Assembly: GCF_003367375.1 (NCBI RefSeq)
Contig: NZ_CP031416.1
Span: 1,867,501 to 1,931,500, forward strand
From: Gallaecimonas mangrovi
GTDB taxonomy: Bacteria; Pseudomonadota; Gammaproteobacteria; Enterobacterales; Gallaecimonadaceae
Direction of reading: 5' to 3'
Length of the DNA stretch: 64,000 bases
The position numbers and the translations under genes are program-made. Below are positions 1-64,000 of this stretch, piece after piece (within the stretch, counting starts at the first letter, position 1; each line of letters begins with the position of its first letter). The notes below the pieces were generated by a model. That model had not been told where the DNA came from. It was given only the letters and a program-made list of their open reading frames with translations, and did no database searches.

Positions 1-1
1 A

Positions 2-544
2 TCAAATTTGTCAAAGATCACGTTGTGTAATTTGAATGGAGCGGTAAGTGTTTACGCATATACTGTTCCGACGATAGAAGATAGGGTTTGCTACATCAAA
101 GGGTATGAATATAGCAAAGTTAACGAAGACGCTGAGTGGAAATACGACGACCAACGGGATTATTATGCTCATATGGAATCAAATAAATGCCCCGAATATA
201 AAAGCGATACTTATATAGATTTTACTTATGCCTCGAAATCGTTTGATAGGTCTAAGCTAGTACTAGACTTGAGCAAGATGGTGGATTCATTTTCGAATGG
301 CGATTATAAGAAGTACATAAACCTTTCTTTATACGACATACTATTTTCTAACTCTCTATCTGAATTTAAGAGAGAAGTGAAGAGTGGATATCGTATAACT
401 ATAGATAGTGTATTTCGTAATCCGCTATCAGATAGTAATTCCTTAAACATTGTGGAGATTTCCATCGGAAGAAGTAGATGGCATTTTTTAATAGAAATTG
501 ATGATGGTAATTTAAAGGTTAAAAAAATAATTAGACTAATCTAG
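2..544 (+). CDS. Hypothetical protein, possibly 5'-truncated by the window edge
   Basis: I do not recognise this protein. The reading frame is open to the left edge, so the true start may lie outside; a TTG at 8 is the only in-window candidate near the edge and would give 178 residues. The product is rich in Tyr, Ser, Asp and Lys, with no signal peptide or membrane segment. The C-terminal half alternates hydrophobic and charged residues, like a small beta-rich fold. The gene is clearly more AT-rich than rhlE and later genes, which suggests acquisition by transfer. It might be an immunity-type or cassette-borne orphan, but nothing in the sequence proves this. Confidence 0.55.
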   Translation, partial: SNLSKITLCNLNGAVSVYAYTVPTIEDRVCYIKGYEYSKVNEDAEWKYDDQRDYYAHMESNKCPEYKSDTYIDFTYASKSFDRSKLVLDLSKMVDSFSNGDYKKYINLSLYDILFSNSLSEFKREVKSGYRITIDSVFRNPLSDSNSLNIVEISIGRSRWHFLIEIDDGNLKVKKIIRLI

Positions 545-763
545 AGATGATTTTCTCAATAGTAATAAAAATCAACATCCATCCTCAGTTTCTCACAATT
601 TCAGTAAGTTAGGGTGTGAAAGGACGTTTAGTGTGGAAGTAGCACGCCGTGCACTCCAAACCGTTAGCCTCCTGCGCTGGGTTGGATGGAGTTATAGGTT
701 AGGGAGCGAGTGGTACGCTATAAATGCTGAGTGCAATAATCCTGTTTGTACTGGGAGTGTAGG

Positions 764-1057
764 ATGGTAATTTGGGTTCTCGAAATAATAGCGTTTATTT
801 TGATGGTTTTGTTTATTTTTTCTGCTGTGAATGCAATCCATTTTATTAATTCCGGCATGCTTAGGGTCAAGAAAGAATATAAAGCCTTAGTCAGAGGAGT
901 TCCATTTTTCTTTCTTGTAAAAAATATATATAAAGAGGATGGTTTGTACTTTAGACGGCAAGGAATTAGATGGTTGCTTATCTCTTTTGCTGCACTTTTA
1001 GCCGTGTTTTTTGTTTTTTATTTTTCCTATTGTTTTGGGTTTTATCATCAGACATAA
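764..1057 (+). CDS. Small two-TM membrane protein of unknown function
   Basis: A 97-residue protein if translation starts at the ATG at 764, which has a GGGAG Shine-Dalgarno-like run at 753-757; an upstream TTG at 746 is less likely. It has a hydrophobic segment at about residues 3-25, a basic central region with a GVPFFFLVKN stretch, and a second membrane segment at about 67-90. This predicts two membrane passes with a loop between. Composition is AT-rich like the preceding gene. It is followed by an attC-like inverted repeat and a hairpin. No family is recognised. Confidence 0.5.
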   Translation: MVIWVLEIIAFILMVLFIFSAVNAIHFINSGMLRVKKEYKALVRGVPFFFLVKNIYKEDGLYFRRQGIRWLLISFAALLAVFFVFYFSYCFGFYHQT

Positions 1058-1129
1058 TTATATTTTTCTACATTATTACTCATTTGGTGAGCTCAGAAAT
1101 CGATAAAAAGGGACATCCATCTCTGAATA

Positions 1130-1211
1130 ACTCAACGCTTATTGCTTGAAAGAGTTGGATCCAGAAAACCGGGCATGCCTTTAATTGGCTGCATTCGCAT
1201 AAGCGTTGAAA
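1130..1211 (+). repeat. Imperfect attC-like inverted repeat
   Basis: TCAACGCTTAT at 1132-1142 is repeated as its exact reverse complement at 1199-1209, with 56 bases between. The left end (1130-1136) reads ACTCAAC, which fits the integron R-box pattern RYYYAAC. The right end (1205-1211) reads GTTGAAA, which fits GTTRRRY except for its last base. The layout and length resemble an integron attC site behind an AT-rich orphan gene. No second copy or integrase is visible, so this could equally be a chance or other dyad element. Confidence 0.3.
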
Positions 1212-1220
1212 TGATGATTT

Positions 1221-1254
1221 AAGGCAGCTGTAGGTCAAAGGTGGCTGCCTTTTC
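1221..1254 (+). terminator. Hairpin between the orphan gene and rhlE
   Basis: AAGGCAGC (1221-1228) pairs with GCTGCCTT (1244-1251) across a 15-base loop, followed by a short T run. The T run lies on the + side, so it would stop rightward transcripts; the long loop makes it a weak candidate. Confidence 0.4.
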
Positions 1255-1260
1255 TCAAAA

Positions 1261-2511
1261 CTAACGCCGACGCGGTTTGCCACGTTTTGCTTTCGCGCTG
1301 CCAGTTTGCCCTAGGGCTTTGGCGCGTAGGTTTTTCTTTGAGGTGTTACGGCTTGGGCTGTTTGTCTCTTCTTGCGCCAAAAGGTTTGGCTCAAAGCCTT
1401 CTTGCCACTGCAGGTTAAAATGTTCGCCAGTGAGCTTTTCTACGTCTTTGAGCAAGTATTTTTCTTTACTGGAGACTAGGGATACGGCAAGGCCTGCTTG
1501 CCCGGCGCGGCCGGTTCGGCCGATGCGGTGAATGTAGTCTTCGGCGTTGTAGGGCAGCTCAAAGTTAACGACGTATTGCAGCTGCTGGATGTCGAGGCCG
1601 CGGGCGGCCACATCAGTGGCAACAAGGGCGCGCACCTTGCCGGTTTTAAATTCTGCCAGGCCGCGGTCGCGGGCGCCTTGGGATTTGTCGCCATGTATCG
1701 CCGCGGAACTGATGCCGTCTTTCTCAAGCTCTTTGGTAAGGGCATCTACCGCTTGTTTGGTACGGGTGAAAATAAGCACCTGTTGCCAATTTTTAGCGCC
1801 TATCAGGTACGCCAATAAAGCCGCTTTGCGAGAGTTGTCGACCTCAAAAAAACGCTGTTCCACTTTGGTGGCCGCTTGATTACGCGGGGCAACTTCGATG
1901 AGTTTTGGCTGCTTTAACATGGTTTTACTTAGCGCAAAAACATCGTCGTTAAAGGTGGCGGAAAAGAACAAGGTTTGGCGCGTATCCGGCAGGCGCTTTA
2001 GGATGCGGTTAATATCGACAATAAAGCCCATGTCCAACATGCGGTCTGCTTCATCAAGCACCAGTGTTTCCACCGTACCTAGGTCAATAAGGCCTTTAAT
2101 GGCCAGCTCCAGCAAGCGGCCCGGGGTAGCCACCAATACGTCACAGCCCTGGTTTAAGGCTTCAAGCTGCGGGTTAATACTGGCGCCGCCGTAAGCCACC
2201 ACCGCGCTGAGCCCTAAACCCTGACTGTATTTTTTAAAGCTCTGGTGTACTTGCTGCGCCAGTTCCCGGGTTGGGGTCAGCACCAGCACCCGGATGGCTT
2301 TTTCTGTGGTTTCCCGCATCAAGTGACGTTCAATCAATGGCAAGGCAAAGGCGGCGGTTTTACCGGTGCCTGTTTGCGCCCCAGCCATCACATCATGGCC
2401 TGCCAGAACCTCGGGGATCGCCGCTTGTTGAATTGGCGTTGGTGTTTGATAACCCAGACTATCAAGAACAGCCAAGATATCCGCATGCAGGCCAAGAGTC
2501 GAAAAACGCAT
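1261..2511 (-). CDS. rhlE: DEAD-box RNA helicase, RhlE subfamily
   Basis: ATP-dependent RNA helicase that remodels RNA during ribosome assembly and turnover in the cytoplasm. In 416 residues all DEAD-box motifs appear in order: the Q-motif region with TPTPIQ near residue 24, Walker A AQTGTGKT at 45-52, PTRELAQQ near 80, DEAD at 153-156, SAT at 184-186, and ARGLDI and HRIGRTGR in the C-terminal RecA lobe. The last 35 or so residues are a basic Arg/Lys tail, usual in this group and thought to bind RNA. It starts with MRFSTLGL, typical of short RhlE proteins. It stands alone. The RhlE assignment over SrmB or DbpA rests on length and tail. Confidence 0.9.
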   Translation of the reverse strand: MRFSTLGLHADILAVLDSLGYQTPTPIQQAAIPEVLAGHDVMAGAQTGTGKTAAFALPLIERHLMRETTEKAIRVLVLTPTRELAQQVHQSFKKYSQGLGLSAVVAYGGASINPQLEALNQGCDVLVATPGRLLELAIKGLIDLGTVETLVLDEADRMLDMGFIVDINRILKRLPDTRQTLFFSATFNDDVFALSKTMLKQPKLIEVAPRNQAATKVEQRFFEVDNSRKAALLAYLIGAKNWQQVLIFTRTKQAVDALTKELEKDGISSAAIHGDKSQGARDRGLAEFKTGKVRALVATDVAARGLDIQQLQYVVNFELPYNAEDYIHRIGRTGRAGQAGLAVSLVSSKEKYLLKDVEKLTGEHFNLQWQEGFEPNLLAQEETNSPSRNTSKKNLRAKALGQTGSAKAKRGKPRRR

Positions 2512-2648
2512 AAAAAATAATCGCTTACGGTGAGGTTTGACGGTGCTATTTTAGCATAAAGCTTTACATTAGAGAGATAACTCTCAGAGTAAAATGAAGT
2601 AGAGTTTAAATTCCACATAGCTATTTGAGTTAATAATAAGGTTTTATC

Positions 2649-3125
2649 ATGAGATTACTGCTGGTCTTTTTGTTTTTAGTTTTACAAGGCTGCATGAGTA
2701 CAGATGTTGCTTCGAAGGGGGCGACCTTTACCTATGAGGCTTCTCCTAAAAGTGGTAAAGCCATTGCGTATTTCTATCAGTTTGCTTTACCAGGTGTTAA
2801 TTCCTGTTTGTTGGTTGGTGTCGATGGTAAATACAAAGCGTGTATGGGGTATCCTGGATATGCCAAAGTCAGTATATCTGCGGGAGATAGAGATATCTCT
2901 TTCACACCTAATTCACTTGTAAAAATATCAAATCTCAATTTTAAGTATAAATTTATGGCCGGTCGTGAATATTTTTTCTGCTTCCAGCCGGTCTTCTCCG
3001 CAGGGAAAGATGATATAGAAATAGCAAGCCAATATAATGTGGCTGTTGATAAAACTTACGGCTGGTTCTTAGTTGATAAAAATAAGGCATTAGAAGAAAT
3101 GCGGAAATTGAGGCTATGGCAATAG
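2649..3125 (+). CDS. Predicted lipoprotein, possibly DUF2846-like
   Basis: A 158-residue protein with a lipoprotein signal: hydrophobic residues 2-12 and lipobox LQGC with Cys15 as the probable lipidated residue, so anchored in the inner or outer membrane. The ATG at 2649 has an AAGG about seven bases upstream. The mature part opens with an IAYFYQ strand, contains Cys pairs and a GDRDISF segment, and resembles the DUF2846 group in outline, though I cannot confirm this. The gene is AT-rich compared with rhlE and stands alone, so it may be acquired. Confidence 0.6.
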   Translation: MRLLLVFLFLVLQGCMSTDVASKGATFTYEASPKSGKAIAYFYQFALPGVNSCLLVGVDGKYKACMGYPGYAKVSISAGDRDISFTPNSLVKISNLNFKYKFMAGREYFFCFQPVFSAGKDDIEIASQYNVAVDKTYGWFLVDKNKALEEMRKLRLWQ

Positions 3126-3284
3126 AATACTAGGCGATATTTGTTGGATGAGGTTTTTGGAATCATCGAAGTGTTGATGTATTTTTATTGACAATTTTTG
3201 ATGCTAAGAAGTGATAGCAATGTATTGGTATATGTTGTTGGTCACTATGGGGCTAATGCTGTAACGCCAACGAGTACCAAACCG

Positions 3285-3863
3285 ATGAGCCAGTTTAGTT
3301 TTACTACACAACAGATTGATTTAGCGTCGGTTACGCTGTCTGGCCCCAGGCTTACGTTAAGGCCTGTGAGTGATATGGATGCCGAGGTGATGTTTAACGA
3401 ATTTAGCCCGGCGGTTACCCGCTATATGATGCCAAAGCCCGCCGCTGATATTAGCGAAACTCGCGCCTTTATTAGCAACTCCTTAGCGTTAATGGCCAAG
3501 CAGCAAGAGCTGGTATTAGCCATTACCGATAACGATAGTGGCGACTTTCTTGGGGTTTGCGGCATGCATGGCCGTGGGACGTATCACCAGCCGGAACTGG
3601 GCCTGTGGCTAAAGATGGCAGCCCACGGCAATGGCTACGGCCGGGAAGCCATTTGGCAGCTTTGCCACTGGATGGTGAAAAATGTTGATTTTGATTACGC
3701 CGTTTATCCGGTTGATAAAGCCAATATCCCCAGCCGCCGCATTCCCGAATCCTTAGGCGGCATCATTGCTGGTGAAGTAGTGAAGGAAAACATGGCCGGG
3801 GTTTTACTGGATGAGGTGGTGTATCACCTCAGTAAAGCGCGGCTCGCTGAGGTATTAGGGTAG
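3285..3863 (+). CDS. GNAT-family N-acetyltransferase (RimJ/RimL-like)
   Basis: Transfers an acetyl group from acetyl-CoA to an amine; substrate unknown. The domain begins with LSGPRLTLRPVSDMDAEVMF, typical of the RimJ/RimL-like branch, and contains the acetyl-CoA pyrophosphate loop HGNGYGREA (about residue 120 from this start). The frame extends upstream to 3198, but those residues come from AT-rich non-family-like sequence, so I place the start at the ATG at 3285 (MSQFSF); the ribosome site is weak in either case. The protein ends 7 bp before a strong bidirectional terminator. Confidence 0.75.
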   Translation: MSQFSFTTQQIDLASVTLSGPRLTLRPVSDMDAEVMFNEFSPAVTRYMMPKPAADISETRAFISNSLALMAKQQELVLAITDNDSGDFLGVCGMHGRGTYHQPELGLWLKMAAHGNGYGREAIWQLCHWMVKNVDFDYAVYPVDKANIPSRRIPESLGGIIAGEVVKENMAGVLLDEVVYHLSKARLAEVLG

Positions 3864-3870
3864 GGCATTA

Positions 3871-3912
3871 AAATAGAAAAGGCAGTGCCCAGCGGCGCTG
3901 CCTTTTCTATTT
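3871..3912. terminator. Bidirectional terminator, perfect 15-bp stem
   Basis: AAATAGAAAAGGCAG (3871-3885) and its exact reverse complement at 3898-3912 enclose a 12-base loop. A/T-rich flanks on both sides suit both the GNAT gene and the convergent phospholipase-like gene. Confidence 0.8.
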
Positions 3913-3924
3913 TAGGTGTTAGTT

Positions 3925-4200
3925 TTATTCCGTTAGTAAGGCAGAGATCTCGCTATAGAGTGCATTAACTTCCCAGGCCTTGAGCTGGGCCAACACATTC
4001 ACCGGATAATTTTCGAGGTGGAACTGTAAAAAGGTGGAGTAGTTCGGAAAGTTTTTAAGGTCTCCGGAAGGTTCCGCCCCTTGGCCGTCGGTAAGATCTT
4101 TAAGTATGTCCGGATCGGTGATCTGCTGTTGCCAACGGGCATTGGGGGTGTTGTAAACCCAAATTACTTCCACACGTCTGCCGGCGGTAATAGCCGCCAC
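3925..4200 (-). pseudogene. Frameshifted C-terminal part of the cPLA2/patatin-like protein
   Basis: This frame overlaps the end of the upstream phospholipase-like frame and continues its homology. The upstream frame stops just after PPADVWK, while this frame carries VIWVYNTPNARWQ and about 80 more residues. That is the kind of Trp-Val-Tyr-Asn segment that follows the catalytic aspartate in cPLA2-like proteins. A single missing base near 4165-4170 (for example one more G in the GGAAG run) would fuse both into one protein of about 600 residues. I see no slippery heptamer suggesting programmed shifting. It is either a true inactivating frameshift or an assembly error. Confidence 0.6.
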
Positions 4201-5735
4201 GGGTTATCTACGGTAGTTAATGTTTGTTTAGCCCAGGCGGTGTTTTGGCCCAAGGTGTTGCTGCCATCGCTGCTGTTAGTGGCCAGTTGTGTTAACAAGT
4301 CAGCAAAGGCGCCATTTTCGTCAGAAAAAAGTTGCGCATAACTCATCGGCTCATTCGGGCTCATCCCCCCGTAGCTTGGGTAGTTACCGGTTATTTTGCT
4401 AAAGCCCTTGTAACCAAACAGCCGTGACAGCTGGTTGTCGGCGACCACAACATCGTTGTTAGAAAACGATAACGGCAGTTCGCAATTAATAAAGGCAACC
4501 GCTTTTATATCGCCGGTGGTTTGCGCTAAAAGCCCAAGTAAACCCGTATTTTCAAAGGTGCCACCATCACTAAAACCGTAGCTTTGGCCTTGCTCATCGT
4601 TACCCACGGCATCAAGTGACCAATAGGGATATTGCGGCACCAGTGCGAAGTAGCCGTTTTCCAGTAAATCGTGTTTTAACGACAAAATCTTACTCCGAAC
4701 TTTCGGCAGGTTTTCTACTTTACGCAGCGCGTATTTCCGGATCAGTCGGCTTTCATCTTTATCGCCGAGAAAGTCTTTCTCGGCGCTGTCGAGAAAATTC
4801 GCCACCAAGGTTTGCAGAGCATGTGCATAAAAGGAGCTGGAACAGGCAGTGGTATCACAAAGCGAATAGCGGCGGGAGATCTCTACTGTTGCCGTGTCAT
4901 CCGCAGCTGAGCCAATTAAGGTGCTAGCAAAGCCAAAACTTTCACAGGCGCCGCCGCCCAGTATGGCCCCGTCAGGGCTTTGCCCTGGAATGCCGGTGTG
5001 AATAGGGGTGGCCTGAACCGGCACTTGCGGTGCCTGCTTGATATCTTGCATCAAGTTGTAGTTAACAATATGGGTGGGCCTATCGCTGCGCGGATAGTAA
5101 AAGTCGTCCTTAGTTAGGCCTTCGTTATTGGGCAGAATGTTTTCACGCACATAATCGGCCGATAGGCTGTAAAACTTGGCCGGAAGGTCAGTGCCAGTGG
5201 TGTAGCTGAGTGACGAAAGGTCAAAAGGAGCCAAAATGAAATCGCTGATAATTTCGGTCCATAACTGCGACAGCGGTAAATCGTATTCGGCGGCATCTTC
5301 TAACCAGCGCTGCATAAAAAGGTAAATTTTTAAAACGCTGAAGTTGTCAGGCGCCTTGCCCAAGCAGGTGCTGGCCATATAGCCCATGTTGGCGGGATGG
5401 TCATCCCGTTTAGTGCCTTTATAAAGGGTATTGGGCGCCTGGGGCGAAACCAGCAAATCGGCATCGGTTACCGGTTGGCGATTAATTTTCTCCGGCAGGT
5501 ATACATAGGGAACCGACCCCCAGGTGCCACCGGATACCGAAGAGATAAAAGACACCTTGTCGATAAGATGTTGGCTGCTGTCTTGTGGGGCGGTCAGTGT
5601 CGTTAGCGCCGATAGTTGCCCTAAAGTGCAGGACATGGCGCGGGTGCCACCGCCGGAGAAACAAATGCCCACTACTGGGCTTTGGTTACCATTTTGCCCG
5701 ACCGGGTTGGGGTATAGCTTGACGTTATTGCTCAT
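4164..5735 (-). CDS. Patatin/cytosolic phospholipase A2-like acyl hydrolase, frameshifted at its 3' end
   Basis: Probable lipid acyl hydrolase. The catalytic core is recognisable: oxyanion-hole loop CFSGGGTRAM near residue 27, nucleophile elbow SSVSGGTWGS near 65 (Ser in the G-x-S-x-G-like turn), and catalytic Asp in FSDGGTFENTG near 390. The ATG at 5735 follows a GGAGG with ideal spacing; the in-frame ATG 12 bases upstream overlaps that ribosome site and is not the start. There is no signal peptide. The frame ends early compared with relatives, and the rest lies in another frame (3925-4200). The Ser-Asp dyad precedes the break, so a truncated product could still fold, but this is uncertain. 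Confidence 0.75.
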   Translation of the reverse strand: MSNNVKLYPNPVGQNGNQSPVVGICFSGGGTRAMSCTLGQLSALTTLTAPQDSSQHLIDKVSFISSVSGGTWGSVPYVYLPEKINRQPVTDADLLVSPQAPNTLYKGTKRDDHPANMGYMASTCLGKAPDNFSVLKIYLFMQRWLEDAAEYDLPLSQLWTEIISDFILAPFDLSSLSYTTGTDLPAKFYSLSADYVRENILPNNEGLTKDDFYYPRSDRPTHIVNYNLMQDIKQAPQVPVQATPIHTGIPGQSPDGAILGGGACESFGFASTLIGSAADDTATVEISRRYSLCDTTACSSSFYAHALQTLVANFLDSAEKDFLGDKDESRLIRKYALRKVENLPKVRSKILSLKHDLLENGYFALVPQYPYWSLDAVGNDEQGQSYGFSDGGTFENTGLLGLLAQTTGDIKAVAFINCELPLSFSNNDVVVADNQLSRLFGYKGFSKITGNYPSYGGMSPNEPMSYAQLFSDENGAFADLLTQLATNSSDGSNTLGQNTAWAKQTLTTVDNPWRLLPPADVWK

Positions 5736-6142
5736 TGTTGCCTCCATGCATAAATTAAGCGGTTCAGCCGCTCTATAAAATACGGCTATTTATGGTTTAC
5801 ACCTAATAAAGATATAAAAATACGAATAGCTATTTTTGTTATAAAAATGGTGAACTATGGCACGTTTTTAAAATGACCGATTTTAATCGCCATGGGCGTT
5901 CTATTCGCCATAATTAAAGGAAAGTCGTAACGGTTGTCATTGATTTGGCAATATTTGGTGACATCTTTATGGCTGAAATGTCGCCTGTTATGCCGTAAAT
6001 AGAAAGAGTAAATAACGGTCTCGTGGTAGGCATTTTTTTACAAGCAATCAGTCACTATCGATAACCTATTACCGCTACTAATAACGGGCAGCATTACAGT
6101 GTGTTAGTGGCATGGGCAACCGATCCTTTGGAGAGCTGTCGC
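5736..6142. other. Gene-free AT-rich divergent intergenic region
   Basis: About 400 bases between the divergent phospholipase-like and surE-like genes, AT-rich near 5770-5880. There is a short dyad GGCG-N7-CGCC near 5895 but no ORF or RNA that I recognise. Promoters for both genes probably lie here. Confidence 0.5.
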
Positions 6143-7048
6143 ATGAAAACGCATCGCACTGCAGGTTTTTCTTTTTTATTCGGGTTGTTGGGCCTGGTGT
6201 CACTGTCAGCTATGGCGGCAAGTCACTGGCCACAGAATGTACTTATCACCAACGACAACGGCATTGATGACCCTAAAATCTGGGCTTTGGCCAAAGCCGT
6301 GGCGAAAGACAGTGACACCTGGATAGTGGCGGCCAGTAAAGACAGAAGCGGCTCTTCTAATTACATGACGCTGGGGGCCGACCGGCGGGCGCTTACCGTG
6401 CACCGGGTTTTTCAGCAGGGGCACCTAACAGCCTATTCTTTTGACGGTTACCCAGCCGATTGTGTGGCGTTTGGCATTCTCGGGCCGATGAAGCACCAAG
6501 CCCCCGATTTAGTGATCTCCGGTATTAATGGTGGCCCCAATTTGGGCCAAAGCAGCTGGTTTGGCTCTGGCACCATTGGCGCCGCGCGTACCGCGGCCCA
6601 TATGGGGATCCCGGCCATTGCTGTTTCGGGCCTGCATGATAAAGACACCGCTATGGTTAACGCCGTTACTCACTGGCTGGTGGCGTTTATCCATAGCCCC
6701 ATGGTGCAACAGTTACAGCCAGGCCAATACCTAACCATTGCCTTTCCCAGGGTGGCGGTAGATAAAATTCATGGTGTGGTGGTGGCGCCCAAAACGCCGC
6801 CAACGCCACATTTAGCCGAGTTTGAAAGGGTTGATAGTAGCGGCAGCGGTAGCGATGTCACGGAAGTGTGGCTGGCAAAGCCAACCGGCAAGAAGCCGCA
6901 GATAACGGCCGATGGCGACCAGGCGCTTTATCGCCAGAACGATATTGTTATCACACCAATGCAAATAGGCGAGCAAAACCCGGCAGCGCTTAGTCAATTT
7001 CGCGGCGAGCTGGCTAAGGTGCCGCCTTGGCCCAAAGCCAAACCGTAA
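6143..7048 (+). CDS. Secreted SurE-like 5'/3'-nucleotidase
   Basis: SurE-family phosphatase, normally hydrolysing nucleoside monophosphates. The ATG at 6143 follows GGAG at 6130-6133; residues before it in the longer frame are not needed. A signal peptide (hydrophobic residues 9-24, cleavage after AMA) points to the periplasm, unlike cytoplasmic E. coli SurE. Conserved blocks are LITNDNGIDD just after the signal, SGINGGPNLGQ, and SGTIGAARTAA. The usual metal-binding NDDG reads NDNG here, so one metal ligand is Asn. Length is near 300, as in exported homologues. It stands alone, followed by a strong terminator. Confidence 0.85.
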   Translation: MKTHRTAGFSFLFGLLGLVSLSAMAASHWPQNVLITNDNGIDDPKIWALAKAVAKDSDTWIVAASKDRSGSSNYMTLGADRRALTVHRVFQQGHLTAYSFDGYPADCVAFGILGPMKHQAPDLVISGINGGPNLGQSSWFGSGTIGAARTAAHMGIPAIAVSGLHDKDTAMVNAVTHWLVAFIHSPMVQQLQPGQYLTIAFPRVAVDKIHGVVVAPKTPPTPHLAEFERVDSSGSGSDVTEVWLAKPTGKKPQITADGDQALYRQNDIVITPMQIGEQNPAALSQFRGELAKVPPWPKAKP

Positions 7049-7051
7049 AAG

Positions 7052-7078
7052 AAAACGCCAGCAATGCTGGCGTTTTTT
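7052..7078 (+). terminator. Rho-independent terminator after the surE-like gene
   Basis: AACGCCAGC (7054-7062) and GCTGGCGTT (7066-7074) form a tight hairpin followed by a six-base T run, ending just before the convergent dehydrogenase gene. Confidence 0.85.
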
Positions 7079-7079
7079 G

Positions 7080-8192
7080 TTATTGATGGGCTCGGCCTAG
7101 GCGGTCGGTTTCAATAATGGCAGCAATAAATTTTTCTTTGCTGGGGGGCGTGGGGGCATATTGCCATTCAATAACCGTTGCCGCTTTGTCGGCAATTACC
7201 GTGAGGTCGGCTTCGGTTAAGGCAATGTCGGCCAGGGTTGTTGGCAAACCAAGGGCCTTGTTAAAAGCCAGAATACGGTTAAATTCGGCGTCGTTGTTGT
7301 CGTACTTCAGCAGGCACAATACCCCAAAGGCAACAATTTCCCCGTGCAGGTGCGACTCACAGGCGGGGATCAATGAACTGCCGTAATAAACGCAGTGGGC
7401 AAGGGAGCTGTTGTAGTAGTACGTTTCGCCAGAGGGTACATGGGCACCCAAGTGCACGGTACAGTTCGAGACAATGCCCGTTAGCATCACAATGGCCAGC
7501 ACCACTTCTTCAAGCTCGGGGGAAATGCGTTGTTGGCGGCAATCTTCCAGGGCTTTTTCGCCATGCTTTAACAGGGGCGCGGTGCAGGTTTTGGCAATAC
7601 CCAACCCCAACTGCGGCAGGTGCGAAAGGGTGCGGCCACGGCAACAATATTCCACTTCATATTCTTTACTGAGCGCATCGCCAATACCGGCCCAAAACAG
7701 CTCTACCGGCGACTCGGCAATAATGCGGGTATTAATAAAGGTATGCTGCGGCGGCTGGCTTTGGTAGGCGTAGTCCTTGAAGGTGCCGTCGGGGTTATAC
7801 ATCACGCTAATAGAGGTGCACGCCGCGCAATTTGAGGCCAGGGTAGGGAAGGTAAACACCGGTTTGTCGGTTTTGGTGCCCAGCACTTTGATGGTGTCAC
7901 AGGCGCGGCCACCGCCGACGGCAAAAATCATGTCGGCGTCTTTTACTGCCGCCATTGCTGCTAACTTATCAACGTTTTCCATGGTGGCATTGCCGCCATA
8001 CCAAACAAAATCCAGCAAGGTGAGCTGGCTATTTTCCACCGCCTTTTTAATGGCATCCTGGGCTTTTAGCAGTGCCGTTTTACCGCCAATTACCACCGCT
8101 TTGCTGCCATAGCGCTGGGTAATGGCAGCAATATTGTCGTAGGCGTCTTCGCCCACACTGTAATTAGGCAGGTAAATGGTTTTATTTGACAT
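7080..8192 (-). CDS. Iron-containing alcohol dehydrogenase family oxidoreductase (GldA/HcxA-like)
   Basis: NAD(P)-dependent dehydrogenase of the group III metal-dependent family, which includes glycerol dehydrogenase GldA and E. coli hydroxycarboxylate dehydrogenase HcxA (YbdH). It has 370 residues, usual for the family. Visible are the nucleotide-binding GGGRACDT near residue 93 and metal ligands in GIGDALSKEYE near 167, in the HxxxxxxH-like SSLAHCVYYG region, and in ESHLHGEIVAFG near 285. A GGACAACACC ribosome-site region precedes the ATG. The exact substrate cannot be told from sequence. The closest type is the HcxA/YbdH branch, by general appearance only. Confidence 0.8.
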   Translation of the reverse strand: MSNKTIYLPNYSVGEDAYDNIAAITQRYGSKAVVIGGKTALLKAQDAIKKAVENSQLTLLDFVWYGGNATMENVDKLAAMAAVKDADMIFAVGGGRACDTIKVLGTKTDKPVFTFPTLASNCAACTSISVMYNPDGTFKDYAYQSQPPQHTFINTRIIAESPVELFWAGIGDALSKEYEVEYCCRGRTLSHLPQLGLGIAKTCTAPLLKHGEKALEDCRQQRISPELEEVVLAIVMLTGIVSNCTVHLGAHVPSGETYYYNSSLAHCVYYGSSLIPACESHLHGEIVAFGVLCLLKYDNNDAEFNRILAFNKALGLPTTLADIALTEADLTVIADKAATVIEWQYAPTPPSKEKFIAAIIETDRLGRAHQ

Positions 8193-8239
8193 GGTGTTGT
8201 CCTTTTACGGCAAAAAACGGGGTTAAGCGCTCGCCTGGG

Positions 8240-9940
8240 TTAATTCGACAATAAGGCGGCCGCTGATGGTTCTACACGATTACGGCCCTTTGCTTTAGCG
8301 TTGTAGAGGCGTTCATCGGCAATGCGAAACAAGCTTTCTAATTTATCGCTGTCGGTTATCGACGCAATACCAAAACTGGCCGTTAGGCGAACGGTGTTAT
8401 CACCGGCCTGTAGTGGCGACTGTTCAATAACACGGCGCAAACTCTCAGCAAGTTGAATTGCTTGTTCGCTGGTGGTACCAGGCAGCAATAGCGCTAATTC
8501 TTCACCGCCCCAACGTACCACTAAATCGTTTTCTCTAACATTGGCTGTTAACAGTTTGGCGATATGCACCAGGGCCTGGTCGCCAACTTGGTGGCCAAAA
8601 CGGTCGTTAACCGATTTAAAGTAATCGATATCCAGCAGCAACAAACTTAATGGCCGGGCTTTGCGGCTGGCGCTAACCAGTAAATGGTTGCCAAGCTCGG
8701 TAAAGGCGCGGCGGTTTAACAGGTTGGTGAGCGGATCGTATTCCGACAAGTACCGTGCCCGTAGCCGATCGCTTTCTATTACTTTGAGGTTTTTGGCCAA
8801 AATCATCGCCAATAGGATGGCTTCACAGACCACCCCCATTGCCGCGCCGTGGTAGCCAATATAGGTAAAAGGCACCAAGCCCCACACTGACAGCGAGGTT
8901 GATAGCATGCCGGTCATACTGGCTGACACTGCCAACAGGTAATAGCCGGTACCGCTAACATGGCGAAAATTCATCACCCCCACCAGCAGCATAATGACCG
9001 TCATGGCCGACAGATAACTAAAGGCAAAAAAGTCAGCGATAAGCTGGTTTTGCATGATGATGAGGGTAGTGATACCCACCGCCCCTAAGGCGATATACGC
9101 CAATAGCCAGCGGTACGTGGTAGGCCTGCGGCGTTTGAGCGACAAAAAACTAATGGCAAAAAGGGCGCCGCTAATACCATGCACCACCATAAACAGCAGC
9201 GTCATGTAGGCCTGGGTTAGGGGCGAGTGCGGGTAGAGCCATTGGTAACCAAAACCGTTGTAGCCGGTGTTGATCATCAAAAAGCAGCCAATATACAGCG
9301 AATAGAAAAGGGCGCTTTGCTGCTTAAAGACAAGATACAGCATCACGTTATAGCCAATCAGTACCAACAACATGCCATAGAGCAGGCCAAAGGCCAGGTG
9401 CGCCTTTAGATCAGCGTGTGTCGCCTGCACGGATGACGCCAACGATATTGGCATGGTGATAGGGTCGCTGGCCTGCGAACGAATATAAAGCGTGCTTGGT
9501 CCTGGCGGCAGGGTCAGGTGAAATACCAAACCGACACCGGGTAGAAAATGGCGATTGGGGAGGAGGGCATCACCGGCCTTAAAAACCTGCCACTGCCCTT
9601 GGGCGAACTGATAAAGGTCCTGGTGCTCAATCCAAATGCCGCCGGTGGTAAGGCGCCGTGCCACTGGGCTCGCGAGCGGATTGGTGATGGCAATACGTAC
9701 CCAAACCGGCTTGCTGTTGATGCCAAAGTTTAAAAATGGCCTTTTGGCTTTGTGGCCCTGGCTTTCGGCAAAATGTTGTTGGGCCTGTGCCAGGGTCCAG
9801 TTGGCTGGCGTGCGTAAAAAATCGATACCGGTAATGGCGGGGGCTACTGTTGGGGCGGCAACAAACTCTGAGCCTGCACAGCTAGGCAAGGCATAAAAAA
9901 GCGCCAATAACGACAGCAAGAAAAAGCCGCGAGCAATCAT
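8240..9940 (-). CDS. Membrane diguanylate cyclase, 7TMR-DISM sensor plus GGDEF
   Basis: Makes c-di-GMP in response to an extracellular signal. From the N-terminus of its 566 residues: a signal sequence (1-23), a periplasmic 7TMR-DISMED2-like beta-sandwich (about 30-170), seven membrane helices (about 180-385), then a GGDEF domain. The active-site loop reads GGEEL (478-482), a variant with Glu for Asp and Leu for the last Phe; the Glu-Glu core needed for metal binding is kept. An RxxD product-inhibition site (REND, 469-472) sits five residues upstream, so the enzyme is probably feedback-inhibited. No EAL domain. A PilZ protein at 62.8 kb could be one of its receptors, though nothing links them directly. 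Confidence 0.88.
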   Translation of the reverse strand: MIARGFFLLSLLALFYALPSCAGSEFVAAPTVAPAITGIDFLRTPANWTLAQAQQHFAESQGHKAKRPFLNFGINSKPVWVRIAITNPLASPVARRLTTGGIWIEHQDLYQFAQGQWQVFKAGDALLPNRHFLPGVGLVFHLTLPPGPSTLYIRSQASDPITMPISLASSVQATHADLKAHLAFGLLYGMLLVLIGYNVMLYLVFKQQSALFYSLYIGCFLMINTGYNGFGYQWLYPHSPLTQAYMTLLFMVVHGISGALFAISFLSLKRRRPTTYRWLLAYIALGAVGITTLIIMQNQLIADFFAFSYLSAMTVIMLLVGVMNFRHVSGTGYYLLAVSASMTGMLSTSLSVWGLVPFTYIGYHGAAMGVVCEAILLAMILAKNLKVIESDRLRARYLSEYDPLTNLLNRRAFTELGNHLLVSASRKARPLSLLLLDIDYFKSVNDRFGHQVGDQALVHIAKLLTANVRENDLVVRWGGEELALLLPGTTSEQAIQLAESLRRVIEQSPLQAGDNTVRLTASFGIASITDSDKLESLFRIADERLYNAKAKGRNRVEPSAAALLSN

Positions 9941-10064
9941 GAGTTATTTTAAAGAATTTGGGGTCTGTTAACCTAGCATAATTCCCCGAAATTTGCGGGC
10001 TAAAGGCGCTATGGCAAGCGATAAATCGGTAAAGTGCCTCAATATGCGATAAAGGGGTTTTCTA

Positions 10065-10199
10065 ATGCCAGTAGCGGCATTATTACTGGCGGCGTTTTCT
10101 GGCTTTGTTGTACATTTTTGCACCCGGGAATGGTTACAACACGGGCTGTCGGTGCAGATGCAGCGCCATCCGGTTGCCCCTAGCTGGTCGGTGCGCTAA
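10065..10199 (+). CDS. Possible small membrane protein (44 aa), first half of an interrupted ORF
   Basis: ATG with an AGGGG ribosome site seven bases upstream encodes MPVAALLLAAFSGFVVHFCT and 24 further residues, ending at TAA. The first 17 residues form a membrane segment. The next codon after the stop opens a second coding-like stretch in the same frame, so this may be half of a decayed gene. Nothing homologous is recognised. Confidence 0.3.
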   Translation: MPVAALLLAAFSGFVVHFCTREWLQHGLSVQMQRHPVAPSWSVR

Positions 10200-10334
10200 G
10201 TGGTAATGCTGGCGTTGCGGCAGCGGCGTTTTCGTTCAGTGACTTGCTGGTGGCGTTTATTCCGCCAGCCGTTGATGGGCCTGATCATTAACCTTGGCAT
10301 GTCTTTAGTGCTAAAAAAGAACGTTGAAAAGTAG
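10200..10334 (+). pseudogene. Possible second half of the interrupted ORF (44 aa)
   Basis: Begins with GTG immediately after the TAA of the preceding small ORF and in the same frame; an ATG at 10206 is an alternative start. It encodes an Arg-rich segment, then LMGLIINLGMSLVLKKNVEK and a stop. The good codon quality on both sides suggests one former gene of about 89 codons broken by a stop, or two tiny translationally coupled genes. Confidence 0.25.
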
Positions 10335-10632
10335 AGGGTTATTAAATTTAATTGCCAACTGGTCTATTTTTCAGACGTTTTTATTGCCCAATTTAAACGC
10401 GAAAAATCGCTGGCTTATTTCGTTTGGTTAAACCGCATAAACGCTTGTTATCATTCATTTATATGTTTTTTTGATCAAAAGAATAAATGATGTAGGCCAT
10501 TGCTATTAGTGTAACGACTCTGTTCTAATGGCACCTAGAGTAAAGCAAGGCTCTATTGACTTGCCTCTGTTTTCGTCATGGTGATAGCGAACGCAGACTT
10601 TTCACGTTCACCTGATAAGACGAGAATAGAAA

Positions 10633-10839
10633 ATGAGTAAAGGTACCGTTAAGTGGTTCAACGCCGATAAAGGTTTTGGTTTTATTACCCCTGAAGACGG
10701 TGGTAAAGACCTGTTTGTACACCACTCAGAAATTCAAGCCGGTGGTGGTTTTGCTACCCTGAATGACGGCCAGGCTGTTGAATTTGAAGTAGGCCAAGGC
10801 CAAAAAGGCCCCTGTGCTAATAAAGTACGTGCGCTGTAA
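10633..10839 (+). CDS. cspA: CspA-family cold-shock protein
   Basis: Small single-stranded nucleic-acid-binding RNA chaperone of 68 residues, a single OB-fold. RNP1 is KGFGFITP (residues 13-20) and RNP2 is LFVHHS (27-32), with the usual aromatic residues for base stacking (WF at 8-9). A probable long leader upstream fits cold-induced post-transcriptional control, though this family also has constitutive members. Monocistronic, ending at a strong terminator. Which csp paralogue it is cannot be told. Confidence 0.93.
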
Positions 10840-10855
10840 TAAGCCCCTGCTTCAT

Positions 10856-10883
10856 AAAAAACGCGCCTAAAGGCGCGTTTTTT
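10856..10883 (+). terminator. Rho-independent terminator after cspA
   Basis: A 13-bp perfect stem (10856-10868 with 10871-10883), GC-rich core CGCGCC, two-base spacer and six T residues. Confidence 0.9.
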
Positions 10884-10948
10884 GTTTCTGTATGAGATTG
10901 AATAGCGGCTTTTACCTTTTTTAAAGGCAAAAGCGATAGGGACATAGC

Positions 10949-11374
10949 GTGAAAATAGCCGTAACAACCGCCGCAACCGCTGAGGATGCCGCCCGCTTAA
11001 GCCGCGGCATTGTCGAATATAACCACAGTGCCTTACCTGACTTGGAGCCGGAAGACGCAGAAGTGCGTTTTTTTGTGTTGGCCCGTGATGCAAGTGGCCA
11101 ATTGCAAGGTGGCATTCGGGCCAGTTGCTATTGGAATACCCTGCACATTGAACTGCTGTGGCTGTCAGCCACCTGCCGTGGCCAAGGTACTGGCCGGCAA
11201 CTGCTGAAGGCCGCCGAAGACTTTGCCGTTGAAAAGGGCATGGAAAAGGCCATGGTCGAAACCACCAGCTGGCAAGCCAAACCCTTTTATGAAAAGTGCG
11301 GCTACCAGCATGTGGCCACCTTGCCGGATAGGCCCAAAGGCCACGCGTCGCACTACTTGCATAAAACCTTATAG
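10949..11374 (+). CDS. GNAT-family N-acetyltransferase
   Basis: A 141-residue acetyltransferase of unknown substrate. Acetyl-CoA-binding motif A is CRGQGTGRQLLKAAEDFA near residue 74, followed by the ETTSWQAKPFYEKCGY segment (motif B) that ends these small GNAT domains. The start is GTG at 10949 with a modest AGGGA upstream; no closer ATG keeps the first beta strand (MKIAVTTA). Monocistronic, closed by a terminator shared with the convergent carboxypeptidase gene. Confidence 0.82.
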   Translation: MKIAVTTAATAEDAARLSRGIVEYNHSALPDLEPEDAEVRFFVLARDASGQLQGGIRASCYWNTLHIELLWLSATCRGQGTGRQLLKAAEDFAVEKGMEKAMVETTSWQAKPFYEKCGYQHVATLPDRPKGHASHYLHKTL

Positions 11375-11403
11375 AAAAGCCCGGAATGTACCGGGCTTTT
11401 TTG
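11375..11403. terminator. Bidirectional terminator between GNAT and carboxypeptidase genes
   Basis: AAAAGCCCGG (11375-11384) pairs with CCGGGCTTTT (11391-11400), six-base loop, T-rich on the + side and A-rich on the other. Confidence 0.8.
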
Positions 11404-11406
11404 GGG

Positions 11407-12558
11407 TTATTTGGCGGCGGTAAAGGCCGTTGGGGGCGTAGCAAGCAAGGTTTTCATAAAACTGTCTGCCGCTTGTGCGCCCAGATAGCGAATAAGCGCT
11501 AGCGGCGTGTTGTCACCCACCTCGTAGGTCACACCATGCACGTGGTAGGTATCGGCAATAAATTGCTTAAAGACGCCACTATTAGGATGGGTACCCGGTT
11601 TAATGCTGGGCTTTTCTATCCAGTCGGTTCGCTTGCCAAGGGCGGTTAGCCAGGTGGCGGTTAAATCTGCCGGGTGCAGCTCGTCGCTTTTGGGCATGGT
11701 GTAGAAAATGTCATAGCGGGTGGAATGAAAGTCCAGCCCATAAACAATTCGGTCGCCATGCTTGGTGAGGCTTGCCAATTTGTCACGCACCAACCTTGAC
11801 TCGGCTTGGCTAAAATTGCCCCAGTCACGGTTTAAGTCTTGCTTTTGGCTGGTATCGCGCCAGTTACCGTGGGCAACGCCATCAGGGTTTAGGTCTGGAA
11901 TTAAAATCAGATTAAAGCGGTTAAAAAAGGCCTTGGATTCTGCACTGCGGGTAAAGAGCGTGTCGACAAATGCCAGTAAGGCATCGGCGCCGGTGACCTC
12001 TGGCGGATGTTGGCGGCCAACAATCACCACCCACTCATGGTTGCCTGGCTTTTGGCGGATCACTTGATACAACGGCCGCCCTTCTGCTGATTTTCCTAAC
12101 AAACTAAAGTGCGCGTCAGGGCTTTGCTTGGCTTTGTCTTTCAGCCAGGTAGTGTATTGCTCGTTATAAAAAGGCGGTTGGCCGGCAACCCACAGTGGCT
12201 TGCTGCCAAGCTTTAAGTCAAAGCTCATGGTGTTGCCTTCGGTGGTAAAGGCAATTTCCTGCCAATGCTTGTGGTCGTGGCTAATTTTTGGCAAATAGCG
12301 AGGTTTAAAGCCGCTAAAGGCCATTTTAATGTGTAGCAGTTCCGGCTTTTTAGGCGTTACTTTAAAGTGAAACCAAGGGCTGGGGTTAAGGCGTTTTTGC
12401 TCGGGAACCACGGTCAACAGGTAACTGTCCGTGGCCAGGGCCTGGCAGTCGCCCAGGCGGCCGGTTTCAAAGTTGGCGGTAAATGAAACGTTCGGAAAAC
12501 TGCAAGCCATGGCCGCCGCAGGCAGGCACAGCACCAGCAATAAAAGACGCTTAAACAT
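11407..12558 (-). CDS. Secreted M14-family zinc carboxypeptidase
   Basis: Periplasmic or secreted metallo-carboxypeptidase. A signal peptide (residues 1-18, cleavage near AMA) is followed by a beta-rich pro-like domain (about 20-135), then the M14 domain. Zinc ligands are visible as HPPE (184-187) and His278 in DFHST; catalytic Glu347 lies in TYEVGD. The PDLNPDGV and NRDWGNF segments are typical of the family. It lies 47 bp after the TonB receptor gene on the same strand with no obvious terminator between, so it is probably cotranscribed with the receptor. That suggests processing of a peptide or amide-containing substrate taken up by the receptor, which is inference. Confidence 0.85.
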   Translation of the reverse strand: MFKRLLLLVLCLPAAAMACSFPNVSFTANFETGRLGDCQALATDSYLLTVVPEQKRLNPSPWFHFKVTPKKPELLHIKMAFSGFKPRYLPKISHDHKHWQEIAFTTEGNTMSFDLKLGSKPLWVAGQPPFYNEQYTTWLKDKAKQSPDAHFSLLGKSAEGRPLYQVIRQKPGNHEWVVIVGRQHPPEVTGADALLAFVDTLFTRSAESKAFFNRFNLILIPDLNPDGVAHGNWRDTSQKQDLNRDWGNFSQAESRLVRDKLASLTKHGDRIVYGLDFHSTRYDIFYTMPKSDELHPADLTATWLTALGKRTDWIEKPSIKPGTHPNSGVFKQFIADTYHVHGVTYEVGDNTPLALIRYLGAQAADSFMKTLLATPPTAFTAAK

Positions 12559-12605
12559 AACGATTCCTTAATAGCGGGCGGCAACGCCGCCCATTAAATA
12601 GCGCG

Positions 12606-15600
12606 TTAGAACTTTTTATTTAAAGACAGGTAAACGTAACGTCCGGCCGAAGTATGCACGCTGCTTTCATAACCGAAATCGGTGTTGGCAAACGGCGGCT
12701 CTTTGTCGCCAATGTTGCGCGCGCCAAGAGTGATCTTGGTGTTATCCATCCAACCGGCTTCTTTACCCAGGGTGTAGGTCAGGTAGGCATCCACTGTTGA
12801 CCAGTCGTGAACCAGGTAATAGCTGTAATTGTCGTCGTCATCGGTTTCATAAAGACCCGAATCAAAAAAGCTCGACACATAGCGGTAGGTTGCACCGGCG
12901 CCCCAGGCACCCAAGGTCCAGTTAATGGAGGCATTACCACGCCATTTCGGGTGGCCGTCCCAGCCGAGGTAACTGCCGCTGCTGCCGCTGATATAAACCT
13001 GTTCGCCGTCGTATTCCAAGGCGCTATTACCGGCATTTTGGGCGTCAATAACGGTTTGGGTAATGCTGTCCAGGCCCTGGTTAAACTTGGTGAGCTTGGC
13101 GGCATTGACCTTGAACTTAAACTGGCCAATACCGGTATCAAGGCGGTAGTCGGCACTGTAATCAAGGCCTTCGGTTTCCCGCGGTAACAGGTTGGTGTAG
13201 TCGTTTACCACGTATTCGATTTCACCGCTGTCGTCGCGCACCACATTGGGGTTGGAGGAGCCTTCTGAGCGCAGTAGCGCATCGTACAAAATTTGTGTTT
13301 GGCTACTGAGTATCCCAACGATGTTTTTCTGCTTGATGTTCCACCAATCCAGGGTCAGGGTCAGGTTATTCGTGGGGGTAAATACAATACCGGCCGAGCG
13401 GTTTTTGCTGGTTTCTGGCTTTAAGTCGCTTGAACCGTTACGAAACTCCACCACCCCTTCACGCACGCCATAGACGGGGTCGGAGCGGGTGTTACTGCGG
13501 GTAACGTTAACCGCACTGGTTTGGGCCAAACCCGGTGCTTTGAAGCCTTCCGAATAAGAGCTCCTTAATTGCCACCAGTCGTCAACGCGCCAGGACAGCG
13601 CGGCTTTGGGTTTAAATACGTGGCCAACGTCGTTGTATTTCTCGTAACGGGCGGCCAGTTGCATGCTCATGGATTTCACCAGCGGTTTGTCGGCCAAGAT
13701 GGGCACTTCAAATTCGCCGTAGGCCGATAGTACGGTGCGGTTGGCCGACGAATCCGGGGTAGGGCTGCTGCCCCATACCGAACTGGCCAGTTCGCTGGTT
13801 TCGCCAGTGGTGATATCAACAAAGTTGTCGGTACCGTTTAGCGCGTCTGAACGTTTATCGGAATAGGTTTGGTAACGCACCTCGGCGCCGGTGGCAAAGC
13901 CAACATCACCGGCGGGCAGCGAGAATAAATCAGGGCGCGACAGCTTGAAGTCGTAGGTGGCAAGCTGTGTTTCAGAGGTGCGCTGTACATTAATCAAGAA
14001 GCTATTGATAACGCTTTGCGAGTTAACGGTATCGTCGCCACTGTTGGGGCTGGTAAGGCTGCCACCGTTAAAAATATCGTAGGCGGTGTCAGGGTCGGTA
14101 CTGTTAACCGCTTCTTCAAACAAGGTGGTGTCGATGCGTTTGGTTTTATCGGCGGTATGCGCTTTGGAGTAGGTAAAGGCGCTGTCAAAATCCCAATCTT
14201 TGATGTACCCCTTAAGGCCACCCAAAACGCGGTAAGAATAGTCGTCCACGGTGATGTGGCGAAGCCCGGCATCCACTGGTCGGTAGCTATAAACGTAGAC
14301 ATCTTCGCCGAAGGGGTTGTAGTAGGCATCAGCCGACACCGTAAAGCGCTGGGTACTGAGGTTGGCGCTTTGTTCCCGCAGGCGGTGGGTTACCGCTTGG
14401 TAATACATCAGCTCGCCGTAGGCTTGCAGGTTCTCGTTTATTTCGTGGGTTAGCGAGCTGTAAAAGTTAAAACGGCTGACTTCGGAACTTAACGAACGGT
14501 CACTGTTAAGGTCATAGCGAAGGTCGCGTGGCGTGTTGCCGTCGGCGGCACAAATGCTGTTGCCCAAATCGACTTCGCAGTCGCCTTCGCTGGTTGGTTG
14601 CAGGTGAAATTTACCCAGGGAATCGGATTCAAAAACCCCCCAAGGGGTAGAGGTACTGCGGTTGTCCAATAAGGTGCTGTCGGCGTACTCGTCGCTCAAC
14701 CCGGGGTAATCGCGCAGGTCAGAACTGGCCGAGTAGGGCTCTTCTGACGCCATTAAGATATCGCGATGGTAGAGACTGGCGCTCACCGTCATGTGGGTTT
14801 TCTTGGCGTCGTCTAAGTAAAACCCGGCATTCGCGGAGATATTCTTGGTATCGCGGTCAACGCCTGGGTTGGTGCCGTAGAGCAACTTAATGTTGCCGCC
14901 CTCTAAATCGTTGTTGGTGATGTAATTGACTACCCCTGCTACGGCATCGGTGCCGTATACGGCGGCGGCGCCGTCGCGCAGCACTTCCAAGCGTTTTAGG
15001 TCCATCACCGGCAGGGAATTGGAGTTAACGGTGGAAACGGGCACCAGATCTTCGGCCTGAGTACCGGGGTGCTGCACCATGCGCCGGCCATTGAGCAGGG
15101 TAAGGGTGTAACCGGTGCCAATACCGCGCAGGTTAATGGAGGAAACGTCGCCCCGCGCATCGTTTACGCCGCCCACCACACGGGAGCTATTAAAATTCAC
15201 CGCCCCTTGCTGTGGTAGCTGCGCTAACAGATCGTCCCCACTGGTAATGCCAAGGCCATTGACGTCGCTAGCCGACAAGGTGGTAACGGGCAGGGCGCCG
15301 GTGTCTTGGTTGGCCCTGATATTGGAACCGGTGACCTCAATGTGCTCTACGCGTTTGGGCGCGGCTTTACTGGTTTTAGGGTCGGCTTTTTGCGCCGGCG
15401 TCGCCGCGGTTTTTAAGCGCACTATGTAGGTGTCGGCGCCATTTTTTATGAATTCATAATTAGCCGGCAGCAACCTTTTAAGCGCTTGTGAAACGGATAA
15501 GTTGGCAGAGATAGACGGGGTTTTTATGGTTTTTAGGCCGTCCGGAGAAAACATTATTTGAACGTGGCTTTCTTCGGCCAGTTTTAATAATGCCGAGTCT

Positions 15601-15722
15601 AAGGTTTGGGCAGAAAGTGTGATCGGGTAGGACTTTTCTTCACTAGCATGAGCAGCTTGATTAAACAGCAATACAAAGCCGGCCATGATAGCGCTTAATT
15701 TAAAAGGAGCTTGCCTGCGCAT
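12606..15722 (-). CDS. TonB-dependent outer-membrane receptor with N-terminal signalling (STN) domain
   Basis: Outer-membrane active transporter of about 1038 residues. The ATG at 15722 follows GAGG with good spacing; the frame 14 codons upstream lacks support. In order: signal peptide (to AHA-SE), STN/secretin-like domain (ITLSAQTLDSALLKLAEES), a TonB-box-like HIEVTGS, plug domain with GTGYTLTLLNGRRM and VLRDGAAAVYGTDAVAGVVNYIT, and a beta barrel ending in YLSLNKKF with C-terminal Phe. The STN domain and the upstream FecR/FecI pair identify a cell-surface signalling receptor. The plug resembles receptors for organic substrates (peptides, sugars) as much as siderophores, so the ligand is open. 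Confidence 0.92.
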   Translation of the reverse strand: MRRQAPFKLSAIMAGFVLLFNQAAHASEEKSYPITLSAQTLDSALLKLAEESHVQIMFSPDGLKTIKTPSISANLSVSQALKRLLPANYEFIKNGADTYIVRLKTAATPAQKADPKTSKAAPKRVEHIEVTGSNIRANQDTGALPVTTLSASDVNGLGITSGDDLLAQLPQQGAVNFNSSRVVGGVNDARGDVSSINLRGIGTGYTLTLLNGRRMVQHPGTQAEDLVPVSTVNSNSLPVMDLKRLEVLRDGAAAVYGTDAVAGVVNYITNNDLEGGNIKLLYGTNPGVDRDTKNISANAGFYLDDAKKTHMTVSASLYHRDILMASEEPYSASSDLRDYPGLSDEYADSTLLDNRSTSTPWGVFESDSLGKFHLQPTSEGDCEVDLGNSICAADGNTPRDLRYDLNSDRSLSSEVSRFNFYSSLTHEINENLQAYGELMYYQAVTHRLREQSANLSTQRFTVSADAYYNPFGEDVYVYSYRPVDAGLRHITVDDYSYRVLGGLKGYIKDWDFDSAFTYSKAHTADKTKRIDTTLFEEAVNSTDPDTAYDIFNGGSLTSPNSGDDTVNSQSVINSFLINVQRTSETQLATYDFKLSRPDLFSLPAGDVGFATGAEVRYQTYSDKRSDALNGTDNFVDITTGETSELASSVWGSSPTPDSSANRTVLSAYGEFEVPILADKPLVKSMSMQLAARYEKYNDVGHVFKPKAALSWRVDDWWQLRSSYSEGFKAPGLAQTSAVNVTRSNTRSDPVYGVREGVVEFRNGSSDLKPETSKNRSAGIVFTPTNNLTLTLDWWNIKQKNIVGILSSQTQILYDALLRSEGSSNPNVVRDDSGEIEYVVNDYTNLLPRETEGLDYSADYRLDTGIGQFKFKVNAAKLTKFNQGLDSITQTVIDAQNAGNSALEYDGEQVYISGSSGSYLGWDGHPKWRGNASINWTLGAWGAGATYRYVSSFFDSGLYETDDDDNYSYYLVHDWSTVDAYLTYTLGKEAGWMDNTKITLGARNIGDKEPPFANTDFGYESSVHTSAGRYVYLSLNKKF

Positions 15723-15803
15723 TCGTTGCCTCTTTTTCTTTGTAGTTAAAAGTAAGGTAACCAATCAGCTATACGCAGCGCGTTAAAAAAACCTCAATGA
15801 AAG

Positions 15804-16799
15804 TTAAGAATTTCTGTCTAAATAGATCCGGTATTGGCCATTTTTGTGATCTACCTTTATCGGCAGAGTCGCTTTCAGGGCATTGATCAAGCTGTCGCCA
15901 TCCTTTAAATGAAAGACGCCACTGATTTTTAAATCGGCCGCTTGTGGGTCTTCAATCACCAGTTTTTGGTGGCGATAACGGTTAAATTCTGCCACCACAT
16001 TGGCCAGTGATTCGTCGTCAAAGCGGAAAATACCCGTGCGCCAGCTTTGGGCACTGTTGGCTTTAAAGGGTTGGTTATTGGAAACCACTTTGCTGGAATC
16101 ACTAAAGGCGGCCACCGAGCCGGCAGGCAGATAAGCGTCTTGCCATGGTGCGTTATTGGCCGCGGTTTTGGCATTGTTATGCACCGAGACAATGCCTTCG
16201 GTTACCGCCACCTGAATGGAGTCAGCTGACTTACGAACGTTAAATTGTGTGCCAAGTACCCGAATGGTTTGCATGCCGGTGTTGATACTAAAAGGCCGCT
16301 CCGGATCTTTGGCAACATCGAAAAATGCTTCACCACTTTGCAACCAGACTTGCCGTTCTTTGCCTGTGAAATCAATGCGTACTGTAGTGGCGGTATTGAG
16401 GGTGAGTTCGCTGCCATCGGGTAGCGTCACAGTGCTGACTTGGCCAATAACCGTTTGATATTGCCGTTGTAAGGGGTTTATTAGCGCCGAGTCGGGCTTG
16501 GGTTTTGTGCTGGAATGGAGGTAGCTGATGCTCAAGGTAGCGGCTAACAAGGTGCAGGCAGCAACGGCCAGCACTGCCTTGATCCGCTGGCGCCTGGGCG
16601 TTTGTTCGCTGAACCGGGGCAAGGCGCTGCTGTTATCCCAAATGGCTAACGCTTTTTGGTATTCCAGCTGATGATAAGGCGAGGCTTTACACCAGGCGAT
16701 AATGGCGGCCTCTTCGGGCTCGCTGAGCTCGCCAGAATATAAGCGTGCAACGTAAAGCGCGGCTTGCTTTTGAATTTGCCTGATCCCTTTGGCTGTCAT
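15804..16799 (-). CDS. FecR-type transmembrane anti-sigma factor
   Basis: Relays the signal from the TonB receptor STN domain to the ECF sigma factor. 331 residues: N-terminal cytoplasmic DUF4880-like domain (ARLYSGELSEPEEAAIIAWCKASPYHQLEY), one membrane helix near 73-92, a periplasmic FecR domain (VTLPDGSELTLNTATTVRI, GEAFFDVAKDPERPF, VLGTQFNVR), and a C-terminal DUF4974/STN-like region (LVIEDPQAADLKISGVFHL) expected to contact the receptor. Its ATG overlaps the sigma gene stop by 4 bp (ATGA), showing translational coupling. The receptor gene follows after 81 bp. Confidence 0.9.
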   Translation of the reverse strand: MTAKGIRQIQKQAALYVARLYSGELSEPEEAAIIAWCKASPYHQLEYQKALAIWDNSSALPRFSEQTPRRQRIKAVLAVAACTLLAATLSISYLHSSTKPKPDSALINPLQRQYQTVIGQVSTVTLPDGSELTLNTATTVRIDFTGKERQVWLQSGEAFFDVAKDPERPFSINTGMQTIRVLGTQFNVRKSADSIQVAVTEGIVSVHNNAKTAANNAPWQDAYLPAGSVAAFSDSSKVVSNNQPFKANSAQSWRTGIFRFDDESLANVVAEFNRYRHQKLVIEDPQAADLKISGVFHLKDGDSLINALKATLPIKVDHKNGQYRIYLDRNS

Positions 16800-17362
16800 T
16801 TTTCCAATACTCTTTCGCGAATGGCCAGCAATACCGACGAAATATACTTTTCTACGGTACTGACAGAAACCCCTAACGAATCACTTATTTCTCTGTAGCT
16901 TCTGCCATCTAGACGACTCATTAAAAAGGCAGTACGCGGATTTTTTTGAACATCGTTAAGCGCGGCCTGAATTTGGCTAAGCTGAGAGTGGTTATGAAAA
17001 TCGCGTTCAGGGGAGTGCAGTGTCGATAAAATAGCCACCTCGTCTTCACGGATATGGTCGCCAATTTTACGGACCTTATTACGCCTGCTTTTATCGATAA
17101 GTAAGTTGGTAGCGATTTGAAAAAGATAGTTGCGTACCGTATCCATGCGGTCGCTTAACCTTTCACCCAAGTCGTCGAGTTTTAACAGCCGTTCGTAAAC
17201 CTCCTGAACGATATCCTCGCATTCCTCTTCTTCTAACAAACTTCGCACACGAATAAAGCGGCGTAAGGCCACATCATGCTGCGCCATCAATTGTGATACC
17301 AGGGCATTATTGCCGGTTTCGGGGTGATGTGTTGCGGGTTTGTTCAAGTAGACGACTTTCAT
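16796..17362 (-). CDS. FecI-type ECF RNA polymerase sigma factor
   Basis: Iron-starvation or substrate-signalling sigma-70 factor with regions 2 and 4 only. Region 2 is seen in EECEDIVQEVYERLL and NYLFQIATNLLIDKSRR; region 4 in DGRSYREISDSLGVSVSTVEKYISS, a helix-turn-helix for the -35 element. I take the ATG at 17362 (MKVVYLNK, 188 residues); the frame extends 25 codons upstream over non-family-like sequence. It is first in a FecI-FecR-receptor-carboxypeptidase series, so it probably directs transcription of the receptor gene through the 81-bp gap at 15723-15803. Confidence 0.9.
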   Translation of the reverse strand: MKVVYLNKPATHHPETGNNALVSQLMAQHDVALRRFIRVRSLLEEEECEDIVQEVYERLLKLDDLGERLSDRMDTVRNYLFQIATNLLIDKSRRNKVRKIGDHIREDEVAILSTLHSPERDFHNHSQLSQIQAALNDVQKNPRTAFLMSRLDGRSYREISDSLGVSVSTVEKYISSVLLAIRERVLEK

Positions 17363-17475
17363 GACGACGCGAATTAGGTTCCACCTTATTGAGCAGTACG
17401 CAAAGCACAACGGATCCCTCCACAATTTATTAACCATGGCTTCATTTTTATGACAGTCGTCAAAGTTTGAGAAAG

Positions 17476-17504
17476 AAAAGCCCGGTTAATACCGGGCTTT
17501 TTTT
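17476..17504 (-). terminator. Terminator after tusE
   Basis: AAAAGCCCGGT (17476-17486) pairs with ACCGGGCTTTT (17491-17501). It sits at the 3' end of tusE and ahead of the fecI-like gene, with T-rich ends on both strands. Confidence 0.75.
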
Positions 17505-17820
17505 AAAGGCACTTGGCGGGTTTGGGAAGCCCGGCAATTTTGGTGGCTTGTTTGGCTGGCCCTTCTGGGAACAGTTTAAAAAGGTAGGGTGAGTTGCCTT
17601 TTTCGGGGCCGTACTTTTCTTTTACCGACTTAACTAACAGCCGCACGGCTGGCGAGGTTTTATATTCGCTGTAAAAGTCGCGCACAAAACGCACGATTTC
17701 CCAGTGTGCATCGCTAAGTTCAATGCCTTCTTCGGCCGCCAATAAGGGGGCCAAGGCTTCACTCCAATCTTGGGTATTGAGCAAATAGCCTTGTTTGTCT
17801 CTTTTTACCGTATCGAGCAT
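17503..17820 (-). CDS. tusE: TusE/DsrC-family sulfur-relay protein
   Basis: Last sulfur carrier of the Tus relay, taking persulfide sulfur from TusBCD and handing it to MnmA for 2-thiouridine at tRNA position 34. 105 residues; family signatures [21 protein letters not shown] and [11 protein letters not shown]. The conserved penultimate active cysteine is present in the C-terminal KPAKCL. The second DsrC cysteine is absent, as expected for TusE rather than the sulfite-reductase partner DsrC. Immediately follows tusB, end of the tusDCBE series. Confidence 0.93.
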
Positions 17821-18081
17821 TTACCAAGTTACCGTGTTATCAAAAACCAGGGTCATCGAAACCACTTTCGGCCACTCAACGGCCGTGACCTTTTGTGGGC
17901 ACCGTGACGCCAGCGCCCGAGCTTTGGCATCGGAGCCGACCCAATAACAGGGCAGCGAGGGTAAGACTTCAAGAGCCTGATAGCAACCGTCGCCGTGGAA
18001 AAGCACGGCGTCGGAGGCGTCCATCAGCCCTTGGGCTCGTAAATAAGCCTGACGGCTGCAAATAATGTGGAGGGTGCTCAT
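17821..18081 (-). CDS. tusB: TusB/DsrH-family sulfur-relay subunit
   Basis: Subunit of the TusBCD heterohexamer that accepts sulfur from TusA for tRNA 2-thiolation. 86 residues, starting MSTLHIICSRQA and ending in the aromatic TVTW typical of TusB. It has the small DsrE-like fold and is the least conserved of the three subunits. Three bases after tusC and abutting tusE, so the genes are cotranscribed. Identification leans strongly on this context. Confidence 0.85.
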   Translation of the reverse strand: MSTLHIICSRQAYLRAQGLMDASDAVLFHGDGCYQALEVLPSLPCYWVGSDAKARALASRCPQKVTAVEWPKVVSMTLVFDNTVTW

Positions 18082-18084
18082 ACA

Positions 18085-18447
18085 TCAAAACCTATAGATG
18101 CAATCCTGCGCCGCGAGCTGGTCGCGGATCCCTTGGCTGCTAAGCACGCGAACCTCAATACTCAGGTCCTCGCTGCTTAAATGACGAGCCGCTAAGGCGT
18201 CTTGGCTGACGAAAATATCCTCAACATCATAAAGTGCCAGCGCCTTGAAGGTGGAAAGATAGTCCTTTGCGCCAGCTTGTAAAGGGTCTTGTGCTTTTAC
18301 CAATTGCCAGACACTGTCATCTAAAAAGAACAGGCTCAGCGGCGCTTCATAGGCGCTGGCTGCTAGCACGGCGTCCAGCGCCTCACGGCCTTGCTGATTG
18401 GCAAAGGGCAGGGCGGTGAAAATGACCCCAATTTTGCTCTCTACCAT
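18085..18447 (-). CDS. tusC: TusC/DsrF-family sulfur-relay subunit
   Basis: TusBCD subunit of 120 residues from the ATG at 18447; the frame extends 49 codons further upstream but only as an overlap with tusD. Family features: IGVIFTALPFANQQGREALDAVLAASAYE at the N-terminus and FLDDSVWQL. The start overlaps the end of tusD by 7 bp (ATGGTAG), indicating translational coupling. Confidence 0.88.
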   Translation of the reverse strand: MVESKIGVIFTALPFANQQGREALDAVLAASAYEAPLSLFFLDDSVWQLVKAQDPLQAGAKDYLSTFKALALYDVEDIFVSQDALAARHLSSEDLSIEVRVLSSQGIRDQLAAQDCIYRF

Positions 18448-18809
18448 TGCACTGTCCTGTCTGATTGGGCCGACGCTGTTACCAGCTCGCCTAAGCCGGC
18501 TTGGCGAAAAGGAGCCTGCATCGACACCGCCAAATCGTGGGCTTGGGCTTGCTCGCTGTCTAAAATGCCGCGCCGCTCGGCTGCGGCTACGCAAACCGCT
18601 AAGTCAAGGTTTGCCGCCAGGGCAAAGTCGCGCCAGGCTTGGCCGATGTGGGGCTCGTCCCCCACCATGGGCACCTGGCTATCGGCAACACGTACCGCTT
18701 CGCCGTAGAAAAACACCGAAGCCAGTTGGTGGCCTTCGGCCAGTACTGCTTTGGCAAAGTGCAGCCCTGCCTGAGGGTTGTCGGTTATCAATAAGGTAAA
18801 TATGGCCAT
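18441..18809 (-). CDS. tusD: TusD/DsrE-family sulfurtransferase subunit
   Basis: The TusBCD subunit carrying the active cysteine. 122 residues; FYGEAVRVADSQ and LDLAVCVAAAERRGI, where this Cys (near residue 73) corresponds to the persulfide-carrying Cys78 of E. coli TusD. First of the tusDCBE series, behind a terminator that follows yccA. Confidence 0.9.
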   Translation of the reverse strand: MAIFTLLITDNPQAGLHFAKAVLAEGHQLASVFFYGEAVRVADSQVPMVGDEPHIGQAWRDFALAANLDLAVCVAAAERRGILDSEQAQAHDLAVSMQAPFRQAGLGELVTASAQSDRTVQW

Positions 18810-18816
18810 GCATTAA

Positions 18817-18840
18817 AAAAGGCCCCAACCGGGGCCTTTT
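18817..18840 (-). terminator. Terminator between yccA and tusD
   Basis: AAAAGGCCCC (18817-18826) pairs with GGGGCCTTTT (18831-18840), four-base loop, followed by a T run in the minus direction; closes the yccA transcript. Confidence 0.8.
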
Positions 18841-18857
18841 GCTCATCGGTTATGTGC

Positions 18858-19517
18858 TTAGTCGTCGTTCATGATACCCAGAATGCTCAACAGACTCACA
18901 AAGATGTTGTAGAGACTGACGAACAGGGTCACGGTAGCCATGATGTAATTGCGCTCGCCGCCGTGCACTATCTGGCTGGTTTGGAACAAGATAATGCCGC
19001 TGGAGAAGAACACAAACAGGCCCGACAGCACCAAATGGAATACCGGTGCATGAATGAAAAAGCCGGCAACAACCATCAGCAGCAGTACCCAGAAACCGGC
19101 TTGTAGCATGCCCGCCATAAAGGACATGTCTTTACCGGTTACCAGCACATAGGCCGACAGCGAGAAGAAAATCACCGCTGTGCCCGCCAAGGCCATAAAC
19201 ACCACATCACCGAGGCCTGCCCCCAGGTAGAGGTTTAAAATTGGGCCTAGGGTATAACCCATAAAGCCGGTAAGGGCGAAAACAGACAAAATCCCCCAGC
19301 CGGAATTACTGGTCTTGGCTGTGAGGAACAACAGGCCATAAAAGCCGACGATGGTGATCAAGGGGCCCGGGTAGGGCAACGCCAAGCTCATAGACATAAA
19401 AGCCATAGCGGCACTAAAGGCCAGGGTCATCCCTAAAAGCCAGTAGGTATTACGCAGCACTTTATTGGTGCTGACCACGCCGTTGATGGTTCTTGTATGC
19501 GTTTGATATTGCTGCAT
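18858..19517 (-). CDS. yccA: YccA, Bax-inhibitor-1 family membrane protein, modulator of FtsH
   Basis: Inner-membrane protein of 219 residues, the same length as E. coli YccA, which is a substrate and inhibitor of the FtsH protease. Seven hydrophobic segments are visible from residue 25 onward; the Bax-inhibitor signature lies in GDVVFMALAGTAVIFFSLSAYV and the C-terminal SLYNIFVSLLSILG. The cytosolic N-terminal tail (about 25 residues), needed for FtsH degradation in E. coli, is present. yccA next to tus genes is conserved in gammaproteobacteria. Confidence 0.92.
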   Translation of the reverse strand: MQQYQTHTRTINGVVSTNKVLRNTYWLLGMTLAFSAAMAFMSMSLALPYPGPLITIVGFYGLLFLTAKTSNSGWGILSVFALTGFMGYTLGPILNLYLGAGLGDVVFMALAGTAVIFFSLSAYVLVTGKDMSFMAGMLQAGFWVLLLMVVAGFFIHAPVFHLVLSGLFVFFSSGIILFQTSQIVHGGERNYIMATVTLFVSLYNIFVSLLSILGIMNDD

Positions 19518-19699
19518 GTAATCGCTCCTTATGCGACGTACTTACCCTTTGGAACCCCATCATCTTAGCAAAGTTCCAAACAAGTTTTTATTCGGTTTTG
19601 GTTGCGATTTAGGCAAACAATTCAATGACCTCTTTACAGCCCTTAACCATCTGGCTATAGTGCTCGCCGTCAGCAACGAAGCCGCTTCGTTTCTGATAT

Positions 19700-19789
19700 G
19701 GAAGGTTGGCAGAGCGGTTGAATGCACCGGTCTTGAAAACCGGCATGGGTGAAAGCCCATCTAGGGTTCAAATCCCTAACCTTCCGCCA
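19700..19789 (+). tRNA. tRNA-Ser (anticodon TGA)
   Basis: Acceptor GGAAGGT pairs with ACCTTCC, discriminator G and encoded CCA. The anticodon loop CTTGAAA sits between CCGGT and ACCGG. A long variable arm (CATGGGTGAAAGCCCAT) and GGTTCAAATCC T-arm are typical of class II tRNA-Ser. Confidence 0.95.
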
Positions 19790-19815
19790 AATTTGTAAAA
19801 ACAGTCGTTTTTCGA

Positions 19816-19842
19816 GGGCCTAGGTTTACCTAGGCCCTTTTT
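19816..19842 (+). terminator. Terminator after tRNA-Ser
   Basis: GGGCCTAGGT (19816-19825) pairs with ACCTAGGCCC (19828-19837), two-base spacer, then a six-base T run. Confidence 0.88.
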
Positions 19843-19882
19843 TATTGCCCCTTTAAAAAAGGGTGCCACAAGGGCACCCCGA

Positions 19883-20782
19883 TTAACTTAAAACCCCTTC
19901 TACAGGTGTCAGTAGCGGCGGCAAGGATTTTTGGCCAAGGGCCGCTAACACGTCGCGCTCAACAATGCGGGTCATGGCATCGGTGGGCAAATCGTTCACA
20001 TCGCGGCCAAAAGGGTCTTCCAATTCATTGCCGATGGCGTCTAGGCCAAAAAAGGTGTAGCTAACGATGGCGGTGAAAATAGGGGCCATCCAACCCAGCG
20101 GCTGCGCCATGGCAAAGGGTAAAAGCAAGCAGAAGATGTAAATGGTGCGGTGCAATAGCAGGCTGTAAGGAAAGGGCAGTGGCGTGGCTTTAATACGCTC
20201 ACAAGCGCCTTGCACCTCTGAAAAAGCCACTAGGCGCTGCTCGAGTAGCATGTAGCGCCATTCATTGATTTGCCCGCTGCTGGCCAGTTGGGCGCACTGC
20301 TGCCCGATGTTACTGAGCAGGCTATCGGCGACATTGTGGTCACTGATGGCGCTGGTATCACTCAGCCAGGGTCGGGCCACCGCCTTTTCATCTTCGCCCC
20401 GCAGCCTGGCGTTTAAGGCATGGGTAAAGCCCACCAGGGTGCGTAGCAACGCTTCACGGCGGCCTTTATCGGTAATGGCGATGCTTTCTCTAACAAAGCA
20501 GCGCACTTCAACCACCAGCTTGCCCCATTGCTGGCGACCTTCCCACCAGCGCGCATAACAGGCGTTGTTGCGAAAACTCATAAATATTGACAGCGACAAA
20601 CCCAACAAGGTGAAAGGGGTTGCACTGACTTTGGAAAAATATTCCGGGTGGTGACTTTCTATCAGCACGATTAAGGCCGCCAGGGCCGTTATCATTGCGC
20701 AGCGTTTGGCAATGCGCCGGGCAATAGAGCCTTTGAGGTTGGTAAGAATGGTTAACCAATTCGGATTGGGAAGCACGATCAT
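19883..20782 (-). CDS. Bestrophin-family membrane protein (YneE-like)
   Basis: Bacterial bestrophin homologue, a pentameric ion channel family of the inner membrane. About 299 residues. Family features: an N-terminal IVLPNPNWLTILTNLKGSIARRI, a first membrane pair around residues 35-75 ending in SIFMSFRNNACYARWWEGRQQWG (the strongest signature), a second hydrophobic pair near 215-255, and ELEDPFGRDVNDLP near the C-terminus. I use the ATG at 20782; a TTG six codons upstream is possible. Which ion it conducts is unknown. Confidence 0.85.
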   Translation of the reverse strand: MIVLPNPNWLTILTNLKGSIARRIAKRCAMITALAALIVLIESHHPEYFSKVSATPFTLLGLSLSIFMSFRNNACYARWWEGRQQWGKLVVEVRCFVRESIAITDKGRREALLRTLVGFTHALNARLRGEDEKAVARPWLSDTSAISDHNVADSLLSNIGQQCAQLASSGQINEWRYMLLEQRLVAFSEVQGACERIKATPLPFPYSLLLHRTIYIFCLLLPFAMAQPLGWMAPIFTAIVSYTFFGLDAIGNELEDPFGRDVNDLPTDAMTRIVERDVLAALGQKSLPPLLTPVEGVLS

Positions 20783-21015
20783 TGAGCGGTCTCGTTGCAA
20801 TATAAAAAAGCGGTGATTGGCCGGAACAAAGCCTTGTTAGCAAGCAAAAACCTGCGGCATTGGCGCCCGCTATGCTAGAGCGCAGTGCAGCACTTTAGCA
20901 ATATCGCAGCGGCGGCTTTTATCCCAGGTTTCGTCTTTGTTGTTGAGCGCTGGCGCTACTGGTTGCACAATTGCGCCAACCTTTGGCTTACCCGGTAAAT
21001 CCCTAAGGAGATGTT

Positions 21016-21771
21016 GTGCCCAAAGAGCTGACTCGCGAACAGATAAAGCGCTACAGCCGCCATTTGCAACTGCCTGCCATGGACTTTGAGCGCCAAGAAG
21101 CCTTATTGGCGAGCCGGGTGCTGGTGATTGGCATGGGCGGCCTTGGCAGTGCCGTCGCGCCTTATTTGGTTGCCAGCGGTGTTGGCGCCCTTACTTTGGT
21201 CGATGACGACAACATTGAGCTGAGTAATTTGCAGCGCCAGGTTATCTACCGTGAAGCCGACCTAGGTAAGCCGAAAGCGCAGCAAGCGGCAATAAGCCTT
21301 GGGGCACTTAACCGTGATGTTGCCATAACCGCTATTACCGAGCGCCTGGACGAAAGCGCCCTTAGCGCTCTTATCCCCGGTTTTTCAGTGGTGGTGGACT
21401 GCTGCGACAACCTGGTTACCCGCAACGCCGTAAACCGCGTTTGCTTTGCAAGCAGGGTGCCTTTGGTGTCAGGTTCTGCCATTCGTATGGAAGGGCAAAT
21501 TGCCAGCTTTAGCATGCAGCCAGGCCAGCCTTGTTATCAGTGTTTAAGCCGGCTTTTTGGCGAGCAATCCCTTAGCTGCATGGAAGCGGGCGTGTTAAGC
21601 CCGGTGGTTGGTGTTGTCGGCACCATGCAGGCATTGGAAGCCATTAAAATTATCACCGGTATTGGCAAGCCGCTGTTTGGGGTAATGCAGCTTTTTGATG
21701 CGCAAAGCGGCCAGTGGCAGCAATTTACGCTGCCGCGCGACCCCAACTGCCCGGTGTGTAGCGCGCAATAA
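21016..21771 (+). CDS. moeB: Molybdopterin-synthase adenylyltransferase MoeB
   Basis: E1-like enzyme that adenylates the C-terminal glycine of MoaD so that it can be thiocarboxylated. 251 residues, ThiF/HesA fold. ATP-binding VLVIGMGGLGSAVAPYL near residue 35, DDDNIELSNLQRQ near 63, and zinc ligands CYQC and CPVC. The start is GTG at 21016 with AAGGAG five bases before it; the ATG five bases upstream is in another frame. It begins the molybdenum cofactor island, whose moaD target lies at 26.4 kb. ThiF is the alternative name, but no thiamine genes are near. Confidence 0.9.
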   Translation: MPKELTREQIKRYSRHLQLPAMDFERQEALLASRVLVIGMGGLGSAVAPYLVASGVGALTLVDDDNIELSNLQRQVIYREADLGKPKAQQAAISLGALNRDVAITAITERLDESALSALIPGFSVVVDCCDNLVTRNAVNRVCFASRVPLVSGSAIRMEGQIASFSMQPGQPCYQCLSRLFGEQSLSCMEAGVLSPVVGVVGTMQALEAIKIITGIGKPLFGVMQLFDAQSGQWQQFTLPRDPNCPVCSAQ

Positions 21772-21794
21772 AAACCGGCCTTGGCCGGTTTCGT
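21772..21794. terminator. Hairpin between convergent moeB and mogA
   Basis: AAACCGGCC (21772-21780) pairs with GGCCGGTTT (21783-21791); short T run only, shared by both convergent genes. Confidence 0.65.
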
Positions 21795-22330
21795 TATTTT
21801 TTGGGGCGAAAGGGTTTTATCACCGCCTCATCGCATTCTAAAAAGGGCCCGTCCATCAGGTCGATGCAATAAGGTACCGCCGGGAAAACCGCATCCAAGC
21901 ATTGGCGTATGGCTTTGGGTTTACCGGGCAGGTTGATAATAAGGCAGCTACCACGTAGCCCTGCTGTTTGGCGCGATAAAATGGCTGTGGGCACGTATTT
22001 TAACGACTCGCTGCGCATTAGCTCACCAAAACCTGGCATCATTCTGTCACACACCGCTTCGGTGGCTTCCGGCGTAACATCACGTTTGGCAGGGCCAGTA
22101 CCACCGGTGGTAACAATAAGGCTGCAGCCATTGTCATCGGCCAGGGTTTTTAAGGTGTTTTCAATCAGTGGCTGCTCGTCGGGGATCACCAGATATTCGC
22201 TTTGCCAGTCGGAGGTTAGGTAATCGTTGAGGGTGTCGATGATCGCCTGGCCGGAAAGATCTTCATAAACGCCAGCGCTGGCGCGATCGCTAACGGTAAC
22301 AATGCCAATACGGGCTTTGCTGGTAGTCAT
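21794..22330 (-). CDS. mogA: Molybdopterin adenylyltransferase MogA
   Basis: Adenylates molybdopterin with ATP so that MoeA can insert molybdate. 178 residues. MoaB/Mog fold with GIVTVSDRASAGVYED at the start, VTTGGTGPAKRDVTPEAT near residue 75 and NLPGKPKAIRQCL near 133; the inserted PAKRD after GGTG marks MogA rather than MoaB, whose version in this window has FHPRD. Convergent with moeB and divergent from the YdeP-like gene. Confidence 0.92.
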   Translation of the reverse strand: MTTSKARIGIVTVSDRASAGVYEDLSGQAIIDTLNDYLTSDWQSEYLVIPDEQPLIENTLKTLADDNGCSLIVTTGGTGPAKRDVTPEATEAVCDRMMPGFGELMRSESLKYVPTAILSRQTAGLRGSCLIINLPGKPKAIRQCLDAVFPAVPYCIDLMDGPFLECDEAVIKPFRPKK

Positions 22331-22676
22331 GATGGGTCCTTTTATTCAGGCTTCGTCGGTTTAGCCTGAGGTATCTCATTGCCGGCAAGGGTAAAGAAAA
22401 GCACCTAGCGCCGCAACCGATGGGCCCAATGATAGATAGTGCTTATCATCAGTTAGCATATTTCAATTAGACGCCAATATTGTCGCCCGCTAATGTTGGC
22501 GGTTGAGTAGTTAAATGGCGCGATGTCCGACTGTCATGAGGTAGAGGGCAAATAAGGGGATCAGGCCAAGAATCTCCGGGTTATTAAACCTTTGCTCAAA
22601 AGATGTACTCATGGCACCCCTGTTGAGTCACTATGCTCAACAGCTACCTTTTTTAATGCGCCGTGTGGAGGCTTTG
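22331..22676. promoter_or_regulatory. Divergent mogA/YdeP-like intergenic region with a candidate operator
   Basis: ATGATA (22429-22434) and TATCAT (22444-22449) form a perfect 6-bp dyad with nine bases between, a spacing seen at LysR-type operators. A LysR gene lies 7 kb away in the same Mo cluster and could act here, but that is inference. No ORF is visible in the region. Confidence 0.3.
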
Positions 22677-25004
22677 ATGAGCAATAAAGGCAATATCCGA
22701 AATTATTCCGGCCCGGCAGCAGGGTGGGGCGCATTAAAAAGCGTAACCAAGAGCTGGTTAGGGAGCGAAAAGCCCCTTAAAAACCTGCGAGCCATGTTGA
22801 AAACCAACCAGAACAATGGCTTTGACTGCCCCGGCTGTGCCTGGGGTGAATCACCCGAAAATGGCATGGTTAAATTCTGTGAAAACGGCGCCAAAGCCGT
22901 TAACTGGGAATCAACCGGCCGCTATGTTACCCCCGATTTTTTTGCCCAGCACAGCGTGTCACAGCTGTCGCGCCAAACCGACTACTGGTTGGAATACCAA
23001 GGCCGTTTAACCCACCCGATGCGTTACGACGCCGCTAGCGACCATTACCTGCCGGTTAGCTGGGATGACGCCTTTGCCTTGGTGGCCAAGCACCTTAACA
23101 ACCTTGAATCCCCGCATCAGGCCGAGTTTTATACCTCTGGCCGCGCCAGTAACGAAGCCGCCTATTTGTACCAGCTGTTTGTGCGGGCCTTCGGCACCAA
23201 CAATTTCCCGGACTGCTCCAACATGTGCCACGAGGCCAGTGGTGTGGGCATGAAAGGCAGTGTTGGGGTGGGTAAAGGCACCGTAGTCTTTAAAGATCTT
23301 GAAAAGGCCGATGCCATTTTCGTGATTGGCCAAAACCCTGGCACCAACCACCCCCGGATGCTTGAACCACTGCGCGAAGCGGTGCATCGCGGTGCCCGGG
23401 TGGTTTGCTTTAACCCGCTAAAAGAACGCGGCTTGGAGCGCTTTCAACATCCGCAGAACCCACTGGAAATGCTCAGTAATGGCTCTGAACCCACCAATAA
23501 CGCGTATTTTCGCCCGGCGCTCGGCGGTGACATGGCTGCCATTCGCGGTATGGCCAAGTTCTTGTTGCAGTGGGAACGTGAAGCCCAAGAAAAAGGCGAA
23601 CCGGCAGTATTTGACCACGAATTTATCAAGGCCCACACCAGTGGTGTAGATGCCTACTTGGCAGAAGTGGATGCCACGCCGTGGGAAAAAATCATCGAGC
23701 AATCTGGCCTGAGTAAAGCCGACATCGAAAGCGCGGCAACCATTTACCGCAACGCTGATCGGGTGATCATGTGTTGGGCGATGGGGGTGACCCAGCATCG
23801 CCATTCGGTGCCAACGGTGCAGGAAATTGCCAACCTGCAACTGCTGCGCGGTAACGTCGGTAAACCCGGCGCCGGTTTATCACCGGTGCGCGGCCACAGC
23901 AACGTGCAGGGTGACCGCACTGTTGGTATTGATGAAAAGGCCCCGAAATGGCTGATTGATGCCATTGAAAAACGCTTTGAATTTGAAGCGCCAAGGATGC
24001 CTGGCCATAACACCGTGCAAGCCATTCAGGCGATGGAGCAGGGCAACGCCAAAGTCTTCATTGGCCTGGGTGGTAATTTTGCGCAGGCCACTCCGGATAC
24101 GCCTCGTACCCATGCGGCACTGCGTCAATGTGAACTGACCGTGCATGTGGCCACCAAGCTTAACCGTTCGCATTTGGTGACCGGCAAAGACGCGCTGATT
24201 TTGCCCTGCCTTGGCCGCACCGAAATTGATATGCAGGCCGAAGGCCAGCAAGGGGTAACGGTGGAAGACACCTTCTCCATGGTGCATATCTCTTACGGCC
24301 AACTGCCGCCAAGCTCGCAGTTTTTGCGCTCAGAACCCGCCATTGTCGCGGGTATCGCCAAAGCCACCCTCGGCAATCGCCCCATTGATTGGGACTACGT
24401 GATTGCTGATTACAGCCGTATTCGCGATTTGATTGCCGATACCATTCCTGGTTTTACCGACTTCAACGAGAAGCTGAAAAACCCCGGTGGTTTCCACTTG
24501 GGCAACAGCGCGGCAGACCGTAACTGGGCCACCGATACCGGTAAGGCCAACTTTATGGCCAATATTCTGCCCAAAGAACTGGTTAATGAAGCGGTACTGG
24601 AACGCGGCGACAAGCCTGATTTGATTTTGCAAACTCTGCGTTCCCACGACCAATACAACACCACGCTTTACGGCCTTGATGACCGTTACCGCGGTGTGTT
24701 TGGGATGCGGGAGGTGGTGTTCGCCAACGAAGCTGACATTCGCCGCTTAGGCTATGAGCCGGGCGATAAAGTGGACATGATTTCGTTGTGGGATGACGGC
24801 AAAGAGCGCCGGGTGTCTGGCTTTACGTTGGTCGCCTATGACATGCCTGAAGGCCAGGCCGCTGCTTACTACCCAGAAACCAACCCCTTGGTGCCCTTGG
24901 AAAGCTACGGCGACCGCACCTTTACGCCGACTTCTAAGTTCATCGCCATCAAATTTGAAAAGGCCAAGGCCGATAACCGTATCGCCACCGCCGCCGTTGG
25001 CTAA
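22677..25004 (+). CDS. YdeP-like molybdopterin oxidoreductase (formate dehydrogenase alpha-subunit family)
   Basis: Molybdenum bis-MGD enzyme of about 775 residues, related to FdhF and the YdeP acid-resistance protein of E. coli. The ATG at 22677 has GGAGG five bases upstream; the longer frame adds 22 unlikely residues. CPGCAWGE near residue 51 is the family Cys pair, without the full four-cysteine [4Fe-4S] motif of classical formate dehydrogenases. DCSNMCHEASG near 183 is at the usual Mo-ligand region. Moco-binding stretches ADAIFVIGQNPGTNHPR and LQLLRGNVGKPGAGLSPVRGHSNVQGDRT follow. It faces fdhD across a terminator and is presumably its client. The true substrate is not established. Confidence 0.88.
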   Translation: MSNKGNIRNYSGPAAGWGALKSVTKSWLGSEKPLKNLRAMLKTNQNNGFDCPGCAWGESPENGMVKFCENGAKAVNWESTGRYVTPDFFAQHSVSQLSRQTDYWLEYQGRLTHPMRYDAASDHYLPVSWDDAFALVAKHLNNLESPHQAEFYTSGRASNEAAYLYQLFVRAFGTNNFPDCSNMCHEASGVGMKGSVGVGKGTVVFKDLEKADAIFVIGQNPGTNHPRMLEPLREAVHRGARVVCFNPLKERGLERFQHPQNPLEMLSNGSEPTNNAYFRPALGGDMAAIRGMAKFLLQWEREAQEKGEPAVFDHEFIKAHTSGVDAYLAEVDATPWEKIIEQSGLSKADIESAATIYRNADRVIMCWAMGVTQHRHSVPTVQEIANLQLLRGNVGKPGAGLSPVRGHSNVQGDRTVGIDEKAPKWLIDAIEKRFEFEAPRMPGHNTVQAIQAMEQGNAKVFIGLGGNFAQATPDTPRTHAALRQCELTVHVATKLNRSHLVTGKDALILPCLGRTEIDMQAEGQQGVTVEDTFSMVHISYGQLPPSSQFLRSEPAIVAGIAKATLGNRPIDWDYVIADYSRIRDLIADTIPGFTDFNEKLKNPGGFHLGNSAADRNWATDTGKANFMANILPKELVNEAVLERGDKPDLILQTLRSHDQYNTTLYGLDDRYRGVFGMREVVFANEADIRRLGYEPGDKVDMISLWDDGKERRVSGFTLVAYDMPEGQAAAYYPETNPLVPLESYGDRTFTPTSKFIAIKFEKAKADNRIATAAVG

Positions 25005-25024
25005 TACCGGTTCGGATAAAACCA

Positions 25025-25050
25025 AAAACCACCGCTTGCGGTGGTTTTTT
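25025..25050. terminator. Bidirectional terminator between the YdeP-like gene and fdhD
   Basis: AAAACCACCGC (25025-25035) pairs with GCGGTGGTTTT (25038-25048), two-base spacer, T run continuing on the + side. Confidence 0.85.
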
Positions 25051-25058
25051 TATAGGTA

Positions 25059-25874
25059 TTAAGGCGCCGGGCTGTACACCCTTGGCGGGCTATGGTGCGG
25101 CACATGAATAAGGTTTAACCGGTAGCGGCGTGCCCATTGCACGGTCAGCGCTGTTGGCGCCGAAAGGGTAACCAAGGTGGCAATTTTCGCCCTTACCGCT
25201 TTGTGAATAAGCTCCAGGCTGCACCGGCTGGTCATCACCACCATGCCGCTTTGGCTATCCACCTGCTGGTGCAACATGGCACCAATCAGTTTATCCAGGG
25301 CGTTATGGCGGCCAATGTCTTCACGGCAAAGCACAACCTTGCCGCTGTCATCAAGATAGAGGGCAGCGTGCAAGGCGCCGCTACTGCGCGCCACCTGCTG
25401 GGCGGCGTTCACTTTTTGTCGAAGCTCACTAAAAAGCGCCAGTGCCGGCAGGGGCGAGGCTTCGAGAGCCACCAGCTGTGGCAGGGCCTGGTCAATGGCT
25501 TCTACGCCGCAAATGCCGCAGCCAGTAGTGCCGGCCATTTGCCGGCGGCTGTTTTTCAGCGCCCAAAAATTACGGCTGGCTATCTCTACCTCGGCGGTGT
25601 GGGATTCTTCGCCGGCGGTAATGGAAATGTCGTAAATCTGCTCGGGGCCGGTAACAATTTCGTTGGTGAGGCTAAAGCCGCGGATGAAGTCTTCCAGGTT
25701 GCCCGGCGAGACCATCATCACTGCTTGGTTAATGCCGTTATAGCTAATGGCTAGGGCGGTTTCGCTGGCCAGTGCGGCGCTGGCGGCCGGGGCATCGCTT
25801 GCTAGTTCGCGGTAACTAAATTCGCTGGCCTCGATGGGGTCGGCATTAAAATCAGCGCTGTCTGTCTCTGCCAT
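25059..25874 (-). CDS. fdhD: Formate dehydrogenase accessory sulfurtransferase FdhD
   Basis: Moves sulfur from IscS to the bis-MGD cofactor of formate-dehydrogenase-type enzymes. 271 residues from the ATG at 25874, which has GGAG six bases upstream; the longer frame overlaps moaE and is rejected. Key features: the CGIC loop (119-122) holding the catalytic cysteines, REDIGRHNALDKLIGA and SRCSLELIHKAVRAKIATLVTLSAPTALTV. Last gene of the moaA-to-fdhD series on the minus strand and convergent with the YdeP-like gene, its probable client. Confidence 0.92.
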   Translation of the reverse strand: MAETDSADFNADPIEASEFSYRELASDAPAASAALASETALAISYNGINQAVMMVSPGNLEDFIRGFSLTNEIVTGPEQIYDISITAGEESHTAEVEIASRNFWALKNSRRQMAGTTGCGICGVEAIDQALPQLVALEASPLPALALFSELRQKVNAAQQVARSSGALHAALYLDDSGKVVLCREDIGRHNALDKLIGAMLHQQVDSQSGMVVMTSRCSLELIHKAVRAKIATLVTLSAPTALTVQWARRYRLNLIHVPHHSPPRVYSPAP

Positions 25875-25888
25875 GGCTAGCTCCGCGG

Positions 25889-26350
25889 TTAGCTGCTTTG
25901 CCAGTCTTTGGCACGTTGCTGGTCTTTGGGATTGGCCTGAACCCAACGCTCGCCTTCGCTGGTGCGTTCTTTTTTCCAGAACGGCGCCTGGGTTTTCAGC
26001 AGGTCCATAATAAATTCGCAGGCGGCAAAGCTGTCGCTGCGGTGGCGGCTACTGACACCCACAAAGACAATTTGTTCGCCAATATCAAGGCTGCCAATGC
26101 GGTGAATAAGCCGCACCCTACCAAGGGGCCAGCGGGCGCGGGCCTGGTCGACAATGTCGCGCAGCACTTTGTCGGTCATGGCCGGGTAGTGCTCCAAGGT
26201 CAGGCCTTTGATGGTGTTGCCTTGGTTAAAATCGCGCACCATCCCCACAAAAGTGGCAACGGCGCCATCTTGGTGGTTATCCAGTCGCAACATGGCGTAC
26301 TGCTCGGCCAGGTCAAAGTCTTGTTGTTGTACCGCTATTAAATCTTGCAT
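25889..26350 (-). CDS. moaE: Molybdopterin synthase catalytic subunit MoaE
   Basis: Large subunit of molybdopterin synthase, converting cPMP to molybdopterin with sulfur from MoaD. 153 residues starting MQDLIAVQQQDFD at 26350; upstream codons overlap moaD. Conserved GAVATFVGMVRDFN, LEHYPAMTDK, HRIGSLDIGEQIVFVGVSSRHR and PFWKKE with the catalytic lysine. One base separates it from moaD, so the two subunits are cotranslated. Confidence 0.94.
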   Translation of the reverse strand: MQDLIAVQQQDFDLAEQYAMLRLDNHQDGAVATFVGMVRDFNQGNTIKGLTLEHYPAMTDKVLRDIVDQARARWPLGRVRLIHRIGSLDIGEQIVFVGVSSRHRSDSFAACEFIMDLLKTQAPFWKKERTSEGERWVQANPKDQQRAKDWQSS

Positions 26351-26351
26351 A

Positions 26352-26597
26352 TCAGCCCCCGGTAACCGGTGGGAACAGGGCAATTTCATCACCCACCCCT
26401 AGCGCTTGCTGGTCATCGCTGATGGTTTGATTGACCGCGCCAAGGGCACTGCCGGGTGCCAGCATTGCCTGGCAGTGAGGAAATTGCGCCATTAAGTGGT
26501 TTCTAAGGGCGCCCAGAGTGGCAAAGTGCTCTGGCAATTGCAGTTCACTAGAGCCGATTTGTTCACGAAGCTGCCCAAAAAACAATACTTTAGTCAT
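26352..26597 (-). CDS. moaD: Molybdopterin synthase sulfur carrier MoaD
   Basis: Ubiquitin-like sulfur carrier of 81 residues from the ATG at 26597, ending in the required Gly-Gly (PPVTGG), the site adenylated by MoeB and then thiocarboxylated. [15 protein letters not shown] and [13 protein letters not shown] are family-typical. Its start overlaps moaC by 8 bp, showing translational coupling. Confidence 0.92.
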
Positions 26598-27075
26598 CTT
26601 GCTTACCTTGCCAGTGGCCGGTTTTGCCACCTTGCTTTTCCAGCACCCGAATACCGTCAATGCGCATATCCGGATCTACCGCTTTACACATGTCAAACAG
26701 CGTCAGTGCTGCCACCGACACCGCCGTTAAGGCTTCCATTTCGACACCGGTTTGCCCGGCCAGTTTGCATAGGCTGTCGATAACGATGCGCTGGCGGTCA
26801 TGGTCGATATGAAAATCAACCTGCACTTTACTCAGCATCAGCGGGTGGCAAAGGGGAATAAGGTTACTGCACTGCTTGGCTGCCTGAATGCCGGCAATGC
26901 GGGCCACTGCCAGCACGTCGCCCTTTGGCATTTGCCCGTCGCTGATCAATGCCAGGGTTTCTGGCCGCATAGCGATAAACCCTTGGGCCCTTGCCTGGCG
27001 CTGGGTTACCTCTTTTTCGGTAACATCGACCATGCTGGCCTTGCCTTGGCTGTCGACGTGGCTAAGAGCGGCCAT
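26590..27075 (-). CDS. moaC: Cyclic pyranopterin monophosphate synthase MoaC
   Basis: Works after MoaA to form cPMP from 3',8-cyclo-GTP. 161 residues, the usual length. Family motifs: [55 protein letters not shown] and [25 protein letters not shown], which include the GTP-derivative pocket and catalytic Lys/His region. Between moaB and moaD in one operon. Confidence 0.95.
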
Positions 27076-27076
27076 A

Positions 27077-27601
27077 TCAGGCTCCTTTACTCACTTTGGT
27101 GACGAAGTTGCAAGGCTTGGTGCCAACATCGAGTTGCGGGCCGATAAGCTGCTGCCAGGCAGTGCGGCAGGCATTGGTGGAACCTGGCATACAGAAAATA
27201 AGGGTGTCGTTGGCCATGCCCGCAAAGGCATTCGACTGCATGGAGGCGCTGCCAATCTCAGCGAAAGAGATGTGGCGAAATAGCTCGCCAAAGCCTGCCA
27301 CCGGGCGGTCAAAGAGTGGTGTTAGCGCTTGTGGCGCGCAGTCGCGGGGGTGAAAGCCGGTGCCGCCACTAATCAGCACCACTTGCACTTGGTTGTCGGC
27401 TATCCACTGGCTGACCACGGCGCGAATCTGATAAAGGTTGCTGGCGATAAGCTTGCGGTCCGCCAACTGGTGGCCCGCCGCTTGTAGAGCGCTTTGCAGG
27501 TAGTCACCCGAGCTGTCTTCAGCCAGGGTGCGGCGGTCAGATAAAGTCAGTACCGCGATCTTTAGCGGCGCGGTTTGCACAGGCTCGGATGCTTTAGTCA
27601 T
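27077..27601 (-). CDS. moaB: MoaB, MogA-like molybdenum cofactor protein
   Basis: A 174-residue member of the MoaB/Mog family, ATG at 27601 overlapping the mobA stop (TAATG). Features: [55 protein letters not shown] and [17 protein letters not shown]. In E. coli MoaB has no proven catalytic role while MogA does the adenylation; with mogA also present here, MoaB may be accessory. One base from moaC. Confidence 0.9.
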
Positions 27602-28143
27602 TATTCGGTACTCGTTAAGGCCTGCTGCCAATCGGCAGGCGTGTTGAGATTACGAAGCGGCGTTCTGTCGGCAATGGGCAGAACGATGGCGTCGAGATAG
27701 TTCAGTAACTGCCTGACGCGGCCTTGGCCGTCGCTGGCCAGAAGTTTGTCGAGAAAGCGCCGCGCCTTATCGCTAACAGGCAAATACAGCGGCAGGTAGC
27801 AGTCGTCGAAATAACAAGGGCGTTCACTATCGAAACCGGTTTCTATCAAGGTTTGCAGCAGCTCGATGCTAACAAAAGGCATATCAACCGGCATCACCAG
27901 CAGCGCGTCGTCGTCGCGGGCGTGGTGCAGCGCGGCATGAATGCCACCCAAAGGGCCAGCATTGGCGACCATGTCTTTTATACAGCCGTCTTGGTTACGG
28001 CTAATCATAATGGCGTGACAACCCGCATCAAAAAGCTGGCGCTGGGTATGTTCTAAAAGGGTAACGCCGTGAAAATCCAGCAGCGCTTTGTCTTGTTGCA
28101 TGCGGCTCGATTTGCCGCCGGCAAGTACCAGGCCTGACAGCAT
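27601..28143 (-). CDS. mobA: Molybdenum cofactor guanylyltransferase MobA
   Basis: Attaches GMP to molybdopterin to make the bis-MGD form used by the neighbouring FDH-like enzyme. 180 residues. The nucleotidyltransferase N-terminus LAGGKSSRMQQDKALLDFHG contains the GTP-binding signature; GPLGGIHAALHHA and VMPVDMPFVS carry the conserved Asp and the glycine-rich loop. Sits between moaA and moaB, with one base to moaA and a TAATG overlap with moaB. Confidence 0.93.
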   Translation of the reverse strand: MLSGLVLAGGKSSRMQQDKALLDFHGVTLLEHTQRQLFDAGCHAIMISRNQDGCIKDMVANAGPLGGIHAALHHARDDDALLVMPVDMPFVSIELLQTLIETGFDSERPCYFDDCYLPLYLPVSDKARRFLDKLLASDGQGRVRQLLNYLDAIVLPIADRTPLRNLNTPADWQQALTSTE

Positions 28144-28144
28144 G

Positions 28145-29113
28145 CTAGCCTCCTAACATGGCCAACTGTTTGGTTGCGCCAGTAAAACCGTCATGCAGCC
28201 AGTGGCTGGCTTCTTTTTTCCCTAACAGCGCCGCCAATTTTTCCTTTAATGCCGCGACGTCACCGTCGGCTAAAAGTGGCCTTAACGGCAAACCTTGTTC
28301 GGCAAAAAGGCAAAGGTGCAAATTGCCGGTGGCCGATACCCGCAAGCGGTTACAGCTGGCACAAAAATCCTTGCTGTAAGGCATGATAAGCCCTAAGCGG
28401 CCCTGGTAGTCGGGGTGGCTGAATTCTTGGGCGGGGCCGGCGGCTATATCGCGCTGGCTTTGTTGCCAGCCTTGAGCCAACAGCTGCTCTTTAATGGGCT
28501 GGCCACTTAAATGGTTGGCGTTAAAAAAGTCGTGGTTATCGCCGGTTTCCATCAGCTCAATCAGCCGTAATGCCAGCGGCTTGTCTTTTAGCCAAGCAAG
28601 GGCAGTGCTTAACAGTTCTTTGGAATAGGGCTTTAACAGCACGCTGTTGATTTTAACTTTAAGGCCCAGTGCCAAGGCCTGTTCAACGCCCTGTAAAATG
28701 GTTTGCAGCTTGTCATGGCCGGTAATGGCGTGGAATTGGCGTGGGTCAAGGCTGTCGATGCTGACATTTAAGTTGGTTAGCCCGGCATCAACCCAGCTGT
28801 TTATCATCTGCGGCAGTTTGTAGCCATTGGTGGTGATCGCCACTTGCTTAATGCCCGGCGTACTGGCGCAGCGTTCAATAATTTGCGGCAAGTCTTTTCG
28901 TAAAGACGGCTCGCCACCGGTGATACGAATTTTGGAAGTGCCAAGTTCGGCAAAGGCACGCACCACGGTGGTAATTTCACCGAGGCTAAGAAAGTCACGG
29001 GGGGTGTCGCACTGGTAGCCGTCGGGCAAACAGTAGCTGCATCGGAAATTGCAAACATCGGTAATGGACAACCGCAGATAGTGAAAACGGCGGCCAAATT
29101 TGTCTTCCAGCAT
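28145..29113 (-). CDS. moaA: GTP 3',8-cyclase MoaA (radical SAM)
   Basis: Radical-SAM enzyme that begins cofactor synthesis from GTP. About 322 residues. The ATG at 29113 has GAGGAAAAC just upstream; the frame continues 23 codons up into the leader RNA and that part is not coding. N-terminal cluster motif CNFRCSYC (CxxxCxxC), C-terminal cluster in CASCNRLRVSATGNLHLC, and the C-terminal Gly-Gly needed for activity (AMLGG). First gene of the moaA-mobA-moaBCDE-fdhD series and probably controlled by the Moco riboswitch in its leader. Confidence 0.95.
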   Translation of the reverse strand: MLEDKFGRRFHYLRLSITDVCNFRCSYCLPDGYQCDTPRDFLSLGEITTVVRAFAELGTSKIRITGGEPSLRKDLPQIIERCASTPGIKQVAITTNGYKLPQMINSWVDAGLTNLNVSIDSLDPRQFHAITGHDKLQTILQGVEQALALGLKVKINSVLLKPYSKELLSTALAWLKDKPLALRLIELMETGDNHDFFNANHLSGQPIKEQLLAQGWQQSQRDIAAGPAQEFSHPDYQGRLGLIMPYSKDFCASCNRLRVSATGNLHLCLFAEQGLPLRPLLADGDVAALKEKLAALLGKKEASHWLHDGFTGATKQLAMLGG

Positions 29114-29127
29114 GTTTTCCTCACAAC

Positions 29128-29268
29128 GAATACAACACGGAAAGGCTGGTTCCATTGCCTTGCCCCAGTAACACATCACCACTGTAACATTTGTGATGCT
29201 GGCGGGGGAGCCGAGTACGATAAACCCGGGTAGACGCCGGGCAGACTAACGAGGCTAGCCGGTGCCGT
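29128..29268 (-). ncRNA. Probable molybdenum-cofactor (Moco) riboswitch in the moaA leader
   Basis: The about 150-base moaA leader starts with GGCUAGCCUC, as I recall for the E. coli moaA Moco RNA, and has several hairpins in order: CCCGG/CCGGG near 29225-29241, CATCAC/GTGATG (29174-29179 with 29193-29198) and AAGGC/GCCTT (29142-29146 with 29157-29161). The last is close to the ribosome site, so Moco binding could block moaA translation. The class call comes from position and partial recall of the E. coli sequence; I cannot run a covariance search. Confidence 0.55.
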
Positions 29269-29317
29269 CCAATAGAAATCAGCTAACTAGTGATAAGGCT
29301 GGTCTATGGAAACTAGC

Positions 29318-30217
29318 TTAGTCGTTACTTGGTGGCCTAGAAAACAGCACTTGCGCCTGTTCAAAGCACTTCTGGGCCAGGGCCGAGCGGGGCTCTGAGC
29401 GGCGCATCATCAGCCCCAGTGGCGACTCGGTAGCCGCCCCGGCAATGGGCCGCATGTCCAAATCGGCATTGAGGTTTTCCATACCAATATGTTGCGGCAT
29501 AACCGCGCAGCAAATACCGGCTTTAACTGCTTGCATCAAAAACAGGGTGGAATCGCTTTCCATGACCGGTTGAATTTCCAGGCCCTGGCTGCGCAGCATG
29601 GCAACAATGGATTGCCGAAAATGCATGGTTTTCGACAACATGCCCAAGGGGACCGTTGATACCTCACTCCAGCTCAATTCACCTGGCGCAAACTGGAAAT
29701 AACGGCTGTCAAACAGCAACTCCATGGTGGTGTCGGATAACTGCAACACCTCAAAATGGGCCGGGTCGGCTTGGTCCAGGTAGCAAAGCCCCAAATCCAA
29801 ATGGTTGCGCTGCAAGTCATCAAGGATTTGCTCAGAGCTCAGCGACGACAGCTCAAAGCGCAGTTCTGGGTAACGTTCGGCCAACGGCTTAAGCAGCGTC
29901 ATCGGGTCGAAGCTTGCCAGTGGCACCATGCCCAGTCGCAGGTTGCCCACCAGTTGGCCACGGCAATTGGCGGCTTCGGCTTGCAGACCATCGTGGGCCG
30001 CCAATAAGGTTTTGGCCCAGGCCAAAATGCGCTCGCCAGCTTCGGTAAAGCCTTCAAAACGATGGCCACGTTTAACCAGTTGCAGTTCTAATTCTTCTTC
30101 AAGGCCGCTGATACGGGTTGATAAGGTGGGTTGGGTAACATGGCAAAGCTCGGCGGCTTTGCCAAAGTGACGGGTTTGGTCAAGGGCAATCAGAAATTTG
30201 AGTTGTTTTATATCCAT
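29318..30217 (-). CDS. LysR-type transcriptional regulator
   Basis: DNA-binding regulator of 299 residues. N-terminal winged helix-turn-helix MDIKQLKFLIALDQTRHFGKAAELCHVTQPTLSTRISGLEEEL with the recognition helix at about 28-45, then the two-lobed effector domain. It lies inside the molybdenum cofactor island, between moaA and moeA and divergent from moeA, so it may control Mo or formate-related genes such as the YdeP-like gene (dyad at 22429-22449). No direct evidence for its ligand. Two Cys in AGICCAVMP are unlike the OxyR redox pair in position. Confidence 0.88.
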   Translation of the reverse strand: MDIKQLKFLIALDQTRHFGKAAELCHVTQPTLSTRISGLEEELELQLVKRGHRFEGFTEAGERILAWAKTLLAAHDGLQAEAANCRGQLVGNLRLGMVPLASFDPMTLLKPLAERYPELRFELSSLSSEQILDDLQRNHLDLGLCYLDQADPAHFEVLQLSDTTMELLFDSRYFQFAPGELSWSEVSTVPLGMLSKTMHFRQSIVAMLRSQGLEIQPVMESDSTLFLMQAVKAGICCAVMPQHIGMENLNADLDMRPIAGAATESPLGLMMRRSEPRSALAQKCFEQAQVLFSRPPSND

Positions 30218-30462
30218 CTATGCTGACCTAAATGCTGCTGCTCAGCGGCATTGTGCGTGAAAAGGCGGGCCTTGTTCCAGCTTTAGTACCACAAGGGTGG
30301 CCTTTGCTTGCTTGCGCTAAGCCGGGTTGGCGGTGTTATCATTTTCCAAGCCGCGCTTGGTGTTAACGCAATTTTTACTGTTTTTTCAGATGGTTCTTTA
30401 GCCACAAGCGTATCTGGCCGTAATGTTCATTACGTCGTTTTTGCGACCGACAGAGGCAAAGC

Positions 30463-31698
30463 ATGAATAACCCCTTGGTACCCGTTGCCGACGCGCTGGC
30501 GCAGATGCTGGCCCAAGTTTCTTTTGATAATCAAAGCCATTTCGTTGCCTTGGACCAAGCCTTGGACAAGGTGCTTGCCGAGCCCATTAAAGCGGCTTTT
30601 TCGGTGCCGGGTTTTGATAACTCGGCGATGGACGGTTTTGCCCTGTGTTTGGACGACCTTGAAAAAGAAGGCGCCTTAACACTGGTTGGTGAAGCGCTGG
30701 CGGGCCACCCCTATAACAAGCCATTGGCCAAGGGCCAGTGCGTGCGCATTATGACCGGTGCCGTGGTGCCTGAAGGGGCCGATACCGTGGTGATGCAGGA
30801 ACAGGCCGACGTCAGCGGCGAGCAGGTGCGGTTTACCGTCAGCCCGAAAAAAGGCGACCACATTCGCCGCGCTGGTGAAGACATTCTTGCCGGCAGCACC
30901 ATTTTTGACGCCGGCCATCGCCTTGGCGCCGTTGATATTGGCCTGTTAGCGTCTCTTGGTCAGGGCATGGTCAACATTTATAAAGCGCTGAAAGTCGCCG
31001 TTGTTTCAACCGGTGACGAGCTGCGCCTGCCCGGCTCGCCGCTGGGTAAAGGCGAGCTTTATGACTCCAACCGTTTTTTGCTAAAAGCCATGCTTAGCCG
31101 CTTTGGCGCTGAGGTTATTGACCTTGGCTTGGTACCGGATGACCCGGCCAAGATAGCCGCGGCTTTTGAAAAAGCGAAACAAGAAGCCGACGTGCTTATC
31201 ACCAGCGCTGGCATGTCGGTGGGCAGTGCCGACCATACCCGGCGCTTGTTGGAAGAGATGGGCGACATTAGCTTTTGGAAGGTTGCCATTAAGCCCGGTA
31301 AACCTTTTGCGTTCGGTAAGCTAGGGCCATGCTGGTTTTTCGGCTTGCCGGGTAACCCGGTGGCGGCCGCGGTCACCCTTGACCAACTGGTGCAGCCGGT
31401 ACTGAAAAAGATGGCGGGGGAAGCGGCGGATAGCGTGGCTACCTTGCGGGCAGTGTCGGTCGATAACCTCAAAAAACAACCGGGTAGGGCAGATTACCAA
31501 CGCGGCTTCTTGTACCAGGAAGATGGCGTGCTAAAAGTGCGCACTACCGGTAACCAAAATTCTGGGATCTTAAGTTCGGTAGCGAAGGCCAACTGCTACA
31601 TTCTGCTGGCGCAGCAGCAGGGCAAAGTGGCCAGTGGTGAAGAGGTGCTGGTGCAGCCGTTTGGCGATTTGCTGCGTAGCCACGCCTACCGATTTTGA
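30463..31698 (+). CDS. moeA: Molybdopterin molybdenumtransferase MoeA
   Basis: Inserts molybdate into adenylated molybdopterin made by MogA. 411 residues, the usual length. Motifs: VPGFDNSAMDGFAL near residue 48, GQCVRIMTGAVVPEGADTVVMQE near 90, VVSTGDEL, YDSNRFLLKAML, TSAGMSVG and FGLPGNPVAA in the MPT-binding domain. The ATG follows GAGG with good spacing. Divergent from the LysR gene, 122 bp ahead of modA, with a terminator between. Confidence 0.94.
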   Translation: MNNPLVPVADALAQMLAQVSFDNQSHFVALDQALDKVLAEPIKAAFSVPGFDNSAMDGFALCLDDLEKEGALTLVGEALAGHPYNKPLAKGQCVRIMTGAVVPEGADTVVMQEQADVSGEQVRFTVSPKKGDHIRRAGEDILAGSTIFDAGHRLGAVDIGLLASLGQGMVNIYKALKVAVVSTGDELRLPGSPLGKGELYDSNRFLLKAMLSRFGAEVIDLGLVPDDPAKIAAAFEKAKQEADVLITSAGMSVGSADHTRRLLEEMGDISFWKVAIKPGKPFAFGKLGPCWFFGLPGNPVAAAVTLDQLVQPVLKKMAGEAADSVATLRAVSVDNLKKQPGRADYQRGFLYQEDGVLKVRTTGNQNSGILSSVAKANCYILLAQQQGKVASGEEVLVQPFGDLLRSHAYRF

Positions 31699-31709
31699 TG
31701 TGGATCTTC

Positions 31710-31735
31710 AGGGGCACTTTTTTGTGCCCCTTTTT
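31710..31735 (+). terminator. Terminator after moeA
   Basis: AGGGGCAC (31710-31717) pairs with GTGCCCCT (31724-31731) around a T-rich loop, followed by a T run. Confidence 0.8.
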
Positions 31736-31820
31736 GTGCCGCTTTGATGTTTGGGGTGCGAGCAGGCCATCTTCTTTCTCGCGCCGTGTTTAGGTGTTAA
31801 TGGATGTTAGGGAAAGCGTA

Positions 31821-32573
31821 ATGACAATTTTTAAAAAACTGCTGGCTGCCTCGGCGCTGCTGCTATTAACCCAATTTGCCTATGGCCAGACGGTGACTGT
31901 GGCCACGGCGGCCAGTGTGCGTTACGCCATGGACGAGTTGGCGGCCGATTTTCATCAGCAATACCCGAAATGGCAATTGCGGGTGGTGTATGGCTCATCA
32001 GGTAAACTCACCGCCCAAATTCAAAACGGCGCACCTTTTGATCTTTTCTATGCTGCCGACATGCACTGGCCGCAGCTGCTGGAAAAAGGCGGTTTTGCTG
32101 CCACGAAAACGCAGCCCTATGCGGTAGGTCGCTTGGTGCTTTGGCACCCGGGCTCTACCCAGCCCATCGCCCTTGATGACTTAGCCTCAGCCAGTGTGCA
32201 CCGCTTAGCCATTGCCCAGCCTTCCCATGCCCCCTATGGTCTTCGTGCCCAGCAGGTGCTGCAGGCAAAAGGGCTTTGGCAAAAAGTGCAAAGCAAACTG
32301 GTGTTTGGTGAAAACATCGGCCAGACCGCACAAATGGTGAAATCTGGCGCCGCACAAATGGGGCTGGTGGCATTGTCGTTGGTAAAAACCCCGGACGTAG
32401 ACCCCAAAACTTACCAACTGGTTGATGCCAGCTTGCACCAGCCGCTGGTGCAAGGTTTTATCGTGACCAAACAGGGTGAGAAAAACGCGGGCGCCAAGCT
32501 GTTTGTAACCTTTATGCACTCGCCCAAGGCGGCAAAAGTGCTTGAAAAACACGGTTTTCAAACCCCTAACTAA
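31821..32573 (+). CDS. modA: Molybdate ABC transporter periplasmic binding protein ModA
   Basis: Captures molybdate (or tungstate) in the periplasm for ModBC. 250 residues from the ATG at 31821, with GGGAAAGC upstream; the nine codons above it are not needed. Signal peptide to about residue 23 (AYG-QT). The mature start VTVATAASVRYAMDELAADF and VVYGSSGKLTAQIQNGAPFDLFYAAD contain the oxyanion-binding Ser and Thr positions. First of modABC. I saw no ModE gene or clear ModE box upstream, so its control is unclear. Confidence 0.93.
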   Translation: MTIFKKLLAASALLLLTQFAYGQTVTVATAASVRYAMDELAADFHQQYPKWQLRVVYGSSGKLTAQIQNGAPFDLFYAADMHWPQLLEKGGFAATKTQPYAVGRLVLWHPGSTQPIALDDLASASVHRLAIAQPSHAPYGLRAQQVLQAKGLWQKVQSKLVFGENIGQTAQMVKSGAAQMGLVALSLVKTPDVDPKTYQLVDASLHQPLVQGFIVTKQGEKNAGAKLFVTFMHSPKAAKVLEKHGFQTPN

Positions 32574-32582
32574 GCGGCCGAA

Positions 32583-33284
32583 ATGCTGAATTTAAGCCCC
32601 CAAGATTGGCAGGGTATCTGGCTGACACTAAAGCTGTGTTGTTACACCACGCTGATTTTATTAGTGGTTGCCACTCCTATTGCTTGGTGGCTTGCCCGTG
32701 GCCACTCGCTGATTAAAACCCTGGTACAGGCCATAGTGGCGCTGCCTTTAGTGCTACCGCCGACGGTACTGGGGTTTTATTTGCTCACCGCCCTAGGCCC
32801 CAAAGGGCCTGTTGGCGGCGCCTTGGTGGCGATGGGACTGCAACCTTTGGCCTTTACCTTTAACGGCATCTTATTGGGGTCAGTGATTTACTCACTGCCC
32901 TTTGCTGTGCAGCCGCTTCAGCAGGCCTTTACCGCCATGGGCCAGCGGCCACTGGAAGTGGCGGCGAGCCTAGGGGCAGGCCCCATTGCCCGGCTTTATT
33001 CAGTGGTATTGCCACTTTGTAAAGGCGGCTTTGTGGTGGCGGCCACGCTGGCCTTTGCCCACACCCTTGGCGAATTTGGGGTGGTGTTGATGCTTGGCGG
33101 CAGTATTCCCGGTGAAACCCGGGTGCTTTCCATTCTTATTTACGACCATGCCGAGTCTCTCGATTTTGCTGCTGCCCAGCGGTTGGCGTTGCTGTTACTG
33201 GCTTTTTCCTTTGCGGTGCTGTTTGTGGTGTATGGCCTTAACCGCCGTCGCCCCTTTGGGCCTGGAGTGAAAAACCATGCTTGA
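32583..33284 (+). CDS. modB: Molybdate ABC transporter permease ModB
   Basis: Inner-membrane permease of 233 residues with five to six hydrophobic segments. The cytoplasmic EAA loop that docks on ModC reads EVAASLGAGPIARLYSVVLPL near residue 121. Begins nine bases after modA with a weak ribosome site, so it probably depends on translation of modA; overlaps modC by 8 bp. Confidence 0.93.
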   Translation: MLNLSPQDWQGIWLTLKLCCYTTLILLVVATPIAWWLARGHSLIKTLVQAIVALPLVLPPTVLGFYLLTALGPKGPVGGALVAMGLQPLAFTFNGILLGSVIYSLPFAVQPLQQAFTAMGQRPLEVAASLGAGPIARLYSVVLPLCKGGFVVAATLAFAHTLGEFGVVLMLGGSIPGETRVLSILIYDHAESLDFAAAQRLALLLLAFSFAVLFVVYGLNRRRPFGPGVKNHA

Positions 33285-34371
33285 GGTTAATGCCAGCTGG
33301 CAGCGGGGGAAACTCAATTTAGACGTCGCTATTGCGATTGAAGCCAAGGGCGTCACAGCGCTTTTTGGCCGCTCCGGCTGCGGTAAAACCAGCCTGCTAA
33401 GGCTTATTGCTGGTCTTGAAAAGGCGCCAGGGGCCGAGGTGCGCTTTAATGGCACGCCCTGGCAACAGGGGCGCCACTTTGTGCCGCTTCATCAGCGCCG
33501 TTTAGGCTTGGTGTTTCAAGAAAGCAGTTTATTTGCGCACTTGTCGGTAAAAGACAACTTGCTGTTTGGCTACAAGCGTACCGATAAGGCCCAGCGCCGC
33601 ATACAACCGGGCGAGGTTATCGAAATGCTGGCGTTGGCGCCTTTGCTAGAGCAGGGGGCAACGCAACTGTCTGGCGGCCAGCGCCAGCGCGTCGCCCTTG
33701 GCCGGGCACTGTTAACCAGCCCGCAATTATTGCTGTTAGATGAGCCCCTAGCGGCGCTCGACAGCCAGAGTAAAGCCGATATTTTGCCGTACTTGGCTAA
33801 GGTTAACCGCGAGCTTGGTATCCCGATGATCTTGGTCAGTCATAACGTTGATGAAGTGGCGCGGCTGGCAGATAACGTCGCCTTTATGGCCGGTGGCGGC
33901 GTCAGTAATATAGAACCTATCAGCCAGGCCTTAATGCGGGCCGAATCTCCACTGTTAGCGCATTCAGAGCAGGTGCTCAGTTACGACGGCCCGGCGGCCA
34001 TTTTGCAAGGCCAGCTGCAGGGCGCTGATGAGATGGGCCGTTACCCGTTTGGTGCGCCGGATGTGCGGTTGTGGTTGTTGCCGTCCAAGCGCTGGGCGGG
34101 GCTTGAAGGCCAAACATTGCGGATAAGAGTTTTGGCGCGCGATGTTGCGTTAGCCTCAGCGCCGCCAGGCCTTTTAAGTATTCAAAACCAGTTGCCGGCG
34201 GTGGTGGATGATATCGCCGCTTTTGGCCAGCAATGGCTAATAACCTTGCGCTTGGCCGACGGCCAGTTGTTGTTGTCGGAAATTGGCACCAGTGCTTTAA
34301 AGGCACTGGATATCACGCAAGGAAAGCGTGTTATTGCCTTAATTAAGTCCTCAGCGCTGCTGGATAGCTAA
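33277..34371 (+). CDS. modC: Molybdate ABC transporter ATPase ModC
   Basis: ATPase of the molybdate importer, 364 residues. Walker A GRSGCGKTS near residue 31, Q-loop in LGLVFQESSLF, ABC signature LSGGQRQRVALGRAL near 127, Walker B LLLLDEPLAALD near 148 and switch His in LVSHNVDEV. The C-terminal third (from about 290) is a TOBE/Mop-type regulatory domain that may bind oxyanion and inhibit transport at high molybdate. Overlaps modB. Confidence 0.94.
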   Translation: MLEVNASWQRGKLNLDVAIAIEAKGVTALFGRSGCGKTSLLRLIAGLEKAPGAEVRFNGTPWQQGRHFVPLHQRRLGLVFQESSLFAHLSVKDNLLFGYKRTDKAQRRIQPGEVIEMLALAPLLEQGATQLSGGQRQRVALGRALLTSPQLLLLDEPLAALDSQSKADILPYLAKVNRELGIPMILVSHNVDEVARLADNVAFMAGGGVSNIEPISQALMRAESPLLAHSEQVLSYDGPAAILQGQLQGADEMGRYPFGAPDVRLWLLPSKRWAGLEGQTLRIRVLARDVALASAPPGLLSIQNQLPAVVDDIAAFGQQWLITLRLADGQLLLSEIGTSALKALDITQGKRVIALIKSSALLDS

Positions 34372-34640
34372 AGCCGATAAAACGCTGCTTTGGATCATAA
34401 AATTCCCCGGCTGCGCATCTTACTATCAACATCACCTGCTCAATTAACCAGCTAGGCAAATGGGCATGTATCGCTAATCTAACTGCTAAAAGACGGGCTC
34501 TTTGCCGAAATATTGAGTAACAGAGCCTATATTTGCGGTTTTTCTGGACACTTATCGCGCAACTGGTCCGTTATATCTTGCCTGGTTGTGAGCCATTGCT
34601 TAGATTGAGGTTCAGGAAATAACGCCTTCTGGGGGCTACG
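34372..34640. promoter_or_regulatory. uvrY upstream region
   Basis: About 270 bases without an ORF between modC and uvrY. It should contain the uvrY promoter, but I could not pick an unambiguous -35/-10 pair. A modC terminator is not obvious either. Confidence 0.35.
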
Positions 34641-35285
34641 TTGATCAAGGTGCTACTAGTAGATGATCACGACTTGGTGCGAACAGGCATCAGGCGCATC
34701 ATCGAAGATACAAAAGGCTTCAAGGTTGTGGGTGAGGCCCAGACCGGTGAAGAGGCAATTAAACTGTGCCGGGAAGATGCACCTGATGTGGTATTGATGG
34801 ATATGAACATGCCGGGTATCGGGGGGCTTGAGGCCACTCGTAAGCTGGTACGTTACTGCCCCGATACCAAGATCATCGTGCTGACTGTGGTCACCGAAGA
34901 TCCTATCCCTCAGAAGGTCATGCAAGCTGGCGCCGTGGGTTATCTCACTAAAGGGGCTAACCCTGATGAAATGATCAAAGCCATTCGCGCTGTTGCCAGC
35001 GGCCAGCGTTACCTTGCCCCTGATATTGCCCAAAAACTGGCGCTAAGCCGGTTTAGCGGTGCCGACGAAAACCCCTTTAACCAGCTTTCTGAACGAGAGC
35101 TGCAGATCATGATGATGATCACCAAAGGGGAGAAGGTACAGGATATTTCAGAAAAGCTGAACCTGAGCCCCAAAACCGTTAACAGCTACCGCTATCGACT
35201 TTTTGATAAGCTGGACATCACCAATGATGTGGAACTGACCCATTTAGCTATCCGCCACGGCATGCTAGATACCAGCAAACTCTGA
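34641..35285 (+). CDS. uvrY: Response regulator UvrY (GacA/SirA orthologue)
   Basis: Response regulator of the BarA/UvrY system, which in gammaproteobacteria switches on small RNAs that sequester CsrA. 214 residues: receiver domain with phosphoacceptor Asp54 (VLMDMNMPG) and acidic pair Asp8-Asp9, Thr82 region IIVLTVVTED and Lys104 in YLTKGA; then a LuxR-type HTH (LSERELQIMMMITKGEKVQDISEKLNLSPKTVNSYRYRLFDKL). The start is TTG at 34641, supported by a G-rich run at 34631-34635 and by the family N-terminus MIKVLLVDDH. One base from uvrC, as in E. coli. Confidence 0.93.
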   Translation: MIKVLLVDDHDLVRTGIRRIIEDTKGFKVVGEAQTGEEAIKLCREDAPDVVLMDMNMPGIGGLEATRKLVRYCPDTKIIVLTVVTEDPIPQKVMQAGAVGYLTKGANPDEMIKAIRAVASGQRYLAPDIAQKLALSRFSGADENPFNQLSERELQIMMMITKGEKVQDISEKLNLSPKTVNSYRYRLFDKLDITNDVELTHLAIRHGMLDTSKL

Positions 35286-35286
35286 G

Positions 35287-37095
35287 ATGTTCGATCATAA
35301 AAGTTTTCTGAAAAACCTCACCAATAGGCCCGGGGTTTACCGTATGTATGACAGTGCTGGCACTGTCATCTACGTTGGTAAGGCCAAAGATCTTAAAAAG
35401 CGGGTATCCAGTTACTTTACCCGCTCCCAGCAAAGCGCGAAAACCGTAGCCCTGGTGGCCAATATTGCCAACATTGAAGTGACGGTAACCAATACCGAAA
35501 CCGAAGCATTGATCCTCGAGAACCACCTCATTAAAGCCAATCGCCCCAAGTACAACGTGCTGCTGCGGGACGATAAAAGTTACCCCTACATTATGGTGTC
35601 CGGTCACCGCCACCCGCGCATTGGCGTGCACCGTGGCTCCCGTAAAGAAAAAGGCGACTACTTTGGGCCTTACCCTTCAGCAGGCGCCGTGCGCGAGTCT
35701 TTAAAACTGATGCAGCGCCTGTTCCCGGTGCGCCAGTGTGACGACAGCGTCTATCGCAACCGTTCGCGGCCTTGTTTGCAATACCAGCTAAAACGCTGCT
35801 TGGCGCCCTGTGTTGAAGGTTATGTTACCGATGAGGCCTACAGCGAACAGGTGAAATTGGCCAAGCTGTTTTTGACCGGTAAAAACCAGCAGGTAATAAC
35901 CAACCTGGTTGAAAAAATGGAGCTGGCGTCGAAGACATTACAATTTGAAGATGCGGCACGTTTTCGAGACCAAATTCAGGCGCTTCGCACCGTGCAAGAA
36001 CGGCAATGGGTCAGTGGCGACGCCGAAGAGCTGGATATTATTGCCACCGCCGAACGGCAAGGGGTGTTGGCGGTGCAGGTGCTTATCGTACGAGACAACA
36101 AAGTGCTGGGCTCGCGCAGCTATTTCCCGAAGATCCCTAAAGACACCGCGTCTTCAGAAGCCTTTCAAGCATTCTTGCAGCAGTTTTATTTGGGTGGTCT
36201 GCATGGCCGGCAAGTGCCCAGTGAGGTGTTACTGGGCCAGGAGGTGCCGGAGCTGGCACTTATTGCCGATGCGGTTAGCACCGAAGCCAATCGCAAGGTG
36301 CAGTTTAAAACCAATGTTCGGGGTGAGCGCCGCCGCTATGTAGAGTTGGCCCGCAAGAATGCCGAAACAGCCCTTGACGCCCAGCTGGCCCATAAAGGCA
36401 CCCTTGCCGGGCGTTATAAGGCGCTCAAACAGCTGTTAGCGATGGACGCGCCAATCGAGCGGATGGAATGCTTTGATATTTCCCACACCCAGGGCACCCA
36501 CACCGTGGCGTCAAATGTGGTGTTTGGCCCGGAAGGGCCATTAAAGTCTGACTATCGGCGGTTTAACATCGACGGCATTACCCCAGGGGACGATTATGCG
36601 GCAATGGCGCAGGCCATGAGCCGGCGTTTTAAAAGCCCGGAAGATACGCTGCCCGATATTTTGTTTATTGACGGTGGTAAAGGCCAGCTCAGCCAGGCCG
36701 AAGCACATTTCGAAGACTGGCCACGGGCGCCATTACTGATAGGTGTCGCCAAAGGGGTGGACAGACGGGCAGGGCAGGAAGTGCTTATTTTCGGTTATAC
36801 CCGCAAGGAAATAACCTTGCCCCCCGACAGCCCGGCGCTGCATTTGGTGCAACACATTCGCGATGAATCGCACCGTTTTGCCATTACCGGCCACCGCGGC
36901 CAACGCGCCAAAGCGGGCCGCACCTCAACCCTTGAGAACATCGAAGGGGTGGGGCCTAAGCGGCGCCAGCAATTGTTAAAGTTTATGGGGGGTCTTCAGC
37001 AAGTGAAGTCGGCCAGCATCGACGAACTGGCCAAGGTGCCGGGTATAAGTCGTTCATTGGCCGAGAAGATCCATGATACACTGCATAGCCATTGA
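35287..37095 (+). CDS. uvrC: Excinuclease ABC subunit C
   Basis: Nuclease making both incisions in nucleotide-excision repair with UvrB. 602 residues. GIY-YIG domain at the N-terminus ([30 protein letters not shown]), Cys-rich linker ([15 protein letters not shown]), UVR/UvrB-binding motif near 205-235 ([26 protein letters not shown]), RNase-H-like endonuclease domain with [16 protein letters not shown] and [17 protein letters not shown], and C-terminal helix-hairpin-helix repeats ([25 protein letters not shown]). Follows uvrY by one base and overlaps the longest pgsA frame, not its preferred start. Confidence 0.96.
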
Positions 37096-37114
37096 AGGGC
37101 CTCCCCGAACTAAC

Positions 37115-37663
37115 ATGACCATCCCAAATCTATTAACCCTGTTCCGGCTACTACTGATCCCCATTTTTCTGGTGCTGTTTTATTTGCCGGTGTCTTGGGC
37201 CCATTGGGCCGCTGCCTTTATTTTTTGGCTGGCAGCCATCACCGACTGGTTAGATGGCTACCTTGCCCGCAAGCTCGAGCAAACCACGCCTTTTGGCGCC
37301 TTTCTTGACCCTGTTGCCGACAAAGTCATGGTAACGGCGGCGCTGGTGCTGATTGTTGAGGACTACCAGTCATTCTGGGTGACAGTGCCTGCCATCATTA
37401 TGATCAGCCGGGAAATTGTCATTTCCGCGCTCCGAGAATGGATGGCCGAACTTGGCAAGCGCTCGGCTGTTGCGGTGTCCTGGCTTGGCAAAGTCAAAAC
37501 CACAGCCCAAATGCTGGCGCTTATCGGCTTGGTGTCTGGCTGGAAACCCTTTGTGATCCTCGGTATGCCACTTTTATATATCGCCGTTATCCTCACTTTG
37601 TGGTCGATGGTGGGGTATTTGTCAGCCGCTTGGAAAGATTTATGGAGCCGAAGCGGCGGATAA
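37115..37663 (+). CDS. pgsA: CDP-diacylglycerol-glycerol-3-phosphate 3-phosphatidyltransferase
   Basis: Inner-membrane enzyme committing CDP-diacylglycerol to phosphatidylglycerol. 182 residues from the ATG at 37115 ([11 protein letters not shown]), matching the E. coli N-terminus; the frame opens earlier inside uvrC. CDP-alcohol phosphotransferase motif with its conserved Asp residues: [20 protein letters not shown] then LDPVADK. About five membrane helices; the [27 protein letters not shown] stretch is highly conserved. The order uvrY-uvrC-pgsA-tRNA is the gammaproteobacterial arrangement. Confidence 0.95.
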
Positions 37664-37728
37664 TGCTCAAAACAGCAGCTGATTGCTGATTTTTTAGCTA
37701 AACGGTCATAACTCAATGTTTTACGTTA

Positions 37729-37756
37729 TTGACTCGTTGCCGTAGACAGGTAGAAT
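37729..37756 (+). promoter_or_regulatory. Promoter of the tRNA-Gly/Cys/Cys/Leu operon
   Basis: TTGACT (37729-37734) and TAGAAT (37751-37756) are near-consensus -35 and -10 boxes 16 bases apart, followed by a GC-rich discriminator (GGCTCGC) typical of stringently controlled stable-RNA promoters. The tRNA-Gly begins about 30 bases after the expected start. Confidence 0.7.
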
Positions 37757-37792
37757 GGCTCGCACTTCCGGGGTGACCTGGCAGATTAAAAA

Positions 37793-37867
37793 GCGGGAAT
37801 AGCTCAGTGGTAGAGCACAACCTTGCCAAGGTTGGGGTCGCGAGTTCAAGTCTCGTTTCCCGCTCCA
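37793..37867 (+). tRNA. tRNA-Gly (anticodon GCC)
   Basis: 75 nt with acceptor GCGGGAA/TTCCCGC, anticodon loop TTGCCAA, T-arm GTTCAAGTC and encoded CCA. First of four tRNAs behind one promoter. Confidence 0.95.
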
Positions 37868-37996
37868 AATTTAAGATGCGGTTGGTGTTGCATTGACCGT
37901 AGGAAATAAGAGTCGCGACAGTCGCGAGCCATAGTTGGCCCAGGCAGTCCGTATCTTAATCCACAGTGAGATGGAAGGCGCAAGCCGGTCATCACT

Positions 37997-38070
37997 GGCG
38001 CGATGGCAGAATGGCTATGCAGCGGATTGCAAATCCGTGGATCTCGGTTCGACTCCGGGTCGCGCCTCCA
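37997..38070 (+). tRNA. tRNA-Cys (anticodon GCA), copy 1
   Basis: 74 nt, acceptor GGCGCGA/TCGCGCC, anticodon loop TTGCAAA, T-arm GTTCGACTC, encoded CCA. Confidence 0.95.
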
Positions 38071-38111
38071 GATAAAGATGCCGTTGCTTTACGACATCTA
38101 AAAAGCTTTAA

Positions 38112-38185
38112 GGCGCGATGGCAGAATGGCTATGCAGCGGATTGCAAATCCGTGGATCTCGGTTCGACTCCGGGTCGCGCCTCCA
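38112..38185 (+). tRNA. tRNA-Cys (anticodon GCA), copy 2
   Basis: Identical over all 74 nt to the copy at 37997-38070 and separated from it by 41 bases that are not themselves duplicated. A recent tandem gene duplication. Confidence 0.95.
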
Positions 38186-38200
38186 GACAATAAGTTGCCC

Positions 38201-38287
38201 GCCCGGATGGTGGAATTGGTAGACACAAGGGATTTAAAATCCCTCGGCGTACGCGCTGTGCGGGTTCAAGTCCCGCTCCGGGCACCA
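38201..38287 (+). tRNA. tRNA-Leu (anticodon TAA)
   Basis: 87 nt class II tRNA: acceptor GCCCGGA/TCCGGGC, anticodon loop TTTAAAA, long variable arm near TCGGCGTACGCGCTGTG, encoded CCA. Last tRNA of the operon. Confidence 0.95.
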
Positions 38288-38297
38288 TATTGACTAC

Positions 38298-38347
38298 CCA
38301 GTAGCTTTGCTACTGGTTCAAACCCAGCGACTTCGCTGGGTTTTTTT
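38298..38347 (+). terminator. Terminator of the tRNA operon
   Basis: Two hairpins in series: CCAGTAGC/GCTACTGG (38298-38316), then AACCCAGCGA (38321-38330) with TCGCTGGGTT (38333-38342) followed by a T run. The second is the classical terminator. Confidence 0.85.
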
Positions 38348-38788
38348 ATGCCTATTATCTGACTCGCCATCTTGTTGGTCGCTATCATACATGCATGCCG
38401 CAAGGTATCGGCCTTACCGGGTTGAAGCAATAATCCAGCCCTAACGCTTAACGAGCGGGGTTTTACCTTAATCGCCATTAGCGCTAGCCCGATAAAGCTA
38501 CCCCTCAGGTGCTGGTTGGCGGCCTCGCTGACATTAGGTTACAGGCCCCAAAAGCCGGTATTGGCTACTTGCCAGTTAAGTCCCCTCTTTTACTTCAACG
38601 CCGCTAACGTTCTGCGGTATTTGCCGCTGGTTACTGACCCTCGTAAAGCAGTGCGGCAATCAAGCGGTACTGGCCACGCGCTGTCAATCCACTAACCGCC
38701 AGTAGGCCCATTTAAGGTCAAGCATCGTCAGGTGATGGAACGCTCGCGCCCAGGCTATTAGCAATAAAACGTTTTACGGGATTACGAC
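38348..38788. other. Gene-free stretch between the tRNA operon and the SH3b gene
   Basis: About 440 bases with no convincing ORF, tRNA or repeat on either strand; short minus-strand frames have no homology or ribosome site. It has the base composition of ordinary chromosomal sequence and could contain decayed coding sequence or an unrecognised small RNA. Confidence 0.4.
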
Positions 38789-38816
38789 AAAAAGCCCGGC
38801 GCTGCCGGGCTTTTTT
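38789..38816. terminator. Bidirectional terminator after the SH3b gene
   Basis: AAAAGCCCGGC (38790-38800) pairs with GCCGGGCTTTT (38804-38814), three-base loop, with T-rich tails on both strands. Confidence 0.8.
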
Positions 38817-38850
38817 AATGCTCTAAATAAGCCATCTTAACCGGTGTTAT

Positions 38851-39300
38851 TTACAGCTCGGAAAGTAGCGTAACGGATACCCAACCCGTGCGGCCAGCCA
38901 CTGAAATTTCTACCCAATTACCTTTAACCTGGATAGGCACAATCACGTGACCGTAGGGAATGCCGCCGAGTACGGTGTAGTCAGTACCTGGGCCACCGCG
39001 CATGCGCGCACCATGGGCATGCACCTTGTAGCGGTGCCCTTGCTGGGCGTGCGCCGGCGGGTGCCCCTGAGGTTCATGCTTTTGCTGATGTTGCTTGTCG
39101 TTGTGTTGGGGCTGCTTGTCATCGTGCATGGACTGTTTCTGGCCATGCTGATCATTTTGTTTATGCTGATCTTGCTTTTGCGGCTGCTTTTGATCTTTTT
39201 CATGTTGCCCGGGCGGATCTTGCTGCATTTGCGCCGCTTGGGCCAGTAAAGGGGCAGTCATTAATAGGCTGGCAGCAACCACAGATACGAACGTTTTCAT
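38851..39300 (-). CDS. Exported SH3b-domain protein with His/Gln/Lys-rich linker
   Basis: 149 residues. A signal peptide (1-20, cleavage near AQA) leads to a low-complexity segment (about 24-92) built mostly from Gln, His, Lys, Asp and Pro, then a bacterial SH3 domain (about 90-149): YKVHAHGARMRGGPGTDYTVLGGIPYG and GNWVEISVAGRTGWVSVTLL. SH3b domains usually bind cell-wall peptides. The 15 or more histidines in the linker could bind transition metals, a guess prompted by the Mn exporter gene next door. Its partner and function are not known. Confidence 0.78.
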   Translation of the reverse strand: MKTFVSVVAASLLMTAPLLAQAAQMQQDPPGQHEKDQKQPQKQDQHKQNDQHGQKQSMHDDKQPQHNDKQHQQKHEPQGHPPAHAQQGHRYKVHAHGARMRGGPGTDYTVLGGIPYGHVIVPIQVKGNWVEISVAGRTGWVSVTLLSEL

Positions 39301-39402
39301 AGGCTTCCTTCAATTTGTTTTTTGTTTACTCAATTCTAATCTGACGACAAAAAACCGATAGTTTTGACAGCATGCTGTTCAGTTGTGGTTGCAGAAAATC
39401 AC

Positions 39403-39590
39403 CAAAGTTGCTAACTTTGCCCCGCTTTGGGGAGTAGCCGACTTTCCTTATGGGAAAGTGCCTGTGTCAACATTCTCGGTCCTCATGACCGTGGTGCAGG
39501 CGACCGAAAGGTAGGTGAGACCATCGACAACTTTGTGCCATATGGTTGGGCGCACGGGTTGTCGTGGTTTATTGCCCAACCTGGATAGCT
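39403..39590 (+). ncRNA. yybP-ykoY manganese riboswitch (mntP leader)
   Basis: The leader has the signature TTGGGGAGTAGCCG at 39428-39441 and the overall plan of the mntP/alx leaders. P1 closes as CAAAGTTG (39403-39410) with CAACTTTG (39528-39535). An alternative helix, GACAAC (39526-39531) with GTTGTC (39558-39563), shares the 3' P1 strand, and GGTTGGGC (39544-39551) pairs with GCCCAACC (39574-39581) just before the mntP start. Mn2+ binding should stabilise P1 and free the ribosome site. The class is recognised from the conserved bases; the switching model is inference. Confidence 0.85.
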
Positions 39591-39595
39591 AGCCC

Positions 39596-40174
39596 GTGAG
39601 TTTTATTTCCCTTCTATTGATTGCCTTTGCCATGTCCACTGACGCTTTCGCTGTTGCGGTAGCCAGAGGGGCGGCACTTAAAAAACCGCATTTTTCCCGC
39701 GCCTTAAAAACCGGCTTATTATTTGGCTCTGTTGAAGGCCTTAGCCCGTTAATTGGCTGGGCTATAGGCATAGGGGCCGCAACCTTCGTGCTGCAATGGG
39801 ACCACTGGGTTACCTTCGGTTTATTGCTGCTGCTGGGCCTTAAAATGATCCACGAAGGGCTGCAAGCGCCTGATGAAGAAGAAACGCCTGCGGCCAGTGA
39901 CCGCCGGTCCAAAATCATGATGGTGCTGACCGCTGTTGCTACCAGCATTGACGCTATGGCAATAGGCCTGAGCTTTGCTTTCATCAAGGTCAGTATTATT
40001 GAAGCCGCGTTGATGATTGGCTGCGCCACCTTTGTGATGGTGACCATTGGCATCATGCTGGGGCAACGCTTGGGGGCGCTCATTGGCAAAAGGGCCGAGC
40101 TTCTGGGGGGGCTGGTGCTCATTATTGTGGGTTCGGTCATCCTTTATGAGCATCTTAGCGGTGCCGTGTCATAG
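39596..40174 (+). CDS. mntP: Manganese exporter MntP
   Basis: Inner-membrane Mn2+ efflux protein of about 192 residues with six hydrophobic segments in two related halves. Each half carries the conserved Asp motif: AMSTDAFAVAVARG near residue 12 and ATSIDAMAIGLSF near 118. The start is GTG at 39596, directly after the riboswitch hairpin. An acidic loop (APDEEETPAASDRR) lies between halves. The riboswitch makes expression manganese-dependent. Confidence 0.94.
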   Translation: MSFISLLLIAFAMSTDAFAVAVARGAALKKPHFSRALKTGLLFGSVEGLSPLIGWAIGIGAATFVLQWDHWVTFGLLLLLGLKMIHEGLQAPDEEETPAASDRRSKIMMVLTAVATSIDAMAIGLSFAFIKVSIIEAALMIGCATFVMVTIGIMLGQRLGALIGKRAELLGGLVLIIVGSVILYEHLSGAVS

Positions 40175-40202
40175 AAACTTCACGTTAAATTAGCCAAACT
40201 AC

Positions 40203-40222
40203 ATATATGATTCATCATATAT
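40203..40222 (+). promoter_or_regulatory. Candidate ArsR operator
   Basis: ATATATGA (40203-40210) and TCATATAT (40215-40222) form a perfect 8-bp inverted repeat with a 4-base centre, 15 bases ahead of the arsR ATG. Its location and symmetry suit autorepression by ArsR; binding is inferred. Confidence 0.6.
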
Positions 40223-40237
40223 CGCTTGAGGCTGGTA

Positions 40238-40576
40238 ATGGACACACTAACGGTTATAAAAGCGCTTTCTGACGCGACTCGCCTAAATGCGATGCTGCTG
40301 TTGCAGCTCGAAGGCGAGCTTTGTGTCTGTGAGCTCACCGAAGCCTTAGGTGAAAGCCAGCCAAAAGTTTCCCGGCATTTGGCACAACTGCGTAAAGTCG
40401 GTTTACTGATTGACGGCAGAGTGGGGCAGTGGGTTTATTACCGGCTGCACCCCCAGCTGCCCAGTTGGGCAAAAGCGATGCTAAGGGAAGCCCAGGCTGG
40501 CGATAACCTGCCACTGCGCGAAGCGCGCCGAGCGTTGGAAAAAATGTGTAATCGCCCTGGTAAGCTTTGCTGCTAA
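40238..40576 (+). CDS. arsR: ArsR-family arsenic-responsive repressor
   Basis: Dimeric winged-helix repressor released by As(III). 112 residues from the ATG at 40238, preceded by GAGG. The metal-binding CVC (Cys29-Val-Cys31 in GELCVCELTEAL) sits in the DNA-binding helix as in E. coli ArsR. SQPKVSRHLAQLRKVGLL is the recognition helix. The C-terminus ends in Cys-Cys. First gene of arsR-arsC-arsH-acr3 and immediately behind the palindromic operator. Confidence 0.92.
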   Translation: MDTLTVIKALSDATRLNAMLLLQLEGELCVCELTEALGESQPKVSRHLAQLRKVGLLIDGRVGQWVYYRLHPQLPSWAKAMLREAQAGDNLPLREARRALEKMCNRPGKLCC

Positions 40577-40609
40577 AAAATTTACGTCGTTATATATGGA
40601 TATCCAGAT

Positions 40610-41074
40610 ATGAAGCTGTTGTTTGTATGTACCCATAACCGTTGTCGCAGCATTCTTGCCGAAGCGGTAACCCGCCATTTTGCAAAGGGGCAGCTTGAGG
40701 TGCGTAGTGCTGGCAGCCAACCTGCAGGTGCCGTTCATCCACTTAGTATCAAATACCTACAAGAAGCCGGCATCGATACCCGCGGCCTTTGTAGCCAATC
40801 ATGGGATGAGCTTGAAGCCTTTGCGCCCGACGTGGTGATAACAGTATGTGACAGCGCTGCAGGGGAAAGCTGCCCCCTGTGGTTTGGAAACGCCATTAAG
40901 GTGCATTGGGGATTAAAAGACCCTTCGGCGCTAGAAAGTGGTGAAAGGGAAGTGGCGCAAGCCTTCAGGCATACCATTGCCTTGTTAGAGCGCCGTATTA
41001 AAAAGCTGTTGGCGGCGATGCCATTAAAAGATGAGGAATTACAGCATTATATGGAGGTGCTTGCCGATGAATGA
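40610..41074 (+). CDS. arsC: Arsenate reductase, low-molecular-weight phosphatase type
   Basis: Reduces As(V) to As(III) for export. 154 residues with the phosphatase P-loop CTHNRCRS (Cys7 to Ser14) and [11 protein letters not shown], which holds the general-acid Asp of the LMW-PTP fold; [13 protein letters not shown] supplies further cysteines for the disulfide cascade. A palindrome TGGATATCCA (40597-40606) lies between arsR and the ATG. Overlaps arsH by 8 bp, so translation is coupled. It is not the glutaredoxin-dependent E. coli ArsC type. Confidence 0.9.
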
Positions 41075-41777
41075 GCCTCTTTCTAATGTTGATGCGGCGC
41101 AGTTTAAGGTGCCGAGTAGCAGCGATTTTTACCGCCCGTTAAGCACCCATCCGCCGCGGATATTATTGCTCTATGGCTCTTTGCGTGAACGCTCTTATAG
41201 CCGCTTGGCGGTAGAAGAAGCGGCGCGGCTACTAAAGGCCATGGGCTGCGAAACGCGTATTTTCGACCCCAAAGGCCTGCCACTGCCGGATGCTGACACC
41301 GAGCACAACCCTAAGGTGCAGGAGCTGCGCGAGTTGGTGCTTTGGTCTGAGGGGCAAGTGTGGTGCTCGCCCGAGCGCCACGGCAGTATGACCGGCATTA
41401 TTAAAGCGCAAATTGACTGGATCCCGCTATCCCTTGGCGCGGTGCGGCCAACACAGGGTAAGACCTTGGCATTAATGCAAGTTTGCGGCGGTTCGCAATC
41501 TTTTAACGCGGTAAACCAAATGCGGGTGTTGGGCCGCTGGATGCGGATGCTGACCATTCCTAACCAATCATCCATTGCCAAGGCCTTTTTAGAATTTGAA
41601 GAAGATGGCCGTATGAAAACGTCCGCCTACTACAACCGCATCGTTGATGTGATGGAAGAACTGGTGCGATTTACCTTACTTACCCGTGACCAAAACACCG
41701 TGCTGCTCGACCGCTATTCAGAGCGAGTGGAAAGTGCTGACGCACTGATGAAGCGCGTTAATCAGCGGAGCCTTTAA
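41067..41777 (+). CDS. arsH: Organoarsenical oxidase ArsH (NADPH-dependent FMN reductase family)
   Basis: Flavodoxin-like enzyme that oxidises trivalent methyl- and aryl-arsenicals to less toxic pentavalent forms. 236 residues from the ATG at 41067, with GGAGG about ten bases upstream; the earlier frame lies inside arsC. FMN-binding [23 protein letters not shown], then [21 protein letters not shown] and [28 protein letters not shown], all strong ArsH signatures. Its presence without arsM suggests protection from externally made organoarsenicals. Confidence 0.93.
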
Positions 41778-41778
41778 A

Positions 41779-42834
41779 GTGGGTACTTTTGAACGGTTTT
41801 TAAGCCTTTGGGTGGCACTTGGCATTATGGCCGGTATTGCCCTTGGCAGTGTATTTCCGAGCCTTTTTTCAACACTGGCAGGGCTGGAAGTTGCCCACGT
41901 TAACTTGGTGGTAGCGGTACTGATTTGGCTGATGATCTACCCGATGATGGTGCAAGTTGATTTTTCGGCCATTAAAGATGTGGGGAGAAAACCTAAAGGG
42001 CTGCTACTGACCTTGGTGGTCAATTGGCTGATCAAGCCCTTTACCATGGCGGCTCTGGGCTGGTTATTTTTCAAGGTGGTATTTGCCGCCTGGGTTGATA
42101 CTGCCAGTGCCCAGCAATATATCGCTGGCATGATTTTGCTTGGGGTTGCGCCTTGTACGGCCATGGTGTTTGTGTGGAGCCAACTTATCAAAGGTGATGC
42201 CAATTACACCTTGGTACAGGTGTCGGTAAACGATTTGATTATGGTGTTTGCCTTTGCGCCCATCACGGCGTTGTTACTCGGCGTGAGTGACATCCATGTG
42301 CCCTGGCAAACCTTGTTACTGTCGGTATTGCTGTATGTGGTGTTGCCGCTGGCGATGGGTATTTTTAGCCGCCGGCGGTTGGATAAAGGTAATGACCATC
42401 AGCGTTTGCAGGGCTTTTTGGCAAAGGCCAAACCGTGGTCGATTTTGGGCTTAATTGCCACTGTGGTGTTGCTGTTTGGCTTTCAAGCCCAAACCATTTT
42501 GGCGCAGCCGTTGGTGATAGTAATGATAGCGGTGCCATTGCTGATCCAAAGCTACGGCATTTTTGCGCTGACCTATTTCACTGGCTGCAGGCTCAAACTT
42601 TCTCATCAGATAGCGGCGCCGGCGGCGATGATTGGCACCTCTAACTTCTTTGAGTTGGCGGTGGCGGTTGCCATATCGCTATTTGGCTTACATTCCGGCG
42701 CGGCACTTGCCACCGTTGTTGGGGTGTTGGTGGAAGTGCCGGTTATGTTGTCGCTGGTGGCTATTGCCAACCGTACCCAACGCTGGTTTAGCGAAAAAGA
42801 CTCAGCACCAGCCGTCGATAAAACCGCTCTTTAA
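41779..42834 (+). CDS. acr3: Acr3-type arsenite efflux transporter
   Basis: Inner-membrane arsenite exporter of the bile/arsenite/riboflavin transporter superfamily. 351 residues, about ten hydrophobic segments. Conserved [38 protein letters not shown] contains the essential cysteine; the [18 protein letters not shown] segment is another signature. The start is GTG at 41779, with GGAG upstream, one base after arsH. The last 47 bases overlap the end of the convergent acetyl-CoA hydrolase/transferase gene. Confidence 0.93.
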
Positions 42835-44851
42835 CCGACCTTGGCGCTGTTAGCTGAAGATGGGCCAGCGCTTGGTTACCTTGTGGCGAGGGTTTCGCTT
42901 TTAGCCACTGCCAAGCAATGTCGACTTTGCCCCAAAGGCTGGTCGCCTTTTTAGCGAGCCCTGCAAGGCGTTTGGCTAACGCCACTTCAAAGTCTGTTAA
43001 CTCGCTGCCGAAAGGGAAGGGCGTTAATAGTGCTGTAAAAGGCGTGAGCGCGGCTTCCAGCCGCGCCGGTAAATTGTGCCGGTATCGTTCGGCAAGCTGG
43101 TAGTTAGCGGGCAATTTCCCGGCCGATATCGCTTTTTTTATCAAGGTGTTTTGAAAGCGGCTATCGGCAATTTTTATCATGGCATCAATACACTCCGCGT
43201 CCGTCTTCCCTCGCAGATCTGCCACCCCGTACTCACAAATAACGATATCGCGCAGGTGCCTTGGAATGGTGCTGTGGGGGTATTCCCAGACGATATTTGA
43301 CTCAAGGCTACTACCACTGCCCCGGGTAGCTTTAACCAATAAAATGGAGCGGCCATCAGGTAACTGATGCGCCATGTTAACGAAATTAAATTGGCCGCCA
43401 ACGCCACTGACTACCTGGCCGTCCGCCAGTTGGTCAGACACCGCATGGCCAAGCAGTGTTGCCTTCATGGTGATATTGATAAACCGGGCGTCTTGGCGCT
43501 GCAAATGCTCCAGCCGGTAATGGCTGTAAATGCGGTTCACTTCCAGCACGCTGGTCATATCAATGCGCGAACGGGCGTTGTCACTCAATTGGTGAAGTGC
43601 CTTATAAAAGGCACTGGGGCCAATTAAAAATGCCCCTTGCATGACAATGCCGCCTTTAAGTTCACGCCCGCTGCAGTGGCTGTTGAGTGCCGCGATAGTG
43701 GTGCTATTGGCCATGTCATTAGCCACGGCGTTGCCGTCAACGATGAGGCTGTTGCCTTCAAGAGTAATGTCGGCAATCGCAAACTGGCGCAGCCAGTCGA
43801 TGTGCTCCTGGCTAAGGGCTTGCGGCAGCGTTTCGGTTAAGCGGCTAAAGGTATCGGCGGGCAAGATATCGCTTAGCACTCGCCGGTTTAGCAAATCTTG
43901 CAGTGTTTCATCTTCATAAGTGCGGCGTTTCACAATGCCTTGCTCAAAGAGGCTAAACACCGGATAAGAAATAAGCTCGCTTGCCACATAAAGCCCTTGG
44001 TTAAAAGTGCTGCATACGGCATCTTCCCCCAGGCTTTTAAGCATGGTTTGGTATTGCTGGTTGTGCTGCTGGCGGCAAAGCAGCGCCTGCACCGCGGCAT
44101 CGGCTAGGGCGCCAATCCCCACCTGCAGGGTGCCACCGTCGTTAATGAACCGACTTGCCCTTAGGCCTATGGCATAACTTTTTAAATCAATAGCTTGTTG
44201 TGGGGTAACAAACAGCGGATAACCGCCGTCCCGGTCATCAATGATGTGGTCAAAAAAAGACCTGTCAACCACAGCGCCGTTACCCATAAACGGCATTTGC
44301 CGGTTTACCTCACCTATCACCAGTGTTGGCCGCTTAGCCGTTTGCATGCCTTGGGCAACATCGAGTGACAAGTCCGGGTTAGAACCCAGGCTAAAGCTTT
44401 CGCCATTGTCGCTAATGGCAACAGCCTGAACCAACAAATTGATGCCTCTGGCCAAGATGTCTCTGGCGGCGTGGGTGTAGTTACTGGAAATGTAATTTTG
44501 CTGCGCCTTGGGGTGGCCGAGAATGGCCCCCGAGCGGGTATAAAACTCAATAACCTCAATGTGTTCAGGTACTTTGTCAGCTTCAACGTCATCCAAATAC
44601 GCAAGCCGCTCATAGCCTTGCCAAACCCTGTCGACGAGCGGCGAAAGAAAACGCCGTTCAAGGTCGCTTTTACCTTTAGGCGGGTTAAGTGATAAGGCGG
44701 TAATAATGGTTAAGTGGATATGGGGATTGGCCTTAACGTGGCGATAGATGCGGTTTAGCAGGCGGTTGGCTTTGCCTACCCCCATTGGCGTGCCCAGCAC
44801 CCAGTGGGAGCCTAGGGTAGCCTCGATTTGCGCCATTAATCCCTGCTGCAT
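42788..44851 (-). CDS. Acetyl-CoA hydrolase/transferase family protein
   Basis: Large CoA-transferase-fold protein of 687 residues, longer than classical 4-hydroxybutyrate CoA-transferases of about 440. Recognisable: [50 protein letters not shown], a central insert with an extra domain, [18 protein letters not shown] and the [22 protein letters not shown] signature, then [22 protein letters not shown]. This size and order match the YfeA/acetyl-CoA hydrolase-transferase C-terminal family in marine gammaproteobacteria. Substrate CoA ester unknown. Transcribed towards acr3 with a 47-bp antisense overlap. Confidence 0.82.
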
Positions 44852-45005
44852 ACACGTAGGTCCTAATACACATGTAGTTGATAAGCTAGCAGAATTTTTA
44901 AGCGTTATCTGTAACAGTCACTGGTCCGTTAAGTCGATGTAGCGCTAGCCCGCATGCGGCCTTGCTGATATCTTGGCCTCTGAGATGAACAACAGGTTTT
45001 AGCTG

Positions 45006-45503
45006 ATGGAATTTCGTGAGCACCAGTTAAGTATGAGCGTCCTGATGACGCCGGATATGGCTAACTTTTCCGGCAAGGTGCATGGGGGCGAATTGCTGTC
45101 TTACCTGGATAAGGTGGCCTATGCCTGCGCTAGCCGTTATGCCGGTTCTTATGTGGTGACCTTGTCGGTTGACCGGGTGATGTTCCGGCAACCTATCAAT
45201 GTTGGTGAACTGGTCACCTTTTTGGCGTCGGTGAATTTTACCGGCCGCACTTCGATGGAAGTGGGTATTAAAGTGATCACCGAAGACATTCGCAGCCGGG
45301 TAGTGCGCCATACCAACAGCTGCTACTTCACCATGGTGGCCGTGGACGAAGAGGGTAAGCCGTTACCAGTGCCGCCATTGGTGCCTGCCAGTGCGGAAGA
45401 GAAGGAACGTTTTGAAGCTGCCAAGTTAAGGCGCAAGCTGCTACACGACCAAGAAGCCGCCCATGAGGCCATTAAAAAAGAAGTTCAACAGTTGGATTTG
45501 TAA
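45006..45503 (+). CDS. Acyl-CoA thioesterase, hotdog fold (YciA/ACOT family)
   Basis: Hydrolyses acyl-CoA. 165 residues. The hotdog helix and active-site region MANFSGKVHGGELLSYLDKVAYACASRYAGSYVVTLSVDRVMFRQP contains the conserved Asn and Gly-Lys-Val-His-Gly-Gly and the Asp typical of this family; then TGRTSMEVGIKV. The C-terminal 35 residues are a charged helix. The stop overlaps the next ATG (TAATG), the first of three overlapping genes. Confidence 0.85.
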   Translation: MEFREHQLSMSVLMTPDMANFSGKVHGGELLSYLDKVAYACASRYAGSYVVTLSVDRVMFRQPINVGELVTFLASVNFTGRTSMEVGIKVITEDIRSRVVRHTNSCYFTMVAVDEEGKPLPVPPLVPASAEEKERFEAAKLRRKLLHDQEAAHEAIKKEVQQLDL

Positions 45504-45880
45504 TGAAAAAAATCGCGACGCTGCTGTTTTTGTTTGTGGCTTGGCCGGTATTGGCGTTGCCCAACATTGTGCTCGACCGCCATGTTGAAGATGTCAATCA
45601 GGACGGCTGTAAGCCCCCAAAAATCGCAGCGATCGCGCATCTGTTGAAATACGGCGTGCCCGTTACTTTGGCCGATGTGCAGCAGCAATATTCCACCACC
45701 GGTTGCGCTGTCAAAGGCACTGTCACCGAAAACGGCAAGACGAGGGGGTTTCGCTTTGAATTTGGCGGCATCCTCTATTTTGACGACGGTAAAATTTTGG
45801 CCTGTGGGCAGCAATGCTGCGATGGCAACTTTGTTTATTGCACCTATGAACCGGCAGTAAGAGAAGATGGCGATGGCTAG
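45503..45880 (+). CDS. Small secreted cysteine-rich protein of unknown function
   Basis: 125 residues with a signal peptide (hydrophobic residues 4-18, cleavage near LALP). The mature part has six cysteines (36, 68, 101, 105, 106, 113), enough for three disulfides, and a FRFEFGGILYFDDGKI beta hairpin. No family is recognised. It overlaps the thioesterase stop by one base and the next gene by 14 bases, so all three are probably cotranslated although their products lie in different compartments. Confidence 0.65.
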   Translation: MKKIATLLFLFVAWPVLALPNIVLDRHVEDVNQDGCKPPKIAAIAHLLKYGVPVTLADVQQQYSTTGCAVKGTVTENGKTRGFRFEFGGILYFDDGKILACGQQCCDGNFVYCTYEPAVREDGDG

Positions 45881-46196
45881 CCTAGCCGCAACCCCAAAAC
45901 CGCCTTATTACGCCGTGATTTTTACGTCGCTGCGCAGTGATGCGGATGACGGCTACGGCGATATGGCTGACAAAATGCTTGAGCTTGCCCAAAACCAGCC
46001 GGGTTTTTTAGGTGTAGAGTCGGCAAGGGAAGGACTTGGTATTACGGTGTCTTATTGGCAAAACCTTGAAGCGATTGCCAACTGGAAACACCATGTTGAA
46101 CATGTCGCCGCGCAAAAGCTTGGCCGTGAAAAATGGTACAGCGCTTTTAAAACCCGCATTGCTAAGGTGGAAAGGGATTACGCATTCGAACAATAA
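45867..46196 (+). CDS. Antibiotic-biosynthesis-monooxygenase (ABM) fold protein, YqjZ-like
   Basis: A 109-residue dimeric ferredoxin-like fold. YYAVIFTSLRSDADDGYGDMADKMLELAQNQPGFLGVESARE and ITVSYWQNLEAIANWKHHVEH are typical ABM segments (Trp and His near the pocket). Members include small monooxygenases and many of unknown role, so no substrate is claimed. ATG at 45867 or 45873; both lie within the end of the cysteine-rich gene. Ends at a bidirectional terminator facing metG. Confidence 0.78.
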   Translation: MAMASLAATPKPPYYAVIFTSLRSDADDGYGDMADKMLELAQNQPGFLGVESAREGLGITVSYWQNLEAIANWKHHVEHVAAQKLGREKWYSAFKTRIAKVERDYAFEQ

Positions 46197-46221
46197 AAAA
46201 CCGCCCTTAGGGCGGTTTTTT
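46195..46221. terminator. Bidirectional terminator between the ABM gene and metG
   Basis: AAAAAACCGCC (46195-46205) with GGCGGTTTTTT (46211-46221), five-base loop; T runs on both strands. Confidence 0.85.
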
Positions 46222-46225
46222 TGGC

Positions 46226-48235
46226 TTATTTTACCCGCATACCGGGTTTGGCGCCGTCGTCGGGGCTGAGCACCCACAAGTCTTTGCCGCCGGGGCCGGC
46301 GGCCAGCACCATGCCTTCGCTCATACCAAACTTCATTTTACGGGGCGCAAGGTTGGCAACCATTACCGTAAGCTTACCTTCTAGTTCTGCCGGATCGTAA
46401 GCCGACTTGATGCCCGCAAAAACCTGCCGGGTTTCACCGTCTAAATCGAGCTCTAAGCGCAGCAGCTTATCAGCACCTTTAACGTGCTCGGCTTTGGCAA
46501 TGCGGACAATGCGCAGGTCGACTTTGGCAAAATCGTCATAAGCAATTTCGGGGCTGATGGGGTCATCAGCCAAAGGCCCAGTCACTTTTTTGGCCATGCT
46601 TTCTTTCGAGGATTCCACCATTGCTTCAACCTTGGCAGGCTCAATGCGGCTCATCATCGCTTTAAAGGGGTTAATGGCGCAGCCGGTTAACAGTTCGCCG
46701 CGGTTGTGCCAGTGCAGTTCCACATCCAGGAAGGCCTCAACCTTTTTCGCCAGTTCCGGCAGTACCGGTTTGAGGTAGGTCACCAATACTCGGAACAAAT
46801 TCAGGCTTAAGGTACACACTTCATGTGCCTGGGCCAGGGTGTCGTCGTTTTTCACCAGTACCCAAGGGGCTGTGTCGGCAATATAGACGTTGGCTTTGTC
46901 GGCCAGCGCCATGATGTCGCGCACGGCGCGGCCAAATTCGCGGCCCTCAAAGGCCTTGGCAATATCGTCGCCTTTGGCCACAAACTCATCGAACAAGGCA
47001 GTATTAATGTTTTCTGCCAGCTTGCCATCGAAGCGTTTGGTGATAAAACCGGCGGTACGGGAGGCAATGTTCACCAACTTGCCGACCAGGTCTGAATTTA
47101 CCCGTTGGGTGAAATCTTCCAGGCTCAAATCCAAATCGTCGATACGGTTAGACAACTTGGCGGCGTAGTAATAACGCAGGTATTCCGGATCTAAATGATC
47201 CAGATAGGTGCGGGCCTTAATAAAGGTGCCGCGGGATTTTGACATCTTGGCGCCGTTAACGGTGACATAACCGTGGGCAAAGACGTTGGTGGGCTTGCGA
47301 AGATTGGCGCCTTCCAGCATGGCTGGCCAGAACAGGCTGTGAAAGTAGATGATGTCTTTACCGATGAAGTGATACACCTCGGCGTCAGAGTCTGCTTTCC
47401 AAAATTCATCAAAGTTAAGGCCGGTTTTGGCGCAAAGCGCTTTAAAAGACGCTAGGTAACCAATAGGAGCGTCCAGCCAGACATAAAAGAACTTGCCAGG
47501 CGCACCGGGAATTTCAAAACCAAAATAAGGCGCGTCGCGGGAGATGTCCCAGCGGGCAAGACCCTGCTCAAACCATTCTTTAAGCTTGTTGGCCATTTCT
47601 TCTTGCAAGGAGCCGGAAGTGATCCAGCCCTTTAGCATGTCACTAAAGGCGGGCAGGTCGAAAAAGTAATGCACTGAGTCTTTAAGCTCAGGGGTAGCAC
47701 CCGACACCACCGACTTGGGATCTTTCAGATCGGTTGGCTGATAGGTAGCGCCACAAACTTCGCAGTTATCACCGTTTTGATCTTCAGCGCCACACTTGGG
47801 GCAGGTGCCTTTCACAAAGCGGTCTGGCAGGAACATCTGTTCTTTGGGGTCAAACAACTGCGAGATGGTTTCGGTTTTGATGTAACCGCCGTCATTGAGA
47901 CGGTTGTAGATCATCGCCGACAGCTCACGGTTCTCTTCACTGTGGGTGCTGTGGTACTGGTCAAAACCGATATGGAAACCGGCAAAATCGGCCTGGTGCT
48001 CCACATTGGTTTTGGCGATCATTTCTTCCGGCGTAATACCTTGTTCGCGCGCTTTAAGCATGATTGGGGTGCCGTGAGCGTCGTCTGCGCAGACGTAATA
48101 GGTTTCATTGCCACGCAGTTTTTGAAAACGGACCCAAATATCGGTCTGGATATATTCCAGCATATGGCCCAAGTGGATAGGACCATTGGCATAGGGCAGG
48201 GCGCTGGTAACCAGAATGCGGCGCGAATTAGCCAT
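46226..48235 (-). CDS. metG: Methionyl-tRNA synthetase
   Basis: Charges tRNA-Met. 669 residues. HIGH-type signature [17 protein letters not shown] near residue 13, zinc-binding knuckle [18 protein letters not shown] near 145-162, KMSKS-type loop [11 protein letters not shown] near 332, anticodon-binding domain, and a C-terminal EMAPII/Trbp111-like tRNA-binding domain ([26 protein letters not shown] and later [19 protein letters not shown]). Length equals the E. coli dimeric form. Divergent from apbC, the usual neighbour. Confidence 0.97.
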
Positions 48236-48390
48236 CTTGCTTGCTCTTGATTGCTTTGGTGATTGAAGGCCGACAGTTTACGCGAAATTCGTGGTCCGTT
48301 GAACTGAAGTTCGCCTGTAGCCGACGTTGATTTTTAAGCGCTAGCTGGCCGATGCTAAACTCAATGCAACTTTTAGAGCCTTGAACTGCC
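48236..48390. promoter_or_regulatory. metG/apbC divergent promoter region
   Basis: 155 bases between the divergent genes, which should hold both promoters; I did not identify a confident box pair. Confidence 0.4.
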
Positions 48391-49425
48391 ATGCCTTTTT
48401 TCAGTAAACCCGCAAAAGTCACCTTAGCAACGGTGTTATGCCCGTTGACCGCCAAGCCCATTGAAGAGGTGGCGCTGGCCATTGAAGACACCCCAGACAA
48501 GTTAACCCTTAAGATGCCGTATCCGGTTGAGGCCTTTGCCTCTGAACTGGAGGAGAGCTTAAAGCCGCTGCTTGCGGGCCGCACTTTGCACCTGGAGGGC
48601 GAATTGGGGGCTTATGCCAAGCCGCTTGGTAAGGTGAAAAACCTCATCGCAGTTGCTTCCGGTAAAGGCGGCGTGGGTAAATCGACCACCACCGTTAACC
48701 TGGCGTTGGCGTTAAAAGAGCTTGGGCTTAAGGTGGGGGTGCTCGATGCCGACCTTTTTGGCCCGTCGCTACCAATGCTGCTTGGCACCCGAGGCCAACA
48801 CCCCGACAGCACCGATGGCAAAACCATGCAGCCCATCGCCGCTTTTGGGCTTGCTACCCAATCGGTTGGCTACCTGGTGGATGACAACGACGCCGCCGTT
48901 TGGCGAGGCCCCATGGCCAGTACCGCCTTGTTGCAGCTGGTTAATGAAACCCATTGGCCACAGCTTGATGTGCTGCTAATCGATATGCCACCTGGCACTG
49001 GCGACATTCAGCTAACGGTATCGCAAAAGCTGCCTTTGGCCGGCGCTGTCATTGTTACCACCCCGCAAGATTTAGCCCTGAGTGATGCTGTAAAAGGTAT
49101 CGCCATGTTTAATAAGGTGGATGTTAGCGTACTGGGCGTTATTGAAAACATGAGTTACCACCAATGCAGCCATTGCGGCCACAAGGAGCCTTTGTTTGGT
49201 GAAAAGGGCGGGCATAAGCTTGCTGAGCAGCGCAACTTGCCACTGCTGGGCGCCATTCCGCTGGCTGTTGCCATTCGCCATTGCAGCGACCATGGCCAGC
49301 CGGTGGTGGTGGCTGAACCCGAGAGCGAACATGCCCACGCCTATTTGCAAAGTGCCCGGCAGTTATTGGTGCAGTTGCTCAAAAGACCGCTAAAGCCTGC
49401 CGCAATCGACGTCAAAATGGTGTAG
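48391..49425 (+). CDS. apbC: Iron-sulfur cluster carrier protein ApbC (Mrp)
   Basis: P-loop ATPase that carries [4Fe-4S] clusters to target proteins. 344 residues: a short N-terminal region replacing the DUF59 domain, a deviant Walker [18 protein letters not shown] near residue 90, [34 protein letters not shown], and the [11 protein letters not shown] cysteine pair (near 253-256) that binds the bridging cluster in the dimer. apbC next to metG is the enterobacterial layout. Followed by udk with a short gap. Confidence 0.93.
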
Positions 49426-49468
49426 ACTCGCCGCAATTTTTTGCCAGGTAGCTTGGATAGAAACCGCT

Positions 49469-50098
49469 ATGGATAACCCTTGCGTCATTATCGGTATTGC
49501 TGGTGCTTCGGCATCGGGCAAGTCCCTTATCGCCAGAACCATCTACAACGAACTTAAGGCCGAAGTAGGGCGCGACGAAATTGCGGTAATAACCGAAGAC
49601 AGCTACTACCGTGACCAAAGCCATTTGTCGATGGAGGAGCGGGTAAAAACCAACTACGACCACCCGCAAGCCTTTGAACACGACTTGCTGGTGCAGCAGC
49701 TTAAAATGCTAAAAGAAGGCAAGCCGGTGGCGGTGCCGGAATATTCCTATGAAGAGCATACCCGCAAGACCAGCACTCACACCGTAACACCGAAAAAGGT
49801 CATTATTCTTGAGGGGATTTTGCTGTTATCTTACAAGCCCTTACGCGACATGCTGCAAGCGTCGGTGTTTGTAGATGCGCCCTTGGATATCTGCCTGATG
49901 CGCCGCCTGGTCAGAGACGTAGCCGACCGCGGCCGCACCATGGAGTCGGTATTGAAACAATATATGGACACCGTGCGGCCGATGTTTTTACAGTTCATTG
50001 AGCCATCCAAGCAGTATGCCGATATCATAGTGCCCCGTGGTGGTAAGAACCGCATCGCCATCGATATGCTCAAAGCAAAGATCCGTCAGCACCTTTAG
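49469..50098 (+). CDS. udk: Uridine/cytidine kinase
   Basis: Phosphorylates uridine and cytidine with GTP or ATP (pyrimidine salvage). 209 residues. P-loop [17 protein letters not shown] near residue 10, [26 protein letters not shown] with the nucleoside-binding Asp, and [24 protein letters not shown] lid. Ten bases ahead of dcd, another pyrimidine enzyme, as in E. coli. Confidence 0.95.
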
Positions 50099-50108
50099 GA
50101 ACCAACCC

Positions 50109-50696
50109 ATGCGCCTGTGTGACACCCATATCGAAGAATATCTGGCCGATGGCCGCATTAAAATAGAGCCGGCTCCAGGCAAAGACGCCATTAGTGGCGT
50201 CAGTGTCGACGTGCGGCTAGGCGATCGTTTCCGGGTGTTTAATGGTTACACCGCGCCTTACATTGACTTGTCGGGCCCGCGTAGCGAAGTTAACGGCGCC
50301 CTTGAGCGGGTGATGAGCGATGAAATTATCATCGCCGACGGCGACGCCTTTTTCCTGCACCCCGGTGAACTGGCGCTGGCGGTAACCTATGAATCGGTTA
50401 CCTTGCCTGATGATATCGTCGGTTGGCTTGACGGCCGCTCATCATTGGCGCGGCTCGGGCTGATGGTGCACGTTACCGCCCATCGTATTGACCCGGGTTG
50501 GTCTGGGCGCATTGTGCTGGAGTTTTACAACTCTGGTAAGCTGCCGTTAGCCCTTCGCCCTCACATGAAAATTGGGGCGCTTAATTTTGAAACCCTGTCC
50601 GCGCCAGCGGCTCGGCCCTATAACAAACGCCTGGATGCCAAATACAAGGACCAGCAAGGCGCTGTGGCTAGCCGCATCGACCAAGACAGTAAGTAA
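50109..50696 (+). CDS. dcd: dCTP deaminase
   Basis: Converts dCTP to dUTP, the main dTTP precursor route in enterobacteria. 195 residues from the ATG at 50109 with AGGAACC upstream; the longer frame overlaps udk. Conserved [17 protein letters not shown], the active-site [43 protein letters not shown] with catalytic Glu and Arg-Ser-Ser, and C-terminal [21 protein letters not shown]. Confidence 0.96.
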
Positions 50697-50703
50697 GTAG
50701 CCC

Positions 50704-51120
50704 ATGCTCGAGATCTCCAGCCGGGTGATTATCCCGGCTCATGAACTGCAATTTTCGGCCCAGCGTTCACAAGGCGCCGGCGGCCAGCACGTCAACACCA
50801 CCGATTCATCGGTGCTGCTTAAATTCAATTTTGAAGACTCACAAAGCCTGCCTGATATCTACAAAGAAGGCCTAAGGCGAATGAGTTCGCATCTGGTGCA
50901 CGGCCCCTTGGTGGTGATTAAAGCCCAAGAGCATCGTTCCCAGCATATGAACCGCGAAGTGGCGCTAGAAAGGCTAAAAGAGCTGGTGATTAAAGCCGGG
51001 CACCGGCCCAAGGTACGCCGTGCCACCCGGCCTACCCGCGCTTCTAAAGAACGGCGCATTCAGGCGAAAAAAGGCCGCGCTGATGTGAAGTCCAAAAGGG
51101 GCAGGGTAAAGCTGGACTAA
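50704..51120 (+). CDS. arfB: Peptidyl-tRNA hydrolase ArfB (YaeJ), ribosome rescue
   Basis: Codon-independent release factor that frees ribosomes stalled on broken mRNA. 138 residues. The GGQ motif (26-28, in QRSQGAGGQHVNTTDSSV) hydrolyses the peptidyl-tRNA; the basic C-terminal tail (RRATRPTRASKERRIQAKK and beyond) enters the empty mRNA channel. Follows dcd by seven bases. Confidence 0.94.
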   Translation: MLEISSRVIIPAHELQFSAQRSQGAGGQHVNTTDSSVLLKFNFEDSQSLPDIYKEGLRRMSSHLVHGPLVVIKAQEHRSQHMNREVALERLKELVIKAGHRPKVRRATRPTRASKERRIQAKKGRADVKSKRGRVKLD

Positions 51121-51189
51121 CCCGCGACCTGGGTTTGGTACAGTGCTAAAAAGGCGGCTATGGTCTGAAAAAGATCAGAGGATGCCGCC

Positions 51190-51948
51190 ATGAGTTTTTA
51201 CAACCATCCCCAGCACTTTAGCCGTACCAATTTGGCCCACCTAAGCACACTTGCCAGCAGTCTTGGCGAAAAGCAATTTCCAGGAACCGTGGTTGACGCC
51301 GGCGATTTGCGGTTGGGCATTGATATCAATCCCCGGCACCTGATTGTGGTTGTCCATAGCGATGAAACCAACACCCGCGACTGGGCAACCGATCTGCAGG
51401 CGCAGCGCCAGCCATGGCCGGCTAAAATGCCGCTGGGTTTTGTGCACCAAGGTTTTCTAAGGCAAGCGCAAACATTGCTGCCGTTACTGACACCCATACT
51501 CTCCAAACAGCTCAAAAGCGGCACCGCGCTGTGGCTTGCTGGCCACGGCATTGGCGGCGCTGTTGCCTCGGTGCTAGCCGCCATTTTGGCGCTGGATAAA
51601 AACATCGAACTGGCCGGGCTTTGCACCTTTGGCTGCCCAAGGGTCTTTGATAACCAACTGGCTGCAGCCCTTGAAGCCTTGCTGGGCGAGCGTTACTGGC
51701 GCGTCGTGAACGACCAGGATGTCATTACCCGCCTGCCACCAAGGTGTTTTGGCTATCGCCACGGCGGCCAGTTAAGTTACTTTGACAGTACCGGTGATTT
51801 ACATTTAACCGGCGCTGAACGTTGGTGGGGCGGATTTTGGGATCGATGCCAGTATCATGGCCAGTGGCTTTTTGCTAAAGATATGAAAGACATCAACGAA
51901 CATGCTGTTGATGAATATCAGCTACTGAGTTTAGGGAGCAAGCTGTGA
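51190..51948 (+). CDS. Class 3 lipase-like protein lacking the nucleophile serine
   Basis: Alpha/beta-hydrolase of 252 residues related to fungal-type lipase_3 proteins. LIVVVHSDETNTRDWATDLQAQ and GFVHQGFLRQAQTLLPLL match the N-terminal fold; CTFGCPRVFDN and VVNDQDVITRLPP hold the acidic residue (Asp177), and KDINEHAVDEY the C-terminal His. The elbow, normally GHSLGG, reads GHGIGG (118-123), with Gly120 in place of the catalytic Ser. It therefore should not hydrolyse esters by the usual mechanism. It overlaps the DUF2007-like gene by 4 bp, hinting at a joint role. No signal peptide. Confidence 0.75.
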   Translation: MSFYNHPQHFSRTNLAHLSTLASSLGEKQFPGTVVDAGDLRLGIDINPRHLIVVVHSDETNTRDWATDLQAQRQPWPAKMPLGFVHQGFLRQAQTLLPLLTPILSKQLKSGTALWLAGHGIGGAVASVLAAILALDKNIELAGLCTFGCPRVFDNQLAAALEALLGERYWRVVNDQDVITRLPPRCFGYRHGGQLSYFDSTGDLHLTGAERWWGGFWDRCQYHGQWLFAKDMKDINEHAVDEYQLLSLGSKL

Positions 51949-52256
51949 CGGAAACGCTGCTTTATACCGCTGCCAATACCATTGAGGCCCACCTGCTAAA
52001 AGGATTACTGGCCGGGGAAGGGATCAAGGTGCGTATTGATAACGACTTTTTGATGGGCGCGGTTGGCGACCTGCCCACGGATGTGCAACAGATCCGGCTG
52101 TGGTGTTATCACCATCACCTCTCTGAAGCCAAAGCGGTGTTAGACGGCTATTTTAATCACAGTGGCCATGACTGGTATTGCGGGCAATGCGGTGAACATA
52201 ACGGCAGTGCCTTTGAAGTTTGCTGGCACTGCCAGGCGCCTCGAAAGCAGGGATAA
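51945..52256 (+). CDS. DUF2007-like protein with C-terminal zinc ribbon
   Basis: 103 residues. The N-terminal part (LLYTAANTIEAHLLKGLLAGEGIKVRIDNDFLMGAVGDLPTD) is a DUF2007-type small signal-transduction-like domain, and the C-terminal part carries a zinc-ribbon or RanBP2-like pair WYCGQCG and VCWHCQ. The start is GTG at 51945 with GGGAG upstream, overlapping the lipase-like stop by 4 bp (GTGA). Function unknown; the zinc ribbon suggests binding to protein or RNA. Confidence 0.78.
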   Translation: MTETLLYTAANTIEAHLLKGLLAGEGIKVRIDNDFLMGAVGDLPTDVQQIRLWCYHHHLSEAKAVLDGYFNHSGHDWYCGQCGEHNGSAFEVCWHCQAPRKQG

Positions 52257-52282
52257 AAAAGGCGTCCGAAGACGCCTTTTTT
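52255..52282. terminator. Bidirectional terminator between the DUF2007-like gene and cnoX
   Basis: AAAAAAGGCGTC (52255-52266) with GACGCCTTTTTT (52271-52282), four-base CGAA loop; ends exactly at the cnoX stop. Confidence 0.9.
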
Positions 52283-53136
52283 TAATAGAGCAAACTAAAG
52301 AGTTGGCGCCGGTATTTCGCCGCCAGTGCATTACCTTGACCAAGGGCGGAGAGAATGTCCAAACAGGTTTTCTTCGCTTCCCCATCCTGGAAATTCAAGT
52401 CGGTGCGCAAAATGGTCATCAAACTGTCCAGCGCTTCTTCGTTACGGCCGGCCGCATGCAGTTGCACCGCTAATTTTAGGCGCAGCGCGTTGTCGTCTGG
52501 ATTTTCGGCCAGGGCGTCGGTAAGGGAGCGAATTTCGGGCGTATCGGCGGCATCCTTTTTAAGCTGCAATTCAGAGAGCAGGCCTTTGTAGTCTGCGTCT
52601 TGGTCTTTCATGGCAATGGTGCCAAGCAGCTGTTCGGCTTCGTCCAGGCGGTTTTCCTGCAGGTAGGCATGAATCAGCGCCAGTTTCACCGGGTGCGGGT
52701 CCTGGGCGGTTTGCATCGCCTGGCTGAGCTTCGCGATAGCCTCAGCGGTGTTGCCCGCTTCCAGCAAGGCAAGGCCAGCTTCAAAGTCTGGGTCTAGCGG
52801 CGCTTCGACATGTTTGTCCAGCATTTGCGCCACGGCGTCTTTGGTTTGCGGCCCGGCCAAACCGTCAACAGGGCGGCCATCTCTAACCAGATATAAGGTG
52901 GGCACCGCCTGAATTTGAAACTGTGCGGCCAACATTTGTTCGGCATTACAGTCAACCTTGGCCAGGGTAAAGCCACCTTGATACTCGTTGGCAAGGTCGG
53001 CCAAGGCGGGGCTTAAGCTGTCGCAGGGTTCATGGCCTTGAACGTAAAAAAACACCAACACCGGCTGGTGGCTTGACGCCTCCAGTATCACTTGCTGGAA
53101 GTTTTCGGACGTGACATCAACTATGTACTGGCTCAT
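52282..53136 (-). CDS. cnoX: Chaperedoxin CnoX (YbbN), thioredoxin-like co-chaperone with TPR repeats
   Basis: Protects proteins from oxidative over-aggregation and hands them to GroEL/DnaK in E. coli. 284 residues: thioredoxin fold (about 1-110), then TPR-like repeats ([72 protein letters not shown]). The redox site is HEPC (35-38), keeping only the second Cys, like SQHC in E. coli CnoX, so it should not act as a dithiol oxidoreductase. Transcribed alone. Confidence 0.92.
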
Positions 53137-53240
53137 AAAGACTTTTTTTCAGAGGGCTATGCAGTGCAATATGGGGCTTGTTACTAAAAAAGCAAGGGCA
53201 GGATTGCCTGTGCTTTAGCCTTCCAACAACGGAGTACCGA

Positions 53241-55445
53241 ATGAAAGCCTTGCTGTCCTTGGCCTTGTTGTCGGCGTCAGCCTTCGCGCACGAAGGAATG
53301 TGGATGCCGAGCCAACTGCCGCAGATGGCCGACACCTTGAAAAAGGCCGGCCTTGAGATCCCCGCTACCGACTTGGCCGACCTCACCAAAGCACCGATGA
53401 ATGCGGTGGTGAGCTTAGGGGGCTGTACCGCCTCTTTTGTCTCTCCCAAAGGCCTGGTGGTAACCAACCACCATTGCGCTTTTGGCAGCTTGCAATATAA
53501 CAGCACGCCGCAGCATGACTTAACCGTGGACGGCTTTCTCGCCGACACCATGACACAGGAAAAACCGGCCGCCCCGGGCACCCGGATCTGGGTAACCGAG
53601 TCGATAACTGATGTCACCGACGCCATTGATGCGGCGATGGCGACGTTAACAGGCAAGGCCCGCTACCAAGCCGAACAAGCAAAAGAAAAAGCCTTGGTGG
53701 CGGCCTGTGAAGCCAGTGAAGGTTATCGCTGCCGGGTTTTTAGTTACTACGGCGGTGCCCAGTACCGGCTATTAAAGCAGCTGGAAATCAAGGATGTGCG
53801 TTTGGTGTATGCCCCGGCCGAAGCCATAGGGGTATTTGGCGGCGATATTGATAACTGGATGTGGCCACGGCAAACCGGCGATTTTGCCTTCCTGCGCGCC
53901 TATGTCAGCAAAGACGGCAAGAGTGCCGATTACAGTAAGGATAACGTCCCTTACCACCCGAAATCTTTTCTAACCATTGACGGCGGTGGCGTTGCGCCAG
54001 ACGACTTTGTGATGGTGGCAGGCTACCCGGGAAGAACCAATCGTTATCGCACCAGCGAAGAAGTGAAATATGCGATAAACCATTACTACCCGGCCATGCA
54101 GAAATACCTGGCGCATACCGATAAGGTGATTGCCGACAGCTGCAAAGGGGTACCTGATGCGTGCCTGCGTTATGCCGCGTACCAGAAGGGTTTACTTAAT
54201 TACGCCAAAAATTTCGAAGGACAAATTGCCGGTTTTGCTAAGAGTGATCTGGTGACTCGCAAGCAAGCGTTCGAAGCAAAGTTAGCCAGTTGGGTGCGGC
54301 AAAGCCCGCAGCGTCAAAGCCAATATGGCCAAGCGCTGGCCGACTACAACGCCCTGGTTAAAAAGGCCCAAAAGCAGCAGAGCATTGACCGTAAACGCGG
54401 TGAGGCGATGAGCAGCCAGCTATATAAAACTGCTTATCGGCTTTACAAATGGGCCAATGAACAACAAAAGCCAGATGCAGAGCGTGACGAGGGCTTTCAA
54501 AACCGTGACAAAGATGCCTTTGCTGACAGCTTAAAAGCCATGGACCGACGTTTTCATCCGGTGGTAGATAAAGCACTTTGGCTGGACGGGTTAAGCCGCT
54601 ATAAAACGCTTTCCAAAAAAGAGCGCTTTGCGGCCATTGACCAGGCACTGCCTGTTGAGAAAACCAGTGAGCTGAGTAAGACCCTCGATGGCTATTACAC
54701 CAATACTACCCTTACCGACAGCAGCGTTCGCCTAGCTTGGTTGAATAAAGCCCCTGCAGACTTTCAAAACAGCACCGATCCGTTTATTCAACTTGCTGTT
54801 GCCAGTTACGGTGCATACCAAGCCATGGAAGCGGCGCAAAAAGAAACCGAAGGCGATTTTATGGCAGTGCGCCCGCAGTTTATGCAGGCGCTTATTGCTT
54901 ACCAGCAAAGTGAGGGCAAATCCCTTTATCCTGATGCCAATTCGAGCTTGCGTATCACCTATGGCCATGTGAAGGGCTATACCCCGGAAAAAGGCACCAT
55001 CAAAGAAGATGAGGATGGTGCCAAATACCTCAAGAAAGGGGCGTCTTATTTCACGCCTTTTACTACTCTTCGGGGCATCGTGGCCAAGAGCACTGGCGAG
55101 GTGCCTTTTAATGCGCCTAAAGACGAACTCGATGCCATTGCCGACCAAGACTATGGCCCTTATTACGTGCAGGCCCTTGATTCGGTGCCGGTGAACTTCC
55201 TGTCGACGGTTGACACCACCGGTGGGAACTCCGGTTCACCCACCTTGAATGCGAAAGGGCAGTTGGTCGGGCTGCTGTTTGATGGCACCTTTGATTCCAT
55301 CAATAGCGATTGGGATTTCACCGCCAACACCCGCTCCATCCATTTGGATGTGCGTTACATGCTGTGGGTGATGGACAAACTCGATGGCGCCAATAACCTG
55401 TTAAAAGAAATGACCATCGTTAACCTACCGAGTGACGATGAGTAA
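53241..55445 (+). CDS. Secreted S46-family dipeptidyl-peptidase (DPP7/DPP11 type)
   Basis: Periplasmic serine exopeptidase releasing dipeptides from N-termini. 734 residues from the ATG at 53241 (GGAG six bases upstream); signal peptide of about 17 residues (to AFA). The catalytic triad is visible: His in LVVTNHHCAFG (77-78), Asp in GGDIDNWMWPRQTGDF and Ser in TTGGNSGSPTLNAKG. After the Ser the LLFDGT stretch has Gly where DPP11 has an Arg that confers acidic P1 specificity, so DPP7-like hydrophobic preference is more likely (inference from family knowledge). Such enzymes feed peptide uptake in amino-acid-consuming marine bacteria. Confidence 0.92.
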   Translation: MKALLSLALLSASAFAHEGMWMPSQLPQMADTLKKAGLEIPATDLADLTKAPMNAVVSLGGCTASFVSPKGLVVTNHHCAFGSLQYNSTPQHDLTVDGFLADTMTQEKPAAPGTRIWVTESITDVTDAIDAAMATLTGKARYQAEQAKEKALVAACEASEGYRCRVFSYYGGAQYRLLKQLEIKDVRLVYAPAEAIGVFGGDIDNWMWPRQTGDFAFLRAYVSKDGKSADYSKDNVPYHPKSFLTIDGGGVAPDDFVMVAGYPGRTNRYRTSEEVKYAINHYYPAMQKYLAHTDKVIADSCKGVPDACLRYAAYQKGLLNYAKNFEGQIAGFAKSDLVTRKQAFEAKLASWVRQSPQRQSQYGQALADYNALVKKAQKQQSIDRKRGEAMSSQLYKTAYRLYKWANEQQKPDAERDEGFQNRDKDAFADSLKAMDRRFHPVVDKALWLDGLSRYKTLSKKERFAAIDQALPVEKTSELSKTLDGYYTNTTLTDSSVRLAWLNKAPADFQNSTDPFIQLAVASYGAYQAMEAAQKETEGDFMAVRPQFMQALIAYQQSEGKSLYPDANSSLRITYGHVKGYTPEKGTIKEDEDGAKYLKKGASYFTPFTTLRGIVAKSTGEVPFNAPKDELDAIADQDYGPYYVQALDSVPVNFLSTVDTTGGNSGSPTLNAKGQLVGLLFDGTFDSINSDWDFTANTRSIHLDVRYMLWVMDKLDGANNLLKEMTIVNLPSDDE

Positions 55446-55449
55446 AACT

Positions 55450-55478
55450 AAAACCCGGGTTTATACCCGGGTTTTTTA
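55450..55478 (+). terminator. Terminator after the S46 peptidase gene
   Basis: AAAACCCGGGT (55450-55460) with ACCCGGGTTTT (55465-55475), four-base loop, continuing T run. It lies upstream of the next gene's likely TTG start and inside the longest possible frame of that gene, arguing against the longer frame. Confidence 0.85.
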
Positions 55479-55503
55479 TAGGCACAACGCAAGGGAAAAA
55501 CCA

Positions 55504-56877
55504 TTGAAAACAGCGTTGATACTGGTTAGTGTTTTTTGCTCAGCACCGCTATGGGCGGCGCAGTGGTTTGCGCTGGCGCTTCCCACCCAAGCTAACGGCG
55601 ACTGGCTGCAAGCGGGGCCTATTTTATATCTCGCGGGGCAAGACAAAGGGCAAAAGCAACTGAGTGCAGTGGATACTGCGCATTGGCAAGTTCGGTCTAT
55701 TGCGCTGCCCAATAACACCGACCGCTTTTGTGCCATGGATGATGGCCGGTTGCTGCTGTTTGCGAAAGATAACGTTTACTTGCACCAAGACCTGCAAACG
55801 CTGTTGATAGGACAGGCGCCAAGCCTGTGGCGCGGCGTGGTGCCCAAGTACCTGTCAAAAGTATCTTGGTGCCACGGCAATCGGTTATTTATTCCCGGAT
55901 TTTCAGCACTTCGCGTTTATCGCATTAAACAAAACCAACTTGTTTTGGAAAGTGAAGTTCCGGTAACGGCCTTTATGAGCCTGCGCATGGGGGCACCTTA
56001 TTACCAGGAAAAAGCGATTCACTTGGTGGACGTTAACCTTGATAAGGTGCCGGATTTGCTGGTGGAAGGGGATAACGGCTTAGTGGTCTATCTTGGCCAA
56101 GGCCGAGGTTTTGCCAAAACACCCATTGTCTTTGCCCCTGGTCTTAAATTAACGCCGCTAGCCAAACGTACCTTGCGGCTTAATGATGGTGAAGACTTTA
56201 GCAAGCTTCGCGTTCGCACCCTGGAAGCGGTAACCGACCTTAATGGTGATGGACTCAAAGACATCATTATTTCGAGCCTGCATTCGAAGGGGCTGCTTGA
56301 TAGGAGCCAACGTTTTGAAGTGCATTTCGGCATAAAAATAGCCAATGGTTTGGGGTATCGGGTAGCGCCTGATACCGGCTTTGAGAGCGAGGGCGTGGTT
56401 TTTGAATTGCGCCAACAAGATTTAAATGGTGATGGCAGCCTCGATCTCTACACACCTGCGGTGAAATTGGGGGTAGGAAAAGTGATTTCGGCGCTATTAA
56501 CCGGTTCGGTATCGGTAGATTTAGACATTCGTTTGCTCGCTGGCGGTAAGTTGCATGCGTTGGCAACGGGAATTGACAGCGATATGGAGGTGTCTCTTAG
56601 CAGTGGTGAATTTCGTGTGCCGTTGATGGCGGCATTTAAACTTGATGGCAGTCATTTTATCGCTGTAAAAAAAGACCAAAACCACCTAGCCCTTTACCGG
56701 CTCATCGCCGACAAACTCAAGCATCAACAGACCCTTAGCATTCCCTTGCCGGTGGATGGCTCACGCTGGCAGCAAGGGCCTAACTGGCTGGCCATATTGC
56801 CAGGTCCTCAGGATAAGCAGCAAAACCAACTCTATGTGGTTGCAAAGCAGCGGCCAGCACTAAAGCCGTTGCCCTGA
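55504..56877 (+). CDS. Exported FG-GAP/VCBS-like repeat protein
   Basis: Periplasmic or surface protein of about 457 residues. I place the start at TTG 55504, with AAGGGA upstream, because the longer frame crosses a terminator; this gives a clean signal peptide (KTALILVSVFCSAPLWAAQ). The mature part has at least three beta-propeller-type repeats with Ca-binding loops: DVNLDKVPDLLVEGDNGLVVYLGQG, DLNGDGLKDIIIS and DLNGDGSLDLYTP. Such FG-GAP propellers mediate binding to ligands or carbohydrate. No enzymatic domain is seen; the function is unknown. Confidence 0.78.
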   Translation: MKTALILVSVFCSAPLWAAQWFALALPTQANGDWLQAGPILYLAGQDKGQKQLSAVDTAHWQVRSIALPNNTDRFCAMDDGRLLLFAKDNVYLHQDLQTLLIGQAPSLWRGVVPKYLSKVSWCHGNRLFIPGFSALRVYRIKQNQLVLESEVPVTAFMSLRMGAPYYQEKAIHLVDVNLDKVPDLLVEGDNGLVVYLGQGRGFAKTPIVFAPGLKLTPLAKRTLRLNDGEDFSKLRVRTLEAVTDLNGDGLKDIIISSLHSKGLLDRSQRFEVHFGIKIANGLGYRVAPDTGFESEGVVFELRQQDLNGDGSLDLYTPAVKLGVGKVISALLTGSVSVDLDIRLLAGGKLHALATGIDSDMEVSLSSGEFRVPLMAAFKLDGSHFIAVKKDQNHLALYRLIADKLKHQQTLSIPLPVDGSRWQQGPNWLAILPGPQDKQQNQLYVVAKQRPALKPLP

Positions 56878-56884
56878 GCCAGCG

Positions 56885-57346
56885 TTAGATATGCCGATAA
56901 TCGCCTTCAACAAGAAAGTCTTCTAGGCTTGCCACCAGCTCTTCGGCGCGATGCATTGGCACCGGCGCTGTTGGGTCGTCTTCGTCACCGTCATCATCGG
57001 TTGCCCAAAAAAAGCTGCGTAAAGCGTCAGCGAAAGGGGTGGACTCTTGGCAAAGCGCTTCCAAGCTGCCCAAATAAACAATGCGCCTAAGGCCGGTGGT
57101 GAGGTCATTAAGGGCATCGGCCAGGGCCTGGCCTTCCAGTAGTTGGCACAAATGCTCAAACCGCTCGCGGGCGCTTTCTTGTTGATCTTCATCCAACTCA
57201 CCAGCAAAAGCGACCAGGCGCAGATAATCTTCGGTCAGGTAGTGCACCAAGGTGTCTTCGTCATCGAGCACCTGGTACTCACTGCCTCGCTCAAGCAGCA
57301 TGGTATGAGAAAAACTGTCGTCAATGTGGCAAAGCACCCAAGCCAT
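56885..57346 (-). CDS. Conserved hypothetical acidic protein
   Basis: 153 residues, unrecognised. Very acidic, with a Gly-Asp-rich run ATDDDGDEDDPTAP near 116-129. It seems helical, with a leucine-rich mid-section (ARERFEHLCQLLEGQALADALNDL) and LRRIVYLGSLEALCQ. No signal peptide, so cytoplasmic. Starts MAWVLCHIDDSFSHTMLLERGSEYQVLDDEDTLV, which looks like a stable N-terminal beta region. Convergent with the FG-GAP gene (8 bp between the coding ends). Confidence 0.65.
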   Translation of the reverse strand: MAWVLCHIDDSFSHTMLLERGSEYQVLDDEDTLVHYLTEDYLRLVAFAGELDEDQQESARERFEHLCQLLEGQALADALNDLTTGLRRIVYLGSLEALCQESTPFADALRSFFWATDDDGDEDDPTAPVPMHRAEELVASLEDFLVEGDYRHI

Positions 57347-57404
57347 GGAAAAACACCCTTTGCAGAAAGGGCGTCAGTGTGGCGCTTTTAACGAGAAGAA
57401 TAAA

Positions 57405-57431
57405 GCCCTGATACGTTCATATCAGGGCCTT
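57405..57431 (-). terminator. Terminator after the sulfotransferase gene
   Basis: GCCCTGATA (57405-57413) with TATCAGGGC (57420-57428), six-base loop; followed by a T-rich stretch in the minus direction. Confidence 0.65.
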
Positions 57432-57446
57432 ATTAGCGGTGAAGCA

Positions 57447-58202
57447 TTAGTGCTGCTTCTTATCGGCAAACTCTTCAGCAACTACCGCAATCAACTCATA
57501 GTCTTTGGCATACCAGTTGCGCAAATTTTGCTCTGCCTGTGCGGAGAGTGTTTTATCAAACTCATCGGGCATTGTGTTTGACACAATATTATTTCGGTCA
57601 GGTAACTGCACACTGTCAGGGAGCCGTGCCTTAGCTTTAAGCAATTGAAAGTCATCATTCAAGGTTTCTTGGGCGCCAATGAAATAGACGTCATCACGAC
57701 GAGAGCGCAAATACTCGAGCGACTCTACCCAAGATATTTGTGGGCTACGAATGTGGTCAATGGCCGCCATGGCGTCTTCAGCTTGCTGACGCTGAATGGC
57801 ATCTTCACTACTGAGTGCTGATGCAAGTTCATTGGCGGTTTTAAAATGCTGGTAGGCCTCTTTTTCGCCGGTAGACCAAGGGAAGAAAACCCTAGGTTGG
57901 CCTTGTCTTAAACGCTCATAAAACGATGAAATAAATCGTTTGATTGGGTCCCTTAGGAAAAAAATCACTTTTTCACCCTTCGGCACCTGCATCATGGGAA
58001 CGTTGTGGCCGTGAATATAAAAAATGACATTTTGAAAGATAACGCGTTTATTTTTCTTATTTTCTCCACGAATGGCGTATTTAAATGCGCTACCGCCAGA
58101 TTTTCCTATGTGTAAATAATGGACAACATCATAGCCATTTCTTTTTTTATTTCGGTCGTCAAGTTTCCAAAATATTTTGCGTACTTTTGTACGTAAGCCC
58201 AT
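57447..58202 (-). CDS. Sulfotransferase-family protein
   Basis: Transfers sulfate from PAPS to a hydroxyl or amine; acceptor unknown. 251 residues with the 5'-phosphosulfate-binding loop HIGKSGGSAFKYA (31-43) and the 3'-phosphate segment FFLRDPIKRFISSFYERLR (81-99). Residues 100-250 are mostly helical. The region upstream (58203-58550) is strongly AT-rich and lacks genes, and no sugar or surface-polymer genes surround it. It may be a transferred orphan acting on a surface glycan. Confidence 0.8.
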   Translation of the reverse strand: MGLRTKVRKIFWKLDDRNKKRNGYDVVHYLHIGKSGGSAFKYAIRGENKKNKRVIFQNVIFYIHGHNVPMMQVPKGEKVIFFLRDPIKRFISSFYERLRQGQPRVFFPWSTGEKEAYQHFKTANELASALSSEDAIQRQQAEDAMAAIDHIRSPQISWVESLEYLRSRRDDVYFIGAQETLNDDFQLLKAKARLPDSVQLPDRNNIVSNTMPDEFDKTLSAQAEQNLRNWYAKDYELIAVVAEEFADKKQH

Positions 58203-58513
58203 GAAAGCCTCTATAAAGGATCTTAGTTGTCATGCACGATTTGGGTTTTGATTTCTCATACTACTTTTAAGTATTAAAACATTGTGTATATTACTTTTCT
58301 CTCAGGTTTTAGTTGACAAAAGTGTAGCATTTCCTTTCTTATTGGAATGTTTAGAACAGCGATATAAAAAAGGTTCAATACTTTGCATTACTTTTCATAG
58401 ATGGAGTATGTTGCTTAATTAAATATTAACTTCCATACACAGAAAGTGATTTACTCATCATACACTTTGAGACAAATTTAAGAGTTAAAGCTGTTGTTAA
58501 TATTAGTGCAAAT
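58203..58513. other. AT-rich gene-free region upstream of the sulfotransferase gene
   Basis: About 310 bases of very low GC with only short chance frames. It resembles an acquired island flank; the sulfotransferase promoter is probably inside. No repeats or insertion-sequence ends found by eye. Confidence 0.45.
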
Positions 58514-58546
58514 AAAAAAGCCCTCATCATTTATGAGGGCTTTTTT
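58514..58546 (-). terminator. Terminator after tRNA-Pro copy 1
   Basis: AAAAAAGCCCTCAT (58514-58527) with ATGAGGGCTTTTTT (58533-58546), a five-base loop; T run in the minus direction. Confidence 0.88.
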
Positions 58547-58550
58547 ATTA

Positions 58551-58627
58551 TGGTCGGCGCGAGAGGATTTGAACCTCCGACCCCTGACACCCCATGACAG
58601 TGCGCTACCAGGCTGCGCTACGCGCCG
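58551..58627 (-). tRNA. tRNA-Pro (anticodon GGG), copy 1
   Basis: 77 nt on the minus strand; acceptor CGGCGCG/CGCGCCG with encoded CCA, anticodon loop ATGGGGT, T-arm GTTCAAATC. Sequence is close to E. coli proL, which also lies beside yejM. Identical to the copy at 59060-59136. Confidence 0.95.
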
Positions 58628-59024
58628 TTAATCACGTTGCTGCTAAGCGTGGGGGTTAGCTGTGCAGCGGCCGCTACTCTCACCTATCTGTACTTATGAT
58701 GCAAGTAAAGTTTGGGTCATCGGCCTTGAGTGTTGCCAAAATGGCCGTAGTGGTGAGGTTTTATGCAACGACCGCCTTGCTACAAAGCAAGAACTGTCAT
58801 GTGTGCAGATTGTTATGACAGCTTGTGGTGAAAAGTAACAAGCGGCTAGAAAGACGACTTTGCCGGTTGCGTTGAAGTAGAAGAGGGCGATATCAAGGGA
58901 ACATTCAATGGCTTTCACCGGCCGGGCTTAGCGTTGCTATGGGGGTATGCTTTGGGAAAAGGTTAACAATTAATAGCAGCAGTGGCCCGCTTGCCAATGA
59001 TATACGCCTTGCAACAGGCAAAGA
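58628..59024. other. Spacer between the two tRNA-Pro genes
   Basis: No supportable gene. The first 35 bases next to copy 1 resemble the leader of copy 2 (shared ACGCTTA, GCAGCAACGTG), showing that the duplicated unit includes the leader. The remaining bases, between that leader and terminator 2, show no similarity to other sequence here and probably include the copy 1 promoter. Confidence 0.45.
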
Positions 59025-59053
59025 AAAAGCCCTCATCTATGATGAGGGCTTTT
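59025..59053 (-). terminator. Terminator after tRNA-Pro copy 2
   Basis: AAAAGCCCTCATC (59025-59037) with GATGAGGGCTTTT (59041-59053), three-base loop. Its stem matches the terminator at 58514-58546. Confidence 0.85.
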
Positions 59054-59059
59054 CTGTTA

Positions 59060-59136
59060 TGGTCGGCGCGAGAGGATTTGAACCTCCGACCCCTGACACC
59101 CCATGACAGTGCGCTACCAGGCTGCGCTACGCGCCG
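59060..59136 (-). tRNA. tRNA-Pro (anticodon GGG), copy 2
   Basis: Identical over 77 nt to the copy at 58551-58627. A possible promoter upstream on the minus strand is TTGCAA with TAAACT 16 bases on, about 60 bases before the tRNA. Confidence 0.95.
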
Positions 59137-59348
59137 TTGACCACGTTGCTGCATTAAGCGTGGGGACTGGCTATGCAACGCCGACAAGTTTACTCATCCT
59201 CGGGGCGCTTGCAAGTCTTCTTTGGCGATATGGATACTGTTTGGTGACTTTTTGCCCGGTGTTTAGAGTCAATGGCTGTTGATAACCAAAATGCGTGGTT
59301 TTTTGATTGGAAAATCAACGCAAAAGAGAACAGCAGCTTTAATAAAAA

Positions 59349-59368
59349 AGGCGGCCGGTGGGCCGCCT
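59349..59368 (-). terminator. Terminator after yejM
   Basis: GGCGGCC (59350-59356) with GGCCGCC (59361-59367), four-base loop, followed by a T run in the minus direction. Confidence 0.8.
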
Positions 59369-59372
59369 CTTG

Positions 59373-61229
59373 TCATCGATAAAAGCGTTTTAGCTCTTTT
59401 AATGCGTCCATCAGGGTACCAACGCGAATATGGGCCTTTTTAATAGTGCGGTAGCGGTTATCGCGAATGCTGTATTGGCCCAATTTATCCATCACCAAAA
59501 CGCGGTCGGGTTGCAAGATGGCAAACTGGTGGAAGTCGCCCAGGATTATCCAGCCGGGGTCTTGGTCACTGAATAGATCTGTGCCGGAGCTGTACTTTTT
59601 GGCGGGTACATCGCTACCCAAAGCGTCTGTCATCAGGGTAGGGAGGATATCCTGATGACTGGTAAGTTTATTGATCACCTGTGGCGTTTTTCCTGGCCAA
59701 TGAATAACCAGTGGCACCTGGGTTTGGTAGCGGCTGTAATTAGAGTTGTAGCCCCAGGTATTACCGCCGGTTTCATTAAACTCCATGCCATGGTCTGAGG
59801 TGACCAACAAGATGGTGTTGTCGTACTCTCCGGTGGCTTTGAGGCTATCGACCAGCTCCCCTAGCAAGTGATCGGAATAATGAACGGCATTGAGGTAGCG
59901 GTTTTTGACCTGGGTAACATCACTGGTTTTATCAAGCTCGGCCAAATTGACCACTGGCCAGTCTGGCTGGAAAGGGTTGGCGTAGTTCTTTGGGGTAGAG
60001 AAGCTGGCAGGCGCGCCTAACTGTAAATACGCAAAATAACCGCCGCTTTGCTTTGCCGTCCACTGGATAACCGCGCTAATGGCACTGCTGTCACGTTGGG
60101 CGACACTGCCGCTGTACTGCGGGAAGTTTTTATCCCGAAAGGCGGTTTGGGCAAGATTATTTTGTTCCATATCATCGGAGGCAAAAATACCAACCGGCAG
60201 TTTTAAGTCCTCAAAGCTTTTAACCAGCAATGACGGATCCTTACCGAGAATAACGGCATTTTGGTAAACCGATGGCATGCCATAAAAAATGGGGAACAGG
60301 CCATCTTTTGCATCGTTAGAACCCGAGAAGTGGTCGGTAAAGCGAATGCCGCTTTTAGCCATGGCCGTGAGGTTTGGCATTGCCTTTTCATCTAGCGCAT
60401 CGGCGCGAAGGCCTTCAACGACTACCACGATAACCTTGGGATCTTTTTCCTTAAACGGCGCCAGAGTCTGGGGTAGCTTGAGCATGCTGTGGGTGCCCTT
60501 GCTATCCCTTAGGCGCTTTTGGTAGTCATCCATGTCCAACAGGCCATGGCTTGCCAAAAAGGTTTTTGCCGTCGCCGGGTAGGACAGCGGGAACACCGAG
60601 CCCTGCCGCAAAATGGGGTAATAGACCCGAGCATCGGCCCAGATATGCATGCTGTGTGAGGCAAAGAAACACACCACAAATAGCGCCGCAATGTTAAAGC
60701 CCAGGCGCTTTTCTTTAAAGCGGTGGCGGCGGCGCCACAGGTAATTACCTGCCAATAATTCCAGCGCGAAAATCAGCACCATCAGCACGCCCATGGCGAG
60801 CCAGGTAAAGTAATGCTTAGTCAGCACCTGGCCTTCGCCAGAGGCGATGAGATCCCACAAAAAGCCATTTAGATGCAAACGGTACTGGCCAAAAACAAAG
60901 GTGTCGGCCAATAAGATCACTTGGCCTAGGGTGGCCACTAGGGCACCAATAAGCCTTATCAGCCTGGGTAAGGGTAAAAGAATAGAAATGGGAAAAAGGG
61001 TAACAACAAAAACAATAAAGGTCAGGAAACCAAAATGGCCCGCCCAGGTTACCAGTGTGTAAAGTAACCCTAAAAAACTGCTGGGAAGGCCATTTTCAAC
61101 CAGATAACGGCTGCCAATCAGCATGGCAAGCAAGATGTTGAAGAAGGCAAACCAGTGTCCCCAGTTGATCAGCCTGGAGATTTTTTCCGCCAGTCTGGGC
61201 TCCAGCCCGTCCTTTTCCTTTCCTGTCAT
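59373..61229 (-). CDS. yejM: YejM (PbgA/LapC) inner-membrane sulfatase-fold protein
   Basis: Regulator of lipopolysaccharide amount in E. coli, where it shields LapB/FtsH control of LpxC. 618 residues: DUF3413-type N-terminal domain with five membrane helices (about 22-200), then a periplasmic alkaline-phosphatase/sulfatase-fold domain (from about 265: KVIVVVVEGLRADALDEKAMPNLTAMAKSGIRFTDHFSGSNDAKDGLFPIFYGMP). The TSDHGMEFNETGGNTWGYNSNYSRYQTQVPLVIHWPG stretch is typical. The usual catalytic Thr/Ser after the first Asp is not obvious, in line with its non-enzymatic role. Follows yejL. Confidence 0.9.
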   Translation of the reverse strand: MTGKEKDGLEPRLAEKISRLINWGHWFAFFNILLAMLIGSRYLVENGLPSSFLGLLYTLVTWAGHFGFLTFIVFVVTLFPISILLPLPRLIRLIGALVATLGQVILLADTFVFGQYRLHLNGFLWDLIASGEGQVLTKHYFTWLAMGVLMVLIFALELLAGNYLWRRRHRFKEKRLGFNIAALFVVCFFASHSMHIWADARVYYPILRQGSVFPLSYPATAKTFLASHGLLDMDDYQKRLRDSKGTHSMLKLPQTLAPFKEKDPKVIVVVVEGLRADALDEKAMPNLTAMAKSGIRFTDHFSGSNDAKDGLFPIFYGMPSVYQNAVILGKDPSLLVKSFEDLKLPVGIFASDDMEQNNLAQTAFRDKNFPQYSGSVAQRDSSAISAVIQWTAKQSGGYFAYLQLGAPASFSTPKNYANPFQPDWPVVNLAELDKTSDVTQVKNRYLNAVHYSDHLLGELVDSLKATGEYDNTILLVTSDHGMEFNETGGNTWGYNSNYSRYQTQVPLVIHWPGKTPQVINKLTSHQDILPTLMTDALGSDVPAKKYSSGTDLFSDQDPGWIILGDFHQFAILQPDRVLVMDKLGQYSIRDNRYRTIKKAHIRVGTLMDALKELKRFYR

Positions 61230-61291
61230 TACCCGTCTGCTAGTTGTTGATTTGGCAAGATCATTGTCACATCGAATCGGTTTTTCGGCAA

Positions 61292-61516
61292 TCAGTGGTG
61301 ACCGTTAACCACACTTTGCTCCAGTGTTTTCGCAAACTGCTTAACAAGATTGGCACGTTGATTGGCTGGAACATTGTCATTAACGACATTGCTCAATACA
61401 TTACCCAGCACCATCAGCGCCAAGTCAACTGGGGCTTTTTCCTTCGTCAACAAGTCAAGAATATCGCTGGACAGTTCGGTGATTTGCTCAGGGTTATATT
61501 TGGATTGGAAAGGCAT
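61292..61516 (-). CDS. yejL: YejL, DUF1414 protein
   Basis: 74-residue all-helical cytoplasmic protein (KYNPEQITELSSDILDLLTKEKAPVDLALMVLGNVLSNVVNDNV), matching E. coli YejL in size and pattern. Function unknown. It lies upstream of yejM on the same strand with a 62-base gap, and divergent from yejK, as in E. coli. Confidence 0.9.
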   Translation of the reverse strand: MPFQSKYNPEQITELSSDILDLLTKEKAPVDLALMVLGNVLSNVVNDNVPANQRANLVKQFAKTLEQSVVNGHH

Positions 61517-61580
61517 TTGCGATCTCGTAAAGCATCAAAGCTGCTATCATAGCACGCCCTGTTAACCAGCCAGATAGACT

Positions 61581-62594
61581 ATGAGCATTGAAGTCAAAGC
61601 GGTGATCCTCCATCGGTTGGATCTTAACCAGGAAGGTCTGCTGACCGTTAAGCCCCGTGAACAACCCCTGCCTGCCACTGAGGCGGTTACCAACCTGATT
61701 GGTGAACTGCATGCCAGTTATGCCGCCAAGCCAGGTAAAGGTTTTGCTGCGTTTAATGAAACGGGGTCAAGTTTTGCTGAAACCTTGGCTAATTACCTTG
61801 ATGGCCAGTTGCCGTTTGTGCCTTTTACCTTAAAAGCGGCCGATCTGCTGCAAGCACAGCTTAATCATTATGCGCTGATTGAAACCGGCTATTTGCTGCT
61901 GGCGCATTACCAGCACTTGGCCGTTGATAAGCTGCTAGTGATGCAGTTAAAAGCACAAGACTCAGTGACCATTACCGATGCCTTGGAATTGGGGCAAACC
62001 CGCTTTTTAGAACTAAAAAGCCTGCAATTGGCGGCCAGCATTGACTTGACGGCTTGGCAGGTTGAACCCGAACGCCGCCAATATATTAGCTTTATTCGTG
62101 GCCGGGCCGGGCGCAAGGTGTCTGACTTTTTCCTCGACTTTCTCGGCTGCGAAGAAGGGGTAAATGCCAAAGCGCAGAGCCAAGCCTTACTAACGGCAGT
62201 TGATGACTACTGCGCAGCCACAGGTCTTGAGGGTCAGGAACGCCAGGAAGTCGGCAAGCAGGTTTTTGATTACTGCAAAGAAAAGGCTGCTAGTGGCGAG
62301 GAAGTCACGGTCAGTGAATTGTCTGACAGCCTGCCACCTTGGGAAGGTGAAAGCCGCTTTGCCGACTTTGCAGTACAGGGCGACTATGGCTTGGAAGACA
62401 AATTCCCCGTCGAGCAAAGCGCACTTAAGCCATTGGTGAAATTCTCCGGTACCGGCGCTGGGGTTACTGTCAGCTTTGAAGAAAAGCACCTTGGCGAGCG
62501 GGTACTGTATGACGCAGCTACCGATACGCTCACTATCAAAGGCCTGCCTGCCAACCTGCGCGAGCAACTTAAAAAGCGCTTAGGTGGGGGCTAA
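61581..62594 (+). CDS. yejK: Nucleoid-associated protein YejK (NdpA)
   Basis: Nucleoid protein of 337 residues, close to the E. coli length. Family segments: HRLDLNQEGLLTVKPREQPLP, NQ-rich start followed by LIETGYLLLAHYQHLAVDKLLVMQL, DLTAWQVEPERRQYISFIRGRAGRKVSDFFLDFLGCEEGVNAK and VKFSGTGAGVTVSFEEKHLGERVLYDAATDTLTIKGLPANLREQLKKRL. It binds DNA without strong sequence preference in known members. Divergent from yejL, ending at a strong terminator. Confidence 0.92.
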   Translation: MSIEVKAVILHRLDLNQEGLLTVKPREQPLPATEAVTNLIGELHASYAAKPGKGFAAFNETGSSFAETLANYLDGQLPFVPFTLKAADLLQAQLNHYALIETGYLLLAHYQHLAVDKLLVMQLKAQDSVTITDALELGQTRFLELKSLQLAASIDLTAWQVEPERRQYISFIRGRAGRKVSDFFLDFLGCEEGVNAKAQSQALLTAVDDYCAATGLEGQERQEVGKQVFDYCKEKAASGEEVTVSELSDSLPPWEGESRFADFAVQGDYGLEDKFPVEQSALKPLVKFSGTGAGVTVSFEEKHLGERVLYDAATDTLTIKGLPANLREQLKKRLGGG

Positions 62595-62597
62595 TTC

Positions 62598-62623
62598 AAA
62601 AAACCGGCATCAGCCGGTTTTTT
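62598..62623 (+). terminator. Terminator after yejK
   Basis: AAAAAACCGGC (62598-62608) with GCCGGTTTTTT (62613-62623), four-base ATCA loop. Confidence 0.88.
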
Positions 62624-62775
62624 GTTGTGCTAATTAGGTTGACCTTCTGGCGCTGGCGTATAAATTCTCGTCATAAGGTCAACTTCTCACCCTTGGTTCT
62701 AAGCTGGTAAAGGGCAGAAGACAGCGACATTTTCGTGCCTTTATGCCGTGTATGCGGCCAACTAAGGGGAATACC

Positions 62776-63054
62776 ATGCTAAGAACCGACGATTTACGCC
62801 GACAGCGCCGAATGGAAGTCAATTCCGAGGTACGGGTTACCGTTGAGGGGAGCGAACTCAGTGGCCTTTGCAGTAACTTAAGTGCTAACGGTATGGCCAT
62901 TCGCTTGGAAACTGAAATTGCGCCGGGTAGCCATGTAACCGTGCACCTTGAAGGCGGTATGGCAAAACTCCCGCCCTTTGTAACAGAGGCCGTGGTGATC
63001 CGTTGTGACCCTGTTGAAAGCGGCTTCGAAGTGGGTGTCACCTTTGACGACTAG
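62776..63054 (+). CDS. PilZ-domain c-di-GMP receptor
   Basis: Single-domain PilZ protein of 92 residues. The ATG at 62776 has AAGGGGA about eight bases upstream; the longer frame from 62743 is unnecessary. The c-di-GMP-binding signatures are RRQRRMEV (RxxxR) near residue 9 and NLSANGM ([DN]xSxxG) near 38. It probably senses the output of diguanylate cyclases such as the one at 8.2-9.9 kb and controls motility or surface polymers; the target cannot be named. Confidence 0.88.
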   Translation: MLRTDDLRRQRRMEVNSEVRVTVEGSELSGLCSNLSANGMAIRLETEIAPGSHVTVHLEGGMAKLPPFVTEAVVIRCDPVESGFEVGVTFDD

Positions 63055-63287
63055 TTAGTTTGCATTAAATCTCAAACGCTGACATTTTCAGCGCTAAAAG
63101 GCCTATCACTGCTGTCATCAAAAAATGCCAGTAAGGGCTGTGGCCTCTGCTAGAACTGCCGCTACTATGCTTTTGCCGCGGTCATGCCTTCGTCACTCTG
63201 ATTTACTTACTGTAAAAACGCCGTGAGCCGTCTGGTTCAACGACATCATTCCAGAGATTATCCTGCCACGACAGGTCGTCGGTTTTT
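63055..63287. other. Intergenic region with coding-like minus-strand remnant
   Basis: The first part (63055-63180) shows no gene. At about 63203-63310 on the minus strand a 33-codon open stretch without a start codon reads LFKKTDDLSWQDNLWNDV and then VEPDGSRRFYSK before a stop. It begins inside the end of the M48-like gene in another frame. This looks like the tail of a protein after a frameshift or a decayed gene. Confidence 0.3.
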
Positions 63288-64000
63288 TTAAAGAGCGACG
63301 GGGCAGTCTAAGCAAACGGCCAACACCCTAAAAAACTCAGCCTCTTCACCACTGACTCTGCCATCTTGGCGAATGGCTTTGAGCGCCCCTTGTAAGAAGC
63401 GCTGGCGCACGGGCTCTGACGCCTGTTGTAGTTGACTCAGGGCATTACCCAGTTCAGTTGGCGCTGGCACCTCTGGTAATAGCGATAGGCTGTAAAGGCC
63501 AATGGTATTGGCACCCATACCGAAGGCGCGCTCGGCACTACCGGCATCGAGGGTTTGCCAAGCCAGGGCGCTTAGCAATAGTTCTATCTGTGCGGCCACG
63601 CTTTTTAGGTTTTTAAACTTGGTTTTAACCACTGAATGCTCAAATTGGCCGCTAATTTGGTGGGTGACAAAGCGATAAAGCAGCCACTCAAACAAGCTGA
63701 CCCGGCCGTCTGCTTGCGTCAATTTAACCAAGGTGTCCTTGAACGTATTAAATTGCGTTTGTGACATCGTTTTAAGGCTAGGTATCGCTTTTTCCAGCAA
63801 TGGAAAGCGCTGCCCCGGTTGCAATTCGCTTAATCCCTCGTAGTAGCGCTCGGCGGGTTTGGGGTTATCCAATAACGCCAGTTGCCGTTCGCGAATAGTC
63901 GGATCTTGGTCCAGTAACATGGCAAAGGTCAGGTAGCAGGCATCTAACGGGTCGCGGCTGGCCTTATCTAACTGGTGGGGAAGGGTGGCTGCTAAGGCGG
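63288..64000 (-). CDS. C-terminal part of an M48-family metallopeptidase, cut by the window edge
   Basis: The frame is open from 64000 leftward, so the N-terminal half with HExxH lies outside. About 236 residues are visible. QLDKASRDPLDACYLTFAMLLDQDPTIRERQLALL, then alpha-helical FNTFKDTLVKLTQADGRVSLFEWLLYRFVTHQI and LKAIRQDGRVSGEEAEFFRVLAVCLDCP, are typical of the C-terminal TerB-like extension in gammaproteobacterial M48 proteins that also carry an N-terminal membrane domain. A start at 63920 would be internal. The call is from general likeness; the catalytic domain cannot be checked. Confidence 0.6.
   Translation of the reverse strand, partial: ALAATLPHQLDKASRDPLDACYLTFAMLLDQDPTIRERQLALLDNPKPAERYYEGLSELQPGQRFPLLEKAIPSLKTMSQTQFNTFKDTLVKLTQADGRVSLFEWLLYRFVTHQISGQFEHSVVKTKFKNLKSVAAQIELLLSALAWQTLDAGSAERAFGMGANTIGLYSLSLLPEVPAPTELGNALSQLQQASEPVRQRFLQGALKAIRQDGRVSGEEAEFFRVLAVCLDCPVAL

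Follow-up and report, generated by a model that had tools for sequence, protein, structure and literature searches.

A class 3 lipase homologue with glycine at the nucleophile position, probably non-hydrolytic and retained across Gallaecimonas next to a DUF2007 gene

What role is left for a lipase-like protein once the serine that active class 3 lipases require has been replaced by glycine? This question is raised by a gene in a 64,000-nucleotide stretch of the Gallaecimonas mangrovi genome (hereafter "the window"; the genome is assembled as a single contig of 4,071,977 bases). The gene encodes a homologue of class 3 lipases, here termed pseudo-lipase, and is directly followed by a gene for a small DUF2007 protein. 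The product could still be an enzyme, a decaying remnant, or a protein kept for something other than catalysis, and it may or may not work with its neighbor. The features on which the argument rests are as follows.

51190-51948, + strand: class 3 lipase-fold protein (pseudo-lipase) with Ser replaced by Gly at residue 120, identified from the Lipase_3 match, the orthologues and the structural model
51352-51366, + strand: place of the lost oxyanion motif, reading VHSDE at residues 55-59 in place of the FRG[TS]E of relatives
51541-51558, + strand: altered nucleophile elbow GHGIGG (residues 118-123), with Gly120 encoded by GGC at 51547-51549
51718-51720, + strand: retained triad Asp177
51901-51903, + strand: retained triad His238

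The pseudo-lipase ORF starts with ATG, encodes 252 amino acids and belongs to Pfam family Lipase_3 (77.9 bits against a cut-off of 22, residues 61-185). No NCBIfam family matched either the pseudo-lipase or the DUF2007 protein above its cut-off, no signal peptide was apparent in the pseudo-lipase by eye, and scans for promoters and terminators returned no more matches than in shuffled sequences. An AlphaFold2 model built from an alignment of this protein and 45 relatives from genome_contigs reached a pLDDT of 83.6 and a pTM of 0.85; pLDDT fell to 54-57 in the blocks spanning residues 211-240, which contain His238, so that the geometry around this residue is unsure. A Foldseek search with the model placed fungal lipases and feruloyl esterase A at the top, with a best E of 2.1e-12. 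When superposed with VIA-align, the model matched the A. oryzae mono/diacylglycerol lipase 5xk2_A with a Z of 24.5 and an rmsd of 2.6 over 219 residues, and Z values ranged from 21.7 to 24.5 for fungal lipases and esterases and from 16.8 to 19.4 for the plant proteins EDS1, PAD4 and SAG101. The predicted model thus has the alpha/beta-hydrolase fold of class 3 lipases. A weak match (E 0.00037) was also obtained to a class 3 lipase-like chain, PDB 6yxx_ES, listed as mt-LAF18.

We then considered how widely the glycine is shared. Orthologues, 53-76% identical to the protein of the window, were found in all five genomes of the genus examined, i.e., five species, and each of them carries Gly at residue 120. 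The five elbows read GHGIGG (in the window, AGHGIGGAV in context), GHGLGG, GHGLGG, GHGVGG and GHGLGG, in place of the GHSxG of relatives, and the glycine codon is GGC in four orthologues and GGT in one. Among 178 other class 3 lipase ORFs, 175 have Ser at this position, and the remaining three (L122 and pieces of L193 and L221) are gapped there. Gly in every orthologue and Ser in nearly every other ORF indicate that Gly120 is not a product of chance, and its presence in five genomes rules out a strain mutation or a sequencing error.

The 178 control ORFs were drawn from 59 genomes of relatives, 394 of the order, 369 of the class and 398 of the phylum, with 80 additional genome_contigs loci; these genome draws overlap partly, only loci that were returned were examined, up to 30 per genome search, and removal of identical ORFs left 183 ORFs, i.e., the 5 orthologues and the 178 others. 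Among the 175 Ser-bearing ORFs, 97 came from profile or protein searches that imposed no pattern at the site, and the other 78 solely from a pattern-based scan of genome_contigs. The latter is a biased sample, as the pattern allowed just Ser or Gly at the site followed by just Leu and as it covers just the best 80 of 430 relatives; it yielded 80 Ser rows and two gapped pieces. An earlier scan of genome_contigs with genus-specific patterns returned 118 stretches and no relatives, although records very near the window were possibly excluded from it. Phages gave no match, plasmids gave five records, each below 60% identity, and none of 41 matching stretches in viral_contigs was a relative. In a tree built from 65 rows, of which 63 were different, the five Gly proteins formed one side of a single branch with support 100/99, on a long stem (0.79 changes per column) and as one change of state; the placement of the nearest rows outside this group was weak.

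The control set includes four Ser-bearing paralogues from the genus itself (L019, L022, L024 and L027). Since such paralogues are kept, the catalytic role of the fold is not lost from the cell. One of them, L024 (G000:C1:3360740-3361177), lies in the window's own genome and has a normal GHSLGG elbow.

The serine is not the only catalytic element missing. Relatives carry an FRG[TS]E motif after strand 3; in fungal lipases, its Gly-Ser/Thr forms part of the oxyanion hole. This motif is replaced in all five orthologues (VHSDE, VQCLE, VHHPE, VHHPE and VHHDE), leaving SD, CL, HP, HP and HD at the G-T positions that an active lipase requires. By pattern count, RG[ST] was present in the expected upstream stretch of 167 of the 175 Ser-bearing ORFs; seven of the eight exceptions have C, A or K for R, and the eighth is a fragment. 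The looser xG[ST] was found in 174 of 175, but this form often arises by chance while the strict one seldom does. The single stray G[ST] match in the window protein (FPGTV) lies near the N-terminus, outside the aligned place, and was not counted as the motif.

The rest of the triad is in place. Asp177, which sits in VVNDQDVITRLPP, aligned with Asp in 183 of 183 rows, and His238, within NEHAVDEY, with His in 71 of 71 rows (neither set of rows was de-duplicated); both residues are present in all five orthologues. For 110 of the 178 distinct other ORFs, the alignment has a gap at His238. Just before this His, 67 of 71 rows have Asp, but the five orthologues have Glu. His223 (YHGQW) was rejected as the triad histidine because the family's DHxxxxY aligns with His238. 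As compared to active class 3 lipases (PF01764; e.g., Rhizomucor miehei lipase, Aspergillus niger feruloyl esterase and 5xk2), the pseudo-lipase shares the fold, the GHxxGG elbow, the triad Asp and His, and R171, N174 and P183, but differs in having Gly for Ser and in the loss of FRG[TS]E. The sequence-only reading had described a GHGIGG elbow in place of GHSLGG with the acidic residue and the C-terminal histidine kept, and had asked whether the glycine persists in homologues: the elbow was read and placed correctly, both residues were borne out, and no close orthologue carried Ser.

The retention of Asp177 and His238 is a counterpoint to complete inactivity, as neither residue is needed in a fully dead enzyme. 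However, 111 columns are invariant across the five orthologues, which makes this retention weak evidence of anything; it could be due to chance or to structural constraint, and is not proof of residual function. Residues C186, C220, H205 and H223 are likewise invariant in the five pseudo-lipases (within 51190-51945 of the window).

One reading of the retained residues is that the protein remains catalytic through unorthodox chemistry, using a water activated by His and Asp or another nucleophile, e.g., C220 or C186, and the invariance of Asp177, His238, His119, His191, C186 and C220 in all five orthologues is compatible with it. We consider this unlikely: the five proteins are unlike one another at the oxyanion G-T positions, a pattern that gives no hint of selection for catalysis, and an alpha/beta-hydrolase with the same substitution is inactive. 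The latter, DPP10 (DPPY, an inactive S9B peptidase), has an otherwise unaltered elbow reading GKGYGG and keeps the triad His and Asp hydrogen-bonded to each other, and restoring its Ser did not bring back activity, according to the source (PMC4350108). The same source describes DPP10 as a modulator of Kv4 channels. DPP10 belongs to another family, is human and carries a beta-propeller, and by analogy only may be taken as the closest precedent that we found for the Ser-to-Gly chemistry. Judged from its sequence, the pseudo-lipase is very probably non-hydrolytic, and the earlier proposal of a pseudo-hydrolase is strengthened at that level, with Gly fixed in the five genus genomes and the oxyanion motif lost as well.

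A protein without catalysis might simply be on its way out. All five orthologue frames are open, and pairwise dN/dS ratios (NG86) were 0.09-0.58 for nine of ten pairs, the tenth having an undefined dS; most dS values were near or above 1, so these figures are rough. Open frames and dN/dS < 1 in all nine computable pairs rule out a pseudogene, albeit with constraint measured on a shallow sample of five species from one genus. The ratios overlap those of both neighboring genes, arfB (0.07-0.69) and ybbN (0.07-0.67). A decay, in which the gene is heading for loss and the glycine was a neutral hit, would be in line with the two catalytic lesions, with the restriction of the orthologues to one genus, and with DUF2007 proteins elsewhere managing without a pseudo-lipase. 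Yet the gene has stayed open in all five species at the divergence given above, its dN/dS values overlap those of its neighbors, and the same glycine is encoded throughout by two synonymous codons. We regard this scenario as highly improbable and already largely refuted. The explanation that we favor, and consider likely, is that the gene encodes a probably cytoplasmic, non-hydrolytic protein of class 3 lipase fold, kept by selection in one genus.

The gene that follows offers a possible lead as to what the fold is kept for.

51945-52256, + strand: DUF2007 domain with a putative C-terminal zinc-ribbon stretch (RanBP2/DZR-like), 103 amino acids, GTG start

This protein belongs to the DUF2007 family (PF09413; 42.6 bits, cut-off 25.7). 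Its C-terminus contains four Cys (CGQC...CWHC), where the DUF7577, RanBP and DZR models score below their cut-offs, and its relatives in the PDB are weak zinc-finger matches (best E 0.0062). In the window, the stop codon of the pseudo-lipase and the GTG start of the DUF2007 gene share 4 nt (GTGA), in agreement with the overlap that the sequence-only reading had pointed out. Four of the five genomes have a 4-nt overlap, which reads GTGA in three of them and TTGA, with an inferred start codon, in the other; the fifth has an 8-nt gap. Because of this overlap, the two products would probably be made together, and the DUF2007 protein would be the first candidate partner of the pseudo-lipase.

The DUF2007 gene lies directly after the pseudo-lipase gene (LIP) in all five genus genomes. 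However, the whole block, apbC-udk-dcd-arfB-LIP-DUF2007-ybbN, keeps the same order in all five, so that adjacency alone says little (udk, dcd, arfB and ybbN were named from Pfam matches; the first gene we take to be apbC). Two further observations concern this region. In G002 (L005, ~946-1032, reverse-complement), the sequence immediately upstream of arfB includes a short segment similar to the arfB N-terminus, MLVISNAVTIPDDVLKLAAMRAAGGQG, which could reflect a partial duplication or a mis-assembly. The large ORF that follows ybbN (window 53178-55445), presumably an S46-type peptidase, has a match at that place in three of the four other genus genomes; in G004, the 19.5 kb examined contained none.

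Outside the genus, the two genes were not seen together. DUF2007 proteins are widespread in the order: of 59 genomes searched, 30 encode one, including all 5 from the genus and 25 among the remaining 54. Unlike in the genus, no lipase relative was detected at E 1e-6 in any of 20 non-genus DUF2007 regions (of the 25) of ~12 kb each. Conversely, no DUF2007 relative was detected in seven regions around close non-genus lipases at E 1e-6, nor, at E 1e-3, in the flanks of the best 80 of 430 lipase loci, which extended up to 3 kb a side and were in some cases shortened by contig ends. Across the 16 of 20 regions whose gene order was compared, the neighbors of non-genus DUF2007 genes vary, although some sets of related genomes share them. 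The DUF2007 gene therefore occurs independently of the lipase elsewhere, and any link to the pseudo-lipase would appear to have arisen locally.

These patterns bear on the possibility that the two proteins are unrelated and mere neighbors in a stable block, a reading that competes with a partnership and not with the pseudo-lipase being non-hydrolytic. We lean slightly towards it, given the common gene order in five of five genomes and the lipase-free, variable surroundings of DUF2007 elsewhere. The overlap found in four genomes and the short gap in the fifth weigh against it, as this arrangement is typical of translational coupling. A functional partnership between the pseudo-lipase and the DUF2007 protein is accordingly a tentative proposal, somewhat less probable than mere adjacency. 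Of the two-protein module first suggested for this locus, the adjacency and the overlap held within the genus, while an association of the two genes beyond it did not appear in the regions examined.

With or without a partner, the sequence suggests that the role of the pseudo-lipase is probably binding rather than fat breakdown. The protein has lost its nucleophile together with the side-chain oxyanion motif, while Asp177, His238 and the remaining elbow residues are kept; in the mechanism that we propose, the former substrate pocket or lid surface would bind an acyl or lipid-like ligand, or a protein, without cleavage. Whether a ligand is held in the pocket or the protein serves as a scaffold for other proteins alone is, in our estimate, close to an even choice.

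To our knowledge, non-enzymatic alpha/beta-hydrolases are known mostly from eukaryotes, DPP10 among them. Plant EDS1, PAD4 and SAG101, which act in immune signaling, have a fold like that of the model: the lipase-like fold of this family serves partner binding and signaling, although a Ser-Asp-His triad is conserved in EDS1 and PAD4, according to the source (PMC9528080). The pseudo-lipase differs from EDS1 and PAD4 in having no such Ser, and from all three in the absence of their additional EP domain, as it ends at residue 252 and the fold already aligns to residues 246-252. By rough analogy to the lipase-like partners of EDS1 in plants, the dead lipase fold might sense a ligand in its old active site and relay the signal via the co-translated DUF2007/zinc-ribbon protein, a two-protein sensor that we consider an unlikely, speculative extension.

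In the literature searched, which leaves most subscription journals outside, we found no description of a bacterial protein of this kind, and lipA is the lipase mentioned in a Gallaecimonas study (PMC12539734). The function of the DUF2007 domain is described as unknown in another report (PMC3673472). Taken together, a small, single-domain, genus-wide bacterial pseudo-lipase that keeps Asp and His and has a candidate partner would provide a simple system in which to examine what a lipase fold does after the loss of catalysis, and the pair could open a first way into what DUF2007 proteins do.
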